DNA from: Anaerolineales bacterium
Lineage (GTDB): Bacteria; Chloroflexota; Anaerolineae; Anaerolineales; Villigracilaceae
Length of the DNA stretch: 64,000 nucleotides
Assembly: GCA_016789025.1 (NCBI GenBank)
Contig: JAEURC010000021.1
Span: 1-64,000, forward strand
Direction: 5' to 3'
Part shown: piece after piece, positions 1 to 64,000 of the stretch
Position numbering within the stretch: position 1 is the first letter of the stretch
Layout: the number at the start of each line of letters is the position of its first letter
Translations under genes and position numbers: made by a program
Notes under the pieces: model-generated
Seen by the model: the letters and a program-made list of their open reading frames with translations, nothing else
What the model was told of the DNA's origin: nothing
Databases searched by the model: none

Positions 1-102
1 CCTTGGTTGAGGAGGTGACGATCAACAGAAATCGAGAACTAAACGTTGTGATTCGCTTGGATTTACAAAAGATTCTCGATCAAGATGCAGGTTTGGAGAA
101 CC

Positions 103-513
103 TTAGCCCTGCGGCATATTCCAGGCGGGGCGAAATTTATACCCATACACGATCATCCCTCGCTCGTCGCCGTCGTTGCGCATTTTGCGTGTCACCATTT
201 CGACGGGCATGCCGATCTCGACGGCGTTGTTGTCCACGTCGGTGAGTTGGGCGGTGAGCATCGGACCTTCCTCTAACTTTACCAACGCCACAGTGTATGG
301 CGCGTTGGCATCGAACCCAGCGGGAGCTTCATACACGGTTGTAAACGAATACACTTCGCCCTTGCCGCTGAAGGTGTACAGTTCTTTCGCTTCGTCGCCG
401 CAGTTGGGGCACACGTCGCGCGGGGGAAAAATTTTCGCATCGCAGTGCGGGCATACCTCGCCGACCAGCCCGTAGCGTTGCTTCTTGAGTCTCCAGTGTC
501 TTGGAATTTCCAT
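103..513 (-). CDS. Zn-ribbon / OB-fold protein (DUF35 family)
   Basis: 136 aa. An N-terminal rubredoxin-like zinc ribbon is visible as C21-x2-C24 and C35-x2-C38, followed by a beta-rich OB-type domain (about residues 48-130). This is the DUF35/ChsH2-like arrangement. Family members usually bind acyl-CoA and partner a thiolase or HMG-CoA-synthase-like enzyme, so a soluble acyl-CoA accessory role is likely. The partner would lie outside the window. The start is supported by an AAGGA ribosome site upstream of the ATG at 513. Length is normal for the family. The specific substrate cannot be inferred. Confidence 0.85.
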   Translation of the reverse strand: MEIPRHWRLKKQRYGLVGEVCPHCDAKIFPPRDVCPNCGDEAKELYTFSGKGEVYSFTTVYEAPAGFDANAPYTVALVKLEEGPMLTAQLTDVDNNAVEIGMPVEMVTRKMRNDGDERGMIVYGYKFRPAWNMPQG

Positions 514-690
514 GATTGCTTTCCTTTCGCAAGGATAATTCTATCCCGCTGGACTCTCAAAGACTCTCAAACTGGATTCTTTGCAGGGATGTTTGCTGGA
601 TGACGCGCCCGGTCAGCCCGACGGGACGCCTGATTCGCCAGCGGCGACCCAGCCATAAGGGAGAAGCGAAGCGCTGCGGCCGCAAACAAA

Positions 691-723
691 AACAGCGCAG
701 ACGTGGTATCCGTCTGCGCTGTT
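691..723 (-). terminator. Rho-independent terminator of the DUF3597 gene
   Basis: Perfect 13-bp inverted repeat (arms 691-703 and 711-723, 7-nt loop). Read on the minus strand it is followed by a T-rich tract (TTTTTGTTTG). It lies 18 bases beyond the stop of the minus-strand gene at 741. Confidence 0.85.
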
Positions 724-740
724 GGTCCATCTGAATTTTC

Positions 741-1205
741 TTAGTCGAGCAATTCCTTCGGAATATTGCCGCCGTTCGCGGCGATCTTCTTGAGGACTTC
801 TTTGTGAAGCCAGGTGTTCATCTTGGCTGAGTCGCCCATCAGGTCGGCGGGACAGCCGAGCTCGGTGGCGAGTTCTTTGCGCGCATCGAAACTGGATTCG
901 AGATCGAGGAGTTTGAGCAGATCCACGATGGAGGTCTTCCAGTTGAGTTTGGCGGGGTTCGCCTGGGCGAGACCTTCAAGCTTCGCAACCACATCCACCT
1001 CAGAGATGGCTTTCGGCGCAATAGCCGCAGGACCTCGTAGAACTGCGTCATCCTTTTCCATTTCGCGCGGTTTGAATGACGGCGTGGCTACGGGTTTCGC
1101 GGCAGGAGCGGGTTTTGGCGCAACCGCGGCGGTGGCGCTTTTTGCGGGCTCCTCCTCTTTTTTACCGATACCCAGCTTGCTTAGGATTTTGCTGAAAAAA
1201 CTCAT
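741..1205 (-). CDS. DUF3597 domain protein
   Basis: 154 aa. A short basic N-terminus (MSFFSKILSKLGIGKK) is followed by an Ala/Pro/Lys linker (about 18-65) and a conserved C-terminal helical domain (about 68-154). That domain carries the signature LNWKTSIVDLLKLLDL, then an Arg-Lys-Glu-Leu helix and a WLHKEVLKKIAANGG tail, which I recognise as DUF3597. No biochemical function is established for the family. The protein is probably cytoplasmic or peripheral, since there is no signal peptide or membrane span. Start: GAAAGGAATATCTT precedes the ATG at 1205. It is a single-gene unit with its own terminator. Confidence 0.85.
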   Translation of the reverse strand: MSFFSKILSKLGIGKKEEEPAKSATAAVAPKPAPAAKPVATPSFKPREMEKDDAVLRGPAAIAPKAISEVDVVAKLEGLAQANPAKLNWKTSIVDLLKLLDLESSFDARKELATELGCPADLMGDSAKMNTWLHKEVLKKIAANGGNIPKELLD

Positions 1206-1394
1206 AAGATATTCCTTTCGAATTTATTTAATGTTGTCAGGTGAATGTCACCTGCGCTTTCATTATAAACGAGAATGTGTCTGATAGATGTAACTAGTAT
1301 TGCGAATTTTCGTCATTCCCGACTCGCGCCTCTTTTTCTAGTTAGAGTTGATTGATCAGTTTTCGGCAGTTCGTCGCCTCGATGTTCAAATAAC

Positions 1395-1494
1395 TTATAA
1401 TCAGTACTTCACGAAAGTTCAGGCGACAGTTGTACTGTCGCCTGATTGACACAGTGCAACTGCGTCAAGAACCGTTTTCGTGATCTACTGATAA
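1395..1494. repeat. Cloverleaf palindromic element, copy 1
   Basis: About 100 bp. Outer stem: TCAGTA (1401-1406) pairs with TACTGA (1486-1491), extended inward by TCACGAA...GTTC against GAAC...TTCGTGA. Inside lie two hairpins: 1421-1443 (AGGCGACAGT / ACTGTCGCCT) and 1446-1468 (TTGAC-CAGT / ACTGCGTCAA). A near-identical copy lies at 32775-32874. A TATAAT sequence (1396-1401) at its left edge could act as a -10 box for the next gene. Confidence 0.8.
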
Positions 1495-1503
1495 TCGTTC
1501 CCA

Positions 1504-2727
1504 ATGAATATCCTGTTGATCAATCAAGCCTTTGTTTCGCCCGATGAGCCCGGGCATACGCGCCATTTCGAGTTGGCGAAATTTTTGCAATCGCGCGGAC
1601 ACGAACTCGTCATCGTCGCCAGCGATTTGAATTATCAAACGGGTCAGCGGACTGTCGTTCGTAAAGGAATCTTCACCGAGCAAATCATTGATGGCGTGCG
1701 GGTTTTACGCGCATATATTTATCCCGCCTTGCATCGCAGTTATTTTTGGCGCATCATTTCATTTTTCAGTTTCATGTTCAGTTCGGTGTGGACCGCGTTT
1801 CAAGTCCGCGATGTGGATTTGATCCTTGGCACAACGCCGCCGATCTTTCAAGCAGTCTCTGCGTGGTTCGTGGCATGGATTCGCCGCAAGCCGTTCCTGC
1901 TGGAAGTGCGCGACCTGTGGCCCGAGTTCGGCGTGAGCATGGGCGTGTTGAAGAATCCGCTGATGATCGGGTTGGGGCGTTGGCTGGAAAAATTTTTATA
2001 CGCGCGCGCGACTCATATCTTGGTGAACTCGCCCGCGTACAAGGATTACATGATCGGTAAAGGCGTGCATGAGAGCAAAGTAACTTTTATTGCGTATGGA
2101 ACTGATATTGAAATGTTCAACCCAAGCGTGGATGGCTCGTCCATTCGCGCGGAATTGGGTTTACGAGATAAGTTTGTCGTGTTGTATGCTGGCGCATTAG
2201 GGCAAGCGAATGACATTGACACCATCCTCCGCGCGGCGGAACGTTTGAAGTCGAACGACAAAATTCATTTTGTCCTGTTCGGCGATGGGAAAGAACGTCC
2301 GCGTTTGCAAAATGAAGCAGAGCGGATGAATCTCTCGAATGTCATCTTCGCTGGCGTGCGACCCAAAAAAGACATGCCGCGCGTCGTCGCCTCTGCGGAT
2401 GTGTGTCTCGCCATCTTGCAGGATATTCCCATGTTCCGCACAACGTACCCGAACAAAGTCTTCGACTACATGGCAGCGGGACGCGCCACCGTGCTGGTCA
2501 TTGACGGAATCACACGTCAGTTGATCGAAGACTCGTATGGTGGAGCGTACGTTCAACCAAATGATGATCAGCAGCTTTCCGAAACCATTCTTGATCTTTC
2601 AAAGAATCCTGATATTGTCAAACAAATGGGGCTCAATGCCCGCGAATATCTGGTGAAACATTTGGATCGGCGGGACAAGTTGAATGAAACGCTGGATTTA
2701 CTGATGAGGTTGGTGAAGAAAACCTAA
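1504..2727 (+). CDS. Glycosyltransferase family 4 (WbuB-like)
   Basis: 407 aa, two-domain GT-B enzyme. The N-terminal acceptor domain begins NILLINQAFVSPDEPGHTRH, typical of WbuB-type transferases, and contains the conserved LLEVRDLWPE segment (about 135-145). The C-terminal Rossmann domain (about 215-400) has VLYAGALGQAND and the nucleotide-sugar-binding stretch PNKVFDYMAAGRATVL (about 318-333). It probably transfers a sugar (often an N-acetyl-hexosamine) during surface polysaccharide or O-antigen synthesis at the cytoplasmic membrane face. It is followed in the same direction by an SDR epimerase, consistent with a polysaccharide locus. No clear ribosome site precedes the ATG, which lies 9 nt after the palindromic element. 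Donor and acceptor are unknown. Confidence 0.9.
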   Translation: MNILLINQAFVSPDEPGHTRHFELAKFLQSRGHELVIVASDLNYQTGQRTVVRKGIFTEQIIDGVRVLRAYIYPALHRSYFWRIISFFSFMFSSVWTAFQVRDVDLILGTTPPIFQAVSAWFVAWIRRKPFLLEVRDLWPEFGVSMGVLKNPLMIGLGRWLEKFLYARATHILVNSPAYKDYMIGKGVHESKVTFIAYGTDIEMFNPSVDGSSIRAELGLRDKFVVLYAGALGQANDIDTILRAAERLKSNDKIHFVLFGDGKERPRLQNEAERMNLSNVIFAGVRPKKDMPRVVASADVCLAILQDIPMFRTTYPNKVFDYMAAGRATVLVIDGITRQLIEDSYGGAYVQPNDDQQLSETILDLSKNPDIVKQMGLNAREYLVKHLDRRDKLNETLDLLMRLVKKT

Positions 2728-2728
2728 A

Positions 2729-2795
2729 CCACAAAGGAACACCAAGGGTCACAAAGGAAAACCTTTGTGTTACTTCGTGACCCTTCGTGGTAAAA
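2729..2795. repeat. CACAAAGG-type word inverted repeat
   Basis: Intergenic inverted repeat with outer arms ACCACAAAGG and CCTTCGTGGT, an inner pair GGGTCAC / GTGACCC, and AAAGGAAAACCTTT at the centre. It is built from permuted words such as CACAAAGG and ACGAAGG. The same kind of sequence recurs at 7265-7341. It may serve as a hairpin between the glycosyltransferase and epimerase genes. Confidence 0.65.
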
Positions 2796-2802
2796 ATTTC
2801 TC

Positions 2803-3666
2803 ATGAAAATCTTCGTCACAGGCGCGACGGGATTCACAGGCTCGCGCGTTGTTCCACTCCTCCTCAAAAACGGATACGAAGTCCGCTGTCTTTACCGCGC
2901 CTCCAGCGACCGTTCGACTCTTTCCGATCCCAAAATCGAGTGGGCGCAGGGAGATTTATCCGATACTCAAAATTTGACTATCGCCATGCAAGGCACAGAC
3001 GCCCTCGTCAACATCGCCTCGCTCGGCTTCGGTCACGCGGATTCGATCATCCGCGCCGCGAAAGATGCGGGCATCAAGCGCGCTCTCTTCATCAGCACAA
3101 CCGCCATCTTCACGCAATTGAACGCCAAGAGCAAGAAAGTCCGCGTGGCGGCGGAACTTGCCATCGAAACGAGCGGACTGAAATACACCATCCTGCGCCC
3201 GACGATGATCTACGGCAGTCCGCGCGACCGCAATATGTGGCGGCTGATTCGCTTTATTCGTTTCTCGCCGATTATCCCTGTTTTCGGCGATGGGGAGTCT
3301 CTGCAACAACCCATTTACGTGGACGATGTCGCGCAAGCAGTGATGAGTTGCGTATCGAACGACAAGACGATTGACAAGAGTTACAACATCGCAGGGAAAC
3401 ATCCGCTGACGTATAACGATGTCATTGACACGATTGCCAGACAGATGAACAAGCGCGTGTGGAAACTTCACGTCCCCTCGAAGCCTGTTGTCGCCATGCT
3501 TTCTCTTTTTGAGCGTGTGCGGATTCCATTTCCCATCAAAGCGGAGCAAGTTCTACGGCTGAACGAAAATAAGGATTTCAGCTTTACCGAAGCGCAAAAG
3601 GATTTTGGGTTTAGTCCACTGGCGTTTGAGGAGGGGATAGAAAATGAGTTGTATAATTTAGCCTAA
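2803..3666 (+). CDS. NAD(P)-dependent epimerase/dehydratase (atypical SDR)
   Basis: 287 aa. The N-terminus carries the dinucleotide motif TGATGFTGSRV (about residues 6-16) of extended or atypical short-chain dehydrogenases. Downstream are LVNIASLGFGH, ISTTAIF and a substrate-domain segment LRPTMIYG (about 131-138). The classical catalytic YxxxK is not evident, so it is closer to the NmrA-like/atypical SDR group. It may modify a nucleotide-sugar or act as a redox-sensing regulator. Context after a glycosyltransferase favours sugar metabolism. The stop codon TAA (3664-3666) shares its last base with the ATG of the next gene. The terminal segment EAQKDFGFSPLAFEEGI reappears, diverged, at 4299-4379. 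Confidence 0.85.
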   Translation: MKIFVTGATGFTGSRVVPLLLKNGYEVRCLYRASSDRSTLSDPKIEWAQGDLSDTQNLTIAMQGTDALVNIASLGFGHADSIIRAAKDAGIKRALFISTTAIFTQLNAKSKKVRVAAELAIETSGLKYTILRPTMIYGSPRDRNMWRLIRFIRFSPIIPVFGDGESLQQPIYVDDVAQAVMSCVSNDKTIDKSYNIAGKHPLTYNDVIDTIARQMNKRVWKLHVPSKPVVAMLSLFERVRIPFPIKAEQVLRLNENKDFSFTEAQKDFGFSPLAFEEGIENELYNLA

Positions 3667-4001
3667 TGGAACTTCCAAACAAATCCAAAGCGCATGTTCC
3701 GCTGGAGAAAATCACGGAATATCTGCTTTCTGAAACCCATGCGGTGGGAAATCCGAAAGCAAGATACTTTCGCTCGTATGGTTTCGACAATGAGAATGCG
3801 GGCGATCTGGTACAAGGATTGATAGCAATCGCCCAAAATTCTCCAGTGGAAAATTCCCAGAAGTCGGTGTTTGGTGTGAAATATGTATTGGACGGCGAAC
3901 TGGAGACACCAAATGGTGTTATGATTTGGGTGAGGACAATCTGGATTATCGAGAACAACACAGAGATACCCCGCTTTGTGACGGCTTACCCAGCCGAGTA
4001 G
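3666..4001 (+). CDS. DUF6883 domain protein
   Basis: 111 aa. The sequence matches what I recall of DUF6883: an N-terminal helix, KARYFRSYGFD, a helical LVQGLIAIAQ segment, then a beta-rich core with FGVKYVLDGEL, GVMIWVRTIWII and a final RFVTAYP. DUF6883 domains occur both free-standing and at the C-terminus of polymorphic toxins, and are suspected nucleases. That role is not established. Its start overlaps the stop of the SDR gene by one base, implying translational coupling. It is followed 10 bases later by a DUF4926 gene, a frequent neighbour as far as I remember, so a toxin-antitoxin-like pair is plausible. Base composition is more AT-rich than the flanking genes. Confidence 0.7.
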   Translation: MELPNKSKAHVPLEKITEYLLSETHAVGNPKARYFRSYGFDNENAGDLVQGLIAIAQNSPVENSQKSVFGVKYVLDGELETPNGVMIWVRTIWIIENNTEIPRFVTAYPAE

Positions 4002-4011
4002 GAGAACGAAG

Positions 4012-4242
4012 ATGATCAAGGAACTGGATACCGTTGTACTTGCCAAAGACATAAAAGAACACCAACTTACACGCGGAGATGTGGGGGCGGTGGTGCATGT
4101 ATACGAAGGCGACAAAGCCTTTGAAGTTGAGTTTGTGACAGGCGTTGGAAAGACCATTGCCGTCATAACCCTTCACGCGGGGGATATTCGTCCCATGCAA
4201 CGCGCAGACATCCTCCACGTGCGCGAGTTTGCGCCAGCATAA
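4012..4242 (+). CDS. DUF4926 domain protein
   Basis: 76 aa. Small beta-barrel-like protein with the DUF4926 pattern: ELDTVVLAKDI at the start, a GDVGAVVHVYEG turn, AFEVEF, and a C-terminal VITLHAGDIRPM. The start is well supported by AGGAG 9 nt upstream. DUF4926 proteins are generally encoded next to small DUF-type partners and are suspected immunity or antitoxin factors. That is inference here from pairing with the DUF6883 gene. The pair ends in a strong terminator at 4251-4290, so it forms a self-contained unit with the preceding ORF. Confidence 0.75.
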   Translation: MIKELDTVVLAKDIKEHQLTRGDVGAVVHVYEGDKAFEVEFVTGVGKTIAVITLHAGDIRPMQRADILHVREFAPA

Positions 4243-4250
4243 AAGTCTGT

Positions 4251-4290
4251 AGAACTCGGAGATTTCACAAATCTCCGAGTTCTTTACTTA
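4251..4290 (+). terminator. Rho-independent terminator after DUF4926
   Basis: Perfect 15-bp stem (4251-4265 and 4269-4283) with a 3-nt CAC loop, followed by TTACTTA. It begins 9 nt after the DUF4926 stop codon. Confidence 0.85.
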
Positions 4291-4298
4291 CATACATC

Positions 4299-4379
4299 GA
4301 ATCGCAAAGGGATTTTGAGTTTCGTCCGCTGGTGTTTGAGGAGGGAATAACAAACGAAGTCGAGGTTTTTCAATCGTAA
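4299..4379 (+). pseudogene. Remnant 3' end of a second SDR gene copy
   Basis: Reads as 26 codons plus TAA: ESQRDFEFRPLVFEEGI and on. It aligns without gaps to the C-terminus of the SDR at 2803-3666 (EAQKDFGFSPLAFEEGI). The first 61 bases of the aligned stretch match at about 50 positions by eye. There is no start codon or upstream coding sequence, so this is a gene tail separated from its body by the DUF6883-DUF4926 unit. Confidence 0.75.
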
Positions 4380-4382
4380 AAA

Positions 4383-5450
4383 TTATGGGTCAAGTTTGTC
4401 AATTACTTTGCGACTTTGTTTCATAAAATTAATCAATATCTTAATCTGATCGTCAAATGACTTAGTAAAAAAAGAAACTTCTTTGTCTGTTAATTTTAAT
4501 TGGGCAAGCCAATATACAAGATGGGCAACCCTTGTTATCTCCCCATGCCCTAGATCAGGCGGGGGGTTTAATCTGCGCCTAATCGATGCATTTCTTATTG
4601 AATGGCGTCTCATGGGTGCTCTAAACAAGACCATGTCTGGTAAATTAATATCTATGAAAAAATCGTATCTAAATTCTATGTTGAATCCTATAGCAGTATA
4701 TTCTTTCTTTAATCCCCAAGTTCTGTTAGAAAAACCAAAGCTATTATTTGGAAATGTACTTTCAATTGAAAAAGCCATAACATTTAACAATTTACGCAAG
4801 GGAATTAAGTATGGATCATCCCTGAGTTCGCTTGAGTGTTTCATTGGTCGAAAACTTAAGCTATCCTTGCCTTCTCGTTGGAGATATTTTCTTAGCGACG
4901 GTGAAACTCGTGTGGTTGCTGGTTCAAGTGCCAAATAACGATGATGAAGAAAACCTAGAAATTTGATAACTCTCATATGCGACTCTTTGGATTTTAAACA
5001 ACTACTTGAATCTTCAAGCCACTTAGCAATCTGATACCATCGAATATAACAGTCGGCTCCTTTAGAAGATTTCATACGGTATTTTGAAATTAGCAAAAGA
5101 AGAGTCTTGTTATTACTACTGCGTTTTAAGGCACGTTTATACCGCTGGATTTGGCTTTTCTCCATACGCGCCTCAATCTTGTTTTCGATATAAATTAAAT
5201 AGTTGGGCGCAACTATTTCAATATCTGGGCGTCCAAGGGAAGTGGCTACCTGCGTCCTTATTACTACTTCGTTGGGATTATAATCTTTCAAATTAAATTT
5301 GCGTTGAGTTAATAGATTAATTAGTCTCCATGCAAATTGACTCTCGTTTGCTACTAAGTACCTTAACAAAGATGCAAACGCTTCCGTAGTGTAATTTTCC
5401 TCTTGTCTTTTGGTCTTTTTGAAGTTAGTTATCAGTAAATTTTCATTCAT
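4383..5450 (-). CDS. PD-(D/E)XK nuclease superfamily protein
   Basis: 355 aa. The N-terminal third carries the full nuclease signature: a motif-I Glu in TTEAF (E23), D76 in GRPDIEI, then E89-N-K91 in YIENKIEAR, and a QxxxY element (Q100 to Y104) typical of RecB-like/PD-(D/E)XK DNases. The remaining 230 residues are not recognised. They contain a basic segment near residues 270-295 and could bind substrate or a partner. It overlaps the upstream 5443-6090 gene by 8 bases (ATGAATGA), so the two are translationally coupled and likely act together. The pair is visibly AT-richer than its neighbours, which suggests horizontal acquisition. A defence or stress role is inference; the fold call is firm. 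Confidence 0.8.
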   Translation of the reverse strand: MNENLLITNFKKTKRQEENYTTEAFASLLRYLVANESQFAWRLINLLTQRKFNLKDYNPNEVVIRTQVATSLGRPDIEIVAPNYLIYIENKIEARMEKSQIQRYKRALKRSSNNKTLLLLISKYRMKSSKGADCYIRWYQIAKWLEDSSSCLKSKESHMRVIKFLGFLHHRYLALEPATTRVSPSLRKYLQREGKDSLSFRPMKHSSELRDDPYLIPLRKLLNVMAFSIESTFPNNSFGFSNRTWGLKKEYTAIGFNIEFRYDFFIDINLPDMVLFRAPMRRHSIRNASIRRRLNPPPDLGHGEITRVAHLVYWLAQLKLTDKEVSFFTKSFDDQIKILINFMKQSRKVIDKLDP

Positions 5451-6090
5451 GATTTCCCTCAGAAAGAATTTCTTTTAGGGTTAAGGATATGCACTTGGCT
5501 ATTTTATTGGCCTCTTTGTTATCTTTTCTTAGTTCAGGACACAATTCAATGTGGAATGCTAACCAATTATTAGTGTTTATTGTTACGGCTTCTGATGCTT
5601 TGTAATATATCGTGTCATAATCGCCAGATATAGAATAATTTCTCTTGAAATGATGTTGCTTTGCATATTTTTGAAGTTTTTGAGCAAAATCCTTGGATAT
5701 GGCCTGCCGATGTTTGCCTGAAGAGATTTCGATATCAGCTTTGGCGTTTTCCCCGCTATGCCCGTGGATCTCAACCAAAATCTGCGGCCTATTATGAGAT
5801 AGCCAAGTTAAATAATCAGTATTTTCTTCCCTATTCTTTACACTTGGATCTGGTTTATTGATATCGAGAAAATAATTTGAGGCTATTATCAGCGAGCTTT
5901 TAAGGTTTGTTGCGATTGTGAGAGCTATATAACCAACAGACTCATCGGAGACTTTATGCCTTTCACAAGGTAAATTCGAAATACCTGCTGGCGCATGATG
6001 TATAGCAGATACTACTAGATTAGCCTGTTCGCCTGATTGAACAAGAAAGAAACTAATCCCCGATTCATTGAGAAGTTTGTTGAGTTGCAT
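5443..6090 (-). CDS. N-formylglutamate-amidohydrolase-like protein
   Basis: 215 aa from the chosen start. ATG at 6090 is preferred over 6102 because TGGAG lies 8-12 nt upstream. Metal-site-like motifs occur in the order of the N-formylglutamate amidohydrolase/PGA-hydrolase fold: SAIHHAPAG (H31, H32), SDESVG (D49, E50), FLDINKP (D76, N78) and LVEIHGHSG (H109, H111). A C-terminal FHIELCPELR may close the fold. A zinc-dependent amidase acting on a peptide-like or glutamyl substrate is plausible, but the substrate is unknown. No signal peptide is seen, so it is cytoplasmic. It is the first gene of a two-gene operon with the nuclease, and a TATACT box on the minus strand (6123-6128) could be its -10. 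Confidence 0.6.
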   Translation of the reverse strand: MQLNKLLNESGISFFLVQSGEQANLVVSAIHHAPAGISNLPCERHKVSDESVGYIALTIATNLKSSLIIASNYFLDINKPDPSVKNREENTDYLTWLSHNRPQILVEIHGHSGENAKADIEISSGKHRQAISKDFAQKLQKYAKQHHFKRNYSISGDYDTIYYKASEAVTINTNNWLAFHIELCPELRKDNKEANKIAKCISLTLKEILSEGNHE

Positions 6091-6122
6091 ATCTGTCTCC
6101 ATGAGAAAATAAGTTGATATTT

Positions 6123-6128
6123 AGTATA
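6123..6128 (-). promoter_or_regulatory. Candidate -10 box for the hydrolase/nuclease operon
   Basis: TATACT on the minus strand, 32 nt upstream of the preferred start at 6090. No convincing -35 is visible. Confidence 0.35.
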
Positions 6129-6146
6129 GCATGTGATTTGATATCA

Positions 6147-6210
6147 GAGGTCCGTTTGAACGGACTTTGTATGTATCCCGATGATTCATCGTCGGGCGGA
6201 ACAAAGGGAT
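6147..6210. repeat. Two adjacent hairpins in the divergent intergenic region
   Basis: GTCCGTTTGAACGGAC (first hairpin) is followed by CCCGATGATTCATCGTCGGG (second hairpin). The second is bracketed by TTTGT and ACAAA. It lies between divergently transcribed genes. Similar GTCCG...CGGAC hairpins occur at 10675-10694. Confidence 0.6.
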
Positions 6211-6268
6211 GAGACAAAACCCATCGAAATAAAATCAATTCTCTAATTCTCCATTACAATCATCCTCA

Positions 6269-7309
6269 ATGTCATCTCTCATAACATTCTCCATCTTAAT
6301 CCTCCTCTCCTACCTCCTCATCTACCTCATCCGCCGTTACGCGGAGCGGCGACAGATCCTCGACCATCCCAACGAACGGAGTTCACACGTCACACCCACG
6401 CCACGCGGAGGAGGGGTGGCGATCGTCGTCCTCGTAGCGGGAGCAGGCTTATGGTCCGCGAGTGAGGCGGGTTTATATCCCGCGCTGATCTATCTCGTCT
6501 GCGGAGTCGTCATTGCATACCTCGGTTGGCGCGACGATGTTTCGTCGCTATCGCCAAAGATTCGCTTTGCAGTGCAGGGACTCGTCGCGGCGGTCTCGAT
6601 CTATGGGCTGGGATATTTCAAAACGGTCACGATCCCGTTGTTCGGCGAATTGAATTTGGGCATCGTCGGAATCATCATCACGTTTTTATGGATCATCGGA
6701 CTCACCAACGCCTACAACTTCATGGACGGCATTGACGGCATCGCGGGCGGCGTCGCGTTCGCGGGCGGGCTGGGTTGGATGATGCTCGCGTCGAACATGC
6801 AAAACGGTTTTGTGTTTGCGGTCGCGCTTGCCATCGCCGCGAGTAGTTTGGGTTTTCTCGCGCACAATTGGCATCCCGCAAAAATTTTCATGGGCGACGT
6901 TGCCAGCACGTTTCTCGGTTATACCTTTGCGGTTCTGCCGTTGCTCTCTGCCGATCAGGGCGGCGACGCGCTCATGCTCGGCACGCTCCTTATGTGGACG
7001 TTCATCATGGACGCGGGCGTCACGTTCATCCGCCGCGCGCTCAAACGCGAAAATGTTCTCGCCGCGCATCGCACGCATCTGTATCAACGACTCGTCATCG
7101 GCGGGTATCCGCATCACATCGTCAGCGCGTTGTATCTCATGCTCACGCTTCTCGCGGGCGTGCTGTCATTCGAATGGTCGCGCGGCAGTCAGTTCGCTCC
7201 GCCATTGATCGTCATCGGACTTCCGCTCATTTGGATTATCCTCTCGAGTCATGCAAAATCTTTAAACACGAAGGACACAAAGTACACAAAGGAAAACCTT
7301 AAGTCTTAA
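6269..7309 (+). CDS. WecA/MraY-type phospho-N-acetylhexosamine transferase
   Basis: 346 aa polytopic membrane protein (about 10 hydrophobic segments). It carries the PNPT family motifs: DHPNERSSHVTPTPRGGG (about 33-50), the aspartate pair in YLGWRDDVSS, the NAYNFMDGIDGIAGG motif (about 147-161), and HNWHPAKIFMGDVAS followed by a His-rich HRTHLYQRL segment. It should transfer a HexNAc-1-phosphate or similar from UDP-sugar to undecaprenyl phosphate, initiating surface polysaccharide synthesis. The C-terminal 17 residues (LNTKDTKYTKENLKS region) are encoded by the palindromic word repeat at 7264-7342, so the native tail seems to have been replaced. The lipid-carrier reaction class is confident; the sugar is not. 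Confidence 0.9.
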   Translation: MSSLITFSILILLSYLLIYLIRRYAERRQILDHPNERSSHVTPTPRGGGVAIVVLVAGAGLWSASEAGLYPALIYLVCGVVIAYLGWRDDVSSLSPKIRFAVQGLVAAVSIYGLGYFKTVTIPLFGELNLGIVGIIITFLWIIGLTNAYNFMDGIDGIAGGVAFAGGLGWMMLASNMQNGFVFAVALAIAASSLGFLAHNWHPAKIFMGDVASTFLGYTFAVLPLLSADQGGDALMLGTLLMWTFIMDAGVTFIRRALKRENVLAAHRTHLYQRLVIGGYPHHIVSALYLMLTLLAGVLSFEWSRGSQFAPPLIVIGLPLIWIILSSHAKSLNTKDTKYTKENLKS

Positions 7310-7342
7310 TTCCGTTGTGACCTTCGTGTCCTTTGTGGTAAA
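7264..7342. repeat. CACGAAGG/CACAAAG word inverted repeat
   Basis: Left arm AACACGAAGGACACAAAG and right arm CTTCGTGTCCTTTGTGGT, with AAAGGAAAACCTT at the left centre. It begins inside the WecA-like gene, encodes its last residues, and ends 4 nt before the heparinase ATG. It belongs to the same family as 2729-2795. Confidence 0.7.
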
Positions 7343-7345
7343 AAA

Positions 7346-9457
7346 ATGTTCAATCGGATAAAAAACTTCGCTTCTCTCTACCTTCAACTTGGTCCGCGTT
7401 GGTCAGCCTTTCGCGCCGCCTACGCCTTTCGCCTCCGCACGGGACTCATCCGTTTGCAGATGCCGATGGGCGAGTGGAGTGATTATAAGCGCCTCCTCGC
7501 TGAGCGGAGTGACGAACGCTCTTCTCGTCTCGCAGTCGAAGCGCGAAGATTGCCAGATAACATCTCATGGGATAAACAAAAAGCCATTGACGAAGCGGAT
7601 CGCGTCCTCAACGGCGAAATAAAATACTTTGCACACGAGTGGATAAAAACAGGCTTTCCTCCCAATTGGTCTCACGATTATGTCACCCTGAGTGGCGCCC
7701 CGCGCCACGAAGGGTCTCCACCCTCGCAGTCAGAGACTCTTCGCTCCGCTCAGAGTGACATGAACAAACACTGGTCTCAAATTTCCGACGACTCCCCAAC
7801 AGACATCAAATTCATCTGGGAGCCGAATCGCTTCGCCTTCGCCTACACCCTCGTCCGCGCTTATGTCGCCTCTCACGATGAAAAATACCCCGAAGCCTTC
7901 TGGACTCTCGTCGAAGATTGGGCAAAGCACAACCCTCCCAACACGGGACCTAACTGGATGGACGGACAAGAGATCGCCCTCCGCCTCATGGCATGGACGT
8001 TCGGCTTTTTCCAATTCTTTAATTCTCCCTCCTCCACTTCCGCCCGTAAAGCAAAATTTATTTTGCTGGTCGCCGCCCAAGCCGAGCGCGTCTACAAAAA
8101 CATCGGCTACGCCATCTCCACGCGCAGTAACCACACCATCAGCGAAGCCTTTGGCTTATGGATGGTCGGTTTCCTCTTCCCTGAACTCAAACACGCCGAG
8201 AAATATCTCGCCCTCGGACGAAAACTCCTCGAACGATCCGCCGCCGAACAGATATTCCCCGATGGCGCTTACTCGATGTACTCCCTCAACTACCATCGCT
8301 TCATTCTTCACATTTACCTTTACATGATTCGACTTGGCGAACTCAACCAGTCTCCAGTCTCCAGTCTCATTTATCAACGAGTCGAATCTTCCATCGAATA
8401 TCTCTCCCACCTCATCAATCCCGAAACAGGCGAGATGCCCGTCTACGGCTCGAACGACGGCGCGCTTGTATTGCCATTGAATAACTGCGACTTCACCGAC
8501 TACCGTCCGCTGTTGCAGTTAGGCTGGTACATCACCAAAAAAGAATTCCTCTTCGAGTCTGGTCCATGGGATGAAGATATATTTTGGTTATGTGGTGGGG
8601 AAGCCCTCATCCCCAGCCCTTCTCCCAGCGGGAGAAAGGAGTCAGAATCCCCCTCTCCCAATGGGAGAGGGGTTAGGGGTGAGGGTGAATCTTTCCCTCA
8701 CGGCGGAATCTACCTCCTCCGCTCCTCCAGCTCCCATGCCCTCATCCACTGCGCGGACTACACCTCCCGTCCCTCCCACGCCGACCAACTCCACATGGAC
8801 TTGTGGATTCACGGTCACAACCTCGCCATTGACGCGGGAACCTATCTCTATAGCGGACAACCCCCTTGGCGCAACGGACTCGCACACACGTCCGTTCACA
8901 ACACCGTCACTGTAGACGGCAAAGACCAAATGACCATGGTCAGTCGCTTCACATGGACGAATTGGTCACAGGGCAAAGTTCTCAAGCACGATGAAAATAT
9001 TTGGCAAGGCGAGCACGATGGCTATAAGCCTGTATTTCATAAACGAGCCGTGATGGCTCTCGAAGGTGATCGCTGGCTTGTGATTGATAATCTCGTTGCG
9101 AACGAATCACATGATTACAAACTTCATTGGTTGCTTGCTGATTTTCCCTTTGAGCAAAAAGAAAATTTGATTTTGTTGTCGTTGGATGGAATGAAATACA
9201 AAATGCAAATTGGGAAGGTTGAAGGCAACGGAAGCTTCTCTCTCGTCCGCGCTGACCCCAACTCCACGCGTGGATGGCGTTCACGCTACTACGGTCACAA
9301 AGAACCAGCCATTTCTCTGATGCTCGAAGCGACTCAACCCCAAGTCACTTTTTGGAGTTTCTTCGGGTTAGAGGATGATGTTGTTGAAGTTGTGGGGGAT
9401 GAATTGAAAATCAATTCAAAGATAATTCCGTTGGTTGAGCAATCTCACACGCGCTGA
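7346..9457 (+). CDS. Heparinase II/III-like (alginate lyase) family protein
   Basis: 703 aa. An N-terminal alpha/alpha-toroid domain (about 50-400) contains GPNWMDGQEIALR, STRSNHTISEAFGLWM and an LNYHRFILHIY helix. A C-terminal beta-sandwich heparinase II/III domain (about 450-690) has HADQLHMDLWIHGHNLAIDAGTY and HNTVTVDGKDQM, the usual catalytic and metal-region pattern. It probably cleaves or modifies an acidic polysaccharide, and neighbouring WecA-like and GT genes suggest self-made surface polymer. There is no clear signal peptide. Three repeat insertions are translated in frame (about residues 52-68, 112-138 and 420-447). The TGA stop lies within a fourth repeat. Without the inserts the length would be typical. 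Confidence 0.85.
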   Translation: MFNRIKNFASLYLQLGPRWSAFRAAYAFRLRTGLIRLQMPMGEWSDYKRLLAERSDERSSRLAVEARRLPDNISWDKQKAIDEADRVLNGEIKYFAHEWIKTGFPPNWSHDYVTLSGAPRHEGSPPSQSETLRSAQSDMNKHWSQISDDSPTDIKFIWEPNRFAFAYTLVRAYVASHDEKYPEAFWTLVEDWAKHNPPNTGPNWMDGQEIALRLMAWTFGFFQFFNSPSSTSARKAKFILLVAAQAERVYKNIGYAISTRSNHTISEAFGLWMVGFLFPELKHAEKYLALGRKLLERSAAEQIFPDGAYSMYSLNYHRFILHIYLYMIRLGELNQSPVSSLIYQRVESSIEYLSHLINPETGEMPVYGSNDGALVLPLNNCDFTDYRPLLQLGWYITKKEFLFESGPWDEDIFWLCGGEALIPSPSPSGRKESESPSPNGRGVRGEGESFPHGGIYLLRSSSSHALIHCADYTSRPSHADQLHMDLWIHGHNLAIDAGTYLYSGQPPWRNGLAHTSVHNTVTVDGKDQMTMVSRFTWTNWSQGKVLKHDENIWQGEHDGYKPVFHKRAVMALEGDRWLVIDNLVANESHDYKLHWLLADFPFEQKENLILLSLDGMKYKMQIGKVEGNGSFSLVRADPNSTRGWRSRYYGHKEPAISLMLEATQPQVTFWSFFGLEDDVVEVVGDELKINSKIIPLVEQSHTR
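7499..7553. repeat. In-frame repeat insertion A in heparinase gene
   Basis: GCTGAGCGGAGTGACGAACG followed by CAGTCGAAGCGCGAAG, the GAGCGGAG/GTCGAAGC word family also present at 9452-9490 and 52450-52545. It is translated as AERSDERSSRLAVEAR without breaking the frame. Confidence 0.65.
7681..7760. repeat. In-frame palindromic element B in heparinase gene
   Basis: Terminal inverted repeat TGTCACCCTGAG / CTCAGAGTGACA enclosing further short hairpins (GTGGCGC / GCGCCAC). It is an 80-bp unit of the TGTCATxCTGAG family also seen at 41195-41273 and 58643-58736, translated as LSGAPRHEGSPPSQSE and on. Confidence 0.75.
8604..8685. repeat. In-frame cloverleaf element C in heparinase gene
   Basis: Outer stem CCCTCATCCCC / GGGGTGAGGG enclosing two hairpins, CTTCTCCCAGCGGGAGAA and CCCCTCTCCCAATGGGAGAGGGG (split as CCCCTCTCCC / GGGAGAGGGG). 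Translated as LIPSPSPSGRKE...SPSPNGRGVRGEGE. This is a wide-spread environmental-genome repeat type, in frame here. Confidence 0.75.
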
Positions 9458-9650
9458 GCGGAGCGATAGCGAAGTCGAAGCGTCGCGGACATATTTAGGG
9501 CAACGGGAATCAAGAGCAATATTGGAACAAAAATTATTTCACGGCGTGGTGGTCTCGACTGCTTGCGCTCAATCACCAAAGCCCTCCAATCTCCAATCTC
9601 TAGTCTCCAATCTCTCCCCTCAATTACCATTTACCAATTACTTCTTTTCC
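9449..9650. repeat. Repeat-rich region between convergent genes
   Basis: Contains GCTGAGCGGAGCGATAGCG and a GTCGAAGCG word run overlapping the heparinase stop, then near-tandem words CTCCAATCTC/CTAGTCTCCAATCTC (about 9580-9618) and ACCATTTACCAATTAC. No gene is visible. It separates convergent heparinase and methyltransferase genes, so it may also host terminators. Confidence 0.6.
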
Positions 9651-10501
9651 TCATCTCTCAACTTCTCCGTAGCCCTAAAATACTTCAAATACCTCATCGA
9701 GTTCGCATCTTTCCCGAGTAGCAGATCAATCGCCTTGATGGAATTTCCCAACTTGATCGGGTCCGTAATGGACGTGGTCACGCCTGCCTGAATTGCCAGC
9801 GCAAGGAACGCGCTGTTCACGGCATGTCTGTCAGGCAGACCAAAGGACACATTGCTCGCGCCAAGACTGATATTGACGCCATATTCTTTCACGATCAATT
9901 CAATCGCCTTCAATGTGACCAGCCCTGCTTGGCTGTTATGCCCAACTGTCATCACCAGCGGATCAATGATGATATCGTCCGCAGAGATTCCCATCTTCGC
10001 CGCGTATTCGATAATTTTCCCCGCTGCGGCGAGACGTCCCTCTGCGGTGGGTGGGATACCCTCATTGCCGATTGCCATCCCGATCACCACCGCGCCGCGA
10101 TCTTTGACGATAGGCAACACGGTTGCAAGTTGTTTGTCTTCGCCATTGACTGAGTTCACCAACGGCTTCCCAGGCGTGACCTTCAACCCCGCTTCCAAAA
10201 TCTTCGGCTCGTTTGAATCAATGCACAGCGGAACGTCCGCCACCGCCAATATCGCTTCAACCACCTTCGGCATGATCGCCGCTTCATCAATCTGTGGATG
10301 CCCGACGTTCACATCCAGCACATCCGCACCCCAGGCGACCTGTCGCTTTGCTAAATGTTGAACATACTCAAAATTTTGGTCAACCAACGCTTGCCCCAAC
10401 TTCTTGATTCCCGTCGGGTTGATCTTCTCACCGATGATAACAAACGGCTTGTCGTGACCGATGGTGACTGTTTTAGTATTGCTCTTCAAAATGGTGTGCA
10501 T
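9638..10501 (-). CDS. Methyltetrahydrofolate:corrinoid methyltransferase-like (DHPS family) protein
   Basis: 287 aa from ATG at 10501, chosen because GGAGG lies 9 nt upstream; a longer frame to 10561 lacks support. It is a TIM-barrel pterin-binding protein: GEKINPTG (pterin loop), ADVLDVNVGHPQIDE, LCIDSNEPKILEAGL, NSVNGE, IIDPLVMTVG and GASNVSFGLPDR. This pattern fits AcsE/MtgA-like methyl-THF:corrinoid protein methyltransferases and not folate-synthesis DHPS. It probably transfers the methyl of methyl-THF to a cobalamin protein in the Wood-Ljungdahl branch or an alternative methionine route. It is encoded just downstream of a MetV-MetF fusion on the same strand, matching consecutive steps. 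The final acceptor cannot be determined here. Confidence 0.85.
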   Translation of the reverse strand: MHTILKSNTKTVTIGHDKPFVIIGEKINPTGIKKLGQALVDQNFEYVQHLAKRQVAWGADVLDVNVGHPQIDEAAIMPKVVEAILAVADVPLCIDSNEPKILEAGLKVTPGKPLVNSVNGEDKQLATVLPIVKDRGAVVIGMAIGNEGIPPTAEGRLAAAGKIIEYAAKMGISADDIIIDPLVMTVGHNSQAGLVTLKAIELIVKEYGVNISLGASNVSFGLPDRHAVNSAFLALAIQAGVTTSITDPIKLGNSIKAIDLLLGKDANSMRYLKYFRATEKLRDEEKK

Positions 10502-10555
10502 TGTTTTCCTCCAACGTAACGCGACATTCATGTCGCATGTGGTTTTGAGATCTTT

Positions 10556-10626
10556 AACCACCGAGACACAGAGTTACGGAGTTATCAAAAAGATTTTTTC
10601 TCAGTGTCTCCGTGACTCCGTGGTTC
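10556..10626. repeat. Intergenic inverted repeat (CACGGAG words)
   Basis: TTAACCACCGAGACACAGAG and, after a short loop, CTCAGTGTCTCCGTGACTCC then GTGGTT. The arms are imperfect and about 30 nt long. It lies between the two one-carbon genes. Confidence 0.65.
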
Positions 10627-10656
10627 AACTTGCATTCGTCAGTATCCCAATTTTTT

Positions 10657-12183
10657 CTAAACAGTTGGCACGCCAAGTCCGCTTGAGCGGACTTCCATGA
10701 ACTGAGGCAAGGGTGCTTGTGCTGAGCCTGACGAAGCATTAGCCCGCCGAATCAACCCTGCCTCCAAAACAATCCTCGGAATGACCTCATCCCAACCCAC
10801 AGGCATCAAATGGATTCCATGTATGCCCTGCATCTCGTAGCCGCGTATCTTGCCGATAATCTCCAACGCGATCTGGATTCCCTCCTCCTGTGCGTTGCCT
10901 GCTCGGTCGGCAACTTCGATGCGATGCAACACATTCTTGGGCAAATACACCCCAGGGACTTCCGCCAGTTTCTGCGCCATCTTCAAACTCTTGATCGGAG
11001 TGACTCCAGCCAGAATATAAACCTTATCCAAAATATTTCTCTTTGCGAGTTCGTTCAGCCAGTTTTCCATGCCGTTCACATCGAAGATCAAATTCGTTTG
11101 GAAGAACTGCGCCCCCGCATTGACCTTCTTCTGCTCGCGCAATGCCTGGAATTTCACATTCGACGAAAACGGCGAAGCCGCCGTGCCTAAAAAGAACATC
11201 GGCGGATTCTTGATCTCGCGCCCATCGAGATATTTCCCTTCATCGCGCATTCGGCGTAAAACCCACAGCATTTGGATTGAATCCAAATCGTTGATTTCCA
11301 TATTCCCACGCGGGCTTGGCGACATCTTCGCGCTGTCGCCTGTCACACATAAAACGTTTCGCACGCCCAGCGCCGTCGCGCCGATGATCTCGCTTTGCAC
11401 ACTTCCACGCGAGCGGTTGCGCGCCGACATTTGCAGAACGGGTTCCGCTCCCTGATTCATCGCCACCTGACTGCACGCCCACGAACTCATGCGCGGCATA
11501 GCGCCTTGATTGTCCGTGAAGTTGATCGCTGTCACCAATGACTTGACCATCTCGATATTGCGAATTAGTTTATCTGTCGAAGAGGAGATGGGAGGCGTTA
11601 TCTCGGCGGTGACGACAAAATCGCCTGCGACCAGCCGTCCCTGAAGAGATGAAGCGGATTCAATGTAAGCAGGCGGATGATACTCCGAATCGCCTTTCCA
11701 CCATGCGGGCTGGCGCACAGGACGGAAAATCCCATCAATGGTTTGCGCGCGCGTTTCAGCGGAGAGCAATCCAGTAAAAATTTTTTTCGCGCCGATGTTC
11801 CATGCGTTCTTGAAAATTGCGCCCCATGAATCTTTTCCCACTTTTTCCCAATCGAGCGGCGGCAAAACTTCGAGCAATAAATCTTCGCGCCCCCATGCAA
11901 ACGAACGTTCGTAAATTTTGTACCAAACGCACGGGCGGCTTTTATCCACGTAACAAAATTCGGATGTCGAGCCGCCGCACGGACCGTTTCGCAAACCCTT
12001 CGGGCATTCCATCGGGCAGATCAACGCGGTCTCTGCGAGCAGGCAGTTCCCGCACATGCGGCACCCAAACAGCGGACCCTTCACGCTGTATTCGAGCACG
12101 CGCAACGCGCGCTCGCCGAACGTCTCTTTTTGAAATGGGGAATAGGCGGGTTGCCAGCGTCGTCCTGGAGTGAAGCCTGTCAT
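10657..12183 (-). CDS. metF: MetV-MetF fusion: methylenetetrahydrofolate reductase
   Basis: 508 aa. The N-terminal MetV-like cysteine-rich module (about 30-95) has CRMCGNC, CPMECPKG, LRNGPCGG and a final Cys in SRPCVWYK. A C-terminal MetF TIM barrel (about 185-485) follows with VVTAEITPP, NFTDNQGA, NVLCVTGD, FQTNLIFDV and ILAGVTPI. It reduces methylene-THF to methyl-THF. MetV and MetF are separate subunits in many acetogens but one chain here. The C-terminal 25 or so residues (ASSGSAQAPLPQ...SSGLGVP) are encoded by two small palindromes at 10675-10738, so the tail is repeat-derived. Start: AAGGAG lies upstream of ATG 12183. It is adjacent to and co-directional with the corrinoid methyltransferase gene. 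Confidence 0.9.
   Translation of the reverse strand: MTGFTPGRRWQPAYSPFQKETFGERALRVLEYSVKGPLFGCRMCGNCLLAETALICPMECPKGLRNGPCGGSTSEFCYVDKSRPCVWYKIYERSFAWGREDLLLEVLPPLDWEKVGKDSWGAIFKNAWNIGAKKIFTGLLSAETRAQTIDGIFRPVRQPAWWKGDSEYHPPAYIESASSLQGRLVAGDFVVTAEITPPISSSTDKLIRNIEMVKSLVTAINFTDNQGAMPRMSSWACSQVAMNQGAEPVLQMSARNRSRGSVQSEIIGATALGVRNVLCVTGDSAKMSPSPRGNMEINDLDSIQMLWVLRRMRDEGKYLDGREIKNPPMFFLGTAASPFSSNVKFQALREQKKVNAGAQFFQTNLIFDVNGMENWLNELAKRNILDKVYILAGVTPIKSLKMAQKLAEVPGVYLPKNVLHRIEVADRAGNAQEEGIQIALEIIGKIRGYEMQGIHGIHLMPVGWDEVIPRIVLEAGLIRRANASSGSAQAPLPQFMEVRSSGLGVPTV
10675..10738. repeat. Two small palindromes encoding the MetF tail
   Basis: AAGTCCGCTTGAGCGGACTT (10675-10694, 9-bp arms) and TGCTT...GAAGCA around GTGCTGAGCCTGAC (10714-10738). 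Both lie inside the coding frame, before the stop at 10657-10659. Confidence 0.7.
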
Positions 12184-12197
12184 TCGCGCTCCTTCGG

Positions 12198-12215
12198 ATT
12201 ATACATTATATATAA
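12198..12215 (-). promoter_or_regulatory. Candidate -10 region of the metF operon
   Basis: The minus strand reads TATATATAATGTATAAT just upstream of the AAGGAG ribosome site. One or both TATAAT boxes could be used. The -35 is unclear. Confidence 0.4.
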
Positions 12216-12283
12216 TTTTCGACTGGCTGGATTTTACTCCCGACTCGCTAAAAATTGGAAGAGGCAAATTGTTACAGACATGG

Positions 12284-12324
12284 ACCATCTCGCGCGATTT
12301 GCTAAGCAAATCGCGCGAGATGGT
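12284..12324. repeat. Perfect 20-bp-arm palindrome
   Basis: ACCATCTCGCGCGATTTGCT, one central A, then its exact reverse complement. It lies alone in the 372-bp intergenic region 12184-12555, between the metF and glycosyltransferase genes. Confidence 0.85.
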
Positions 12325-12344
12325 TGGTTTAACTGAGGGATCAA

Positions 12345-12476
12345 TAGACTTTATCCGTAATAAGCCCAGAGTCTTCTTTGGGGACGCAGATGAACGCTGA
12401 GTTCGCTGATTCAGGAAGAAAAATCTGCGTTTGTCAGCGTGAATCAGCGTCCCGAATTAATTTCGGATAATGTCTA
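12345..12476. repeat. Large intergenic cloverleaf-type element
   Basis: Outer imperfect stem TAGACTTTATCCGTAAT (12345-12361) with ATTTCGGATAATGTCTA (to 12476). Within it is a second stem GGGACGCAGATGAACGCTGA with TCAGCGTGAATCAGCGTCCC and a small CGCAGAT... hairpin. No coding sequence is seen in 12184-12555; this element and the palindrome at 12284 occupy most of it. Confidence 0.7.
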
Positions 12477-12555
12477 ATAATTTGATTGCAGAATATACGG
12501 TTCGAGGATAGAAATTTTCTTTTTGTTCTTCGGAGTAATTCGTTAGGTCAAAAAG

Positions 12556-13740
12556 TTAATTGTCAATGACTCTTTTATAAAAACCTTCCGCGTTGCGCAT
12601 ATTATTCCCATACTCTGCCCGCATAGAAATGACATCTCGATTCAATCTTGCGGACTTCTCTCGCAGGGTTTTGTTTTCGATGGCTTCGATCAGCGCAGAT
12701 GCGATAGATTGCGGGTCGTTGGAATCAAACAGTAAACCGTTCTCGTTCGGCGAGATCCACTCGCGGATGGACTCTAAATCGCCAGCGACGGGGAAACATC
12801 CGCACGCCATGCCTTCGAGCAGGGTGTTCGGCGTGCCGTCGTGAATGGATGGCGAGACCAGAATCTGCGCGCGGCGATAAACTTCCGCTGTCTGTTCATG
12901 AGGCACTAAACCAAGCAGTTCAACCGAATCTTCAATCCCTAATTCTCTAATTCTCCGAATTGCTTCTACTTCACCCGCCATCGAAGCGCACAGGAATTTT
13001 GCGTTAGGATGTTTTGCCAGAACGAGCGGGATAGATTTGAAGAACATATCGTTCCGCACATACGGACGAAACCCGCGCGGGTTCAAAATAATTGGCGCTT
13101 CGACAAGTTTCGCGGGCGGGCAAAAAATATCCGTGTGGATGCCGCCATTGCCCGGCGCGACGAGCGTGGGTTTCGCGGAATCGAATCCCCATTCTGTTGC
13201 TAAGCGAATATCGCGGTGACAATCGGAGTGGACTGCGTCTGCGCGTTGCATCGTTCGCCGCGTGTACTGTCGCATGAGCGGGGAGGAGGGCGCGTGAAGC
13301 GTGAAGTCGTTTCCCCAGGTGGAGATGATTAATCGCCCTGAGCGGAGCGGAGCAGAGACGGAGGGCGTATGCAGACCGTCAATTGCGTTCGCCGCGATCA
13401 TCCCCTCATAAGGAATCCGCATGGCGTGGATGAGATCAGGTTGCGCTTCGCCAATGAACGCGCGGAGTTGTTTTGCCGCGCGGCGAATCGTCAGAGGGCC
13501 GAGCCATTGCCGAATGACTGTGCGCAGGCCCAAGGTCCGGGCTGAGGCGGCGCCGGGGCGCTGAGTCGCTTTCTTGAGTCCGCTAAACGCGACGGGGATG
13601 GTCTCCATCCGCGTGACGGGCAAAGCCAGCGATGCGGCGAATGTGGAGGCGATATAAATCTCATCGCCGCGCTCGACGAAATGTCGAATCCAATTAACCG
13701 CAATGGGCGAGCGCGCGTCTACTACGAAGAGGATTTTCAT
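12556..13740 (-). CDS. Glycosyltransferase family 4
   Basis: 394 aa GT-B enzyme. N-terminal domain: MKILFVVDARSPIAVNWIRH, DLIHAMRIPYEG, IISTWGNDF. C-terminal GT1 domain (about 205-380): APGNGGIHTDIF, NPRGFRPYVRNDMFFKSI, ILVSPSIHDGTPNTLLEGM with the nucleotide-binding EGMACGCFPVAG (about 305-320). It probably contributes to surface polysaccharide or glycolipid assembly at the cytoplasmic membrane. A 34-bp hairpin (13334-13367) lies in frame, translated around SVSAPLRSGRL, and seems to be an inserted repeat. Divergent from the receiver gene at 13796. Donor and acceptor are unknown. Confidence 0.9.
   Translation of the reverse strand: MKILFVVDARSPIAVNWIRHFVERGDEIYIASTFAASLALPVTRMETIPVAFSGLKKATQRPGAASARTLGLRTVIRQWLGPLTIRRAAKQLRAFIGEAQPDLIHAMRIPYEGMIAANAIDGLHTPSVSAPLRSGRLIISTWGNDFTLHAPSSPLMRQYTRRTMQRADAVHSDCHRDIRLATEWGFDSAKPTLVAPGNGGIHTDIFCPPAKLVEAPIILNPRGFRPYVRNDMFFKSIPLVLAKHPNAKFLCASMAGEVEAIRRIRELGIEDSVELLGLVPHEQTAEVYRRAQILVSPSIHDGTPNTLLEGMACGCFPVAGDLESIREWISPNENGLLFDSNDPQSIASALIEAIENKTLREKSARLNRDVISMRAEYGNNMRNAEGFYKRVIDN
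13334..13367. repeat. In-frame hairpin repeat in glycosyltransferase gene
   Basis: Arms CGCCCT and AGGGCG enclosing GAGCGGAGCGGAGCAGAGACGG-type words (GAGCGGAG family). It keeps the reading frame of the minus-strand glycosyltransferase. Confidence 0.6.
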
Positions 13741-13795
13741 GTTTGCGATTATACGTCATTGCCCGAAGCGGCAAGACGGGGTATATTTACCGGGC

Positions 13796-14203
13796 ATGGA
13801 CAAAAAGAAGATCCTGGTTGTGGAAGACAATTTGGATAATTACGAACTCATCCGCGTGATTCTGGAGCATGGCGGGTATGACGCTTTTCAGGCTGTGACC
13901 GGGCGTGATGGCGTGGATGCGGCGCGATTGCAAAAGCCCGATCTGATCCTGATGGACTTGAGCCTGCCCGAGATGGATGGTTGGAACGCGGCGGAACGGA
14001 TCAAGGCGGACCCCTCCACAAAGGATATTCCCATATACGCGCTCACCGCGCACACCCTGCCGCGCGACCGCTTCCGCGCCATACAGGCGGGTTGCGACGG
14101 CTACTTTACCAAGCCTCTCAATGTGGAAGGGTTTTTAGCGGAAGTGCGCAACGTGTTTCAGAAAAAGAAACAAAAGCGCCGCCCGAGGAAATTGATCTTT
14201 TAA
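13796..14203 (+). CDS. Single-domain response regulator (CheY/DivK-like)
   Basis: 135 aa from ATG at 13796; the frame extends upstream but only into the divergent gene's 5' region. Receiver domain: acidic pair E10-D11 in VVEDN, phospho-acceptor D54 in LILMDLSLPEMDGW, a conserved Thr in YALTAHT and Lys in YFTKPL. The C-terminus is a short basic tail (KKKQKRRPRK). With no output domain it should act by protein-protein contact with a kinase or effector. No kinase is adjacent, so its partner is unknown. It precedes ugd in the same direction but is separated by 118 bases containing hairpins. Confidence 0.9.
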   Translation: MDKKKILVVEDNLDNYELIRVILEHGGYDAFQAVTGRDGVDAARLQKPDLILMDLSLPEMDGWNAAERIKADPSTKDIPIYALTAHTLPRDRFRAIQAGCDGYFTKPLNVEGFLAEVRNVFQKKKQKRRPRKLIF

Positions 14204-14207
14204 AAGT

Positions 14208-14291
14208 AACAAATTGGGCGGTTTTGGGTCATGGATGGGATTGTGTAAGTTCACCGCCCAAAAACGCGTTGTTTGAAAGGCAAACAACCGT
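14208..14291. repeat. Intergenic hairpins upstream of ugd
   Basis: TTGGGCGGTTTT pairs with ACCGCCCAA across about 40 nt, and GTTGTTTGAAAGGCAAACAAC forms a second hairpin. It may end the receiver transcript. No gene is seen. Confidence 0.55.
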
Positions 14292-14321
14292 TCCGAAATA
14301 ATTTCAAATAAGAGGTAAACC

Positions 14322-15638
14322 ATGAAACAAATTTGTGTCGTCGGCGTTGGCTACGTGGGGCTTGTCACCGGAGCCTGTTTCGCCGACCTGGGCAACCGCG
14401 TGATCGCGCTCGATGTGGACGAGAAGCGCATCGCCAATCTTAACAACGGCATCATGCCGATCTATGAACCGGGGCTGGAGGAACTCGTCAAACGCAATGT
14501 GAAAGCGGGGCGATTAACCTTCACCACCTCGTATGCCGACGCGCTCAAAGGCGCGGAGTTCGCCTTCATCGCCGTCGGGACTCCCGAAGGCGTGGATGGC
14601 GCGGCGGATTTGCAATATGTGGAAGTCGCCGCCCGCTCGCTGGCGCAACACATGACTGCGCCGCTGATCGTGATCAACAAATCCACGGTTCCCATCGGGA
14701 CGGGGGACTGGGTCGCCGATATTGTGAAGTCTGCCCAGCCCAAGCCGATCGACTTTGCCGTGGTGTCTTGCCCAGAGTTTTTGCGCGAAGGCTCCGCAAT
14801 TGCAGATTTCATGTCGCCGCATCGCAACGTGATCGGCTCGCTCGATAAGGACGCCGCGAATAAAGTGGCGCAACTTCATCTTCCCCTGCGCGCTCCAATC
14901 GTTATCACTGACCTTCGTACCGCTGAAATGATCAAATATGCCAGCAACGCCTTCCTCGCCGCGAAGATTTCATTCATCAACGAACTCGCGGACGTGTGCG
15001 AGGCGTACGGCGCGGATGTGAAAGAAGTCGCCGCAGGCATGGGCTACGATGCCCGCATTGGGCGTTATTTCCTCGACGCTGGCCTGGGGTGGGGCGGTTC
15101 GTGCTTCCCGAAAGATGTGCAGGCGCTCGCGTTCATGGCGAAGCAAAAAGGACTCAACCCGCGCATCCTCAACGATGTGGTGGATGTGAACTATGACCGC
15201 CGGCGCGATGTTCCCAAACAAGTTGAACAATTGCTCGGAGGCAACCTGAAAGGCAAAACCGTGGGAATGCTCGGTTTGGCATTCAAAGAAAATACGGATG
15301 ATATGCGCGATGCGCCATCTGTGGATATTTCCAACGCGTTGATCGCCGCGGGAGCGAAGGTCCGCGCGTATGATCCGGTCGCGCGCGAAGCCGCCGCGTC
15401 GCACATGCCCGCGGTTGAAATCGTTGCCGATGTGTACGAGATGGCGAAGGGATGCGATGCGCTGGTTGTCGTCACCCCATGGAACGAATTCAAGCAAATC
15501 GATCTTGAAAAAGTGAAAGGCTTGCTCAAGTCGCCGGTCATTTACGATGGGCGCAATATCTACGATCCTGCTCGTATGTACGAGATGGGCTTCACGTATC
15601 GCGCCATTGGCCGTCCCTCCAAAAACGGGCGAGGCTAG
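14322..15638 (+). CDS. ugd: UDP-glucose 6-dehydrogenase family
   Basis: 438 aa. N-terminal NAD-binding domain starts [21 protein letters not shown] (split as [12 protein letters not shown] and TGACFADLG). The middle domain has the catalytic loop [14 protein letters not shown] with nucleophile Cys261. The C-terminal UDP-binding domain has [17 protein letters not shown]. It oxidises UDP-glucose (or a related NDP-sugar) to the uronic acid for surface polysaccharide, fitting the nearby glycosyltransferases and heparinase-like gene. Length is typical. The TAG stop coincides with the first bases of a palindromic element, and a strong terminator follows at 15694. A UDP-ManNAc/GDP-Man dehydrogenase activity cannot be fully excluded. 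Confidence 0.92.
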
Positions 15639-15686
15639 TAGCGACTTCGGTTGCTTTTTGCATAACGACTAAACTCGTTACTACTA
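15636..15686. repeat. Small cloverleaf element at the ugd stop codon
   Basis: Outer stem TAGTAGCGAC / GTTACTACTA (imperfect), inner hairpins AGCGACTTCGGTTGCT (UUCG-type loop) and AACGACTAAACTCGTT. The first three bases are the ugd stop codon. Confidence 0.65.
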
Positions 15687-15693
15687 TAAAACG

Positions 15694-15736
15694 AGTCGGG
15701 TGGTCGGGTACAATATGCCCGCTACCCGACTTTTTA
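15694..15736 (+). terminator. Rho-independent terminator after ugd
   Basis: AGTCGGGT (15694-15701) pairs with ACCCGACT (15724-15731), with a nested CGGGT/ACCCG-like pairing in the loop. Followed by TTTTATTT. Confidence 0.75.
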
Positions 15737-15770
15737 TTTCGACTACGAAACCAACCGATTAAGCAACTTC

Positions 15771-16679
15771 ATGACTAATACCCCTCCCGTCTGTGATTAC
15801 GAAGGCTCCGATTATCAAGCGTCCTTTTGGGATAAAGGCGGACGCGAATATGAAGACCGCACGGAAGCCATTGCGCTCAAGCGACTCGTCCCTCCGCGCG
15901 GACGCCTCCTTCTTGAACTTGGGGCTGGCGCGGGACGCAACACAACGCGCTACACCGGTTTCGACCGCGTAGCGCTTCTCGATTATTCGCGCACCCAATT
16001 GGAGCAGGCGCAAGAGCGGCTCGGCAGATCAGACAGATATATCTATGTCGCGGCGGATGTGTACCGCCTCCCGTTCGTAGACGGCTTGTTCGACGCGGCG
16101 ACGATGATCCGCGTTCTGCATCACATGGCAGACGCGCCGAAGGCGTTAGGGCAAGTGAAGAACGCGTTGAGGGCGAACGGCGTTTTCATTTTGGAATTTG
16201 CAAACAAGTTGAACCTGAAAGCCATCCTGCGTTATTGGCTTGGTAAGCAGGCGTGGAACCCTTTCACGCTTGAGCCTGTCGAGTTCGTGAAGTTGAACTT
16301 TGATTTCCATCCGAAGGCGGTACGAAATTGGTTGATGGAATTGGGTTTCTGTATTGAAAAAACGCTGACCCTCTCGCACTTCCGCATGGGATTATTGAAG
16401 CGAATCATCCCCATAAGCGTGTTGGTCTTTTTCGATTCTATTCTTCAATGGACGGGCGAGTGGGTCCAGGTCACGCCTTCGGTGTTTGTGAAAGCCAAAC
16501 TCGTGGGGCGGGATGGCATCCCTCCATTTGGACAAGATGGAATCTTGTCCTACTTCAAATGCCCCGATTGCGGACAGCGCCCGCTTGTGGATAAAAAAGA
16601 ATTTCTCGAATGTGGAAACTGTAAAAAGAAATGGGGAGTAAAAGATGGGATTTACGATTTCAGAGAATCAATAAAATAA
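15771..16679 (+). CDS. SAM-dependent methyltransferase with C-terminal zinc ribbon
   Basis: 302 aa. Class I methyltransferase core (about 35-150) with the SAM loop LLELGAGAGRNTTRY, VALLDYS, a YVAADVYRLPF acidic loop and IRVLHHM. A middle region (about 150-255) holds substrate-binding helices. The last 45 residues form a Trm112-like zinc ribbon (CPDCG and CGNCKKKW). It methylates an unknown small molecule or glycan intermediate. Context between ugd and other surface genes hints at polysaccharide decoration, but this is inference. The gene is monocistronic. The next gene is convergent with only 9 bases between, so termination likely occurs within coding sequence. Confidence 0.85.
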   Translation: MTNTPPVCDYEGSDYQASFWDKGGREYEDRTEAIALKRLVPPRGRLLLELGAGAGRNTTRYTGFDRVALLDYSRTQLEQAQERLGRSDRYIYVAADVYRLPFVDGLFDAATMIRVLHHMADAPKALGQVKNALRANGVFILEFANKLNLKAILRYWLGKQAWNPFTLEPVEFVKLNFDFHPKAVRNWLMELGFCIEKTLTLSHFRMGLLKRIIPISVLVFFDSILQWTGEWVQVTPSVFVKAKLVGRDGIPPFGQDGILSYFKCPDCGQRPLVDKKEFLECGNCKKKWGVKDGIYDFRESIK

Positions 16680-16688
16680 GGATTTCTT

Positions 16689-17321
16689 TCATAACCCATG
16701 CTGTATCGCAATGACCGCCGCTTGCGTTCTGTCGGAGACTCCCAACTTCTCCAAGATCGCGCTGACGTGGTTGCGGACAGTCCCTTCGGATAAGTGCAAT
16801 TGACCGGCGATGTCGCTGTTGTTGAAGCCCTTGGCGATCAAGCGCAATATGTCCAGTTCGCGGTCGGTGAGTTTTTCGGCAAGGATGGAGGCGGGTTGCT
16901 TTTGATTGCTGGCAATTTGATTCATTAGTTTGCCTGCCACGGCGGGGTCGAGGAAAGATTTCCCAGCCATCGTGCCGCGAATCGCTTCGATGATTTTCTG
17001 ACGCGGCGTGTCTTTCAACAAATATCCCGACGCGCCGGCGCGGATCGCGTCGAAGACCCATTCGTCGTCATCGTACGTAGTTAGCACAAGAATTTTGATG
17101 CGGGGAAATCTCGCGTGAATGTCGCGCGTCGCCTCAATGCCGTTGACGCCGGGCATTTTCAAATCCATGAGGATCAGGTCGGGCTGTTTTTGTGCGGCGA
17201 GTTCCACCGCCTCCGCGCCATCGGATGCGGAGCCGACGACCAGCATGTCCTTTTCGAGGGTGAGGAGCATTTCAAGTCCGTCGCGGATGACTGCCTGATC
17301 GTCGCAGAGGAGAATTTTCAT
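16689..17321 (-). CDS. NarL/LuxR-family response regulator
   Basis: 210 aa. Receiver domain (1-120) with acidic pair D7-D8, phospho-acceptor D53 in LILMDLKMPGVNG, and Lys in YLLKDTPRQK. The C-terminal LuxR-type helix-turn-helix (about 145-205) reads LTDRELDILRLIAKG, NNSDIAGQLHLSEGTVRNHV and ILEKLGVSDRTQAAV. It is a DNA-binding transcription regulator controlled by the histidine kinase encoded 34 bases upstream. Targets are unknown; it may act on its own operon or the nearby surface genes. Length and domain order are standard. Confidence 0.93.
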   Translation of the reverse strand: MKILLCDDQAVIRDGLEMLLTLEKDMLVVGSASDGAEAVELAAQKQPDLILMDLKMPGVNGIEATRDIHARFPRIKILVLTTYDDDEWVFDAIRAGASGYLLKDTPRQKIIEAIRGTMAGKSFLDPAVAGKLMNQIASNQKQPASILAEKLTDRELDILRLIAKGFNNSDIAGQLHLSEGTVRNHVSAILEKLGVSDRTQAAVIAIQHGL

Positions 17322-17355
17322 GAGATCTCAGTTAAGACCTGTGAGGTCTTTGTGA

Positions 17356-18666
17356 TTATATTTCCAACATCACTTTCGTCCCCTCGCCTTTTGCGCTTTC
17401 CACTTTCAAAGTTCCACCGGCGAGTTCGGCGCGTTCGCGCATACCGATCAAGCCAAAGCGCCCCGATGCGCTTTTCGACGCGTCGAAGCCGATGCCGTTA
17501 TCTTGAATCGTCAACATGGTGCGGTGATTGTGCGCAAGGTGGAGCGAGAATTTTTTCGCGCCCGAATGACTCGTGACGTTTTGAATCGCCTCCTGCGCCA
17601 CGCGATAGATCGCCTGCTCGACGTCGGGGCTGAGGGAGGGCATGGGGGAGGGCAGACCAAGTTCAAGGTCCAGTTTGAAGCGAGAGGCCGCGCTTTCGGC
17701 GACGCGTTGGAGGGCGAGTCCGAGTCCCAAGTCCTCCAAATCTGAAGAGCGGAGGGATTTCAGCGCGCGGCGGGTTTCATCCACGCCTTTGCGTGTGGAC
17801 TCGAGCGCGACATCGATCATCTCGCGCGTTTTGGCTTTATCAAGATCGAAATAGGCTTTGACGGTTTCCAGCGAGACGGACAGCGCGGTGAGGGAATGCG
17901 CCAGCGTGTCGTGCAGTTCGCGCGCCAGACGATTGCGTTCGCGACTCACGGTGAGTTGCTCCAGCGTGGACGCGTAGTGAGTCAGGTTCGCATTCGCCTC
18001 GCGTAGTGTTTCGCGCTGTTGACGGAGTTGCGAGACGAGCAAGTTGATGAAGATGCCGATGGCGATGAAACTGATGGTGCGGATGACCGCGATGAAAATG
18101 AAAACAAAAATATTCTGGAACTCGACCGCCTTGGTGAAGATGAGGATCAATTCAAAAACGGAGGTGGCGAGGCTGAAGCCGATCACGTGCGCGAGGCGAT
18201 ATTCCCAGGCGACGAGCGCGAGCGCGACGATCAGCACGGGCAGTTGACGAAGCGCCATACCCTCCGCATTCGCCAATGGACCCGGCGGGAAGCGCGGGAC
18301 GATCCACGCGTTGATGAGGATGGGCGTGGCGGCGATGGCGAACAGTACGAGTGGGTAGTAGGCTTTGCCGAGTGTATTCTGAGCCCCTTTCCAAAATGCG
18401 GATGCCAGAACAGTGATCGCAATGGCAAGATTGGTGATGTAGTACAGGATAACGGGGAATAAACGGATGGCGGCTCGAGCGGGTGAATTGAACGGGGGCG
18501 GTTGAATCGGGCTGGTTTGTTGGATCAGGGGAACGTTTTGCGCGATCGCGCGTTGCACCTGCGGCAGGTACAGGACAAGATCCATCAGCAGCATGGCGAG
18601 CAGAAAACCGATCCAGATGCGCGCGGCGAGGCGCAGGATGCGGGTGGAATCGTTGGCGGCGGGCAT
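17356..18666 (-). CDS. NarL-type sensor histidine kinase (HisKA_3)
   Basis: 436 aa. The N-terminal half is a membrane sensor with about six hydrophobic segments (for example 15-33, 70-95, 100-120, 135-150, 155-175, 185-215). The HisKA_3 dimerisation helix has the phospho-acceptor His in RNRLARELHDTLAHSL (about 245-260), followed by a HATPase_c domain with AQEAIQNVTSHSGA (N box), DNGIGFD, and GRFGLIGMRERAELAGG. It forms a two-component pair with the NarL regulator directly downstream. The signal sensed is unknown, and no periplasmic domain of any size is visible, so an intramembrane or membrane-stress signal is possible. Confidence 0.9.
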   Translation of the reverse strand: MPAANDSTRILRLAARIWIGFLLAMLLMDLVLYLPQVQRAIAQNVPLIQQTSPIQPPPFNSPARAAIRLFPVILYYITNLAIAITVLASAFWKGAQNTLGKAYYPLVLFAIAATPILINAWIVPRFPPGPLANAEGMALRQLPVLIVALALVAWEYRLAHVIGFSLATSVFELILIFTKAVEFQNIFVFIFIAVIRTISFIAIGIFINLLVSQLRQQRETLREANANLTHYASTLEQLTVSRERNRLARELHDTLAHSLTALSVSLETVKAYFDLDKAKTREMIDVALESTRKGVDETRRALKSLRSSDLEDLGLGLALQRVAESAASRFKLDLELGLPSPMPSLSPDVEQAIYRVAQEAIQNVTSHSGAKKFSLHLAHNHRTMLTIQDNGIGFDASKSASGRFGLIGMRERAELAGGTLKVESAKGEGTKVMLEI

Positions 18667-18922
18667 GAGCGTATCTTATCACGGAGAGTGGATTTGCCCG
18701 TTGTGCTTCGCGTCATGATTTCGTTGGAGCGCATATGACACGCGTCATGGGTGGATCGGGGAAATGGTGATTCGCTTCACTCTGGCTTTTTGGCAGGAAA
18801 CTATAAACTTGTGTGTATGAAGTTCGGAACGCGAAGTACGCCCATCGGCGGGTGTCGCGAATACATGAAGAACCATTCGCGCAATTCGCAACTTCGCGGC
18901 ATTCGCGTTGAAAAGGAGAACC

Positions 18923-19354
18923 ATGACCGCGTTATCGTTTGTGTCTTCCACAAAAGAACTTACCCGCTTCGCTCGCTTTCTCGCCGTGGGCGCGCTGGGC
19001 ACCGCGCTCGATTTCAGCGTCCTTACCTTGCTCAAACTGGCAGGCTTGCCGACTCTGCTCGCCAATAGCGCATCCTTTACGGCAGGATTGCTCAACAACT
19101 TCACCCTGAATCGACTGTGGACGTTCGGCGATGCGATCCATTCCAACTGGAAGAAACAACTGACCCAGTATGCCGTTGTCAGTTTGATCGGGCTCACCTT
19201 CAACGACCTCATCGTGATTTCACTCGAAGGTTTGATGGGCGCGTGGATCGGTCAACCCGAATTTGGATATTTGCCTGCGAAAGTCATCGCTACGGGCGTG
19301 GTCGTGTTCTGGAATTATTTCGCAAATCGCGCGTGGACGTTCAGAGTCCGCTAA
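18923..19354 (+). CDS. GtrA-like membrane protein
   Basis: 143 aa from ATG at 18923, chosen because AAGGAG lies 7-12 nt upstream; an upstream TTG at 18908 is not needed. Four predicted membrane segments and the family pattern RFLAVGALGTALDFSVL near the start, NFTLNRLWTFG, and a C-terminal NYFANRAWTFR. GtrA proteins are thought to flip polyprenyl-linked sugars or support glycosyltransferases that use them. It is followed 86 bases later by a GT39-type transferase, a typical pairing. A lipid-linked sugar translocase role is inferred from family and context. Confidence 0.88.
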   Translation: MTALSFVSSTKELTRFARFLAVGALGTALDFSVLTLLKLAGLPTLLANSASFTAGLLNNFTLNRLWTFGDAIHSNWKKQLTQYAVVSLIGLTFNDLIVISLEGLMGAWIGQPEFGYLPAKVIATGVVVFWNYFANRAWTFRVR

Positions 19355-19412
19355 TCTTCGCTAATCCACGCGAATAAAGAGATCAGTGAAGATTGGCGTA
19401 GATTAGCGGAAT
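19351..19412. repeat. Intergenic inverted repeat (ATTAGCG words)
   Basis: CTAATCTTCGCTAATCCACGCG with CGTAGATTAGCGGAAT- and GAAGATTGGCG-type arms. The left arm starts at the GtrA stop codon. It probably forms a weak hairpin. Confidence 0.5.
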
Positions 19413-19440
19413 CATTTACTACCCAACAAAGGAATTTTCA

Positions 19441-21633
19441 ATGACAACAACTACGCTTTCCTCGCAACCCTCGTTCTTGAAGAAAAACATCTTCTTCGGC
19501 GTCACAACCGCAACGATCCTGCTCATCGTCATCATGGCGCTGTCGTTCGGGTTGCACATCTACAACATCCAATCCATTGGCGACGCGAACGCGTATTACA
19601 CGGCGGCGGTCGAGTCTATGTTGCAGTCGTGGCACAACTTCTTCTTCGTCGCGGCGGAGCCCGGCGGCTCGGTCACGATCGACAAACCGCCGCTGGGGCT
19701 ATGGATCGAAGCGGTCTTCGCCTACTTCCTCGGCGTGAGCGGGTTTAGCGTGTCGCTTCCCAACATCCTCGCGGGCGTGTTCGGCATCCCCATCCTCTAT
19801 CATCTCGTCAAAAAATACATGGGCGAACTTGCGGGACTCGTCGCCGCGCTCGTGATGGCATTCACGCCCGTCTACGTCGCCACCAATCGCAACAACACCA
19901 TGGACGGCATGCTCGTTTTCTTTCTGCTCCTCGCGGCGTGGGCGTTCATCAAAGCGACTGAGTCCAATCAATTACGCTGGCTCTTGCTTGGCGCGTTTAT
20001 CGTCGGTCTCGGTTTCAACATCAAAATGTTGCAGGCTTTTCTGCCGCTCCCCGCATTTTACGCGCTGTACTTTTTCGCCTCGAAAACAAACTGGCTTCGC
20101 AAAATTTTCAACCTCGCCATGGCAACGTTGCTCCTGGTTGCAGTTTCACTTTCCTGGGCGCTCGTTGTCGATTCGATTCCCGCAGACCAGCGTCCATATA
20201 TCGGCTCGAGCGGCGACAACACAGTGATGGGATTGATCGCAGGTCACAACGGGACTTCGCGCCTCTTTGGCGGATTCTTCGGACGCGGGAATCAAGACGA
20301 TGGTGGAACGCTTCCCTCTACCCTTCAGCCTGCCTCGCCCGCGGATGCATCCTCCCAGCCTCAACAGACTCCGCGCAACGGGCCGCCTCCGCAAGCCCTC
20401 GAAGCGTGCGCGGATCAAACACAAGGTTCATCGTGTTCGTTTACGCAACCGAACGGCAACACGATCAATGGCAATTGCATCACGCCTCCCAACACGGATC
20501 GACTCGCCTGCGCGCCGCAAGGGATGATTCCGCAAAACGGACAGCCTCCTGTCGGTCAACCAAACGATGGTGGATCCAACAACCAAGGCGGCACGCCGTT
20601 CAGTCAGGAAACAGGTTCGCCCGGAGTGTTCCGCTTCTTCACTCAACCGTTATCGAAGCAGATGTCGTGGTTACTGCCGTTCGCATTGATCAGCGTTGTG
20701 TTGGGCTTGTTCGCCGCGAAAATAAAACTGCCTCTCGAATCGAACGCGCACAAAGCCCTCATCCTCTGGGGCGGATGGTTGCTCACATGCGTCGCGTTCT
20801 TCAGCATGATCTCTGGAATCTTCCATGCCTACTATGCCATCATGCTCGTCCCACCGTTGGGCGCGCTGGTTGGAATTGGCTTCACTCAACTCTGGTCTTG
20901 GGGCAGGGATAGATCATGGGCTGGCGCGTTGCTGATCGTTGCGGCGGTTATCACGTTCGGTTTTCAGATCTTTGCCACGATTCAATACGGCGAGCAAACG
21001 ATGTGGCTCTTCATCGCTGGCGCTTTATTGCTGTTAGGAAGCACATTGATGTTCTTCCAAAAGAAAGCGGCGTACCTTGCGCTCTTGACCGCGATGTTGA
21101 TCGTTCCTGCCTATTGGACGGTGATGACGACGGCCTCGACCGCGAATCAAAATTTGCCAACCGCGTACACGGGCAGTATCGAACAAACTGGACCCGACGG
21201 CTTGGCTCGTCCGCAAGATGATGCGAATCGCGGCGCGAATGCAAATTCTGAATTGATCGACTATCTGCAAGCCAACACGCAGGATGTGAAGTATCTTGCG
21301 GCGGTCCCATCCTCGCAACAAGGTTCTACGATGGTGCTTGCCACCGGGCGTCCGGTGCTCTTCATGGGCGGTTTTAGCGGACAGGATGACGTGGTCAGCG
21401 CGGAGGATCTGGCGGAAATGGTTGCGGATGGCGAGTTGCGGTATATAGTGTACGGCGGCGACCGCGGCAACCAACAAGATATTGCCAACTGGGTGCAAGC
21501 CTCTTGCGAGATCGTTCCGGGGTTTGGCGAGGCGAACGCGCCTCAAGGGGCGAATCGGGTTGATGGACAGAATCAGCCTCAAGGTCCGGGAGGAGGCGGG
21601 CAGTCGTCAACGTTGTATCTGTGTCTGCCATAA
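19441..21633 (+). CDS. GT39/ArnT-like membrane glycosyltransferase
   Basis: 730 aa. An N-terminal segment is followed by about 12 membrane helices in two blocks (25-275 and 405-560). Conserved acidic residues of GT39 enzymes are visible: SIGDANAYYTAAVESM (loop 1), the FFVAAEPGGSVTIDKPPLG loop, and RNNTMDGMLVF. Between the blocks sits a 110-residue extracytoplasmic Gln/Asn/Gly/Pro-rich insert (about 285-395) with four Cys. It ends with a soluble domain (about 600-725) containing SELIDYLQANTQ and a Gly/Gln-rich tail. It resembles YkcB-like transferases. It likely moves a sugar from a polyprenyl phosphate to a lipid, teichoic acid or protein, after flipping by GtrA. Exact substrates are unknown. 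Confidence 0.88.
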   Translation: MTTTTLSSQPSFLKKNIFFGVTTATILLIVIMALSFGLHIYNIQSIGDANAYYTAAVESMLQSWHNFFFVAAEPGGSVTIDKPPLGLWIEAVFAYFLGVSGFSVSLPNILAGVFGIPILYHLVKKYMGELAGLVAALVMAFTPVYVATNRNNTMDGMLVFFLLLAAWAFIKATESNQLRWLLLGAFIVGLGFNIKMLQAFLPLPAFYALYFFASKTNWLRKIFNLAMATLLLVAVSLSWALVVDSIPADQRPYIGSSGDNTVMGLIAGHNGTSRLFGGFFGRGNQDDGGTLPSTLQPASPADASSQPQQTPRNGPPPQALEACADQTQGSSCSFTQPNGNTINGNCITPPNTDRLACAPQGMIPQNGQPPVGQPNDGGSNNQGGTPFSQETGSPGVFRFFTQPLSKQMSWLLPFALISVVLGLFAAKIKLPLESNAHKALILWGGWLLTCVAFFSMISGIFHAYYAIMLVPPLGALVGIGFTQLWSWGRDRSWAGALLIVAAVITFGFQIFATIQYGEQTMWLFIAGALLLLGSTLMFFQKKAAYLALLTAMLIVPAYWTVMTTASTANQNLPTAYTGSIEQTGPDGLARPQDDANRGANANSELIDYLQANTQDVKYLAAVPSSQQGSTMVLATGRPVLFMGGFSGQDDVVSAEDLAEMVADGELRYIVYGGDRGNQQDIANWVQASCEIVPGFGEANAPQGANRVDGQNQPQGPGGGGQSSTLYLCLP

Positions 21634-21672
21634 ATCTCTTGCAGGCAGATCACCTCCATAAGTTAGAAAACG

Positions 21673-21709
21673 ACACTCCGTTCAATTTGAACGGAGTGTT
21701 TACTTTTTA
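21673..21709. terminator. Bidirectional terminator between GT39 and TerC genes
   Basis: ACACTCCGTTCAA (21673-21685), T, then TTGAACGGAGTGT (21687-21699): 13-bp perfect arms, followed by TTTACTTTTT. It sits between two convergent stop codons. Confidence 0.85.
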
Positions 21710-22681
21710 TGATTGGCTGGCAGAGGCTTCCAGTTTTTCCATGCGCCGCGAGCGTATCAATGAAGCGACGATGGATGTTGTGAGTATGGTTGCGATGACC
21801 CCAAGCGAGAGCCCAATGGGAATCTTGTATAAGTCTACGATCAGCATTTTGACGCCGACGAAGACCAATACCACCGAAAGCCCAAGTTTGAGGTAGTGGA
21901 ATTTGTCCACGACGCCCGCCAGCAAAAAGTAGAGCGAGCGAAGTCCGAGGATGGCGAATACGTTCGAGGTGTACACGATGAAGGCGTTGTCGGTCACCGC
22001 GAAGATGGCGGGGATCGAGTCGACGGCGAAGATCAAGTCTGTGCTTTCAACCACCAATAGCACAATGAAGAGCGGCGTTGCGAACAGTTTTCCCGCGCGG
22101 CGGATGAAAAACTGATCGCCTTCGTAGGCATCGGCGACGGGGAAGATGCGCCGGAATAGCTTTAGCACAAAATTCTGGTCCGGGATTAAATCAGTATCCT
22201 TGTGCGAAGCCATGCGGAAGCCGGTGTAGATGAGGAACGCGCCGAACACATAGATGATCCAATGGAATTCATGAAGCAGAGCCGCGCCGATGGCGATCAA
22301 CGTGCCGCGCATAATGAGCGCGCCGATAATGCCCCAGAATAGAACGCGATGCTGGTACGCGGCAGGCACTGCGAAAAAGGAAAACAACACGACAAATACA
22401 AAGATATTGTCGACGCTGAGGGATTTTTCAATCAGATACCCTGCGAGGAAAGCCAGCGCGGCTTCGCTGTTCGTGTACGAGCTTGTGGGGGAAATCGTTT
22501 GCCAAAAGAAATAGATCCCCAGATTGAAAAGTAGCGACAGGCTGATCCACACGACGCTCCAGATCGCCGCTTCTTTGACCGAGACGGCGTGCGACTTTCT
22601 GTGAAAGATGCCCAAATCTATGGCAAGCAATGCCAAGACGAAGAGATTAAATCCGATCCAGAGCCATATCGTTCCGTCCAT
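21707..22681 (-). CDS. TerC/Alx family membrane protein (Mn export)
   Basis: 324 aa with about 8-9 membrane helices and the TerC/Alx signature acidic clusters: AIDLGIFHRKSH, EKSLSVDNIFVFVVLF, LVVESTDLIFAVDSIPAIFAV and GVKMLIVD. The paired Asp/Glu residues in the SVDN and ESTD/AVDS helices are the metal-site residues of this family. These proteins export Mn(II) or modulate metal homeostasis. The call is strengthened by the yybP-ykoY Mn(II) riboswitch immediately upstream (22709-22890). Start: CAGGAG ribosome site 9 nt before ATG 22681. Full length, single-gene transcript ending at a shared terminator. Confidence 0.92.
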   Translation of the reverse strand: MDGTIWLWIGFNLFVLALLAIDLGIFHRKSHAVSVKEAAIWSVVWISLSLLFNLGIYFFWQTISPTSSYTNSEAALAFLAGYLIEKSLSVDNIFVFVVLFSFFAVPAAYQHRVLFWGIIGALIMRGTLIAIGAALLHEFHWIIYVFGAFLIYTGFRMASHKDTDLIPDQNFVLKLFRRIFPVADAYEGDQFFIRRAGKLFATPLFIVLLVVESTDLIFAVDSIPAIFAVTDNAFIVYTSNVFAILGLRSLYFLLAGVVDKFHYLKLGLSVVLVFVGVKMLIVDLYKIPIGLSLGVIATILTTSIVASLIRSRRMEKLEASASQS

Positions 22682-22708
22682 TGTTCATTCTCCTGAAACC
22701 GACTGTGG

Positions 22709-22890
22709 AAAATAAAAAGCGAGACTCCACAGTCTTGAATGTGGATAGTCTCGCCAGTGGTGCGGATTCTGCACGTACGGCTGGCCGGGAACGTTCGTTC
22801 CGTCTTGACGACCAGCCGATGGCGCCTGATGGTTGCGTCATGCGGAATTCTTCCGCTTGTGTCGCAACCGGCGACATGGCTACTCCCTAA
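22709..22890 (-). ncRNA. yybP-ykoY manganese riboswitch with expression-platform terminator
   Basis: Minus strand, from about 22890 (GGGAGTAGCC, the conserved 5' strand of the family) through CGGCCAGCCGTACGTGCAGA to CCGCACCACTGGCGAGACT at 22747. The 3' consensus GCGAGAC is also the left arm of a rho-independent terminator (GCGAGACT-CCAC / GTGGAGTCTCGC, 22718-22754) followed by TTTTTATTTT (to 22709). Metal binding that sequesters GCGAGAC in the aptamer should prevent the terminator and switch on the terC-like gene. Family assigned from these consensus blocks and the downstream gene type. Confidence 0.88.
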
Positions 22891-22981
22891 CTTGCGCCCG
22901 ATTGTATTGTATTTCTGGCATGAGTTCAATCAAAAAATAAACAGATTCTCATTTTTGAGTTTACAATTTCATAATGTTCAC

Positions 22982-23009
22982 TTTGGCAGTCTGCATTCTT
23001 CGGTATAAT
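22982..23009 (+). promoter_or_regulatory. Candidate sigma70 promoter for the second GT39 gene
   Basis: TTTGGC (22982-22987) and TATAAT (23004-23009) separated by 16 nt. It leads to a transcript start near 23016, about 120 nt before the ATG at 23135. Confidence 0.5.
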
Positions 23010-23134
23010 GACTTTGACCACACGCGCCATCGTATCAAGAATGGAATAGGAGTATCTTATCCAGGACTTCTGTGAAGTTGTGGATTGCCGTTAAATTTTT
23101 ATGCAGCAAAATTAAACGACCATAGGGAGTTGTC

Positions 23135-25087
23135 ATGACAGACCAACACATGGAGATGGAGGGGAATAGTATGAAGGCGCGCCGTTTCATTGCCTTTATC
23201 GGATTCGCTCTTCTGCTCTTGAGTCAAATACTGATCGCCTCGCAACCTGTCAATGATGCTGTTGTTTTTCCGCCCTATACGGGGTTGGCGGTTGCAGGCG
23301 CGGTCTTGTTTTTAATAGGGCTGACAGTTCGCCCCACAGCGCTTTTGCAAAAACTTTCAGATCATGCTCTGTTACGCGATGGAGCGTTCTGGCATCTGTT
23401 TGCAATTACACTTTCCGTGCTGGCGGCATATGGGGCTACCTTGCCTCAGAGGAACTACATCCCTGTAATGTCCATTTGGTTCATGGGGGCGATTGGCTAT
23501 CTGTTCGTGTTTGCCGATGGGGGCGTGTCGCTTGAAACACTCAAAGAGAAAATACGGAAAAACCATACCGAGATATTGTTGGTGCTGGTCATTGTGATCG
23601 TTGCTGTCACTGTGCGTTTTTATAACCTTGGACAGGTTCCCCGAGTCCTGGATGGGGATGAAGGCTTGGTTGGGCTTGCCGCCCAATCGACGGCTGAGGG
23701 GAGGTTGACCAACCCGTTTGCATTGTGGGAAAATTTTGGCGCCCTCTATCTTCAAGCCATCAACATCGCGCTCAGATCGTTTGGCGCAACTTCCTTTGCA
23801 TTGCGGCTGATGCCTGCCATCGGAGGCGTGATTGCGATTCCCTCGTTATATCTGTTTGCCCGCCAGATCGGCGGACCCAGGATTGCGTTGATCGCGGCGG
23901 TTCTGTTGGCGATATCGCATACGCATATCAATTTCAGCCGTATCGCTTCCGTGGCTTATATCCATGGCACCTGGCTTGTGCCGCTTGAATTATATTTCCT
24001 CCTGAGCGGATTTGAGAAACGCCAGGCCTGGCGGACCGCGTTGAGCGGCATTCTGGTGGCGATCCATTTTTCAGTCTATTTGACGGCGCAGGTCATTATC
24101 GGTCTTGTATTGATCTATATGCTGGTTGCCCTCATTTTTTACCGGGCGTGGTTCAAAACGGTATTTCACATTGCTCTTGCGTTTTGGGGCGGCTTCTTGA
24201 TCGCAATCCTACCAGAAGCGGTTTACATTTCACAAAACATGAACGAATTTCTGAATCGGTTGGCGCAGAATGGAACATTTCAATCCGGCTGGCTGGATGT
24301 CACCATCCAAAGCACGGGACAGTCGGCGGCGACCATTCTCTTTGGGCGCGTGGTTCATGCCTTTATGGCGCTTATTTATTACCCGGCGTTCGATTTCTAT
24401 GGCTCCCCAGCGCCCATGCTAACCGTTGTTTCATCCGTGTTGTTTTTAATTGGGTTGGCTATTTCCTTGTTACGCACCCGTTTGCGCGAATATCTTCTCC
24501 TGAATGGTTATTTTTGGGGCGCAACTTTGTCCGTAGGTTTATTTGCCATTCCGCCTTCCGCGGATTCATACAGAATGTTGATGGCGTTTCCCTCGGCGTT
24601 GATCATGTGCGCCATTGGGCTTGATCAGGCGCTTGAAATATTTGGGATAGGGTGGGGGAATGCAAAAAAGGTGTATGCCGCTTCCGTATCTGTGGTTCTC
24701 CTCAGTTTGCTGGTACTCAACATGTGGACCTATTTTGGCGATTTTGCCGGACAATGCCGTTTTGGAGGCAATCTGGCGGGACGTTTTGCATCGTATCTGG
24801 GTTCCTATGTGAGAACCGTTGAGAGCGAGTCGTCGGTGTATTTATTGAGCGATGGTCAATTTTTTTACGGGAGTCACGCCTCCACAGACTTTCTCAGCCA
24901 GCTCAGGCCGATCATCAACCATCCCGATCCGATCGATTCGCTCCATGCGATCAATGGCGAAACGATCATTGCCAACCCGGATCGAATCAAAGAATTGGAG
25001 GAGTGGGTGCGGCTTAACCCCGGGGGAGAAGTTCATTATGTCTATGATTGCAAAAATACCATCTTGATGGCATATCAAGTTCCCTAG
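23135..25087 (+). CDS. GT39/PMT-like membrane glycosyltransferase
   Basis: 650 aa polytopic protein with about 13 membrane segments. After an N-terminal helical pair (18-70) and a third to fourth span come the GT39-type loop LGQVPRVLDGDEGLVGL with its paired Asp-Gly-Asp-Glu (about 170-186). NPFALWENFGALYLQ follows, then repeated hydrophobic helices, an AISHTHINFSRIASVAY loop, and a small soluble C-terminal domain (about 565-650). It transfers a sugar from a polyprenyl-phosphate donor to an extracytoplasmic acceptor. RBS AGGGAG 5 nt before the ATG. The next two genes (methyltransferase and GT2) follow closely, so the three probably form one glycosylation operon, with the GT2 making the lipid-linked sugar. 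Confidence 0.85.
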   Translation: MTDQHMEMEGNSMKARRFIAFIGFALLLLSQILIASQPVNDAVVFPPYTGLAVAGAVLFLIGLTVRPTALLQKLSDHALLRDGAFWHLFAITLSVLAAYGATLPQRNYIPVMSIWFMGAIGYLFVFADGGVSLETLKEKIRKNHTEILLVLVIVIVAVTVRFYNLGQVPRVLDGDEGLVGLAAQSTAEGRLTNPFALWENFGALYLQAINIALRSFGATSFALRLMPAIGGVIAIPSLYLFARQIGGPRIALIAAVLLAISHTHINFSRIASVAYIHGTWLVPLELYFLLSGFEKRQAWRTALSGILVAIHFSVYLTAQVIIGLVLIYMLVALIFYRAWFKTVFHIALAFWGGFLIAILPEAVYISQNMNEFLNRLAQNGTFQSGWLDVTIQSTGQSAATILFGRVVHAFMALIYYPAFDFYGSPAPMLTVVSSVLFLIGLAISLLRTRLREYLLLNGYFWGATLSVGLFAIPPSADSYRMLMAFPSALIMCAIGLDQALEIFGIGWGNAKKVYAASVSVVLLSLLVLNMWTYFGDFAGQCRFGGNLAGRFASYLGSYVRTVESESSVYLLSDGQFFYGSHASTDFLSQLRPIINHPDPIDSLHAINGETIIANPDRIKELEEWVRLNPGGEVHYVYDCKNTILMAYQVP

Positions 25088-25096
25088 CGAGGACCA

Positions 25097-25846
25097 TTGG
25101 ACCCGCGTGAATATGAACTCATGTACCGCGTCGAAGATGAACACTGGTGGTATCGCGGCATGGCGTCTATTACGCGGGCGATCTTCGACCGTTGCTACGG
25201 CGCTTCTTCACAACTTCGCATCTTGGATGCGGGATGCGGGACCGGTTCCGCCATGGCGACGCTTTTGCCTCGATACGGTTGCGTGACCGGCGTGGACGTC
25301 CATCCTCTCGCCTTGCAGTTTTGCCGCAAACGCGGGCTGACTCGTATCGCCTGCGCTTCGATTCTCGACCTTCCATTTGCTTCCGCTCAATTCGACCTGG
25401 TGACCAGCTTCGACGTTCTCTACGAAAAGGCGGTTGATAGCGACCTCGCGGCGCTTCGTGAATTCGTCCGCGTTCTTGTCCCCGGCGGGCGGGTTTTTCT
25501 CCGCCTGCCTGCGTATGACTGGCTTCGCGGGCGGCACGACGATATGGTGCATACGAAAAAAAGATATACCGCCAAAGAGGTCGCGCGTTTGTTCCTTCAA
25601 AGCGGATTGATCGTCGAGCATATTTCATTCGCCAACATGTTCTTATTTCCCATTGCCTTGTTGAAGAGATTCAGCGAGAGGTTGCTTGGATTTCGAGATG
25701 GGTATTCCGATCTCAATGCGAGCGCGGGTCTGTTCGATGCGATGTTTGAGAAAATCTTGAAGAGTGAAGCGACTCTAATCGCCAGAAACAGCCTGCCCTT
25801 CGGTTTGAGCGTGATCACAATCGGGCGAAAGGAGGCAAGCGCGTGA
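25097..25846 (+). CDS. Class I SAM-dependent methyltransferase
   Basis: 249 aa, starting at TTG (25097) with GAGGA 3-7 nt upstream; the first residues DPREYELMYRVEDEHWWYRGM are the usual start of this family. SAM-binding motif ILDAGCGTGSAMATL (about 38-52), then VTGVDVHPLAL, a DLPFASAQFDLVTSFDVLYE acidic segment, and a post-motif GGRVFLRLPAYDWL. It lies 9 bases after the GT39 gene and overlaps the following GT2 start by 4 bases (GTGA). Probably cytoplasmic, methylating a sugar or lipid intermediate of the same pathway; substrate unknown. Confidence 0.87.
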   Translation: MDPREYELMYRVEDEHWWYRGMASITRAIFDRCYGASSQLRILDAGCGTGSAMATLLPRYGCVTGVDVHPLALQFCRKRGLTRIACASILDLPFASAQFDLVTSFDVLYEKAVDSDLAALREFVRVLVPGGRVFLRLPAYDWLRGRHDDMVHTKKRYTAKEVARLFLQSGLIVEHISFANMFLFPIALLKRFSERLLGFRDGYSDLNASAGLFDAMFEKILKSEATLIARNSLPFGLSVITIGRKEASA

Positions 25847-26583
25847 CAATGAATCCCGCGCGCGGACGAGTTTCCAGTGTCAGCGCGGTTTTCCCGGCGT
25901 ACAACGACGGCGGCTCGATTGCGAGCATGGTCAGCGCGGCGTGTATCGCGTTGCGTCAGGTGACTGACGATTATGAAGTGGTGGTGGTGAACGACGGGAG
26001 TTCGGACTACACGGCGATCGTGTTGGATGAATTGAAGAATAAATATCCCGAGTTGAACGTCATTCATCATCCTGCAAATCGGGGATACGGCGCGGCGCTG
26101 CGGACGGGTTTCAACGCGGCGAAAAAAGATTGGGTGTTTTACACAGACGGAGATTCGCAATACAACCCGCTCGAATTAACTTTGCTTGTGGATGCCCTGC
26201 GCGATGGCGCGGACGCGGCGAACGGATACAAACTCACGCGCAACGATTCGTTACTTCGAATCATCATCGGACGCGCGTATCACACTCTCGTAAAAATATT
26301 TTTTCGCATTCGCATCCGAGATGTGGATTGCGACTTCCGTTTAATTCCCCGTAGGATTCTCAACGAGATCGAATTGGAAAGCGTCAGCGGGGCGATCTGC
26401 CTTGAAATGGTGAAGAAGATCGAAGATGCGGGTTACATATTTGCTGAGGTACCCGTCAATCACTATTCGCGCAAGTACGGAATTTCTCAATTCTTCGTCC
26501 CCTGGCGGATCATCCGCTCTTTGCGGCAGTTGGCTGGGCTGTATTGGAAACTCGTGATTCAAAAAAATCGCAAACGGGCTTGA
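25843..26583 (+). CDS. GT2 family (dolichyl-phosphate mannosyltransferase-like)
   Basis: 246 aa from GTG 25843; ATG 25849 is an alternative. GT-A fold with SAVFPAYNDGGSIASMV, VVVNDGSSDYT (nucleotide-binding), DWVFYTDGDSQYNP (DxD-type metal site), and a C-terminal ISRKYGISQF-like segment HYSRKYGISQFF. No large membrane region is present, so it resembles soluble or peripheral DPM1-type enzymes. It should transfer a sugar from an NDP donor to polyprenyl phosphate, supplying the GT39 enzyme encoded two genes upstream. It overlaps the methyltransferase gene by 4 nt. Confidence 0.88.
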   Translation: MTMNPARGRVSSVSAVFPAYNDGGSIASMVSAACIALRQVTDDYEVVVVNDGSSDYTAIVLDELKNKYPELNVIHHPANRGYGAALRTGFNAAKKDWVFYTDGDSQYNPLELTLLVDALRDGADAANGYKLTRNDSLLRIIIGRAYHTLVKIFFRIRIRDVDCDFRLIPRRILNEIELESVSGAICLEMVKKIEDAGYIFAEVPVNHYSRKYGISQFFVPWRIIRSLRQLAGLYWKLVIQKNRKRA

Positions 26584-26730
26584 AGTGTCATGGCGTTATC
26601 TGTTGCATGGAATATTTACTATCTTGATGATCCATGAGTCAATCTGGCTCTCAACCTGGTTGAAAATGAATTACAAGCGGGGTTATATCCAATCTTCCAC
26701 TTCCATCTAGAATTTCATAATAACAATCGT

Positions 26731-26736
26731 TATACT
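26731..26736 (+). promoter_or_regulatory. Candidate -10 box of the FTR1 operon
   Basis: TATACT, 31 nt before the preferred ATG at 26767. A weak TAGAAT -35-like box lies 17 nt upstream. Confidence 0.4.
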
Positions 26737-26766
26737 GCCGCAATGACTCAACTTAGGAATTGTGGC

Positions 26767-29133
26767 ATGTTTATTCCTCTTAAACATGTTCGTGCATTGC
26801 GCTTCATTCAATTTTTATTCCTCCTCGCCCTGACCGTTTCATTCACTCCCCTCGCTCGCGCCCAAACGCCGCCCGTCTGGGATTCCGCCCAGCAGATGCG
26901 CGACCTTGCCTTTCAGGCGCAAAGCGAGTTATACGCCGCCGCGCGCGCCAGCGACCCCGCCGCAAATTATCAAACCGCCGCGAGTTTGCTGGATGACGCC
27001 GCGAAAATTTACGCGGCGAGTTTACAGCCCGCTTATAAAAAATCCGCGCCCACAGCGGACGCGCTGGTATTGGATTCATTGACTCGCGCGCGAACCGCCG
27101 CATTGGATGGCAACGCCTCCGCCTTAGCCGCCGCGCGCGGACGCCTCTGGACCGCGCTCTTGCAGGGTAGCCAAACCCTGACTTTATCCACGCTTGAAGC
27201 GGGCGACACTGCCTCCGCCGCCGAATGGCTGAAATTGCGCGAATACCGCGAATCGACGCGCGTCAGCGCAGTGGACGATCCGTCTGCGAAGGCGCTGGCT
27301 GACGTGGAACAGAATCAACTATCGGCGGAGTCGGCGGCGGAGATTATCGCCAACGATTTGCGCGACTCCTACTTCTTCCGCCTGCGCGATGCGCTGACTC
27401 AAATCAACGACGCCGTCGAAAAAGATTTCGCCACCCGCGCCGCAGAATGGGCGGGACAATCGGCGGGCTATTTCTCCATCCTGCAAGCCGATATGACCGA
27501 AAAACTTGGCGCGGACGAAACTGCCGCATTAAGCGAATCGTTTGCCGCGCTCGAATCTGCCGCGTTGAACGAAGATTGGGTGGAAGTGAAAACGCAGGCG
27601 AATGACATTCACGCGGCGTTGACGAATTATCAACCCGTTGAACTCACGCCCGCCGAAATTTCCAAACGCGGGCAGTTGCTCTACCTCTTCACCGATTTGA
27701 TTTATGTGGAATATAAAAACGGCGTGCGCGATGGGAAAATTACCATCGCCATCGAATATCAGGAAGCCGTCACCTTTCACGCGCAGGCGCTGGCGGTCTT
27801 TGAAGAACTGCGTCCCTTCATTGCCGAAGCGGACCCAAACGCCGCCGCGCACCTTGAAACGATTTTTGGCGAACTCAAAACCGCCATCCTCAACTATGCC
27901 GAACCGAGCGAAGTAAAAACTTTGGTGGATGAAGCGCTGGGCATCGTCCAAACCACCTTGCAAGTCAGCGCCGATTCAAGCGACACCTCCGCTTCATTCA
28001 CCATTCTGGATACATTGCTCAATGAAATGTTGAACGCCGTCCGCATGGGGAATTATGCGGACGCCGAACGCACGCGCATCGAAGCCTATGCCATTTACGA
28101 AAGCGGACCCGAACAACGGCTGGCGCATCGCGCTCCCGTCCTTTCGCGCGAGCTGGAAGGTTTGTTCTGGGAAGGCACGGAAGGGCAGAAGGGCTTGTCC
28201 ACGTTGATTGCCGAAAAAGCCCCCGCCGAAGAAATTGCCGCCAGCGTGAACCAGCTCAACGTCAAGTTAAACGAAGCGGAAGATTTTCTCTCCGTCGGCA
28301 TGAGCGGATGGTTAGCAGTCATCAACAGCCTGGTCATCATCCTGCGCGAAGGTTTGGAAGCGGTCTTGATCCTCGGCGCGATCCTCGGGTATTTGAGCGC
28401 CACCAACAGCCCGCGTAAATTCAGCGCGTGGGTGTATCTCGGCGCGGCTTTTGCCATTGCGTTGAGCGTTCTGCTTTGGTGGGCGGCGCAAAGCCTCATC
28501 ACCGTCACCGTCGCGCAACGCGAAGTGATCGAAGGCGTCAGCAGTTTGCTGGCGGTGGTTGTGTTGTTTTACGTCACCAACTGGCTGTTTGAAAAAGTGT
28601 ATGTGGTGGATTGGATCGCCTACGTCAAGGAACAGGTGGGCAAGGCGCTCAACTCAGGTTCGGCGCTGGCGTTGGCGGGCTTGGGATTCACGGTCGTCTT
28701 CCGCGAAGGCTTTGAAACCGTTTTGTTTTATCAAGCCCTCGCTTTCGACGCGCAAGCCAGCTCGATCTGGCTCGGCTTCATCATCGGCGCGGTCATCATC
28801 TTTGCGATTGCGTACGCCATCCTCAAGTTGAGCAAGCGCCTGCCGCTCAAACCGTTCTTCGCGGTGACGGGTTTATTGCTCATGTTTTTGGCGTTCAACC
28901 TGACGGGCGCGGGCGTGCGCGGCTTGCAGGAAGCGGGTCTCGTTTCCGCGCACTTGCTCGCGTGGATTCCTGAAAACTTAATCCTCATGGAACTCTTCGG
29001 CGTGTACCCCACGCTCGAAACCACGCTCGCGCAAATTTTATTTTTGCTATTGCTGATTGCGACATTCAGTTACAGCGTTTGGCGCAAGAAAAAGAAAAGC
29101 GCCCTCATCACACAACCCAAAGGAGTTTCGTAA
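26767..29133 (+). CDS. FTR1 family iron permease with large N-terminal extracytoplasmic domain
   Basis: 788 aa from ATG 26767, chosen over 26743 because AGGA lies about 10 nt upstream and a proper signal peptide (FIPLKHVRALRFIQFLFLLA...ARA) then starts at residue 2. Residues 35-510 form a long alpha-helical, Ala-rich extracytoplasmic region. The C-terminal 270 residues are a seven-helix FTR1 permease with both iron motifs, REGLE (about 527) and REGFE (about 646). It probably imports ferric iron delivered after oxidation or extracellular transfer. Directly followed by an EfeO-like lipoprotein (3-nt gap) and two cytochrome-type genes. The fusion of a long helical domain to FTR1 occurs in some EfeU-like proteins. 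Confidence 0.88.
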   Translation: MFIPLKHVRALRFIQFLFLLALTVSFTPLARAQTPPVWDSAQQMRDLAFQAQSELYAAARASDPAANYQTAASLLDDAAKIYAASLQPAYKKSAPTADALVLDSLTRARTAALDGNASALAAARGRLWTALLQGSQTLTLSTLEAGDTASAAEWLKLREYRESTRVSAVDDPSAKALADVEQNQLSAESAAEIIANDLRDSYFFRLRDALTQINDAVEKDFATRAAEWAGQSAGYFSILQADMTEKLGADETAALSESFAALESAALNEDWVEVKTQANDIHAALTNYQPVELTPAEISKRGQLLYLFTDLIYVEYKNGVRDGKITIAIEYQEAVTFHAQALAVFEELRPFIAEADPNAAAHLETIFGELKTAILNYAEPSEVKTLVDEALGIVQTTLQVSADSSDTSASFTILDTLLNEMLNAVRMGNYADAERTRIEAYAIYESGPEQRLAHRAPVLSRELEGLFWEGTEGQKGLSTLIAEKAPAEEIAASVNQLNVKLNEAEDFLSVGMSGWLAVINSLVIILREGLEAVLILGAILGYLSATNSPRKFSAWVYLGAAFAIALSVLLWWAAQSLITVTVAQREVIEGVSSLLAVVVLFYVTNWLFEKVYVVDWIAYVKEQVGKALNSGSALALAGLGFTVVFREGFETVLFYQALAFDAQASSIWLGFIIGAVIIFAIAYAILKLSKRLPLKPFFAVTGLLLMFLAFNLTGAGVRGLQEAGLVSAHLLAWIPENLILMELFGVYPTLETTLAQILFLLLLIATFSYSVWRKKKKSALITQPKGVS

Positions 29134-29136
29134 TAC

Positions 29137-30321
29137 ATGAAGAAAAATTGGATCACATCCCTGACTGGGATTCTGACCCTCAGCCTGATTCTCGCTTCTT
29201 GCGCGCCTCAAGCCGCGCCGACGGTTGATTCGGCTTCGACGGACATTCCCGCCGCCCAAGCCGACCTCAGCGCGGTGAAAGCCTACGCGGTGGACCAAGC
29301 GTCCCGTATGCAAGAAGCGACAGCGTCCCTGCGCGCGGGCGCGGAGAAATATTACGCCGCCATCGAACAAATCAAAGCCGATCATCCCGATTCAAATCCC
29401 TATGAATATTTATGGGCGAATCATCCCGAAGCCGCGAAAACCCTGCTCGACAAAATGCGCGCCGACTGGCTCGAAGCCCACACGCATTACGAATTGAACG
29501 AAGGCATCATCGCGGGCGTTCCCGCGCTGGCGTATTACGACGGCTGGCTGGATGCGGGCGCGTCCGCTTCCGAAGACCCCGAAGCGATTCAATGGACGTT
29601 GAAACTCGCCGACGGCACAACGCTCGAAAGCCCTGGCAATTTCTTCCATACGCTCACCGAACCCATCCTGTATGGCACGGTTGAAAAATATGTGGGGCTG
29701 GCTGTGGACTTGAACGGCGACGGAAGCCTCGGCTTGGGCGAAGCCCTGCCCGAAGGGGAGATTTTGCTCGCCTCCGCGCAAGGCTTGGATATCGCCGCCC
29801 AACAAACGCTGGACGCCGTCAACGCCTGGGAGCCGACTCTCGAAGACGCTTTCATGGCGATGATTACGATGATCCCGACCATGAACGAATATTTTGAACA
29901 ATGGAAACTGTCCACCTTCGTCTCTGGCAACAACTTTGAAGGGACGGGCTTCATCGCCGCCAGCCGCTTGCTGGACGTGACGGGCATTTTGCAAGGCTTG
30001 GACTTAACGTATGATAATATCCGCCCTGTCGTCGCCAACGCCGACCCCGCCCTCGATACGCAAATTGACGCGGGCTTCGCCGATTTGGTGAAATACGTCA
30101 ACGATTTGTTCGATAAGGAAAAGGCTGGCACGGTCTTCACGCCCGAAGAAGCGGACGCCTTCGGCACGGAAGCGCAGGATAAAGCCACCGCGCTCGCCGC
30201 GCTTGTGGCGCAAGCCGCCGCCAAAGCGAACATTCCGCTCAACCTCGAAGCGGAAGGCTGGTCGCCAGACGCGCCGCCCGTGATTGAAGTGACCGTCCCC
30301 GCGCCCGCGCCGATAGAATAG
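29137..30321 (+). CDS. EfeO/imelysin-like helical lipoprotein
   Basis: 394 aa. Lipoprotein signal with lipobox LASC (Cys22) and a Thr/Ser/Ala spacer. The rest is mainly helical, with HPEAAKTLLDKMRADWLEAHTHYE and repeated amphipathic helices, resembling imelysin/EfeO-type periplasmic iron-binding proteins, but the canonical GxHxxE motif is not visible, so this assignment is tentative. An EF-hand-like calcium loop, DLNGDGSLGLGE (about 191-202), is embedded. AAAGGAG lies 12 nt before the ATG. Operon with the FTR1 permease suggests presentation of iron to the permease at the outer face of the membrane. Confidence 0.7.
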   Translation: MKKNWITSLTGILTLSLILASCAPQAAPTVDSASTDIPAAQADLSAVKAYAVDQASRMQEATASLRAGAEKYYAAIEQIKADHPDSNPYEYLWANHPEAAKTLLDKMRADWLEAHTHYELNEGIIAGVPALAYYDGWLDAGASASEDPEAIQWTLKLADGTTLESPGNFFHTLTEPILYGTVEKYVGLAVDLNGDGSLGLGEALPEGEILLASAQGLDIAAQQTLDAVNAWEPTLEDAFMAMITMIPTMNEYFEQWKLSTFVSGNNFEGTGFIAASRLLDVTGILQGLDLTYDNIRPVVANADPALDTQIDAGFADLVKYVNDLFDKEKAGTVFTPEEADAFGTEAQDKATALAALVAQAAAKANIPLNLEAEGWSPDAPPVIEVTVPAPAPIE

Positions 30322-30330
30322 TTATTTTAA

Positions 30331-30560
30331 ACACGGATTTCACTGATTTTCACGGAGAAGAACTTTTATAAAAAGGATCTCTCTACCGTACATGGCGCTC
30401 TTTTTACCGCTAAGAGCGCGAAGAACGCAAAGATTTAAAGGTTTTCTTGGCGCACTTTGCGGGCTTCGCGGTGCATATGTACGGTAATAAAAAAAGGATT
30501 TTTTCCGCGTGTTCCGTGAAACTTGTGCTGAGCCTGTCGAAGTATCCGTGTACAAAAGAA
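30331..30560. repeat. Intergenic palindromic repeats
   Basis: ACACGGATTTCACTG...-type words, then an outer stem ACCGTACAT / ATGTACGGT (about 30384-30485) enclosing GCGCTCTTTTTACCGC...-type and GAAGAACGC-/GGCGCACTTTGCG inner pairs, and finally a GTGCTGAGCCTGTCGAAG unit (about 30522-30539). No gene is visible in 30322-30592. Confidence 0.6.
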
Positions 30561-30592
30561 AGTTTTTTGACTCTTTGTGGTGAATAGATTTT

Positions 30593-31156
30593 ATGATTAC
30601 AAACACAACCGCCCAAGCCCAAACCTCCAGCCGAACTTCCGTTCGCGCGCCCGCCGCGCAAGCCGTGCGCGATTATCTTCTGCCGTTCATGGTCTGTTTC
30701 GCCGTCGCCCTCGTCAGCGGATTGTTCTACTACCTCGTCCCGCGCTCGTGGAACTGGTTCGCCTCGCAAGCCGCATTGTGGATTCACCTCATCACTGGCA
30801 TTCTTGGATTCTTTTATCTGATCCCGTATGTGTTGTCGCATTACAAGAAGAAAGGCGAATCCGCCATCAACCTGATTTTCGTCTGGCGTGCTTTTCGCCG
30901 CAACGAAAACGAATCGGATTGGTCGTATCAACAGCGGGTGTACGGTCACATCCTTAACTGGATTATGGCTCTGCTTGGGCTAAGCGGATTCGTCCTGCTC
31001 ATCCCCAGCCTGCTGTGGATGGGCGGCGTGGTCTGGATGGCGGGCTATCCCGCGTATCAAATCGCCAACCTCGGGCATTTAGGGTTTGCGCTTTTGGCGC
31101 TCACGTTCATCGGCTTTCATGTTGCCCGTCGAAGGAAACGCGCCAGTTCACAATGA
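30593..31156 (+). CDS. Four-helix membrane protein, cytochrome b561-like
   Basis: 187 aa. Four membrane helices (about 27-49, 61-82, 119-142, 158-178) with a short charged loop (84-118). His65 and His83 near the ends of helix 2, and His162 and His176 at the ends of helix 4, are positioned to ligate two haems across the membrane, the pattern of cytochrome b561/NapC-partner proteins. His119 is a spare. The family is not recognised with certainty. Located between the iron-handling genes and a pentahaem cytochrome c, it probably passes electrons from the quinone pool to the extracytoplasmic cytochrome. Start: no good ribosome site, 32 bases after a repeat region. Confidence 0.6.
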   Translation: MITNTTAQAQTSSRTSVRAPAAQAVRDYLLPFMVCFAVALVSGLFYYLVPRSWNWFASQAALWIHLITGILGFFYLIPYVLSHYKKKGESAINLIFVWRAFRRNENESDWSYQQRVYGHILNWIMALLGLSGFVLLIPSLLWMGGVVWMAGYPAYQIANLGHLGFALLALTFIGFHVARRRKRASSQ

Positions 31157-31176
31157 GCAAGCCGACTTACGCGCAC

Positions 31177-31231
31177 CGTCCCGAAGGTTGGCTTGGCGCA
31201 ACAAGGCGCTTTCAAAGAAACCTTCGGGACG
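31177..31231. repeat. Hairpin between cytochrome genes
   Basis: CGTCCCGAAGGTT (31177-31189) pairs perfectly with AACCTTCGGGACG (31219-31231), with an inner GGCG...CGC pairing. It may attenuate transcription into the cytochrome c gene. Confidence 0.65.
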
Positions 31232-31254
31232 TTCTGTGTAAGGTGAATTAACTG

Positions 31255-32778
31255 ATGAGAAGTAAACCGATTCGTTATTTATTCATTGGGGGAGCGTTGA
31301 CTCTGATCGCCTTTATAGCCGCCGTGTTTCTTTTACCTAAACCGCAAGGCACGGGGTTAACGGTCGGCGAAGATGTTCCGTTTTATTCCATGCCCTGGAA
31401 CGATAATCCCTTCGCGCCTGGCAACCTGCACACCGCCGATGGCAAAATGCTCGACGCGAAACATATTCCCACCGCCGAGTTCTGCGCCCAATGCCACGAC
31501 AAAGAATACCGCGAGTGGGTCAGTTCCATTCACTCGGTCACAGGTCCAGATATTTTGTACGAGACTGCCATCAGCAACAATGAAGTGGCGCACAAGAATC
31601 GCCTCGGCACGGAAAAGATTCGCTGGTGCGATTCATGTCACGAGCCTGTCAACTTGTTGATGGGTGAAATCAATCCGCTGGCGGTCGTCGGTCCCAGCGA
31701 AGCGACGGCGGAAGGCACAACCTGCATCATTTGTCACACCGCCGTCCAAGCCGATCCGCTGGGCGGCAATGGCGGGCTGACGCTCAATATCAACAACCTC
31801 AATAACTATAACGAAGCGCTGATCATGGCGGCGCCTTCCGAACACGCCGTGAGTATGCAAGCCAAAACGCATAACCCGCTGATGGGCAGTTCCGATTTTT
31901 GCGGCGCGTGCCATACCGAAATTCGCCCCGTCGAAATTAATGGCGGCGAACCCATGCTCCTGCAAAACACATACAAGGAATGGCAGGAAAGCGAATACGC
32001 CGAAAAAAATATCCAATGTCAGGATTGCCACATGCACCCTGATCCAGCGGCGTATATTTCCCAGTTAAACGAATCAGGTCAAATTCCCGAACGAATCGTT
32101 TCGCATCGTTTTGTCGGCGTGAATTATCTGCTCACCGATTCCAACCTGCCATCCAATCTGGTGACGTTTTTGCGCGGCGGGCTTCCGCCTGGCGATATTT
32201 CCACCGATGAATGGAAAGCGGATTTGCTGGAACAGAACCGCCTCATTCGTGACCTGTTACAGGCGGCGGCGACTTTGAGCGTTTCCGCGCCTGAGAGCGT
32301 TTCGCCCAATTCCGAAGCGACGCTCAACGTGACCATCGCCAACACGGGCGCGGGTCACAACCTGCCGACGGGCGCGCTCGATCAACGTCACATGTGGCTC
32401 GAAGTCAAAGTGACCGACGCGGCGGGCAAGGTTATTTATCATAGCGGCGCGTTCGACGATAAGACAGGCAAGATAGACCCCAACGCCGTGATTTACATCA
32501 AAGTCCTCAAAGATAAAAACGGCGAAGTGATCAACGAACACATCCTCTTCAACGCTGAAAGTTATACCTACACCCGCAACCCCATCCCCGCCAACGCCAG
32601 CGATACGCTTCCCTACGCCTTCACCGTCCCCGCCGACGCGCAAGGTCCGCTCACGGTTGAGACCACGCTCTGGTATCGCCTCGCCTTGCAAGAGTTCGTC
32701 ACCTATAGTTTGAATCTGGATGTGATCATTCCGCCCGTGATGATGGAGCGGGCAGTTGCGGAGATAGAAATAAAATAA
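31255..32778 (+). CDS. Pentahaem cytochrome c (c554-like) with C-terminal beta domain
   Basis: 507 aa. N-terminal membrane anchor (about 7-28). Five CXXCH haem sites at residues 77-81 (CAQCH), 125-129 (CDSCH), 157-161 (CIICH), 216-220 (CGACH) and 255-259 (CQDCH), with distal His residues nearby. From about 335 a beta-sandwich region follows, containing ANTGAGHNLPTGALDQRHMW, a pattern I associate with cytochrome c554-type and other multihaem proteins. It is exported and haem-bearing, probably facing the cell surface. Expected to take electrons from the b-type protein upstream. The position beside FTR1 suggests ferric reduction or ferrous oxidation. The stop is immediately followed by the cloverleaf repeat. 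Confidence 0.88.
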   Translation: MRSKPIRYLFIGGALTLIAFIAAVFLLPKPQGTGLTVGEDVPFYSMPWNDNPFAPGNLHTADGKMLDAKHIPTAEFCAQCHDKEYREWVSSIHSVTGPDILYETAISNNEVAHKNRLGTEKIRWCDSCHEPVNLLMGEINPLAVVGPSEATAEGTTCIICHTAVQADPLGGNGGLTLNINNLNNYNEALIMAAPSEHAVSMQAKTHNPLMGSSDFCGACHTEIRPVEINGGEPMLLQNTYKEWQESEYAEKNIQCQDCHMHPDPAAYISQLNESGQIPERIVSHRFVGVNYLLTDSNLPSNLVTFLRGGLPPGDISTDEWKADLLEQNRLIRDLLQAAATLSVSAPESVSPNSEATLNVTIANTGAGHNLPTGALDQRHMWLEVKVTDAAGKVIYHSGAFDDKTGKIDPNAVIYIKVLKDKNGEVINEHILFNAESYTYTRNPIPANASDTLPYAFTVPADAQGPLTVETTLWYRLALQEFVTYSLNLDVIIPPVMMERAVAEIEIK

Positions 32779-32874
32779 TCAGTAGTTCACGAAAGTTCAG
32801 GCGACAGTTGCACTGTCGCCTGCCTTGACGCAGTGCAACTGCGTCAAGAACTTGTCTTCGTGACCTACTGATAA
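32775..32874. repeat. Cloverleaf palindromic element, copy 2
   Basis: Near-identical to 1395-1494: TCAGTAG (32779-32785) pairs with CTACTGA (32865-32871); inner hairpins AGGCGACAGT/ACTGTCGCCT (32799-32821) and TTGACGCAGT/ACTGCGTCAA. It starts at the TAA of the cytochrome gene and may act as a terminator. Confidence 0.8.
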
Positions 32875-32883
32875 TAGACCTCT

Positions 32884-32962
32884 TACAAAAGTCATTTTTG
32901 CCACAGAGCGCGCGGAGAGTTTGAGTTTTTTCCCAGAGAACTCTGCGGTCTCTGTGGCAAAG
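32884..32962. repeat. Inverted repeat (GCCACAGAG words)
   Basis: TTGCCACAGAGCGCGCGGAGAG and CTCTGCGGTCTCTGTGGCAA: left and right arms of an imperfect stem with a TTTTTTCCC loop. It lies between convergent genes. No gene in 32779-32993. Confidence 0.65.
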
Positions 32963-32993
32963 AAAAATTTAGCCCATCCTTTTAGCCGCTTCT

Positions 32994-33530
32994 TCAATCG
33001 CCTTCCTGGCTCGCATGTCGCAGGTTGTGATAGATCGTGAAATACAGCATCTCGCGGATCGTCAACTTGCCGATCAACGGGTGGGGGAGCAGATAGCCAT
33101 CCAGATCATCCTCGCTCCATTTTTCGGCAACCGAAACTAAATCCGCGCTGGCGTTTGAAAATTGTTTCAGTAACTCTTGCTTATTCGTTTCAGGATTGTC
33201 GGGAGTTTTCTGGTCGGGCAGGAATTTGCCCGAAGCGACTCCGCCCGCGGCGAGCGTGTCTTTGTACACCTGACAAATCGCCTCATAACTACGGGACGGC
33301 TGATTCGGCGACCCGAACATGGTCCGCAGTGTGAACTTCGGCAACTTCAGCGCCTTCGCAATCGGCTTGTGCGATCTGATGAGATGATCCAAATTATCCG
33401 ACGCAGACCACACTTCACCCTCGCGCTGGAAAAATTTGTCCGCTGAAATTTCAGCAAACCAATTGACGACGCGCTGGTTGGACTCTTTTAACTTGGAAAG
33501 CAACTCAGGCTTGTTCGTGTTCGACATCAT
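32994..33530 (-). CDS. DinB-family (DinB_2) protein
   Basis: 178 aa from ATG at 33530; its ATG overlaps the stop of the upstream methyltransferase gene (ATGA), with GGAGAA just before it. Four-helix DinB-like fold: SNQRVVNWFAEI (helix 1), WSASDNLDHLIRSHKPI with a metal-ligand-type His (about 47-63), and a final LTIREMLYFTIYHNLRHASQ in which the H-x3-H pair provides further ligands. Members are metal-binding, often of unknown enzymatic role (maleylpyruvate isomerase or thiol-transferase relatives). Translationally coupled to the methyltransferase, so both likely serve one pathway. Confidence 0.82.
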   Translation of the reverse strand: MMSNTNKPELLSKLKESNQRVVNWFAEISADKFFQREGEVWSASDNLDHLIRSHKPIAKALKLPKFTLRTMFGSPNQPSRSYEAICQVYKDTLAAGGVASGKFLPDQKTPDNPETNKQELLKQFSNASADLVSVAEKWSEDDLDGYLLPHPLIGKLTIREMLYFTIYHNLRHASQEGD

Positions 33531-34318
33531 ATCTTCTCCACAACCCAAAAATGGGATATTCCGAGGATCTTCAAAGGCGTCTTCTCTAGAAATTGCAATA
33601 GGGTGCGAAGAAGTTTTCCAAAGATTCCAAACCGCGCAATGATGTTATCGTACGCGCCGAAGATGACGGTCTGTTCGATGAATTTCACGGGCAAGCCGTC
33701 GAATAATTTTTGCAGATCGCGTTTTGCGTAGACGCGCACATGCGGGGCGAGTTTGTCGCGCAGTTTGCGCGGCAGATAATTGACGAACAACTTGTTTCCG
33801 AAATAATATTTGCCCTTCCAGTAGATTCCATGCGTTTCGACGGGATAGCCGCGATTTGGGCAGAACAGGATAAGCCGTCCGCTTGGTTTCAACACGCGAA
33901 TCATTTCTTGAATCGCCGCGCGGTCGTCTTGCACGTGTTCGATCACCTCGTGGCTGAGGATCAGGTCGAAAGCGCCGCCCTGAGCCTGCCGAAGGGTCGC
34001 GGAAAGAAGCGGAAGAAATTCCCCAGCCGCATTCAGGATGAGGGGCGAGCGAGTCCGCGCTTCGCGGGCGCGGTCGAAGTCGTATTCCAACCCGATGACG
34101 GTTCCTCCAAAAGGGGAGAGATGTTCAACGTACATGCCGACGCCGCATCCGTTTTCAAGGATTTGTCCTTTGACGCGTTCGCCCGCAAATTTCACGATCA
34201 TGTCGAGCCGCCGCTGTTGACCGGCTCGCCACACATACGAAGGCTCGCCGCGCAGAGCCGCTTTATCAAGGTTGCGAGAAATCATGGCGTGAATTATATC
34301 TTGCATGTTTTTATCCAT
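33527..34318 (-). CDS. Class I SAM-dependent methyltransferase
   Basis: About 263 aa from MDKNMQDIIHAM at 34318; the frame opens earlier but 34318 is a natural start. SAM motifs: QILENGCGVGMYVEHL, TVIGLEYDFDRA, FDLILSHEVIEHVQDD, and SGRLILFCPNRGYPVE. The C-terminus has membrane-affine and basic segments and a YFGNKLFVNYLPRKL region. An in-frame 20-bp repeat (33978-33997) adds LRQAQGG between motif segments. Substrate unknown; probably a lipid- or glycan-linked acceptor. Operon with the DinB-like gene downstream. The nusA promoter lies within its 5' end. Confidence 0.82.
   Translation of the reverse strand: MDKNMQDIIHAMISRNLDKAALRGEPSYVWRAGQQRRLDMIVKFAGERVKGQILENGCGVGMYVEHLSPFGGTVIGLEYDFDRAREARTRSPLILNAAGEFLPLLSATLRQAQGGAFDLILSHEVIEHVQDDRAAIQEMIRVLKPSGRLILFCPNRGYPVETHGIYWKGKYYFGNKLFVNYLPRKLRDKLAPHVRVYAKRDLQKLFDGLPVKFIEQTVIFGAYDNIIARFGIFGKLLRTLLQFLEKTPLKILGISHFWVVEKI
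33978..33997. repeat. In-frame CCTGAGCCTGCCGAAGG repeat
   Basis: CCCTGAGCCTGCCGAAGGGT, whose ends pair (CCCT/AGGG). Same type as GTGCTGAGCCTGTCGAAG at 30522. Encodes LRQAQGG within the methyltransferase. Confidence 0.55.
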
Positions 34319-34329
34319 CGTGCTAAAAT
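34301..34329 (+). promoter_or_regulatory. Sigma70 promoter of the nusA operon
   Basis: TTGCAT (34301-34306), 17-nt spacer, TAAAAT (34324-34329) with an extended -10 TGC. Predicted start near 34336, giving a leader of about 170 nt before nusA. It overlaps the 5' end of the divergent methyltransferase gene. Confidence 0.65.
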
Positions 34330-34363
34330 GCCGTTGTAAGTCGAACTTAGAAGCACGCACTGG

Positions 34364-34392
34364 AAAGTGGGCTCACCCCCACTTTTTTGTTT
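34364..34392 (+). terminator. Leader hairpin with U-tract before nusA (attenuator candidate)
   Basis: AAAGTGGG (34364-34371) and CCCACTTT (34378-34385) with 6-nt loop, followed by TTTTGTTTG: an intrinsic-terminator shape inside the nusA leader. Comparable terminator-like leaders are known upstream of rimP-nusA operons; here rimP is not present. Confidence 0.7.
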
Positions 34393-34506
34393 GAAATACG
34401 CAGTGCCGCAACATTAAATGGAAATTGAGTTCTAATTCAAGTTGCAAAATCGCCTGAAGTTTCATTTTGGAATAAATCAGCGGTAGGAGAAATTGGAGTA
34501 CCACGC

Positions 34507-36372
34507 ATGTCAAAGAACGAAATTGCCTTGGCGTTCAACGAAGTCTTGGAAGAAAAACAGTTATCCAAGGAGATCATCCTTGGGGCGATCGAGTCTGCGA
34601 TGGCGTCTGCCTATCGCAAAGCTGTCAACGCGTCCACTGCCCAGCATGTGGAGGCGAAAATCGACCTCGAGACCGGCAAGGTATTGGTGTTCGCCGAAAA
34701 AGAAGTTGTTGAAGATATCATCGAACCCAAGACCGAAGTGTTGCTCGACGAAGCGCGGCAAGTGAACCCCGAGGCGCAACTCGGCGACATGGTGATCGTG
34801 GAAACCACTCCGAAAGATTTCGGTCGCGTCGCCGCGCAAACCGCCCGTCAGGTGATTCAACAACGCATTCGCGAGGCGGAACGCTCCAATCAAATGCAAT
34901 ATTTTGAACGACAGATTGGCGAGATCGTCAGCGGCATAGTGCAAGCCACCAATGCTCAGGCAACCACCGTCGGGCTGGATATGAAAGCCGAGGGAATGTT
35001 ACCCGCCAACCAGCGTATCCCCGGTGAGCGCTTCAAAGTGCATGATCGCGTCCGCGCGGTAGTGCTCGAAGTGAAAGACGGCTCGCGCGGACCGCAGATC
35101 ATACTCTCGCGCGGGCATCGCAACTTCCTGCGACGCCTGTTGGAGAATGAAGTACCCGAAATTTATCACGGCATTGTTGAGATCCGCGCCATCTCGCGCG
35201 AACCCGGCGCGCGCGCCAAAGTTGCGGTAATGGCAACCCAGGCTGGCGTCGACCCGGTGGGCGCGTGCGTGGGCATCAAAGGCGTGCGCATTCAAGCCAT
35301 CGTCAAAGAATTGCACGATGAGAAGATCGATATCATTCAATGGGATCAAGACCCCGTTGTGTACATCTCGAAAGCCATCAGCCCGGCGCGTGTGACCGGC
35401 GTCTATGTCTCCGATGCGGACGGCAACAAGACCGCCACCGTGGTTGTGCAGGAAGACCAACTGAGTCTCGCCATCGGTCGCGATGGGCAGAACGCCCGCC
35501 TTGCTGCCAAACTGACCGGCTGGCGCATCGATATCAAGTCGCTCACAGAAGCCGCCGGCGACGCCTTGCAAAAACTTCAGAGTGACGCCGAACTTTCCAC
35601 GCTCATACCCAACGCAGTCGAGGCAATTCCCAGCATCGAAGAAAGCCTCGCCAAAAAAGCGGAGAATCGTCCGCTCACACCGGAGGAATTCACCGCCCTC
35701 GCGCAATTTGTCGACCGTGTGGAGCGCCGCACCATTCAGATCAAAGAAGAAGCCGCCCGCGCCGAAGGGGCGGTGGCAGACGCACATTCCGATATTCCCA
35801 CCGCGGCATTTGGTATGCCCCTTGAGAAAGCCGGCATCAAAGAGCACACTTTCAATATCCTCGTCGAGGCTGGTTACGATACGGTTGGAAGCCTCATGGC
35901 AACCTTGAAAGCGGATTCAAACCGCGTGCTCGGACTCGCCGGCATCGGACCGAAAGCCATGCAAAATATCGAGGAAGCCCTTGCGGCGATTCAATTCCCC
36001 GAAACGCTTCCCGCCGAAGGGACAACTGCTTCGCCCGTGGAGGCGGCATCCCTCCCTGTGGAAGACCAAACCATCGCGCTGACAGAGATTCCCCCAGTGG
36101 AAAAACCAATATCCACTAAGAAAGAAGCGAGAAAGGTCGTCGAAGAAGATGAAGATGAACACGCCAAAGACGGCGTCTCATTGGATGAACTCTTCTCAAT
36201 GAAGCCGGAGATCTTCCAAACCGCGGGCGGAGACGATGAGTCCGCAGATAAGAAGAAGGGCAAGAAAGTCAAGAAGAAGAGCGTCGAGTTGGTATTGGAC
36301 GAAGAACGCGGCGAAGTTGTGGGTCGCAAGAAACACAAGCGCGGCGGCGATGATTTTGGCGAGGAAGAGTAA
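34507..36372 (+). CDS. nusA: Transcription termination/antitermination factor NusA
   Basis: 621 aa. N-terminal RNA-polymerase-binding domain (1-130, including [20 protein letters not shown]), S1 domain (about 137-203, [12 protein letters not shown]), KH1 (about 230-275, [15 protein letters not shown]) and KH2 (about 300-350, [21 protein letters not shown]). A C-terminal helix-hairpin-helix region (about 437-500) contains [12 protein letters not shown] and [16 protein letters not shown]. The last 120 residues are acidic-basic and low in complexity, longer than usual. First gene of the translation operon. Its leader carries a terminator-like hairpin, so NusA-dependent feedback on its own operon is plausible. 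Ribosome site AGGAG upstream of the ATG is fair. Confidence 0.97.
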
Positions 36373-36384
36373 TTTCTGGTGAAT

Positions 36385-36415
36385 GTTCGCAATGCAGTTC
36401 AATTGTATTGCGAAC
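36385..36415 (+). repeat. Hairpin between nusA and ylxR
   Basis: GTTCGCAAT (36385-36393) pairs with ATTGCGAAC (36407-36415) across 13 nt. It is immediately upstream of the ylxR start and could modulate downstream translation. Confidence 0.55.
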
Positions 36416-36418
36416 ACA

Positions 36419-36736
36419 ATGTCAAGGAGCATGTCGAACAAACCTGTTCAACGCCTGAAGCATGTGCCCCAGCGGACGTGTGTCGGCTGTCGTGAAATCC
36501 TGCCCAAACGGACGATGATCCGCATCGTGCGCGCGGCAGACGGCGTGAAAGTAGACCGATCCGGTAAACTCGCCGGGCGGGGCGCTTACCTGCATGACCG
36601 ACGCGAATGTTGGGAGCGAGGCTTGAAGGGCGCCCTGGCGCATGCGTTGAAGACAACGATCGCAGATAATGACCGCACAGCGTTGGAAGACTTTATGAAC
36701 ACCCTGCCTGCTGAAAGCGCAGACGGGGAACGGTGA
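36419..36736 (+). CDS. YlxR/RnpM family nucleic-acid-binding protein
   Basis: 105 aa from ATG 36419 (MSRSMSNK); the ATG at 36431 is equally possible. DUF448 signature: RTCVGCREILPKRTMIRIVR, followed by RSGKLAGRGAYLH and CWERGLKGALAHAL. Small basic RNA-binding protein (YlxR, in some species RnpM, an RNase P modulator) nearly always encoded between nusA and infB, exactly as here. Immediately follows the nusA-terminal hairpin. Confidence 0.93.
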   Translation: MSRSMSNKPVQRLKHVPQRTCVGCREILPKRTMIRIVRAADGVKVDRSGKLAGRGAYLHDRRECWERGLKGALAHALKTTIADNDRTALEDFMNTLPAESADGER

Positions 36737-36847
36737 CCCACCCAATGTGAATCGTTAACTCGCTGGGTTGCCGCTGTTGAAGGTGTAACAAGCAAGGCGT
36801 CACATTGCCGATGGCTTTTTGGCGTTTTGAGAATTGGAGGCAGTCCC

Positions 36848-38623
36848 ATGAGTACCAATGGAAACAAGAAGATCGAATTGCCGGTCAGCATTGTGGTGCG
36901 AGACCTGGCGCAGAAGATCGAGAAAAGCCCAATCGACCTGATCAAAAAATTGATGACGAACGGCGTGATGGCGACCATTAATCAGTCGGTGGATTTCGAC
37001 ACCGCCGCGATCGTGGTGGCTGAGTATGGCTTTGAAGCGACCCCTGAAGTTGTGGAAGAAATAAAAACCGAGACCGGCGAAGTTCCCCTCTGGCGGCGGA
37101 TGATCGCGGGGGAGGATTCTTCGCAGTTGAAGCTGCGTCCGCCTGTGGTGACCATTCTCGGTCATGTCGATCACGGCAAAACCAGCCTGCTTGATGCGAT
37201 CCGCCAGACGGATGTGGCTTCGGGCGAGGCGGGCGGCATCACCCAGCACATCGGCGCTTATCAAGTTGAAAAGAAAGGCCGCCCCATTACGTTCCTCGAT
37301 ACGCCCGGTCATGCGGCGTTTACGCAGATGCGCGCGCGGGGGGCGCAAGGCGCGGATATTGTCGTGCTGGTCGTCGCGGCGGACGATGGGGTCATGCCGC
37401 AGACGCGCGAAGCAATTGCCCATGCGAAAGCCGCGCGCGTTCCGATCATGGTGGCGCTCAACAAGATCGACAAAGCCAACGCCAACCCAGACCGCGTCAA
37501 ACAACAACTTGCCGAACAGGAACTCGTCCCGGATGATTGGGGCGGCAACACGATGGTGATCCCCGTCTCTGCCAAGCAGAAGCAGGGCATCGACGATCTG
37601 CTGGAAGGCATTTTGCTCGTGGCGGATAACACCGAGATCAAGGCAAACCCCAATGGCAAGGTGATTGGCACGGTGATCGAAGCAGAAGTAGACAAGACAA
37701 AGGGCGTGATAGCCACGCTGCTTATTCAAAACGGAACGCTCGAAATGGGAGATGTGGTCGTGGCGGGCATCGCGCATGGGAAATTGCGCGCGCTTTCCGA
37801 TTACAAAGGCAAGCCCGTGAAGAAGGCTGGACCCTCGACCCCAGTCTCAGTGATGGGCTTGAGCGATGTGCCGTCTGCCGGCGATTTGTTTGAAGTTGTC
37901 GACTCGGACAAAGAAGCGCGTGTCATCGTCGCTGAACGAGTCGAAGCCGCAAAGGCGCAAGCGCAATCCAAAAAGAAAGTGTCGTTGGAGGACTTGTTTG
38001 CCAACGTGCAGGCGGGCGAAGCGAAGGAATTGAACCTGATCGTCAAAGCCGATGTGCAGGGGTCGCTCGACCCGGTCATATCCGAGTTGAACAAACTTGG
38101 CGAGGGTGAGATCGGCATCAAAGTCATTTACGCCGAGACCGGCAATATCGGCGAGAACGACGTGATGCTGGCTTCTTCTTCCAAGGCGATCATGATCGGC
38201 TTCAACGTGCAGGCGGAAGTTTCCGCGCGGCGGCTTGCCGACAAAGAAGGCGTAGACATCCGCTTATACGAGATCATCTATCGCATGACCGAGGATATCG
38301 AGAAAGCCCTCAAAGGTATGCTCGAACCCGAAGTCAAAGAGAAAGTCATCGGTCGCGCGCAAGTGTTGCAAGTGTTCACCGCCTCAAAATTTGGACGTGT
38401 GGCTGGTTGCCGCGTGACCGACGGCGAACTGCGCCGCAACGCGAAGGTCAAACTTTATCGCGGGACCGACCTCGTCTACGAAGGCGACATGGGTTCGCTT
38501 CGTCATGAGAAAGACGATGTGAAAGAGGTCAAGCAGGGCTACGAATGCGGCGTCGGCTTCAAAGGCTTCAGCGACATTCAATCCGGTGATCAGTTGATCT
38601 GTTACGTATTGGAAAAATCGTAA
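36848..38623 (+). CDS. infB: Translation initiation factor IF-2
   Basis: 591 aa from ATG 36848, chosen for GGAGG 7-11 nt upstream; the frame extends to TTG 36827. N-terminal IF2-N-like helices (about 10-60) with no long low-complexity extension, so a short-form IF-2. GTPase G domain with G1 GHVDHGKT (about 105-112), LDTPGHAAF (G3) and NKIDK (G4). Then domains II, III ([11 protein letters not shown]) and IV ([12 protein letters not shown]). It positions initiator tRNA on the 30S subunit. Operon context nusA-ylxR-infB-rbfA is canonical, although the ylxQ (L7Ae-like) gene often found in Firmicutes is missing. Confidence 0.96.
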
Positions 38624-38659
38624 ATGGACTGTGGTTTCGATATGCCTTTCGCCGCAATC

Positions 38660-38714
38660 GTTCAGGGCCACTCAACCACCAATCGTCAATCGTAAGTCTA
38701 AAATCGTAAATCGT
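38660..38714. repeat. AATCGT-word repeat run
   Basis: Words AATCGTCAATCGTAAG and AAATCGTAAATCGTT in near-tandem before rbfA. Short-word repetition like that at 9580-9618 and 48742-48845. Confidence 0.5.
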
Positions 38715-38715
38715 T

Positions 38716-39066
38716 ATGCCTTCAGGAATTCGACTTCAACGTATCGCGGATCGCATCCGCCAGGAACTTTCGGATATGCTCATCCGTGAGATCAGCGACC
38801 CGCGCCTGCAACAGATCTTCATCACCGACGTAAAAGTAGATAGAGAACTTGCCTACGCGGATGTCTACGTCTCTGCCCTCGAAGGGACTTCGCGCTCGAA
38901 AGACGTTCTCGCCGGACTTGAGTCTGCTTCCGGTTTCCTGCGGCGGACTCTCGCCTCGCGCGTCGAACTGCGCGCCTTTCCGCGCCTGCGCTTCCACTGG
39001 GATGTGACGCCGGAGAACGCCGACCACATCGAGAAGATTCTGGCTGGGTTGCGAGCGAAGAAATAA
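38716..39066 (+). CDS. rbfA: Ribosome-binding factor A
   Basis: 116 aa KH-like fold protein: RLQRIADRIRQELSDMLIREISDPRL at the N-terminus, ITDVKVDRELAYADVYVSAL, and LRRTLASRVELRAFPRLRFHWD at the C-terminal core. It assists 16S processing and late 30S assembly. Sits in the translation operon after infB. No strong Shine-Dalgarno precedes the ATG at 38716; it begins 3 bases after the AATCGT-word run. Confidence 0.96.
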   Translation: MPSGIRLQRIADRIRQELSDMLIREISDPRLQQIFITDVKVDRELAYADVYVSALEGTSRSKDVLAGLESASGFLRRTLASRVELRAFPRLRFHWDVTPENADHIEKILAGLRAKK

Positions 39067-39084
39067 ACTGAATTTTCGTGAGAT

Positions 39085-39142
39085 GTGGGGCGGGATGTTA
39101 TCCCGCCTTGCCGTGAGTTCGCGGGATGCCATCCCGCGCCAC
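39085..39142. repeat. Cloverleaf element between rbfA and nrnA
   Basis: Outer stem GTGG / CCAC enclosing GGCGGGATGTTATCCCGCC and GCGGGATGCCATCCCGC hairpins: the outer-stem-plus-two-hairpins architecture again. Fully within the intergenic region and the unused 5' part of the nrnA frame. Confidence 0.75.
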
Positions 39143-39173
39143 GTTACAGCTATTGAAAGGGCAACGGAACAGA

Positions 39174-40139
39174 ATGAATCAGGAAATATCAGGGGCGATC
39201 AAAAAACGATTGGAGATCGCAAATCACATTGTTATCGCGTCTCATGTGCGCCCGGATGGCGATGCCATCGGGTCTCTACTTGGTTTAGGGTTGGCGCTCA
39301 AGGACGCCGGTAAACAAGTTCAAATGACGCTCGTAGACGGTGTGTCCTCCTCGTTCAAATATCTGGAAGGGAGCGAGTTGATCGTCAAAGAACCGCAAGG
39401 AGAATACGATACCTTCATCACTGTCGATTGCGCCGATTTCAAGCGTGTGGGGAAGGCCTTTGAAAATTTCGGCGCGCCTGATATCAATATCGATCATCAC
39501 AAAACCAACGAGAAATTTGGCAAATTGAACCTGATCGAAGAGGACGAGGTGGCAACCGCCGCCATCCTCACTAATTATCTGCCCGAATGGGGATACAAGA
39601 TCACCAAACCGATTGCCACGGCGTTATTAACTGGGATCGTTACCGATACGCTTGGCTTTCGCACGCCAAACACGAACCCCTCCGCGATGCGATTGTGCGC
39701 CACGTTGATGGAAACGGGCGCGGATATGTCTGATCTGTACATGCGCTCATTAGTGCATAAAACTTTCCCTGCGGCGCGATATTGGGGGGCTGGGCTTTCC
39801 GCTCTGGAGCAAAAGCAAGGGATCGTCTGGGCAACCCTAACCGTCGAAGACCGTAAACGAGCCGGGTACGGCGGAAACGACGATGCCGATTTGATTAATA
39901 TAATCTCAGCAATTACCGGAAATGGAAACAAAGTGGGTATGATATTCGTCGAACAAAACGACAATCATGTCAAGATTTCTTGGCGCGCGCTGGACCCGAC
40001 GGTGGATGTTTCTAAGGTTGCAAAACACTTCAACGGAGGCGGTCATGCCGCCGCAGCCGGGGCAGACATCCCCGGCGCATTAAGCGAGGTTCAGCCCGTA
40101 GTACTAAAGTCAACTCGTGAAATACTCGACCTTGATTAA
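39174..40139 (+). CDS. nrnA: DHH/DHHA1 phosphoesterase (NrnA-like oligoribonuclease/pAp phosphatase)
   Basis: 321 aa from ATG 39174; the frame opens at 39126 but that part lies in a repeat. DHH domain: SHVRPDGDAIGSLLGLG (metal ligands), TVDCADFKRVG, and NIDHHKTNEKFG (the DHH motif). DHHA1 domain: ARYWGAGLSALEQKQGI and a terminal GGGHAAAAGADI. It degrades nanoRNA and pAp, a typical infB-rbfA-operon neighbour. Full length. Confidence 0.93.
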   Translation: MNQEISGAIKKRLEIANHIVIASHVRPDGDAIGSLLGLGLALKDAGKQVQMTLVDGVSSSFKYLEGSELIVKEPQGEYDTFITVDCADFKRVGKAFENFGAPDINIDHHKTNEKFGKLNLIEEDEVATAAILTNYLPEWGYKITKPIATALLTGIVTDTLGFRTPNTNPSAMRLCATLMETGADMSDLYMRSLVHKTFPAARYWGAGLSALEQKQGIVWATLTVEDRKRAGYGGNDDADLINIISAITGNGNKVGMIFVEQNDNHVKISWRALDPTVDVSKVAKHFNGGGHAAAAGADIPGALSEVQPVVLKSTREILDLD

Positions 40140-40182
40140 AATAGTTATGCGTTACTGCCATCGATAAATTAATGGAGGAAAA

Positions 40183-41124
40183 ATGAACAAACAAACAGAT
40201 AGCCAGACAATGAAGAACGCCATCTCCGGCGTCTTAGTGGTGGACAAGCCCGTCGGCATGACCTCGCACGATGTAGTCCAAGCGATACGAAACGGAACAG
40301 GCTTGCGCCGCGCAGGGCATACCGGCACGCTTGACCCGCGCGCTTCCGGCGTGTTGGTGATTCTGGTAGGTCCCGCCGTTCGGTTGAGCGAATATGTTTC
40401 GGCGTCCGATAAACGCTATCAGGCGATCATCCGCATGGGCGGCAAGACCGACACCTTTGACGCGGAAGGGAGGGTGACGCCGTCTGCCCAGCCGGTGAAC
40501 GTCACCGAAGCGCAATTTGAAGAAGCGCTGAAAACGTTTGTGGGCGAGATCGAGCAAACCCCGCCGCCGTATTCCGCCGTCAAAGTGCAGGGACGCAAAG
40601 CGTATGAAATGGCGCGGCAGGGCGAGCCAGTAGACCTTACTCCGCGCAAGATCACGGTGCATCATCTCGAAGTATTGGAATGGACTCCGCCCGAAGTTGT
40701 GATCGACGTGCATTGCTCTTCCGGCACGTATGTCCGCTCGTTGGCAAACGACCTCGGTGAAAAATTGGGATGTGGCGCGTACCTTGTGGGTTTACGCCGC
40801 ACCAAAAGCGGACGTTTCTCTCTGCGCGACGCAACCCCGCTTCGCAAATTGCAAGAGGCGTTCACGGCGGGTAATTGGTATCAATATCTCATCCCTGCCG
40901 CAGAAGCGTTGGGCGATTGGCCCGCCATCGAACTCAGCCCCGATGAAGTCGAAGGCGTGCGGCATGGTCACCGCGTGAAAGCCGCGGAAGACGCCGTTCT
41001 TGGAAACAAAGTGCGCGGCGTCAGCACGCAGGGCGAGTTGGTCGCGTTGATGGAATGTATCACGGGTGAAGACGGCGCGCTCGCCTGGCAGCCGAAGAAA
41101 GTATTCTTCACGAACGACGCCTGA
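40183..41124 (+). CDS. truB: tRNA pseudouridine55 synthase
   Basis: 313 aa. N-terminal SGVLVVDKPVGMTSHDVV, catalytic Asp51 in GHTGTLDPRASGVL, KTDTFDAEG, and the YSAVKVQGRKAYEMAR segment of TruB (about 127-145), then YVRSLANDLGEKLG. Isomerises U55 in tRNA T-loops. Ribosome site GGAGGAA 5 nt upstream of ATG. The C-terminal PUA-like region (about 240-313) is complete. It follows nrnA by 43 bases and ends in a terminator at 41156. Confidence 0.96.
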   Translation: MNKQTDSQTMKNAISGVLVVDKPVGMTSHDVVQAIRNGTGLRRAGHTGTLDPRASGVLVILVGPAVRLSEYVSASDKRYQAIIRMGGKTDTFDAEGRVTPSAQPVNVTEAQFEEALKTFVGEIEQTPPPYSAVKVQGRKAYEMARQGEPVDLTPRKITVHHLEVLEWTPPEVVIDVHCSSGTYVRSLANDLGEKLGCGAYLVGLRRTKSGRFSLRDATPLRKLQEAFTAGNWYQYLIPAAEALGDWPAIELSPDEVEGVRHGHRVKAAEDAVLGNKVRGVSTQGELVALMECITGEDGALAWQPKKVFFTNDA

Positions 41125-41155
41125 GTCTCCCACGATTAGAAAGTTAACTGTTATC

Positions 41156-41188
41156 ATTCCAGCGCCTCAGTGGCGCTGGAATTTTCAT
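41156..41188 (+). terminator. Rho-independent terminator after truB
   Basis: ATTCCAGCGCC (41156-41166), 5-nt loop, GGCGCTGGAAT (41172-41182), then TTTCATTT. It may separate truB from ribF. Confidence 0.8.
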
Positions 41189-41194
41189 TTGTAT

Positions 41195-41273
41195 TGTCAT
41201 GCTGAGCGTAGCGAAGCATCTCTAATGCCACGACAGAGACCCTTCGTCGCAACCATCGCTCCTCAGGGTGACA
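41195..41273. repeat. TGTCATGCTGAG-type palindromic element
   Basis: TGTCATGCTGAG... / CCTCAGGGTGACA outer arms with internal short pairings (CTTCGTCGC, GAGCGTAGCGAAGC). Same family as 7681-7760 and 58643-58736. It lies 13 bases upstream of the ribF start. Confidence 0.75.
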
Positions 41274-41286
41274 TCCCCAACGTTTT

Positions 41287-42210
41287 ATGAATCATTATCG
41301 CTCCCTCGACGAAATCAACCTCCCGTGTTCCTGGCTTACCGTCGGCGTCTTCGACGGCGTACATCGCGGACATCAACAGATCATTCATCGTCTTGTTGAA
41401 GGCGCGCATGAAAAGAATCTGCCAGCGGTTGTGATCACGTTCGATCCGCATCCATCCAAAGTGTTCGGGCGCGGCGAGATCAAATTGTTGACTCTCCCCG
41501 ACGAACGAGCCGAAATTCTCGGCGATATGGGCGTGGATGTGGTCATCACGCATCCGTTCAACAGGGATGTGGCGAATCTCACCGCCTTCGACTTCATGCA
41601 ACGCCTCAAATCCCACATCGGGCTGGATCGCCTCATCCTCGGCTATGATTCCGCGCTGGGAAAAGACCGCGAAGGCAACATCCCGCGTCTGACGGAGATC
41701 GGTGGGGAGTTGGGATACGCTGTCGAAACCGTACCAGCCGTCAGTGACGAGAGCGGCGTGATCTCATCCACAGCGATCCGAAAATTGATCGCGGTTGGGA
41801 AAGTCGAAGAAGCCGCAAAGTTGATGGGACGTCCGTATCGTTTGCAGGGAATCGTGATTCGCGGCGACCAGCGCGGGCGCACGATCGGATTCCCCACAGC
41901 GAATTTAGATTACTCGGTAGATAAATTGATTCCCGCTGGCGGAATTTATGCTTGCTGGGCGTATCTAGGCGACCAAAAACACAAAGCCGCAGTCAACATC
42001 GGCACCAACCCAACCTTCACGCCCGATAAAAAAACAATGAGCGTGGAAGCGTACCTGCTCGATTTTGACCGCGATATTTACGATGAGACTTTGCAACTTG
42101 AATTCGTATCGCGCCTGCGCGATGAACTGACATTCGACTCGGTGGATGCGTTGGTAACGCAGATCTCGAAGGATGTTGAAGTGGTAAGGCAAACTCTTGA
42201 TGAGGACTGA
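41287..42210 (+). CDS. ribF: Bifunctional riboflavin kinase/FAD synthetase
   Basis: 307 aa. Nucleotidyl-transferase N-terminal domain: TVGVFDGVHRGHQQIIH (the HxGH motif is HRGH), PHPSKVFGR, EILGDMGVDVVIT, LILGYDSALGK, SGVISSTAIRKLIA. C-terminal flavokinase domain (about 190-300): RGRTIGFPTANLD, GIYACWAYL, NIGTNPTF and VEAYLLDFDRDIY. Makes FMN and FAD from riboflavin. Begins shortly after a repeat element; the truB terminator upstream suggests separate or weakly read-through transcription. Confidence 0.95.
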   Translation: MNHYRSLDEINLPCSWLTVGVFDGVHRGHQQIIHRLVEGAHEKNLPAVVITFDPHPSKVFGRGEIKLLTLPDERAEILGDMGVDVVITHPFNRDVANLTAFDFMQRLKSHIGLDRLILGYDSALGKDREGNIPRLTEIGGELGYAVETVPAVSDESGVISSTAIRKLIAVGKVEEAAKLMGRPYRLQGIVIRGDQRGRTIGFPTANLDYSVDKLIPAGGIYACWAYLGDQKHKAAVNIGTNPTFTPDKKTMSVEAYLLDFDRDIYDETLQLEFVSRLRDELTFDSVDALVTQISKDVEVVRQTLDED

Positions 42211-42285
42211 TACCTCTTTGTAATTGACTTTCAGCTCAATTTGTTGTACATTGACCCTGTAAATCTACCTCGGAAGGGAAATGAC

Positions 42286-42852
42286 ATGACACAGCCATTT
42301 GATTCCTCACCACAGCCAGTCCAACCGCCTGCTCAAGATCCAACAGGAGAGATGTATCGCGTGCAGGCGGCGCTTGCCGACCTGGTCCGCCGAATGAAGA
42401 GCGGCGCGAATAATTTCTATTGGATCGCCGCTCTGTCGGTCATTAATTCCGCCATGCTTCAATTTGGCGGGGGAATGTATTTTGTCGTAGGTTTGGCTGG
42501 AACTCTATTTGTGGACTCGATATTTGTTGGAATGGCTGAAGTGATGCCAGAATCCGCGCTGATCGTAAAAGTGATCGGCTTGGTCGTCAGCGCGATTGTC
42601 GCGGGAATTTTCGCGCTCTTCGGCGTATTTGCCAACCGCGCGATGAAGTGGGCGTTCATCGTTGGCATGATCTTCTATGCGATCGATACGCTTTTGATGC
42701 TCGCTTTTCAAGAGTGGATGGGTCTGGTCTTTCACGTGTTTTTCCTTTTTGGCTTGTTCGGCGGATTGAGCGCGTTGAATAAATTGGAGAAACTCGCCCC
42801 GAAAAAACCATCGAGCCCGACAGATTTTCCAACGAACATCGGCACTCCCTAA
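42286..42852 (+). CDS. Small multi-span membrane protein
   Basis: 188 aa from ATG 42286 (GGAAGG 8-13 nt upstream); the frame starts earlier at 42241 without support. Pro/Gln-rich N-terminal cytoplasmic segment (1-22), a helix (25-40), and four membrane spans (about 42-65, 68-85, 92-115, 120-155). The C-terminal tail is short and basic. I do not recognise a family. No operon partner is obvious; a terminator follows directly (42858). Probably an inner-membrane protein of unknown role. Confidence 0.7.
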   Translation: MTQPFDSSPQPVQPPAQDPTGEMYRVQAALADLVRRMKSGANNFYWIAALSVINSAMLQFGGGMYFVVGLAGTLFVDSIFVGMAEVMPESALIVKVIGLVVSAIVAGIFALFGVFANRAMKWAFIVGMIFYAIDTLLMLAFQEWMGLVFHVFFLFGLFGGLSALNKLEKLAPKKPSSPTDFPTNIGTP

Positions 42853-42857
42853 AACTT

Positions 42858-42882
42858 GGGCGGTCGTTTGACCGCCCTTTTC
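42858..42882 (+). terminator. Rho-independent terminator
   Basis: GGGCGGTC (42858-42865), 4-nt loop, GACCGCCC (42870-42877), then TTTTC; starts 5 nt after the TAA of the small membrane protein gene. Confidence 0.85.
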
Positions 42883-42966
42883 ATTGTTACAACGTACCCG
42901 TATGGGTATAATCCGCCAGATTTTGGTAGAACGAGATAGTATCTTGTTCTACATGAGGAGACCTTC

Positions 42967-44379
42967 ATGCCCGAACGTGAAATTTATTTGTTATCGCCGC
43001 GCGCGCTCAGCCCTGAAACCATCGCGGTCGCTTTTGCGAAAACATCGCGCTCGCCCGAATCGTTCCGCGATATTGCCGCCGAACTCAGCGACGAAAAATC
43101 GGCGCAGTTCCACGAGAAGTGGGTGGTCGGTTACGGTCATGCCTCGGTGGCGGAACATGCGGTTCTGCACATCGCCTTCGAGAACGTTTCGCGCATCGCC
43201 ATCGAGAGCATCGAGTCGAATCGACTCGCTTCGTACACCGAAAAATCCACGCGCTATCAAAGATGGGGACAGGATGATTTCACGATTCCTCCCGAGTTGA
43301 TCGGACATCCATTGCACGATGAGTTTGTGGATACGATTCGCCTCCTTTTCAAAGCCTATGCTGATTCGCTCGACCCCGTGCGGACTCTCATCCTCGACCG
43401 CTTCCCGCGCCGCGAGAACGAAAAAGATGAGGCGTGGGATCGCCGCATCCGCTCGAAGTACGTGGACGTGTGCCGCTTCCTCCTTCCCGCCGCCGCGCTG
43501 GCAAACGTTGGCATGACCGCGAATGCGCGCGTCATCGAAAACACGATTCGCAAAATGCTTTCGCACGAACTTGCCGAAGTGCGCGAGATCGGCGCAAAGG
43601 TCAAAGAAGTTTCCAAAGCCGAGACTCCCACGCTTGTGAAATATGCGGATGAGGTTCCATATTTGGTTGAGACGATAAGAGAATTGGGAGAATTAGAGAT
43701 TAGAGATTGGAAAGTGGAAAGTAGGAATTGGTGTGATTTGATTGATTATGACAAGGAGGGGGAGAAGAAGGTGTTAGCGGCGGTGTTGTATCGCTTGGGT
43801 GAAATGGCTTATGCAGACGCTTTATCTCATATTGAGTCATTGAGCGAAGAATCAAAAAGCAAACTCGCTGAATCTTTGCTTGGACGATTAGGCAAGTTCG
43901 ATGTCCCTCTGCGTGAACTTGAATATTCCTCCTACACTTTCGATCTCGTCATGGATCAGGGCGCGTATGCCGAGTTCAAACGTCACCGCATGATGACGCA
44001 GACGCCGCAGAGACTGACGACGCGGCTGGGGTACGCGACCCCGCTGTTGATAAGCGAGGCAGGCTTCAAGTCCGCGTATGAGGCGGCGATGGAGTCCGCT
44101 TCAGTGATGTTTGAGAAGTTATACGCGTTCAATCCCGCTGTCGCGCAATACGTTGTCCCCAACGGATTCAATCGCCGCGTGTTGGCGCAGTTCAATTTGC
44201 GCGAGGCATTCGCGTTTTGTCAATTACGCTCCGCCGCGAACGCGCACTTTTCGATTCGACGTGTGGCGCAGAAAATTTACGAAGAGATGGCGCGAGTCCA
44301 TCCGCTGTTGACGAAATATATGAAGTTGCACGAAGAGACGTGGCAGGGAGTTGAAGAGGGACACTTTAAAGGTGTGTGA
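42967..44379 (+). CDS. Long, two-domain ThyX-like flavin-dependent thymidylate synthase
   Basis: 470 aa, about twice a normal ThyX. The N-terminal half carries GHASVAEHA (57-65, matching the ThyX GHxSxxEH motif) and SYTEKSTRYQRW (89-100, like the end of the ThyX RHRxxSxNxxSxRY motif). The C-terminal half carries RHRMMTQTPQRLTTR (339-353, the RHR start) and REAFAFCQLRSAANAH. The ThyX signature thus appears split across the two halves of a duplicated fold. It methylates dUMP using FAD and folate if active. A 50-bp word repeat (43681-43731) is translated in frame between the halves. Activity is less sure than family membership. GAGGAG-type ribosome site before the ATG. Confidence 0.85.
   Translation: MPEREIYLLSPRALSPETIAVAFAKTSRSPESFRDIAAELSDEKSAQFHEKWVVGYGHASVAEHAVLHIAFENVSRIAIESIESNRLASYTEKSTRYQRWGQDDFTIPPELIGHPLHDEFVDTIRLLFKAYADSLDPVRTLILDRFPRRENEKDEAWDRRIRSKYVDVCRFLLPAAALANVGMTANARVIENTIRKMLSHELAEVREIGAKVKEVSKAETPTLVKYADEVPYLVETIRELGELEIRDWKVESRNWCDLIDYDKEGEKKVLAAVLYRLGEMAYADALSHIESLSEESKSKLAESLLGRLGKFDVPLRELEYSSYTFDLVMDQGAYAEFKRHRMMTQTPQRLTTRLGYATPLLISEAGFKSAYEAAMESASVMFEKLYAFNPAVAQYVVPNGFNRRVLAQFNLREAFAFCQLRSAANAHFSIRRVAQKIYEEMARVHPLLTKYMKLHEETWQGVEEGHFKGV
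43681..43731. repeat. In-frame TTAGAGATT/TGGAAAG word repeat in thyX-like gene
   Basis: Words AATTAGAGATTAGAGATTGG and AAAGTGGAAAGTAGGAATTGG, translated as LEIRDWKVESRNW between the two ThyX halves. Same word class as CTCCAATCTC at 9580 (complementary). Confidence 0.6.
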
Positions 44380-44387
44380 GAAATTTT

Positions 44388-44437
44388 ACGTAGTGCCGAC
44401 TTACCCTAAAGGGTGCTTCGCGAAGTCGGCACTACGT
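44388..44437. terminator. Cloverleaf element / terminator between convergent genes
   Basis: ACGTAGTGCCGACTT (44388-44402) pairs perfectly with AAGTCGGCACTACGT (44423-44437); inner ACCCTAAAGGGT and TTCGCGAA pairings complete a three-way shape. It encodes the last residues and TAG stop (44406-44408, minus strand) of the MFS gene and follows the thyX-like gene. Confidence 0.7.
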
Positions 44438-45689
44438 GTTTGTGCGGGTCTTTCACAACGAAAATCAAAACCACCGCCGCGATAATTCCAATGATCGTCG
44501 CCAGCCCAAATGTCGATCCAAAACCGTATGTGTCGATCAGCCATCCGCCAAGGATTGGCGCGGTGACCGTGGCAGGCGTGATCAACGTGTTCGATAAGCC
44601 GATGTATGTGGGGCGTTCGGTCTCTGAGCCGAAACCCACGGTGAATGTGATGCCGATGGTCCACACGGAAACATTACCAAACCCCGAAAGGATGAACGCG
44701 GGATACAACCATGCGATCGTCGGCGCATACCACGCGATGATCGAACTCAACACTGCGGCAACCGCGCCCACGATCAACATCGTGCGATGACCGATCTTAT
44801 CTCCGAGCCAGCCCATGCCCGCATTTGCAATCGTTTGCGTGAGTGTGAGCGCGGCGGTAAGATAGCCTGCCGTGATCGAATCCATTTCGAAGCGGCGCAA
44901 ACCCAGCAGGATGTAAAAACCAAATCCCATCGTTGCGAACATCATCAAGAAGCGCGTAACGAGGAACCAGTTGAAATTCCTGTCTTTTTTCAGGATGCGC
45001 TTCGCGTCTTCCCAAAAGTGAGGCTGTTCCTCCGAAACGACCTTTGCATCATCTCGAAGTTCACGCGATCGAGAGAGGGCGAAGTACGAGGCGACAAACG
45101 CAACGCTCGCGATAAAAAAACTGATCGCAAAATTATTCGGGAAGTCAACTTCATCGAGTAAGTATCCCGCGCCGATGGCGGCGATGCTGATCGCCAGATT
45201 CACCAGCCCGCCTTGCATCCCGAAAAATGTGCCGCGCGATTCTGGCGGGATGATCTTCGAGATAAGACTCGTCCATGGGTTGGCTGTGAATCCGCCGCCG
45301 AGTCCCTGCCATGCCAGCGCAAGAAACGTAACGAACAAAGCGATTTCGACTCCGATGACGGGAATCGAAACCGCGATGATCGCCAACACGAGGAACGGAA
45401 TCCGTTCGTGGATCGTGTTGCGCAAGACGATGGGTTTGTATTCCCGCGCGCGCGCGATCTGACTCGCGTTGAAAAGTTGAGGCAGTTGCCAGCCGATCGT
45501 ATGGAACGCAGGCGCCAGTCCGATAAGGATCGCCGAGTCGGTTAGTTGTGTGACGAAGAGGGGGATGATCGTCGCAAAGGAGGCGAATCCGAGCGCGAGC
45601 CCGAAGAAAGCGCCATCCATCAAATTGGTGGTCACGTTGTAGCGCAAATGTGCGCGGATGTATTTTTCCATGTTGGAGAGGGGGAGCAT
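44406..45689 (-). CDS. Major facilitator superfamily transporter
   Basis: 427 aa with 12 predicted membrane helices in two halves. The first part has MLPLSNMEKYIRAHLRYNVT and a FFGLALGFASFATIIPLFV helix; a loop-2/3-like motif GYLTAALTLTQTIANAGMGWLGDKIGHRT (about 275-303) includes the MFS GDKxGxR-like element. The substrate is not evident, but drug/H+ antiport-type or sugar efflux is possible. The C-terminal residues VVPTSRSTL and the stop are encoded by the palindrome at 44388-44437. It is convergent with the thyX-like gene. Confidence 0.9.
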   Translation of the reverse strand: MLPLSNMEKYIRAHLRYNVTTNLMDGAFFGLALGFASFATIIPLFVTQLTDSAILIGLAPAFHTIGWQLPQLFNASQIARAREYKPIVLRNTIHERIPFLVLAIIAVSIPVIGVEIALFVTFLALAWQGLGGGFTANPWTSLISKIIPPESRGTFFGMQGGLVNLAISIAAIGAGYLLDEVDFPNNFAISFFIASVAFVASYFALSRSRELRDDAKVVSEEQPHFWEDAKRILKKDRNFNWFLVTRFLMMFATMGFGFYILLGLRRFEMDSITAGYLTAALTLTQTIANAGMGWLGDKIGHRTMLIVGAVAAVLSSIIAWYAPTIAWLYPAFILSGFGNVSVWTIGITFTVGFGSETERPTYIGLSNTLITPATVTAPILGGWLIDTYGFGSTFGLATIIGIIAAVVLIFVVKDPHKHVVPTSRSTL

Positions 45690-45730
45690 GGCGCAATTCT
45701 ACCTTGAGCTGTTTGTGGTTTGTAAAAAAG

Positions 45731-45760
45731 AACAAACCCGGCATTGCTACCGGGTTTGTT
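45731..45760 (-). terminator. Rho-independent terminator of the flotillin operon
   Basis: AACAAACCCGG / CCGGGTTTGTT (45731-45741 and 45750-45760); on the minus strand it is followed by CTTTTTTACA. Confidence 0.85.
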
Positions 45761-45778
45761 GATTCAATGCGATCTCTT

Positions 45779-47383
45779 TTACTTGGTCTTTTTTGCGGGT
45801 GTCTCAGTTGTTGATGTGGTTTCTGCAACGGCAGAAGATGCGCTCTGCCCTTTTACCTTGCCAAGATATTCAGGCAATTCCACGCCCGCCATTTCAGAGA
45901 TCTCCTGAAGCGGAGGCAAGCTCTTGAACAGATTCGAAATGAAGTTCGATGTGGATGAACCTCCGCCATTCGTGCCGCCTGAATCCCAAACCGTGATGCG
46001 GTCGATCTTGAGATTACTGATGGCTTCCACCTGGCGGGCAACAAGTTCTTCCATCTTTTCGATCATTAACAATGTGGATGCCGCTTGCGCGTCGCCGCCT
46101 ACGCTCTCTACCAATTTGCGATAGCCGTCCGCTTTTGATTCAAGCAATTTCAATGTGCCCTCCGCTTCCGCCATATATTTTGCAAGGATGCCGTCCGCTT
46201 CACCCTTTGCATTACGGCGGATGCGCTCCGCTTCGGCTTCCGCGGCGATTTCGATCTTATTCTTCTCGATCTCTTGCTTGACAACTTCTTCCGCGCGTAA
46301 ACGTTCCTGCTCTGCTTTGTACAGCGCCTGTTGGATGGCTACCTGCGCTTCGTATCGCGCGACTTCAGCCTGCCTCAACGCCGCCGCGCGTTTGACCTCC
46401 AATTCAGCGTTGTACTCCGCAATGCTCGCCTTCGACGCGTTCTCGCCCTTCACTGCCAGCGCCTCTTGCTCCTGCACGAAGATGCGCTGGCTTGCTTCCG
46501 CGGTCTTCTTTCCTTTTTCAGAATCGGCACTTGCTTTGGCGCGCTGGATTTCAAGGTCTGCGTTGTATTGGGCAATGTTGGCGTTAGCAGTGTTTTCGCC
46601 TTGCACAGCGGATGCTTCTTGTTCCTGCACGCGCTTACGCTGGTTTGCGTCTGCCGTTTTGCGACCGATCTCTGCCTCTGCCATGGCTTCGGCAACTTTG
46701 ATCTCCTGCTCGCGAATGGCATTGGATTCGCCGATCGCGCCCAATTTCGTTTGCTCTGCCACATCCACCTTTGCCTGGTTGATGGCTTCTGCGGCGGCTT
46801 TCTTGCCGATGCTGGCAATGTAATCAGATGCATCGGTGATGTCGGTGATGTTCACGTTGATCAACTGCAGACCGATCTTGTTCAACTCAGGCTCCACGTT
46901 ACGGCGGATCGAGTCGAGGAAACTTTCGCGGTCCTGGTTGATCTGTTCGATCGTCAACGAAGCGACCGTGAGACGCAGTTGACCGAAGATGATCTCCTTC
47001 GCCATCTCTTCGATTATGTTTTGCGGCAAGCGCAGGATCCTTTCTGCCGCGTTGCTCATGATCTCAGAGGCGGTACTCACGCCCACTGTAAATGTGCTTG
47101 GCACATTGATGCGGATGTTCTGCAGAGACAACGCGTTTTCAAGCGGAATACTGATGGTGATGGGGGTGAGGCTCAGATAGGCAAAGTCCTGAATGAGGGG
47201 CCACACAAACGCGCCGCCGCCGTGCATGGTCTTGCTCGAGCGTCCCTTCTCTACGCGCCCGTAAATGACCAACACTTTGTCCGATGGACAGCGCTTATAG
47301 CGACTCGCCATAAAAGCAATAGTGGAGAAAACCAGCACAACCAGAGCCACGAGGGCTAGAACACCAAATGTTGCGGAACTCAT
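45779..47383 (-). CDS. Flotillin/SPFH domain membrane-organising protein
   Basis: 534 aa. N-terminal membrane segment (about 5-27), SPFH/band-7 domain (about 30-200), then a long coiled-coil (about 200-430). This carries tandem related blocks: AEIGRKTADANQRKRVQEQEA (divided here) and AEASQRIFVQEQEALAVKGEN, giving about 50-residue repeats. Typical FloT/YuaG architecture, with a C-terminal Gly/Ser-rich and Thr/Pro tail (about 460-534). Forms functional membrane microdomains. It is co-transcribed with the NfeD-like gene immediately upstream (15-base gap, GGAG ribosome site), its standard partner. Ends in a strong terminator. Confidence 0.92.
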   Translation of the reverse strand: MSSATFGVLALVALVVLVFSTIAFMASRYKRCPSDKVLVIYGRVEKGRSSKTMHGGGAFVWPLIQDFAYLSLTPITISIPLENALSLQNIRINVPSTFTVGVSTASEIMSNAAERILRLPQNIIEEMAKEIIFGQLRLTVASLTIEQINQDRESFLDSIRRNVEPELNKIGLQLINVNITDITDASDYIASIGKKAAAEAINQAKVDVAEQTKLGAIGESNAIREQEIKVAEAMAEAEIGRKTADANQRKRVQEQEASAVQGENTANANIAQYNADLEIQRAKASADSEKGKKTAEASQRIFVQEQEALAVKGENASKASIAEYNAELEVKRAAALRQAEVARYEAQVAIQQALYKAEQERLRAEEVVKQEIEKNKIEIAAEAEAERIRRNAKGEADGILAKYMAEAEGTLKLLESKADGYRKLVESVGGDAQAASTLLMIEKMEELVARQVEAISNLKIDRITVWDSGGTNGGGSSTSNFISNLFKSLPPLQEISEMAGVELPEYLGKVKGQSASSAVAETTSTTETPAKKTK

Positions 47384-47398
47384 TTCATTCTCCTTTGA

Positions 47399-47968
47399 CT
47401 ACTTGATTTTTTCGACAACCAAAGTATTGCCGCCCGTTACACCAGTCACGCGAATTTTTTCCCCGACGGTGATCGAGTCTTTATTTTTTGCGCTCGCATC
47501 GAAGATCTTGAGCGCGCCTTGCGCAATGAGCTGAACTTGTCCTGTTCCATTTTTCGGAATGGTTAAATATACGGTTCCTTCCACCCCCACCGTATTTTGA
47601 ATATTGATTGTTCCCTCGGTTTGTAACCGCTTCATCTGGGAAAAGATCACGCTGGTGATCGCAACGGTGATAAACCCCGCCAACATGCCGCCAGCCACGG
47701 TCAATAAAATGGGGAGATTTGCTCTTAGCAACGCCAAACCTACCAAGCCGAACATCATAAAAAATGAGGTCAAGCTTTGTATGGATAGCAGCTTGAAACT
47801 GAAATCGGCGTCATGCGCGCCACTTCCTGCATCCTCCAGCGCAGTATCCAGAGCATCGTCACTGACGCCGCCGCCGATTAACATCATGCCCAGGCGGAGA
47901 AGAAATAACGTCCCTCCGACAATGGCAGACACCCAATAAATGACCTCGATCCAAGTTAGCCCGAACAT
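47399..47968 (-). CDS. NfeD/YuaF-like membrane protein
   Basis: 189 aa. Three membrane spans (about 5-30, 62-85, 88-112), a short acidic first loop (about 35-55) and a C-terminal OB-fold domain (about 125-189, VGVEGTVYLTIP, GKIRVTGV-like GEKIRVTGVTGGNTLVV). NfeD domains pair with flotillins, and this gene precedes the flotillin gene in one operon. It lacks the serine-protease domain of longer NfeD proteins, so the short YuaF-type. Role: supports flotillin localisation and membrane organisation. Confidence 0.88.
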   Translation of the reverse strand: MFGLTWIEVIYWVSAIVGGTLFLLRLGMMLIGGGVSDDALDTALEDAGSGAHDADFSFKLLSIQSLTSFFMMFGLVGLALLRANLPILLTVAGGMLAGFITVAITSVIFSQMKRLQTEGTINIQNTVGVEGTVYLTIPKNGTGQVQLIAQGALKIFDASAKNKDSITVGEKIRVTGVTGGNTLVVEKIK

Positions 47969-48061
47969 GATTGTCCCTTTCTTTGCGGTTGTTCGTCTGA
48001 TTATACCCGCTCAGATATACGCAAAGCGTGCTCTCAGGTTTCAGAAATACTCTTGCGGTTC

Positions 48062-48091
48062 TTGACAAAACTTGTCCTATTCGGCTACAAT
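48062..48091 (+). promoter_or_regulatory. Sigma70 promoter of the TetR gene
   Basis: TTGACA (48062-48067), 18-nt spacer, TACAAT (48086-48091). Transcription would begin at about 48098, into the operator. Confidence 0.75.
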
Positions 48092-48098
48092 GAAAAAC

Positions 48099-48110
48099 GA
48101 ACAATCGTTC
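48099..48110. promoter_or_regulatory. Candidate TetR operator
   Basis: GAACAATCGTTC, GAAC-N4-GTTC dyad at the predicted transcription start. Autoregulation by the downstream TetR protein is inferred. Confidence 0.5.
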
Positions 48111-48131
48111 ATTTTTACTATTGGAGACGCC

Positions 48132-48740
48132 ATGCCCAAAGACAAACTCAAAAAAGGCGAAGCCACGCGCCTCGCCATCGAAGATGCGGCGATTGAACTC
48201 TTTCTCAAACAGGGCTACGCTGCCACGTCCATGCGCCAGATCGCGGATGAAGTTGGGCTGGCGCTGGGCGGAATCTACAACCACTTTTCCAGCAAGGATG
48301 AGATCTTCGAAGGCATCATCGTTGACAAGCATCCGTACAAGCAGATCCTGCCTGCCGTCCTTGCGGCGGAAGGGGATACCGCGGAAGACTTTTACAAGAA
48401 CGCGGCGCACATCGTCATCTCTGAGATGGGGAAGCGTCCTGAATTTATGAACCTGATGTTCGTCGAGATGGTCGAATTCAAAGGCAAGCACGGCGCGGTG
48501 TTGTTGAAAGAGATCGCGCCGAAGATATTGCCTGTTTTTGAGCGCGTGGTCAAATCGAGAAAAAACCTGCGCGTGACCAACCCAGCCTTGCTCATGCGCT
48601 CGTTTATCGGTCTGGTTGTTTCGTATCTGATGACAGAAATGATCATCTCCAATTCGATCGTGAGCAAACTCATGCCGAAAAATTCCGAAGACGCCTATAT
48701 TGATATTTTCCTGCACGGTATTCTCAAACCGTCGGAGTAG
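48132..48740 (+). CDS. TetR-family transcriptional regulator
   Basis: 202 aa from ATG 48132 (TGGAG 7 nt upstream); the frame extends to 48072 through the promoter and is not coding there. N-terminal helix-turn-helix (about 10-55) with RLAIEDAAIELFLKQGYAATSMRQIADEVGLALGGIYNHFSSKDEIF. The C-terminal ligand-binding domain has VEFKGKHGAVLLKEI and a final YIDIFLHG segment. It precedes an ABC-efflux operon (permease, HlyD, two ATPases) and probably represses it, with an operator at its own start. The ligand is unknown. Confidence 0.92.
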   Translation: MPKDKLKKGEATRLAIEDAAIELFLKQGYAATSMRQIADEVGLALGGIYNHFSSKDEIFEGIIVDKHPYKQILPAVLAAEGDTAEDFYKNAAHIVISEMGKRPEFMNLMFVEMVEFKGKHGAVLLKEIAPKILPVFERVVKSRKNLRVTNPALLMRSFIGLVVSYLMTEMIISNSIVSKLMPKNSEDAYIDIFLHGILKPSE

Positions 48741-48741
48741 G

Positions 48742-48845
48742 TCAGTGTCACGTCCCATGTATCACGTTCCACGTAACCTAACACCTGAAACTTGGAACTT
48801 GAAACTCACACCTGAACTGATAACTGCTCACTAATAACTGATCAC
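48742..48845. repeat. Word repeats before the efflux operon
   Basis: Runs of short permuted words: CACGTCCCATGTATCACGTTCC, CTGAAACTTGGAACTTGAAACT, and ACTGATAACTGCTCACTAATAA. No gene is seen in 48741-48862; it lies in the region that separates tetR from the permease gene. Confidence 0.55.
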
Positions 48846-48862
48846 TTCCTCACTGGAGCCCC

Positions 48863-49990
48863 ATGAACACCCGCCTCCTCTCCATCATCCGCAAGGAATT
48901 CATCCAAATCTTTCGCGACCCGCGCACGCTGGCGATGATCGTCGTCATCCCGATCATGCAGTTGTTCCTGCTTGGGTACTCCGCCACCAACGACGTGCGC
49001 AACGTTCCGCTTGCCGTGCTAGACCGAAGTCAGAGCGTGGAATCGCGCGCCCTGCTTGATTCGTATCGCGCGGCCGATTATTTCCATGTCGCCTATGCGG
49101 TTGATTCCGAGGCGGAGATCGAAGACCTGATCCTTGCTGGCAAAGCGCGCGCGGCGGTCATCATCCCGCCCGATTACGCCCAACGACTCGCCGAGGGAGA
49201 CGCGCAGATCGCGTTCATCCTCGACGGCTCAGACCCAACCAGCGCATCCACCGCGCTTGCCGCCTCGCAATTGATCGGACAGGCGCACGCCTCGAAAATT
49301 CTTTTGCAAAAGTTTGAACTCAGCGGCATGAACCTGCGCATCCAGCCGCCCGTCGAAGTCCGCACGACGGTTTGGTTCAACCCCGACCTCATCAGCGCGC
49401 ACTTCATGATCCCCGGCGTGATCGGCATGATCCTGTATGCGATCGCCGCCATCCTCACCGCCACGTCCGTTGTGCGCGAACGCGAGCGCGGCACTATCGA
49501 GCAACTGATCGTCACGCCCATCCGACCCTGGGAATTGATCGTCGGCAAACTTACGCCGTATGTCGTGTTGGGATTCTTCAACACCATCGAAGTCCTCGCG
49601 GTGGGGCATTGGTGGTTTGGAGTTCCGATTCGCGGCAATCTCGGACTCATCATTTTGCTTTCAGGCGTGTTCCTCGTGACGGGCTTGGGCATTGGTCTGC
49701 TCGCGTCCACGATCGCCAACACGCAACAAGAAGCCATGCTCACCGTTTGGATGACTCTCCTGCCGAGCATTTTCCTCTCTGGCTTTTTCTTTCCGCTCGA
49801 AGCCATGCCGAAAGTTTTGCAATGGCTTTCCTACTTGATGCCGTTGCGATATTACCTCGTCATCATCCGCGCGTTACTGCTCAAAGGCGTGGGACTCGAC
49901 AAGATTAAATTCGACGTGATCGCCATGACTCTTTTTGCGATTGGCATCATGACCCTTGCCGCCCTGAGATTTAGAAAACGACTCGATTAA
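48863..49990 (+). CDS. ABC-2 type transport permease
   Basis: 375 aa. One N-terminal membrane helix (about 20-42), a large extracytoplasmic domain (about 45-170), then five helices (about 180-370). It carries the ABC-2 family pattern with FRDPRTLAMIVVIPIMQL near the start and LPSIFLSGFFFPLEAMPKVLQWLSYLMPLRYYL at helices 4-5. Forms the membrane path of the two ATPases encoded downstream, with a HlyD-like adaptor between. Suited to export of drugs or lipids. Only one permease is visible for two ATPases. Start supported by TGGAG 8 nt upstream. Confidence 0.9.
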   Translation: MNTRLLSIIRKEFIQIFRDPRTLAMIVVIPIMQLFLLGYSATNDVRNVPLAVLDRSQSVESRALLDSYRAADYFHVAYAVDSEAEIEDLILAGKARAAVIIPPDYAQRLAEGDAQIAFILDGSDPTSASTALAASQLIGQAHASKILLQKFELSGMNLRIQPPVEVRTTVWFNPDLISAHFMIPGVIGMILYAIAAILTATSVVRERERGTIEQLIVTPIRPWELIVGKLTPYVVLGFFNTIEVLAVGHWWFGVPIRGNLGLIILLSGVFLVTGLGIGLLASTIANTQQEAMLTVWMTLLPSIFLSGFFFPLEAMPKVLQWLSYLMPLRYYLVIIRALLLKGVGLDKIKFDVIAMTLFAIGIMTLAALRFRKRLD

Positions 49991-50001
49991 AGGAGTTCAC
50001 C

Positions 50002-51348
50002 ATGCACAAACCGCCTCTCGCTGTTCGCATCATCGTTATATTGATCGTTCTTTCCACCATCGGATATTACGCGTTCCGCTCGCTCGCGCCCGATAAAAAT
50101 ACTCAACTCAAAGCCTCAGGCACGATCGAGTCGGTGATCGTGAACGTCTCGCCTGAGATGGCTGGCAAGGTGAAAGAAGTTCTTGTGGATGAAGGTCAGC
50201 CTGTCAAGACGGGAGACCCGCTTCTTTCTCTCGACGGGGGACTGCTGACCGCCCAACGAGCCGTCGCGTCCGCCCAGATTGATTCGGCTAACGCCGCCCT
50301 CAACACTGCCGCCGCCGCGTACGCCTCCGCGCAACAGCAATATGACTTGACCCTCAACAACGCGCTTGCGCAAGAACAATCCACGCGGACAAGCGATTGG
50401 CGTGTCACGAATCTATCGGAGTTCGATCAGCCAAGTTGGTACTTCTCGAAAACGGAGCGACTCGCCGCCGCGCAAGCGGATGTGGATGCGACTCTCGCCG
50501 CATTGAAAGATGCCCAAGAGAATCTAAACGACATCCAACAAAGCGCTGGCGGTTCGCGTTTCCTCGATCTGGAAGCGACTCTCTCGAAAACGCGAGTCGC
50601 TTATCAAAATGCCAAGGCGGCTTACGATAAAACTGTCGGCGCGTCGAACGGACAGGATTTACGCGACGCGGCGCAGATCGTCCTCGACGACGCCGATCTC
50701 GCGCTGGACGACGCGCAATCCGCGTACGACGACGCCCTCTCCACCGATGACGCGGCGGACGTTCTCGAAGCGCGCGCCAAAGTTGCGGTTGCGCAAGAAA
50801 TTTACGATACCGCTGTTGATAACTTGCGCTCCCTGCAAACAGGCGCGGACTCGCAACAGGTGATCACCGCAAGCAAGGCTCTCGAACAATCCAAAGCCGC
50901 AGTCGCGCAAGCGCAAGCCACCGTCAACACCGCGCAAGCCAATCTCGATCTCATTGACACGCAGATTGCCAAACTCACCATCTACGCGCCGATGGATGGA
51001 ATCATCCTCACGCGCAATGTGGAACCCGGCGAATTTGTCCAACCCGGTTCGGTCGCGCTTGCAATGGCGAACTTGAATGAAATGACCATTACCGTTTACG
51101 TTCCTGAAAATCGCCTCAACGAAATCAAACTCGGACAACAAGCCTCCGTCACCATTGACGTTGCCTCAGGCGAAAGTCCCGTCTTCACCGCCGAAATCAT
51201 CCACATCGCCGACCAAGCCGAGTTCACCCCGCGCAACGTGCAGACAGTTGAGGGACGCAGTTCAACAGTTTATGCCGTAAAGTTGAAGGTTACTGACTCA
51301 CAAGGCTGGTTGAAGATCGGTATGCCTGCGGATGTGGTTTTCAAATAA
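50002..51348 (+). CDS. HlyD-family membrane fusion protein
   Basis: 448 aa. N-terminal membrane span (about 7-27), a lipoyl/barrel-sandwich half GKVKEVLVDEGQPVKTGDPLL (about 53-73), a long alpha-helical hairpin (about 90-310) rich in Ala/Asp/Gln, then the second lipoyl half (KLTIYAPMDGIILTRNVEPGEF) and beta-barrel domain (about 340-448). Connects the ABC pump to the outside. In this organism there may be no LPS-type outer membrane, so it may act in a monoderm-like envelope. AAAGGAG ribosome site. Follows the permease by 11 bases. Confidence 0.92.
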   Translation: MHKPPLAVRIIVILIVLSTIGYYAFRSLAPDKNTQLKASGTIESVIVNVSPEMAGKVKEVLVDEGQPVKTGDPLLSLDGGLLTAQRAVASAQIDSANAALNTAAAAYASAQQQYDLTLNNALAQEQSTRTSDWRVTNLSEFDQPSWYFSKTERLAAAQADVDATLAALKDAQENLNDIQQSAGGSRFLDLEATLSKTRVAYQNAKAAYDKTVGASNGQDLRDAAQIVLDDADLALDDAQSAYDDALSTDDAADVLEARAKVAVAQEIYDTAVDNLRSLQTGADSQQVITASKALEQSKAAVAQAQATVNTAQANLDLIDTQIAKLTIYAPMDGIILTRNVEPGEFVQPGSVALAMANLNEMTITVYVPENRLNEIKLGQQASVTIDVASGESPVFTAEIIHIADQAEFTPRNVQTVEGRSSTVYAVKLKVTDSQGWLKIGMPADVVFK

Positions 51349-51390
51349 GATCACAGGTCGAAGGTTGCAAGTCAAAGGTCAAATTCTACG
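51349..51390. repeat. Left word repeat flanking the S23 gene
   Basis: ACAGGTCGAAGGTTGCAAG and TCAAAGGTCAAATT: words GTCGAAGG and GTCAAAGG. Inverted counterpart lies at 51838-51872. Confidence 0.65.
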
Positions 51391-51423
51391 TGCTGAAAAA
51401 ATAATTACAAAGGAGAAAACGAA

Positions 51424-51834
51424 ATGGCTGGTATTACTCGCTTTGAAGAAATTGAGGCTTGGAAGACTGCTAGGCAGTTGACCAACATGATTTATGGACT
51501 GGGCAATCAGGCTGGCTTTAATCGTGATTTCGGCTTACGCGATCAGATTCGTCGAGCGGGTGTTTCCGTGATGAGCAACATCGCCGAAGGTTTTGAAAGC
51601 CGCACCGATATTCAGTTCATCAATTTTCTCGGAATAGCAAAAGCATCCGCAGGCGAAGCGAGGGCGCAACTCTATGTGGCTCTCGACCAAAATTACATTG
51701 CTGAAGAACAATTCAAAGACGCTTATGCCTTGACTCAGACCTGTGCTCGTCAAATTTCAAAATTCATCGCGTATCTTGAATCCAACCCGCGTAAACGCCG
51801 CATTTCTGATGACGAAGCAGACTACGAAGTTTAA
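51424..51834 (+). CDS. Four-helix bundle protein (23S intervening-sequence/S23 type)
   Basis: 136 aa. Pattern of the S23/four-helix-bundle family: EEIEAWKTARQLTNMIY at the start, FGLRDQIRRAGVSVMSNIAEGFE, INFLGIAKASAGEARAQLYVAL, and QISKFIAYLES near the end. Free-standing members occur beyond rRNA intervening sequences and share a fold with the Avd accessory protein of diversity-generating retroelements. It has its own AAGGAG ribosome site and is bounded on both sides by inverted GTCGAAAG-type word repeats, in the middle of an ABC-efflux operon. The role is unknown; it may be part of a small mobile unit. Confidence 0.8.
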   Translation: MAGITRFEEIEAWKTARQLTNMIYGLGNQAGFNRDFGLRDQIRRAGVSVMSNIAEGFESRTDIQFINFLGIAKASAGEARAQLYVALDQNYIAEEQFKDAYALTQTCARQISKFIAYLESNPRKRRISDDEADYEV

Positions 51835-51837
51835 CAC

Positions 51838-51872
51838 TCACCTGACTTTCGACCTTCGACTTTCGACTAAAC
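51838..51872. repeat. Right word repeat flanking the S23 gene
   Basis: CACCTGACTTTCGACCTTCGACTTTCGACT (split): reverse complement of the GTCGAAAG/GTCGAAGG words at 51349-51390. It starts 3 nt after the S23 stop. Confidence 0.65.
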
Positions 51873-51888
51873 AAAATTCAACCTACCA

Positions 51889-52929
51889 ATGAATAACCTC
51901 CTTGTCTCCGCATCCAACCTCAAAAAACACTTCGGCGATACCCACGCCGTTGACGATGTTTCCCTGCAAATCAAAGCAGGCGAGATCTACGGTCTCGTCG
52001 GCGCGGATGGGGCGGGGAAGACGACGACGATACGTCTCCTCGTCGGCGCACTCAAAGCGGACGCGGGCGAGGCGGTCATTTGCGGTTACGACATCAGCAA
52101 ACAAACCGAACAAGCCCGAGCGCAATTCGGATATCTCTCACAACGATTTTCCCTCTACGAAGATCTGACCGTGCTAGAAAACATCCGCTTCTTTGCCGAA
52201 GCGCGCGGATTGAAATCCAATGAGTGGCTTCCGCGCTCGCTGGAGATTCTTGAATTCGTAGGTCTCGAAAAATTCAAAGACCGCCGCGCGGGTCAACTCT
52301 CTGGAGGGATGAAACAAAAATTGGGATTAGCGTCCGCATTGGTGACACGACCAAGAGTGTTGTTACTCGATGAGCCAACGACTGGCGTTGACCCTGTGAC
52401 ACGTCAAGACTTTTGGCAGTTGGTGATCAAGTTGGTGTCTACTTCCTCGCTGAGCGGAACGAGCGGAGCGAGTGAAGTCGAAGCGAGCGTTGCAAGTCGT
52501 CCTTCGACTACGGACTTCGCAACGAGCGCTCAGTCCTCCGCTCAGGATGGAGTTGCTGTTTTAATATCCACTCCTTATATGGACGAAGCCTCGCGTTGTC
52601 ATCGAGTCGGATTCATGAAAGCGGGAAAAATCATCGCGGAAGACACGCCGTCGAATCTGCGCGCGCGGCTCAACAACCGCGTGCTTGAATTGCGCGGCTC
52701 GCCGATCAATCTTTTGCGTCATGTCGCGCACAACGATCAGGATGTTGAAGATGTGCAGGCGTTCGGCGATCGCTTGCACATCCGCGTGGGGGAGAAAAAG
52801 GCTGACGATGTGCTAGGCAGGTTGAAGTCCGCGATACGAAGCGAGGGCGGTCGCGTGGATGAACTCCGCGCGGTGAGTCCCGTTCTCGAAGATGTGTTTA
52901 TCGCGCTGTCGGAGTCGAACAATGAGTGA
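51889..52929 (+). CDS. ABC transporter ATPase 1 (with in-frame repeat insertion)
   Basis: 346 aa. ABC-2 exporter ATPase: Walker A GADGAGKTTTIRLL (about 42-55), signature LSGGMKQKLGLASAL, Walker B RVLLLDEPTTGVDP. An insert of about 36 residues, VSTSSLSGTSGASEVEASV and on (about 184-220), encoded by a palindromic repeat (52450-52545), interrupts the segment between Walker B and the H-loop. The H-loop reads STPYMDEASRCH, lacking the usual His. The C-terminal 110 residues are a regulatory-type extension. It overlaps the second ATPase gene by 8 bases, implying a heterodimer. Confidence 0.9.
   Translation: MNNLLVSASNLKKHFGDTHAVDDVSLQIKAGEIYGLVGADGAGKTTTIRLLVGALKADAGEAVICGYDISKQTEQARAQFGYLSQRFSLYEDLTVLENIRFFAEARGLKSNEWLPRSLEILEFVGLEKFKDRRAGQLSGGMKQKLGLASALVTRPRVLLLDEPTTGVDPVTRQDFWQLVIKLVSTSSLSGTSGASEVEASVASRPSTTDFATSAQSSAQDGVAVLISTPYMDEASRCHRVGFMKAGKIIAEDTPSNLRARLNNRVLELRGSPINLLRHVAHNDQDVEDVQAFGDRLHIRVGEKKADDVLGRLKSAIRSEGGRVDELRAVSPVLEDVFIALSESNNE
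52450..52545. repeat. In-frame palindromic element in ABC ATPase gene
   Basis: CTGAGCGG (52450-52457) pairs with CCGCTCAG (52538-52545); inside are a TTGCAAGTCGTCC / GGACTTCGCAA stem and GAGCGGAGCGAG words. In frame between Walker B and the H-loop. Confidence 0.75.
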
Positions 52930-53824
52930 TGCGGTTATCCGAGTCGAAAATCTCACGCGGCGCTTTGGCGAATTCGTCGCGGTGGATCACGTCAACTTTG
53001 AAGTGGGCGCGGGTGAAGTCGTTGGCTATCTCGGTCCGAACGGATCGGGCAAGACGACGACGATCCGCATGTTGCTGGGTCTGCTCGAGCCGAGCGACGG
53101 CAGCGCGACCGTGTTGGGATTCGACGCGTTCAAACAAAGCGAGCAGGTGCGGGCGCGCGCGGGATACATGTCGCAAAAATTTGCGATCTATGACGATCTG
53201 ACCGTGCTGGAAAATTTGACGTTTTACGGCGGCGTCTATGGGATTCGCGACAAAACCCGCATCACGCGGACGTTGGACCTGGTCGGCTTGCGCGGGCATG
53301 ACTCTACACTGACGCGGACTCTCTCGGCGGGCTGGCGTCAGCGACTCGCGTTGGGAATCGCGTTGGTGCATGAACCGAAATTATTGTTCCTCGATGAACC
53401 GACATCGGGCGTTGACCCCACCGCCCGCCGCGCGTTCTGGGATTTGATCTACGGACTCGCCGAAAGCGGCGTGACAATTTTAGTGACCACGCACTACATG
53501 GACGAAGCCGAATACTGCGAACGCGTCGGCATCATGCGCGATGGAAAATTGCTCGCGATGGATACGCCCTCGAACTTGAAAAAGAATATCATCGCGGGCG
53601 ACGTGTGGGAAGTCTACGCCGATCCACTGGAAAAAGGTTTGGAAGTGTTGCCCAATGTGGAAGGCGTGCTAAGCGTCTCGTTGGCGGGGGATCATTTGAG
53701 GACGATCGTGGAAAGAGGAAAGAAGAAAGAAGACTTAGTGAAGGGATTGAGGATGTTGACAGTGAAGGATGTCGTTGCGGGCGAGCCGACGTTGGAGGAT
53801 GTGTTTATTTCGCTGGCGAGATGA
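52922..53824 (+). CDS. ABC transporter ATPase 2
   Basis: 300 aa from ATG 52922; the longer frame from 52892 lies in the previous gene. Walker A GPNGSGKTTTIRML (about 39-52), a signature variant LSAGWRQRLALG, Walker B LLFLDEPTSGVDP, and an H-loop with the canonical His in VTTHYMDEAEYC. Conserved catalytic features are complete, unlike the first ATPase, so the pair may be asymmetric with this subunit providing the consensus hydrolysis site. C-terminal domain of about 80 residues. It overlaps the preceding ATPase by 8 bases. The expected second permease does not follow; an AT-rich kinase operon starts about 110 bases later. Confidence 0.92.
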   Translation: MSDAVIRVENLTRRFGEFVAVDHVNFEVGAGEVVGYLGPNGSGKTTTIRMLLGLLEPSDGSATVLGFDAFKQSEQVRARAGYMSQKFAIYDDLTVLENLTFYGGVYGIRDKTRITRTLDLVGLRGHDSTLTRTLSAGWRQRLALGIALVHEPKLLFLDEPTSGVDPTARRAFWDLIYGLAESGVTILVTTHYMDEAEYCERVGIMRDGKLLAMDTPSNLKKNIIAGDVWEVYADPLEKGLEVLPNVEGVLSVSLAGDHLRTIVERGKKKEDLVKGLRMLTVKDVVAGEPTLEDVFISLAR

Positions 53825-53855
53825 GGATGATCAGATTAATTTGTCATACAAATTC

Positions 53856-53883
53856 TTGACAAATCCTCCAAACGACCTATACT
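53856..53883 (+). promoter_or_regulatory. Sigma70 promoter of the kinase-receiver-membrane operon
   Basis: TTGACA (53856-53861), 16-nt spacer, TATACT (53878-53883), about 50 bases upstream of the kinase start. Confidence 0.7.
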
Positions 53884-53934
53884 AGGAGAAGGATGGAACC
53901 ATTGTGATGTTGTCTATTCGAGGATGGGTTGGAA

Positions 53935-55446
53935 ATGACTGATAAGGCCCCTTCACTTAAACAATTCGAAGATTTCGACTTTCGTGAACTGCCCATTGGC
54001 GTCTATATGACAGCGCTTGATGGGCGGTTTGTTGTTGCAAATCGAATTGTTCGCGAGATGTTGGGTCTGCCTCTCGAAGGGAGGGTAGAAGCAAATATTA
54101 TCAATTATTATGCCAACCCTGCTGATCGTGATGTGGCAATCGCAGAGGCAAAAGCTCTTTCTAAACAGGGCATGCACTCGGATCGCGGAATCTTGCATTT
54201 GAAGGTTATGGATCGGAACTTGTATGTGGAAGATTATTGCAAGATTATGCAAGATGAGAATGGTCTTGTTATTGGATTTGTAGGCTGTATGGTGGATATC
54301 ACAAAATCCTTTGAAGCTGGACAACATGAAAGAGAACTGCGTGAACGGGTCGATGAACTGCGGTTTGATATCGGGCGAATTTTGCATGCAAACACCACGA
54401 CCCTTGTAATGGTAAAGCAGACTCTGGATGCAGTGGTTGAGGCATTTGAGCCGAAACCCTATGCAGATATGCCGGTTCCGCTTGCTGATGAGGTTGAAAC
54501 TATGCTGACAGAGTATGCGAATTTATTGGCAAATGCCATCGAGAGATTAACTCGAAGCGCTGATGAGAAGCGCCGCCTACAAGCATTGGCGGTTTCTGAC
54601 TGGGACAAATTGCACAATTATGTGTCTTTTTTGCGAGAATTCAAAGAACGAATTCCTACTCCTGAATCGTTCCCTGCAACCTTGAGAAAATTAGCGAATA
54701 GCGTCGGGCTTATCTATTCAGGAATTGTTCCCGGTAATCTGCCGCGTGAGCCAGTACGTGAAGTCCAAAACACGGCATGGCACTTGGAGCGGTTTGCGAA
54801 TCTTGTTGAAGTGCTAGAAACCCGTGCTACTGTAATCCAAATGGATTACACCATCCATAGCCTGCGTGAATTTGTTACATCGGATAAGCGTGAGCCAGTC
54901 CTTTTTGTGAGACTGAACGTCAAGTTGCTGATTGAGGAATCCGCTAAACGAATGGCTGAATATGCCCGCAGTCTGAAGATTGATATTGATCGCAGAGATG
55001 TGGAAGATGTGAGCATAAGAGGCAGCGAGAGGGACATGTTGCGTGCTTTGACGAATATGCTACATAATGCCATAAAATATTCTTGGCGTCGTGACCCTGA
55101 GCGGACAAAGCCGGCATGGGTATCCATTCGAACCTCTGTGAAAGACAAATGGTTGTACATTGAGTTTGAGAATTGGGGCGTGCCAATTAAGCGTGAAGAG
55201 ATTGAACGTGGAAAAGTGTTTGAACTCGGTTACCGCGGAGAACTATCGAAAGATCGCGGTCGTCTTGGAACTGGTATTGGACTGACAGATACCCGCCGCG
55301 TGGTGGAAGCCCATGGCGGGAAAGTCGAAATAGAGAGTCATCCGGCGTTTCGAGGTTCCCAGAATGAAAAGAGTGGGCAGTATTATCATCAACCTTTTCT
55401 TACCCGGGTCACCATCATTTTGCCTTTCGCAGATGTTGGAAAATAA
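53935..55446 (+). CDS. PAS-containing histidine-kinase-like protein
   Basis: 503 aa from ATG 53935, with a TTG at 53929 as alternative. PAS domain (about 12-115: ELPIGVYMTALDGRFVVANR and VIGFVGCMVDITKSFE), a helical middle region (about 120-360), and a C-terminal HATPase_c domain with an N-box-like NMLHNAIKYSW (about 380-390), ENWGVPI (D/G1-like) and GRLGTGIGLTDTRRVVEAHGG (G2). A classical phospho-His H-box is not obvious: no HELRTP or HDxx pattern is seen, only EVQNTAWHLERF (about 280). No membrane span, so cytoplasmic. It is the first gene of a three-gene AT-richer operon with the receiver-like gene downstream, 19 bases apart. Confidence 0.8.
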   Translation: MTDKAPSLKQFEDFDFRELPIGVYMTALDGRFVVANRIVREMLGLPLEGRVEANIINYYANPADRDVAIAEAKALSKQGMHSDRGILHLKVMDRNLYVEDYCKIMQDENGLVIGFVGCMVDITKSFEAGQHERELRERVDELRFDIGRILHANTTTLVMVKQTLDAVVEAFEPKPYADMPVPLADEVETMLTEYANLLANAIERLTRSADEKRRLQALAVSDWDKLHNYVSFLREFKERIPTPESFPATLRKLANSVGLIYSGIVPGNLPREPVREVQNTAWHLERFANLVEVLETRATVIQMDYTIHSLREFVTSDKREPVLFVRLNVKLLIEESAKRMAEYARSLKIDIDRRDVEDVSIRGSERDMLRALTNMLHNAIKYSWRRDPERTKPAWVSIRTSVKDKWLYIEFENWGVPIKREEIERGKVFELGYRGELSKDRGRLGTGIGLTDTRRVVEAHGGKVEIESHPAFRGSQNEKSGQYYHQPFLTRVTIILPFADVGK

Positions 55447-55465
55447 CTTTTTGGGAGGTCGAACT

Positions 55466-55963
55466 GTGAAGACTAGAGTTTTATGGGTAGAAGACAGCGC
55501 GCGTTTGGAGTTACGTAACCTCACGGGGCCAATTTATATCAGTGGCGAGTACGATATGAATCTTGCCGAAGATGCGACAAGCGCAGTAAGTTATCTGCAG
55601 TCAAAAGAGTACGACGCAATCATTCTGGATATGCGCCTGCCGCCCGGTATTGATGATTTTTGGATTAAGATTTATCAAGAGAGGGGCGAGGATAAAGCAG
55701 ACGCCCGCTTGGGTTTGGAACTCGCAAATTGGATGTTCAGCGGGCGCCCTGATTATGCTTTTACGCCTCCCGGTTGGATCGAACGATATCACGTGGGTGT
55801 GTTTACCGTTGAAAATGATACCAACCTTCATGTTCGACTAAACGAGTTGGGAATCAATGTGTTCCAGCACAAGGCAGCTGGCCTTGTGGATACCATTCTG
55901 ATTGATATCATCACAAGGATCAGGGAAGAACAGCCCGTCTTTAGGAACAGGAATGGTGGGTAG
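55466..55963 (+). CDS. Atypical response-regulator receiver protein
   Basis: 165 aa from GTG 55466, chosen for GGGAGG 8-13 nt upstream; the frame opens at 55364 within the kinase gene. Receiver-like fold: KTRVLWVEDSARLEL (acidic E/D pair), phospho-acceptor Asp in YDAIILDMRLPPGIDDF (about 48-65), followed by an insertion IYQERGEDKADARLGLELANWM and FTVEN...; the conserved Lys is in FQHKAAG near the end. It is longer than a standard CheY domain and has an unusual loop after the Asp. Lies between the kinase and an unknown membrane protein in one operon, so probably receives phosphate from the kinase and signals to that protein. Confidence 0.75.
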   Translation: MKTRVLWVEDSARLELRNLTGPIYISGEYDMNLAEDATSAVSYLQSKEYDAIILDMRLPPGIDDFWIKIYQERGEDKADARLGLELANWMFSGRPDYAFTPPGWIERYHVGVFTVENDTNLHVRLNELGINVFQHKAAGLVDTILIDIITRIREEQPVFRNRNGG

Positions 55964-57139
55964 ATGGAAATTCCGTTTGATGGAATACTAACCCTTCTGA
56001 TTTTCCTTGTCGGCATTCCTGCTTTAGTTTTGCAGTTGATTTCAGCGGCAGAACGCCGGGCAGCTATGAAGAAAGGCGGATTGGATGTTCAATCTTCCCT
56101 GAAGATTGCGTTATTTGTAATAGGGATCGGATTGATATTGCAATTCGGGTATGCTTATTGGGGAAAAGGAAATGACATTAAGTCGATTGTTCAGCAGGCA
56201 ATATGGTTAATTGTTTTTGTTCCTTTAATCGTTCTGGCGTTACGGGTTGCAAAAAGAATACCAGAACAATACGGTCGTCGTGAGAAAATTGTCGAAAAGT
56301 TGACCTTAGGTATCTTGGATGGGCTGGAGAAAAAGATACGTATTGGTGGTGGTCCGTTTTCTGACCTTGCCAACCTAGGCAAGCAATGTGATCCTGGTCA
56401 GGAACGGGAAATGGTGGTCATCGCCTATAAAAATATCGTCAAGGCGGTGATTGCTCATCCTGCCTATAAAGGCGATTCCTTCGAGATGTTAATTGACGAA
56501 CTAGTGCATATGCTGGCATCAGATCCGGAGTCCAAGGATTTGAACAATTACGAAATTGCCATCAAGATACTTTCTGCCATTTTATCCGCAAAGCCACAAA
56601 TGGAATCTGGTTATGACAGGCGACGTGCAATCCACGCCGTCAGTAAGTTGGGGCAGACATTGATTGTAAATTTTAAATCTGTGGAGAGGGATAACATCAT
56701 CTTGGAATATATTGACTCATTGGAGCTCGCCTTACCCAGGCAAGAAATGTTAACGGAAGTTAGCCAGGCATTATTTGAGATTGGCGTATGCGCTGCCGGG
56801 GAAAGCCACGACTTTGTCTATGTTGCGATCCTTGATAAAATGACTGCGCTTGCTGAAGCACGCTCGCCACTACCTTCCGAATTTACCACCGACTTCTTTG
56901 GCCTTCTAGCTCATTTTTGGGTTGAAGATGGAAGCCGTAAAAATCTTGCGCGGGAAAAGTTTGACGATGTCAAAAAATTTTTACCTGGACCCATTATCCC
57001 AATTCTAGAAACTGCGCGGACGCATCTGATCAAAACAATGTATTTCGATGAGGCAGATAAGTTGTTCCAAGTAGCGGAGGATTTCAGGATGCTGGAGAAA
57101 GAGTTAAAGAAACCTAATTCGCATAAGAAGAAAAAATGA
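55964..57139 (+). CDS. Membrane-anchored helical protein of unknown function
   Basis: 391 aa. Three membrane helices near the N-terminus (about 6-27, 45-66, 76-93), then a 300-residue cytosolic, mostly alpha-helical region (RAIHAVSKLGQTLI, LEYIDSLELAL, VSQALFEIGVCAAG and similar) that could be a helical-repeat or phosphotransfer-type domain. It ends in a Lys-rich tail (KKPNSHKKKK). I do not recognise the family. Starts one base after the receiver stop; it is the last gene of the three-gene operon and followed by a strong terminator (57138). It is the natural effector of the system, but activity is unknown. Confidence 0.75.
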   Translation: MEIPFDGILTLLIFLVGIPALVLQLISAAERRAAMKKGGLDVQSSLKIALFVIGIGLILQFGYAYWGKGNDIKSIVQQAIWLIVFVPLIVLALRVAKRIPEQYGRREKIVEKLTLGILDGLEKKIRIGGGPFSDLANLGKQCDPGQEREMVVIAYKNIVKAVIAHPAYKGDSFEMLIDELVHMLASDPESKDLNNYEIAIKILSAILSAKPQMESGYDRRRAIHAVSKLGQTLIVNFKSVERDNIILEYIDSLELALPRQEMLTEVSQALFEIGVCAAGESHDFVYVAILDKMTALAEARSPLPSEFTTDFFGLLAHFWVEDGSRKNLAREKFDDVKKFLPGPIIPILETARTHLIKTMYFDEADKLFQVAEDFRMLEKELKKPNSHKKKK

Positions 57140-57166
57140 GACGACCTAGCCGGGTCGTCTCTTCGA
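57138..57166 (+). terminator. Rho-independent terminator of the kinase operon
   Basis: GAGACGACC (57138-57146) pairs with GGTCGTCTC (57153-57161), 6-nt loop region, followed by TTCGATT. The stop of the membrane protein lies just at its 5' edge. Confidence 0.75.
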
Positions 57167-57176
57167 TTATTCTTTA

Positions 57177-57386
57177 TTACTGCGTCACTTGCGTCTGCTC
57201 AGGGACAACCAGCGCCATGATCAGGTAGACCAGCACGATCCCGCCGAAGCCTGTGAAGAAAGCTAGCACAGTGAGCAAGCGGACAATGGTTGGGTCAATG
57301 CCGAGGTATTCGCCCAAGCCTGCACACACGCCCGCGATCATGCGGTTGGACGCGCTTCGAGTCAGTTGTTTGTAGTTGGGGTTCAT
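57177..57386 (-). CDS. PspC domain membrane protein
   Basis: 69 aa. PspC pattern: LTRSASNRMIAGVCAGLGEYLGIDPTIVRLLTVLAFF, then GGIVLVYLIMALVVPE. One long hydrophobic hairpin (about 35-62). Small PspC-like proteins belong to envelope-stress systems and often occur alone. Ribosome site AAAGGAG upstream of ATG 57386. The predicted site is the cytoplasmic membrane. Confidence 0.92.
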   Translation of the reverse strand: MNPNYKQLTRSASNRMIAGVCAGLGEYLGIDPTIVRLLTVLAFFTGFGGIVLVYLIMALVVPEQTQVTQ

Positions 57387-57408
57387 GTTTGCACTCCTTT
57401 CGTTGAGT

Positions 57409-57446
57409 AGGTGACTGTCACTTCAAAAGTGACAGCCACCTTTTTC
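57409..57446. repeat. Hairpin with T-tract upstream of PspC gene
   Basis: AGGTGACTGTCACTT (57409-57423) and AGTGACAGCCACCT (57428-57441) followed by TTTTTC on the plus strand. A related AGGTGAATGTCACCT hairpin lies near 1240-1254 before the DUF3597 gene. Confidence 0.5.
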
Positions 57447-57496
57447 TAGGGAGATATACGCAGGAGGGAATGAATGGTTGCAGAGGCGGCGAGCGT

Positions 57497-57569
57497 AGTA
57501 CACAAGTAGACAGGTAGTCACGTAGACAAAAAAACTGTTTACCTGTTTACTTGTTTCCGTGTTTACTTG
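57497..57569. repeat. GTAGACA/GTTTACC word repeat, left of zinc-finger gene
   Basis: CAAGTAGACAGGTAGTCACGTAGAC then CTGTTTACCTGTTTACTTGTTTCC (each shown in pieces): words of about 8 nt, (A)GTAGACA.. and their complements, folding back on themselves. It touches the 3' end of the gene at 57563. Confidence 0.7.
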
Positions 57570-57922
57570 TACTTCCTACTCTCTAAATAATTCGCCACTG
57601 CCGCCCAGAGCAAAGCGAGTCCGATCGCGGCATAGACAAGCGCCTGCAACCCCAGCCAATTGAACTGGGATATTCCGAACGCAGTAAACAAAATACCGAC
57701 CACGCCGTAAAAGATTGTGTTCCGCAAATAATCCGAGCCGACGCGTTTGGATTGCAGGATGTTCCTCTGCATCAACGCCTCCATCGTGCGGACTTGTTCC
57801 TCGTGCAGATTTTTACACGCGAGCGAATCTCCCGCGTGCGCGGCGCAATCGGGGCAGAGTCCGCGCTGGCAGTATTTGCAGAGGGCGATGGCTGGTTTAT
57901 CGGGGTGGTAATAGCAGTTCAT
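57563..57922 (-). CDS. B-box/zinc-ribbon small membrane protein
   Basis: 119 aa. N-terminal B-box-like zinc finger: CYYHPDKPAIALCKYCQRG then LCPDCAAHAGDSLACKNLH (Cys/His spacing C-x3-H, C-x2-C, C-x2-C, H). Then a basic helix (about 45-62) and two hydrophobic spans (about 68-85, 90-110). Family members are widespread in bacteria; functions are unknown. Both flanks carry inverted GTAAACAxG word repeats (57497-57569 and 57925-57983), so the gene may have moved with them. Confidence 0.75.
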   Translation of the reverse strand: MNCYYHPDKPAIALCKYCQRGLCPDCAAHAGDSLACKNLHEEQVRTMEALMQRNILQSKRVGSDYLRNTIFYGVVGILFTAFGISQFNWLGLQALVYAAIGLALLWAAVANYLESRKYK

Positions 57923-57924
57923 GG

Positions 57925-57983
57925 TGGATGTATACAGGTAAACAAGTAAACACGTGTGTACGTGTCTACCTGTTTACGTGTTT
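57925..57983. repeat. GTAAACA word repeat, right of zinc-finger gene
   Basis: ATACAGGTAAACAAGTAAACACG, GTGT, then ACGTGTCTACCTGTTTACGTG (in pieces): self-complementary array of 8-nt words matching 57497-57569 in the opposite arrangement. Confidence 0.7.
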
Positions 57984-58624
57984 CCTTTCCTCAACGGATG
58001 CCTCACCACCGTCTTCAACTTCGCGGGGTTCGCCTTGCGCGGATCGCCGAGATAGATCTCGTGATGCAAGCCGTTCGGTCCGACGTTATCGCGGTAGCCG
58101 TTTTTAGTGGCGAGGGCGAGCATGATCTCGATGGTGGCGGGTTCGGTGGCGTACGGTCCGATGTGCATCATTTGGACGCAGATGCCTTCTTCAAAGTGAC
58201 TCAACCGCAATTTCGATAAAATAGGCGAGTCGCCTTTCTTCTTGCGAACTTGTTCCAAGCCATCGGCAAAAATATCTTTGGTGATGATATTGGGTTGCAA
58301 TATCATCAACGTGAACGACCAATTATCTTTCTTGCCCACGTCAACGTTGACATCCTGTATGCCCCACAATCCTTCCAATGGCATGACGGGATAATCAAAC
58401 GCGTTCGTTTTGCGTTTCTTGAGCATGAACTTGAGCGTGTATGAAATGCTGTACAAGGCTTGCGTCGCTTCGGCGAAGGCGGGCGAGTTGCCTGGCTCTT
58501 TTCCTTTTTCGATCACGCCGTCTATCATCGCGAATTGCAAGCGCGGCACGTTGACGATCTCCGCTTTCTTCGCGGAGGGCGCATACAAATATTTCAATTC
58601 CTTTTTCAGATCAAGAGTCTTCAC
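57974..58624 (-). CDS. GyrI-like small-molecule-binding domain protein
   Basis: 216 aa. GyrI/SOUL-type effector-binding fold (about 30-200): KKAEIVNVPRLQFAMIDGVI, EATQALYSISYTLKFML, FEEGICVQMMHIGPYATEPATIEIML and HHEIYLGDPRK. No HTH domain, so a free-standing ligand-binding protein. Similar proteins bind multidrug-like compounds or inhibit gyrase in E. coli-type GyrI; here the ligand is unknown. The end overlaps the GTAAACA repeat region. Start supported by GGAGAA upstream of ATG 58624. Confidence 0.85.
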   Translation of the reverse strand: MKTLDLKKELKYLYAPSAKKAEIVNVPRLQFAMIDGVIEKGKEPGNSPAFAEATQALYSISYTLKFMLKKRKTNAFDYPVMPLEGLWGIQDVNVDVGKKDNWSFTLMILQPNIITKDIFADGLEQVRKKKGDSPILSKLRLSHFEEGICVQMMHIGPYATEPATIEIMLALATKNGYRDNVGPNGLHHEIYLGDPRKANPAKLKTVVRHPLRKGNT

Positions 58625-58642
58625 GGCATTCTCCTTTTCATT

Positions 58643-58736
58643 ATGTCATTCTGAGGAGCGGAGCGACGAAGAATCTCCTTGCCCCATGAGGGTTTCCAGT
58701 GGGAGGAGAGATTCTTCGTTTCGCTCAGAATGACAT
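58643..58736. repeat. TGTCATTCTGAGG-type palindromic element
   Basis: ATGTCATTCTGAGGAGCGG... / ...TTCGCTCAGAATGACAT: arms of about 35 bp (imperfect) with GGCCCATGAGGGTTT-like middle. Same family as 7681-7760 and 41195-41273. Between the GyrI-like and Pol IV genes. Confidence 0.8.
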
Positions 58737-58751
58737 GGGTGTTATAGGTTT

Positions 58752-59933
58752 TTATGTATTCTTCTGAATAACATTATCGCCATACTTTTCTCTCAACACA
58801 TCCACCGCCTCTTGCAGTTTGCGCGATTTCTCGTTGTCCACATCCCACAAGCCGAGTTGACGGATCGGCGCGCCGAGTCCGCTCACGCCGACGCCGATGA
58901 GTCGCACAAGTTGATTCGACTTGCGGACCGACCTCAACAACTCCAGCGCGGCTTTTGTGATTTCATCTTCCTGGTCGGTGCGATGATTCAAAGTTTTCTG
59001 TCGCGTCAATGTGGTGAAATCGGGCCAGCGAATCTTCAACTTGATCGTCGAGCCAGCCAGTTCATTTTTTCGCAACTGCCGCGCCACCTCCGCCGATTGC
59101 TCGCGCACGGTTTTCTCCAACATTTTATCGTCGCGCACATCGCGCGAAAACGTGATCTCCTGGCTGATGGATTTCGTCTCGCGCTCAGTGACGACAGGTC
59201 GCGCGTCAATCCCTTTTGCATGACGCGACAACTCGCGCCCATTCTCGCCGAACAAACGGATCAGATCCTCTTCGCGCCACCTCGCAATATCGCCAATTGT
59301 GTGGATGCCCAACTCGGCGAGTCGCTTCGACGTTTTCGGACCGACTCCCCACAACATATCCGCAGGCAGTGGATTCAAGAACGCCGCTTCCTCTCCAGAC
59401 GGGACAACTGTCACAGCATTGGGCGGCTCAGTTCGCCCGTCGGCTTTGATGCGTTTCAGCGCGAGCGCTTTGCCAACTTCGGTAGCGATCTTCGCCACAA
59501 GTTTGTTCGACGCGATCCCAATCGAGCAGGGGAGATGCAGTTCGTCGCGGATGCGAGTCTGAAGTCCGCGGGCGATGCGTTGTGAGTCGTCTTGAATATC
59601 TGAAATGTCGAGGAACGCCTCGTCAATCGAAATTTGTTCCACCAGCGCGGTGAGGTCGTGGAGTCTCTGCATCACTTGTTTCGATACGTCGCTGTAGGCG
59701 CGATGATGCCCCGAAACGATGATCAGCCCTGGGTTGAGTCGAAGCGCCTGACTCATCGGCATCGCGCTTCGCACGCCGTTCCGCCTCGCCGCGTAGGAAC
59801 AGGATGCGACGACCCCTCGTTCTTCGGGTCTGCCGCCAACCGCGAAAGCCTTGCCGCGAAGCTCGGGGTTGCGAGTCTCTTCCACGGAGCAGAAGAAGGC
59901 GTCGAGGTCGAGGTGGAGAATTGTTCTCGGCAT
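58752..59933 (-). CDS. dinB: DNA polymerase IV (Y family)
   Basis: 393 aa from ATG at 59933 (PRTILHLDLDAFFCSVE); the frame reaches 59963 with no support. Palm catalytic residues: Asp in LDLDAFF, and EQISIDEAFLDISD (Asp-Glu pair). The fingers region and C-terminal little-finger domain (about 240-345: ISQEITFSRDVRDDK) are present. Translesion, error-prone polymerase. The minus-strand TATAAT at 59940-59945 lies only 6 bases before the ATG, so the transcript may be leaderless. A weak -35 lies upstream. No clear LexA box is seen. Confidence 0.95.
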   Translation of the reverse strand: MPRTILHLDLDAFFCSVEETRNPELRGKAFAVGGRPEERGVVASCSYAARRNGVRSAMPMSQALRLNPGLIIVSGHHRAYSDVSKQVMQRLHDLTALVEQISIDEAFLDISDIQDDSQRIARGLQTRIRDELHLPCSIGIASNKLVAKIATEVGKALALKRIKADGRTEPPNAVTVVPSGEEAAFLNPLPADMLWGVGPKTSKRLAELGIHTIGDIARWREEDLIRLFGENGRELSRHAKGIDARPVVTERETKSISQEITFSRDVRDDKMLEKTVREQSAEVARQLRKNELAGSTIKLKIRWPDFTTLTRQKTLNHRTDQEDEITKAALELLRSVRKSNQLVRLIGVGVSGLGAPIRQLGLWDVDNEKSRKLQEAVDVLREKYGDNVIQKNT

Positions 59934-59939
59934 GGATGT

Positions 59940-59945
59940 ATTATA
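59940..59945 (-). promoter_or_regulatory. Candidate -10 box of dinB (leaderless start)
   Basis: TATAAT on the minus strand; 6 nt separate it from the ATG at 59933, so transcription would start at or next to the start codon. Confidence 0.45.
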
Positions 59946-60075
59946 AGAGGAGAAAAGAGTCATCTAGCCGATATTGAAGATTTGTTAAAGAAAAGTTATA
60001 CTAGGGGCGTATAGTCACTGAGGAACTTTTCGACGTTTCTATCGTCGTAGTCAATTGGAACAAGAGGAGAAGCCT

Positions 60076-62913
60076 ATGAAAACCCGATTCCATGCACTTT
60101 CCATCATGGTGGTGTTCGCATTGATGTTGTCGCTCCTGCCAGCCGCCGCAACCGCGTCGTCTGTAGCGGCGGCGCAATCATGCACCGACAAGGCGCAGTT
60201 TATCGCTGATGAAACTGTTCCCGATGGTACCCGCTTTGATGCTGGCGCGGCATTTACCAAAGTGTGGACGTTAAGAAACGTCGGCACCTGCACATGGACA
60301 ACCTCCTATTCGCTGGTATTCGATACCGGAGAGAAGATGGGCGCGACTACATCCAGCAATTTTGCGAATAATATTGCTCCGGGTCAGATCATTGATGTCA
60401 CCGTGAATATGACCGCGCCAAACGCGGCAGGTCATTACATAGGCTACTGGAAATTCAAGAACGCTTCCGGGGCGTTGTTTGGAATCGGCGTGAACGCCAA
60501 CAAAGCCTGGTGGGTCGAGATCAATGTGATTGGTTCTTCAACCGCTAACGTTGTGTATGATTTCACCGCGAAAGCCAGTGAAGCAACCTGGTCGAGCGGC
60601 GCGGGCGGGCTTTCGTTCCCGGGCGCCGATGGCGATGTGAAAGGCTTTGCCATCAAGAAAGATAAGCCGAAGTTTGAATCAGGCGTCGAGATGGCGCAGG
60701 CAGGCTTGTTGTTTGCCCCGCAAAATCTCACCAACGGATTCATTCAAGCGCGTTACCCCGCCTTCAAAGTGGAAAGCGGAGATAAGTTCCAAACCCGCGT
60801 GGGATGTGAATTCAACGCGACATCGTGCTATGTTGCCTATCGGCTCGATTACGAAGTGGGAAGCACGATCCGCACATTCTGGACATTCCGCGAACGCTAT
60901 GAGGGATTGACCTACGACGCCAACATCGACCTCTCTCCGCTCGCGGGGCAGGAAGTCAAATTCATTCTGTATGTTTCCGCATATGGCTCGCCCGTTGGCG
61001 ATCGCGCCCTATGGGGTAACCCGGTCATCGTCCGAAAAGGAAGCGCGCCTCCCCCAACCGCGACCGGCACGCTTGCCACCTCCACGCCAACGAAAACTCC
61101 CGCCCCGGTCACGCAAACCGTCCAGCCATCCTCGTGCGATAAAGTTCAGTTCGTCGCCGATGTGACTGTATCCGACGGCACAACCTTTGCGCCCGGTCAG
61201 ACGTTTACCAAAACATGGCGCTTGAAGAACGTTGGCGCGTGCGCGTGGACAACTGCATACCAAATGGTATTCTTCAGCGGCGAACAAATGGGCGCGCCGA
61301 CTGCCGCGGCATTCTCGCGCACGGTGGAAGTGGGGCAGACCATCGACATTTCTGTGCCGATGATCGCGCCCTCTGCCGCAGGTTCCTACCGCGGTTATTG
61401 GATGTTCAAAAACGCCAGCGGCGCCTTGTTCGGAATCGGCGCGCAAGCGAACAAACCCTGGTGGGTGGATATCAAAGTTTCGGGTCCCACCGTCACGCCG
61501 GGCGGACCAAGTAAAACGCCCACCTCCGCGACATCAACAGCCACAGCGGGATCAACGGTCACGCCCAGCCCTAACACTGCCTACGATTTTGCAACGAACG
61601 CCTGCGCCGGTACCTGGTTCAGCGGCGCTGGGCAATTGCAATGCCCTGGCGCCGACGGCGATGCAAAAGGATTTGTGTTGAAACTTTCCAGCGCAAAACT
61701 TGAAACTGGCGCAACCGACAACCGCCCGAGCATCCTCACCTTCCCTCAAAATGTTTCAAGCGGATACGTTCAAGGCTTCTTCCCCGCCTTCAAAGTACAA
61801 AGCGGAGACCGCTTCCGCGCGACTATCGGATGCGAAGGCGGCTCGACCCTCTGCTACGTTGCCTACCGCCTGGATTTTCAAACCGGGAGCGACCCGATCG
61901 CCACCTTGTGGGGCCCGTTCCTCGAACGCTACGAAGGGCAAATGTACAACGTGGATATCGACCTCTCGGCTCTCGCCGGTAAAGATGTGAAATTCATTCT
62001 CACCGCGCTGGCAGTGGGTCCCGCCACCGGCGACCGCGCTTTGTGGGTGGGTCCGCATATTTATCGCGCCACCGGCGGCGGAGGCGCCTTGCCCGACCTT
62101 GCCATCAATTCCCTGAGCGTTTCATTCCCGAACCCGAGTTGTTTCAATCCCGGTGAAGCGTTGGGCTTGCGCGTCAGTGTAACCAACAGCGGTCAGGCGG
62201 CTGTCGGAAATTTTGTTGTGCAATCGGGGAGCGCCCAACAAACTGTCAACGGTTTGGCGGTGGGGGAATCCAAATCCGTATTCTTCACAAGTTTTGCCAA
62301 CCCCGCCACAGTGACAGTTGATCCGGGCAATACAGTCGCTGAAAGCAATGAACAAAATAATTCGCGCGCCGAAACTCTGCCAACCCCAACGCCTCCATTG
62401 CCATGCGCAGGCACGCCAACATTTACATCCACCCCCAACCCGCCGACCCCAACTCCAACCCCAACATCAAACGGCTGGAACCGTTTCCAAAACGATAAAT
62501 ATAAATTTTTTGTATTGGTTCCGCCCGACGCCTCGGCTGGCATGAGCGAAAACTCCGGTCGCGCCGATCTACAATTTGCCCCGAACACCAACCTGCGCGA
62601 AAAATACCTCGCCATCACCGTCACTGAAAATGCCGCCTCGTGTAAATATGCCAGCGGGTCTGCCGTCTCCTCGACGAACGTCACGATCAACGGCGTGCAA
62701 TTCCTCAAAGAGAGCGGCTCGGAAGGCGCGGCGGGAAGCTTCTTCGATTGGGTCAGTTACTCCACCGTGAGCAACAACGCGTGCATCAACCTCGCCTTTG
62801 TGCTCAAATCGGTAAACCCCGGCAACCTGCCCACGCCCCCGCCGGTCTTCGACAAGAACGTCGAGTCGGCGATCTTCGACTTGATCATCAACACCTTTGG
62901 ATTTTTCCAATAG
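60076..62913 (+). CDS. Secreted NBR1-Ig / CARDB multi-domain surface protein
   Basis: 945 aa from ATG 60076 (GAGGAG 8-13 nt upstream). Signal peptide (1-31, ending AAAATASSVAAAQS). Two near-duplicate modules follow: NBR1-Ig-like domains at about 35-140 and 358-460 (each with a TFVPDGTxF.. start, WTLRNVGTCTWT/RLKNVGACAWT, SGALFGIG.. and KAWWVEI/KPWWVDI), each followed by a jelly-roll-like domain (about 160-320 and 475-650, YDFxxxAxxAxWxSGAG...FPGADGD). A CARDB domain (about 665-755, LGLRVSVTNSGQAAVGNFVV) and Thr/Pro linkers precede a C-terminal globular domain (about 795-940). Likely surface or exoprotein; ligand unknown. Duplication is clear. Confidence 0.88.
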   Translation: MKTRFHALSIMVVFALMLSLLPAAATASSVAAAQSCTDKAQFIADETVPDGTRFDAGAAFTKVWTLRNVGTCTWTTSYSLVFDTGEKMGATTSSNFANNIAPGQIIDVTVNMTAPNAAGHYIGYWKFKNASGALFGIGVNANKAWWVEINVIGSSTANVVYDFTAKASEATWSSGAGGLSFPGADGDVKGFAIKKDKPKFESGVEMAQAGLLFAPQNLTNGFIQARYPAFKVESGDKFQTRVGCEFNATSCYVAYRLDYEVGSTIRTFWTFRERYEGLTYDANIDLSPLAGQEVKFILYVSAYGSPVGDRALWGNPVIVRKGSAPPPTATGTLATSTPTKTPAPVTQTVQPSSCDKVQFVADVTVSDGTTFAPGQTFTKTWRLKNVGACAWTTAYQMVFFSGEQMGAPTAAAFSRTVEVGQTIDISVPMIAPSAAGSYRGYWMFKNASGALFGIGAQANKPWWVDIKVSGPTVTPGGPSKTPTSATSTATAGSTVTPSPNTAYDFATNACAGTWFSGAGQLQCPGADGDAKGFVLKLSSAKLETGATDNRPSILTFPQNVSSGYVQGFFPAFKVQSGDRFRATIGCEGGSTLCYVAYRLDFQTGSDPIATLWGPFLERYEGQMYNVDIDLSALAGKDVKFILTALAVGPATGDRALWVGPHIYRATGGGGALPDLAINSLSVSFPNPSCFNPGEALGLRVSVTNSGQAAVGNFVVQSGSAQQTVNGLAVGESKSVFFTSFANPATVTVDPGNTVAESNEQNNSRAETLPTPTPPLPCAGTPTFTSTPNPPTPTPTPTSNGWNRFQNDKYKFFVLVPPDASAGMSENSGRADLQFAPNTNLREKYLAITVTENAASCKYASGSAVSSTNVTINGVQFLKESGSEGAAGSFFDWVSYSTVSNNACINLAFVLKSVNPGNLPTPPPVFDKNVESAIFDLIINTFGFFQ

Positions 62914-62935
62914 GATGCATCGCCTCTTTTCCCAC

Positions 62936-62972
62936 GAGAAGCCTGGTCCGCCCGACCGGGCTTTTCTCTAGC
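62936..62972 (+). terminator. Rho-independent terminator
   Basis: GAGAAGCCTGGTC pairs with GACCGGGCTTTTCTC (62936-62948 and 62954-62968), then CTAGCC; 22 bases beyond the TAG of the NBR1-Ig gene. Confidence 0.65.
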
Positions 62973-62991
62973 CTCAACGTGATTCACCGTC

Positions 62992-63037
62992 CCGCAGGTT
63001 TCATCGAATCAAATTTGTGCTGGTGAAAAACCTGCGG
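62992..63037. repeat. Inverted repeat upstream of the OmpR-type regulator
   Basis: CCGCAGGTT (62992-63000) pairs with AACCTGCGG (63029-63037). Located 12 bases before the regulator ATG; possibly a mobile repeat or an operator. Confidence 0.55.
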
Positions 63038-63049
63038 AACGTTTTACTT

Positions 63050-63769
63050 ATGTCCCTCAACCGTTCCACCATCCTGCTCGCCGACGACGACCCAACCATT
63101 GCGGATAGCCTCGCGCCGTTCCTCGAACGCGCCGGCTTTCATGTGTTGGTCGTATCCGATGGCATAACCGCGCTGGATAAAGCGCAGGCGCATCACCCCG
63201 AACTGATCATCCTCGATGTGCTCATGCCTCGCATGGACGGACGCGAAACCCTACGCCGCTTACGAAAACTGAATATCTGGACCCCAACGATCCTGCTCAC
63301 GCAAGTCGGCGAAGCCTCCGAACGCGCGCTTGCCCTCGAAGAAGGCGCAGACGATTACCTCAACAAGCCGTTCGATCCGCATGAATTATTGGCGCGCATC
63401 CGCGCGGTGTTGCGGCGGGCGCGCCCCGGCGAACGATCATTATCCACAGCCTGGTTGCTCACTGCCGGCGAACTTGTGTTGGATCGCCGCGCGCGTCGCG
63501 CCACCCTCGCCGGTGAAACCGTCGAACTCACACCCAAAGCGCTCGCTGTGTTGGAATATTTGATGACTCACCCCGATGAAGCCATTTCACGCGAACGCCT
63601 GTTGGATGTGGTCTGGGGTTGGGAATATCCCACAGGCACGCGCACCGTCGACACGCGCATGGCGGAACTCCGCCGCGCATTGGACGATGACCCCTCCGAG
63701 CCGCGCTTCATCGAAACAATTCCCAGCGAAGGCTACCGCTTCATCGCCTCCGTTCATGGAGAAGGGTAA
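63050..63769 (+). CDS. OmpR-type winged-helix response regulator
   Basis: 239 aa from ATG 63050. Receiver domain: acidic triad DDD in LLADDDPTIADSL, phospho-acceptor Asp in LIILDVLMPRMDGRE (about 61), Lys in YLNKPFDPHELL. A C-terminal winged-helix domain (about 145-235) has LVLDRRARRATLAGETVELTPKALAVLEYLMTHP and ETIPSEGYRFIAS. DNA-binding regulator. The next ORF starts directly after the TAA (63770) and looks like its sensor, so this is probably a two-component operon. An RBS is not obvious. Confidence 0.92.
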   Translation: MSLNRSTILLADDDPTIADSLAPFLERAGFHVLVVSDGITALDKAQAHHPELIILDVLMPRMDGRETLRRLRKLNIWTPTILLTQVGEASERALALEEGADDYLNKPFDPHELLARIRAVLRRARPGERSLSTAWLLTAGELVLDRRARRATLAGETVELTPKALAVLEYLMTHPDEAISRERLLDVVWGWEYPTGTRTVDTRMAELRRALDDDPSEPRFIETIPSEGYRFIASVHGEG

Positions 63770-64000
63770 ATGCGGCGACTTTCAGGAAAATGGTCAAGGT
63801 ACGCCAAACTGACACTGCCGCTCTGGGTGGGGCTGATCCTCGCCGGACTGGCGTGGTTTCTGCTGCCGTTTGCGCCTCCCACGCTCACAACGATCGACAT
63901 AGGCATCTTCGGTTTGGTACTTGGGTTGTCGATTCGCAACACGGCAGTATTCGCGTTCCTGTTGGGCTTTTTTATCACCGGCGTAATTTTATTTGTTCGC
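63770..64000 (+). CDS. N-terminal part of a membrane sensor, probable histidine kinase (window edge)
   Basis: 77 codons in frame, no stop before the window end. Starts MRRLSGKWSRYAKLTLPLW, then a hydrophobic hairpin (about 17-36) and two more hydrophobic stretches (about 43-55, 58-77). A response regulator lies immediately upstream with no gap, so the missing remainder is likely a kinase. Only the N-terminal membrane part is visible, so the family call rests on context. Confidence 0.5.
   Translation, partial: MRRLSGKWSRYAKLTLPLWVGLILAGLAWFLLPFAPPTLTTIDIGIFGLVLGLSIRNTAVFAFLLGFFITGVILFVR

Follow-up and report, generated by a model that had tools for sequence, protein, structure and literature searches.

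An overlapping nuclease and amidohydrolase-like gene pair in a variable epimerase-wecA interval of an Anaerolineales genome

We report that two overlapping minus-strand genes in a 64,000-nucleotide stretch of DNA from an Anaerolineales bacterium (contig JAEURC010000021.1, hereafter the window) most likely constitute a horizontally acquired cassette of defence type, the defence function being suggested by the genomic context. One gene encodes a PD-(D/E)XK nuclease and the other a zinc-amidohydrolase-like protein, and both lie between an NDP-sugar epimerase gene and a wecA-like gene, in an interval whose content varies across the genus. We consider it rather probable that the pair is one horizontally acquired unit of cargo in a hotspot collecting small toxin-antitoxin and anti-phage modules, in which the nuclease would be directed against invading DNA and the hydrolase would be an accessory.

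The nuclease and hydrolase genes

The nuclease gene (4383 to 5450, minus strand; 355 aa) matches the Pfam family PDDEXK_4 (PF14281) with E=1.3e-9 and 38.7 bits against a cut-off of 22.3, and a profile search of its own genome recovered PDDEXK_4 at 1.1e-9. In an alignment with two distant relatives the residues P75-D76, E89-x-K91 and Q100-xxx-Y104 are invariant, which bears out the complete PD-(D/E)XK site with QxxxY described in a first-pass annotation of this DNA. By motifs and family the putative DNA-cleaving part of the pair is this PDDEXK_4 protein. The PADLOC model PDC-S26 also matches, although only in part (E=2.4e-8, model positions 79-149 of 413, or about 71 positions), and on four records of a plasmid collection the nuclease found partial matches only. 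Foldseek searches with the predicted structure returned restriction endonucleases and Hjc weakly, every one at E >0.01; as the core of the model is of moderate confidence (pLDDT about 80) and the C-terminal half lies mostly below 50, these fold matches are taken as supportive only. The C-terminal domain, which had been put at 230 residues of unknown type, measures nearer 180-190; it has no named match, its low-confidence model presents no recognisable ligand-binding fold, and one relative shares a short C-terminal stretch of it only.

The open reading frame of the hydrolase-like gene extends from 6102 to 5443 on the minus strand (215-219 aa, depending on the start). Translation probably begins at Met5 (6090) and not at 6102, since a GGAG lies six bases upstream of this codon and the homologues start at the same Met. 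No Pfam or NCBIfam family claims the protein above cut-off: PF05013 is unreported at E up to 1 for this protein and at E up to 0.1 for two closer homologues, and Amidase_3 (PF01520) reaches 15.8 bits against a cut-off of 27. PADLOC likewise gave no match to the hydrolase, and comparison with the sequences of solved structures yielded nothing useful for either protein of the pair. Alignment of 13 homologues, drawn from other Anaerolineales, Desulfosarcina and one Halobacteroidaceae bacterium, showed that H35, D53-E54, D80, N82, E111, H113, E125, H184 and E186 are invariant. The DE and DxN motifs first noted in the sequence thus stand, while HH and HxH each reduce to one conserved histidine, H36 and H115 being variable, so that the conserved set of the family reads H/DE/DxN/ExH/HxE. 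An AlphaFold model built from a six-sequence input (pTM 0.78) resembles Amidase_3, poly-gamma-glutamate hydrolase and N-formylglutamate amidohydrolase in a structure search, and on realignment the best match was the N-formylglutamate amidohydrolase 2odf (VIA Z 15.2 over 186 residues), with 2q7s at Z 12.2. The original guess of an N-formylglutamate-amidohydrolase-like protein therefore proved apt as regards the fold, although the PF05013 profile does not match the protein. Judged by predicted fold and conserved residues, the protein would be an intact amidohydrolase, zinc-dependent and of the fold class shared by N-formylglutamate amidohydrolase, PGA hydrolase and Amidase_3; its His / Asp-Glu / His / Glu set resembles what we take to be the site of zinc amidohydrolases of the same fold. 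It should be noted that the known members (2odf/2q7s, PghP/YndL and Amidase_3) share the predicted fold at Z 12-15 but only about 10-17% identity, with no profile match above cut-off, and that the present family differs from them in being small and rare, in its length of about 210 residues and in its own invariant residues.

The two genes overlap by 8 bases (5443 to 5450, minus strand), exactly as first annotated, and translational coupling across the overlap is likely. The AT-rich island recognised at the outset was also confirmed: the GC content of the two genes is 0.36-0.37 and their GC3 of 0.32 is the lowest pair of values among the 42 long ORFs of the window, for which the reference mean is 0.62 (sd 0.09). 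The overlap, the common strand, the identical GC3 and the absence of both genes at this site in relatives make it probable that they are transcribed together and entered the genome jointly and recently. A phage or plasmid origin was considered and rejected, as no relatives of the hydrolase were found in the phages, plasmids or viral contigs searched, phage DNA gave no match to the pair, and the nuclease had nothing beyond the partial plasmid matches mentioned above. Two further AT-rich genes lie at 53929-57139 (GC3 0.43 and 0.45); one encodes a PAS/histidine-kinase protein and the other is a 391-aa ORF that matches no Pfam family.

Cargo of the epimerase-wecA interval and distribution of the pair

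The left border of the interval is the epimerase gene (2803 to 3666, plus strand; Pfam Epimerase E=3.5e-24), a neighbour conserved in the genus, and the right border is a wecA/MraY-like glycosyltransferase 4 gene (6269 to 7309, plus strand; PF00953 E=6.9e-36); the locus around the epimerase reads as an exopolysaccharide locus. Searches of genus genomes with the flanks showed that the interval between these genes is variable and that at the empty sites of relatives the epimerase directly adjoins the wecA-like gene. Only 47 bases separate the matched flanks in G010 and about 86 in G009, and G006 is nearly empty. In the window the slot holds first a unit composed of a DUF6883 gene (3666 to 4001, plus strand; PF21814 E=2.2e-27) and a DUF4926 gene (4012 to 4242, plus strand; PF16277 E=3.4e-22), and then the nuclease-hydrolase pair. 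The names given to cargo elsewhere come from Pfam and PADLOC matches or from a reading of the ORFs, and the survey covers resolvable slots, several genus genomes having the border genes rearranged or on different contigs. The slot of G013 contains TumE (PF20126), DUF4926 and an IS1595-type zinc-ribbon gene with P63C; that of G011 DUF2442 and AIPR (PF10592); that of G002 DUF4926 and a possible antitoxin remnant; and G008 has a PIN gene pair immediately before wecA. A NucS_C nuclease matching PDC-S11 (PADLOC E=4.8e-43) occupies the slot of G015, and by reading a close homologue lies on the wecA-side contig of G017, a genome which also has a VapBC-like PIN/RHH pair and DUF6883. ParE/HTH cargo is present in G005 and, by sequence similarity, in G004, which also carries a type II restriction enzyme (E=5e-113) and a methyltransferase. 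Nearly all of the named cargo is thus of toxin-antitoxin, restriction or candidate-defence type, and a defence-type role for the pair gains support from the position of its AT-rich island in such a hotspot. Genome G004 has two wecA-like genes (L043:4989-6005 and 715-1686, about 60% and about 77% identical to that of the window) which flank its ParE/HTH and restriction-modification cargo, so that a duplication of the hotspot's right border may have occurred there.

The pairing of the two genes was then sought in other genomes, starting from the hydrolase homologues, from PF14281 and from the nuclease itself. A recurrent two-gene system had to be rejected, as the pair was found in the window's genome alone. 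Of the genomes carrying a hydrolase homologue, the five tested (G075, G088 and those of L006-L008) all lack a PDDEXK_4 gene. When 301 genomes of the order were drawn for each search, the two draws being assumed to contain identical genomes, the hydrolase profile occurred in 10 and PDDEXK_4 in 13, the two lists meeting only in the window's genome. In the genomes examined the hydrolase homologues never adjoin a PDDEXK_4-type nuclease elsewhere; they are mostly stand-alone genes with ordinary neighbours, as in G589, where by reading these are purine synthesis genes. The neighbourhood survey proposed with the initial annotation found homologues unlinked and a pair restricted to this genome, two outcomes which that annotation had named as refuting its proposal; it also placed the site in a defence and toxin-antitoxin hotspot. 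That no named system pairs these families agrees with PADLOC, which offers no match for the hydrolase and the partial PDC-S26 match for the nuclease. No mention of PDC-S26 was found in the literature searched, and no link between N-formylglutamate amidohydrolase and phage defence was recognised there.

Such a distribution leaves room for the explanation, which we rate at somewhat under an even chance, that a housekeeping-type amidohydrolase and a PDDEXK_4 nuclease are unrelated passengers, joined by chance on one fragment and without a joint function. The stand-alone homologues, the five genomes lacking PDDEXK_4 and the single coincidence of the family lists are what this explanation would predict. 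The 8-base overlap on one strand with identical GC3, the joint presence of the genes in a slot otherwise holding compact functional modules, and the fact that distant relatives of the hydrolase likewise overlap a DNA-binding defence gene (see below) all argue against it.

Epimerase-tail repeats and the proposed mode of insertion

The cargo units of the interval are set apart by direct repeats of about 52-65 bp of the epimerase 3' end, which are about 75-91% identical. In the window, copy 1 (3588 to 3647, plus strand) lies in the last 60 or so bases of the epimerase gene itself, and copy 2 (4298 to 4357, plus strand), a displaced 3' end 83% identical to copy 1, lies between the DUF6883/DUF4926 unit and the pair; a search of the window's own genome returned this copy at E=1.1e-11 and found no additional one elsewhere. 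Two to four copies are present in G000, G002, G004, G005, G007, G011, G013 and G017, essentially at this locus alone. For most displaced copies the left border of the repeat is identical in position, and four of them, in four genomes, are immediately preceded by GCGG(A/G)TG or GCGGTG, the gene itself differing at this place. Between the pair and wecA there is no further tail copy, and the right boundary of the pair's unit is therefore not a clean repeat. Neither an integrase nor a recombinase was recognised in the cargo intervals read, nor an intI, and the repeats, read by eye, have no attC core motifs. REP-like hairpin-forming sequences adjoin the tail repeats (window 4251-4283 and 6150-6200) and are found in similar places in relatives, and dispersed repeats of about 80 bp (window 7262-7345, 7680-7761 and 8604-8685) match many places in the genus genomes.

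Tail repeats bordering successive inserts, together with the empty sites of relatives, match the pattern of a tandem gene-tail island. Cargo would accordingly arrive by insertion at the 3' end of the epimerase gene, duplicating about 52-65 bp of its tail. Such a course would amount to site-specific integration of units carrying no integrase; its footprint is seen in the repeats, and its enzyme is a putative one. Partial gene duplication by homologous or illegitimate recombination would be the other source of such repeats, and we regard it as a possible though not a favoured one. Recombination by homology has to be kept in view since the displaced copies of G004 and G005 reach 110-125 bp into the epimerase gene, further left than elsewhere, and it would suit the lack of a recombinase in any cargo unit; it does not readily explain why most copies share a left border, why the GCGG(A/G)TG flank is common to four genomes, or why full-length repeats are missing for eight other gene tails of the window, which gave short weak matches only.

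The arrangement has a parallel within the Chloroflexota in the ssrA islands of Dehalococcoides. In these tandem islands the insertion point is marked by a motif directly upstream of the displaced repeats, and many units lack an integration module, integrase-less islands there having been called 'cis-mobilizable' (McMurdie 2011, PMC3146451). Both sets of islands consist of tandem units between direct repeats of a gene 3' end, with a motif to the left of the repeats (PMC3146451). The present target, however, is a protein-coding epimerase gene, the units comprise 1-3 genes with no integrase found in any of them, and the cargo is made up of toxin-antitoxin, restriction and nuclease genes as opposed to dehalogenases. 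The defence integration hotspots of E. coli are similar in that one locus receives strain-specific defence cargo (PMC10121019), but the cargo here is much smaller, has no phage or integrase genes and is separated by gene-tail repeats. If the hotspot reading is true, one short stretch beside the epimerase, read across the genus, would yield small modules of toxin-antitoxin and defence type, some of them as yet without a name, and integrase-less tandem gene-tail islands would extend from Dehalococcoides ssrA to a protein-coding target and to defence cargo.

Defence neighbours of the relatives

Relatives of the nuclease are found inside a type I restriction operon of a Shewanella plasmid, in the order hsdM-hsdS-X-hsdR, and beside restriction genes in G064 and G504, where the neighbouring ORFs were judged by reading. 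The present protein shares with PDDEXK_4 / PDC-S26 the PD-(D/E)XK core with QxxxY and relatives in or beside type I restriction operons, but its match to PDC-S26 is partial and its gene is overlapped by that of a hydrolase. The partial PDC-S26 match is in keeping with these defence-type neighbours. The restriction-operon relatives suggest that the nuclease would act against invading DNA. For the hydrolase, in what is the weakest step of the proposal, we infer an accessory enzyme carried with the nuclease, which may modulate it or act on a metabolite or peptide of the cell.

In two Anaerolineales genomes, G638 and G640 (regions L089:5134-6836, L090:4640-6294 and L090:302-4523), the hydrolase has a distant relative, longer than itself, whose gene shares 4 bases with that of a DUF4007 (SspB-like) or DUF4007-DUF4268 protein. 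A profile made from these relatives alone recovers the window's hydrolase at E=1.4e-5. In G640 (L090) the relative adjoins QatA (E=5e-137) and QatC (E=6e-109), and tyrosine-recombinase-like ORFs occur in the region of the DUF4007-linked relatives. A paper which mentions no such amidohydrolase describes DUF4007 as a DNA-binding component of the BREX and Ssp systems (PMC12839542). The overlap with DUF4007, with QatA/QatC in G640, lends plausibility to a link between the hydrolase and defence; a wider search gave no DUF4007-linked hydrolases beyond G638 and G640, which may be one lineage.

The same overlap, with QatA/QatC, the overlap of the pair itself and the hotspot context could also speak for a genuine module of two genes, for defence or of toxin-antitoxin type, whose hydrolase would control the nuclease by producing or removing a signal, either a small molecule or a peptide. 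We hold this to be unlikely, as the pairing with nucleases is not conserved and the C-terminal domain of the nuclease offered no ligand-binding fold. The compact defence or abortive-infection module of the first-pass annotation is consistent with the hotspot and with the occurrence of the nuclease family in restriction operons, and lacks support as regards recurrent pairing. More speculative still, and in our judgement improbable, is the broader reading that this small family of zinc amidohydrolases has repeatedly been recruited by overlap beside DNA-targeting defence proteins. The result would be an undescribed module, with the metallo-amidohydrolase as working partner of a protein that recognises or cuts DNA, spread by integrase-less units attaching at the tail of a protein-coding gene; the reading draws on the PDDEXK_4 nuclease here and on DUF4007/DUF4268 in G638/G640. 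If the hydrolase of the cassette truly works with the nuclease, a metallo-amidohydrolase would join the known partners of defence systems. Two other neighbourhoods of hydrolase homologues, both named by reading, may be recorded: in Desulfosarcina alkanivorans (L007:4589-9894) the gene lies near a NUDIX hydrolase, an endonuclease V and an ADP-ribosylglycohydrolase, and in L008 it directly follows an ADP-ribosyltransferase-like ORF.
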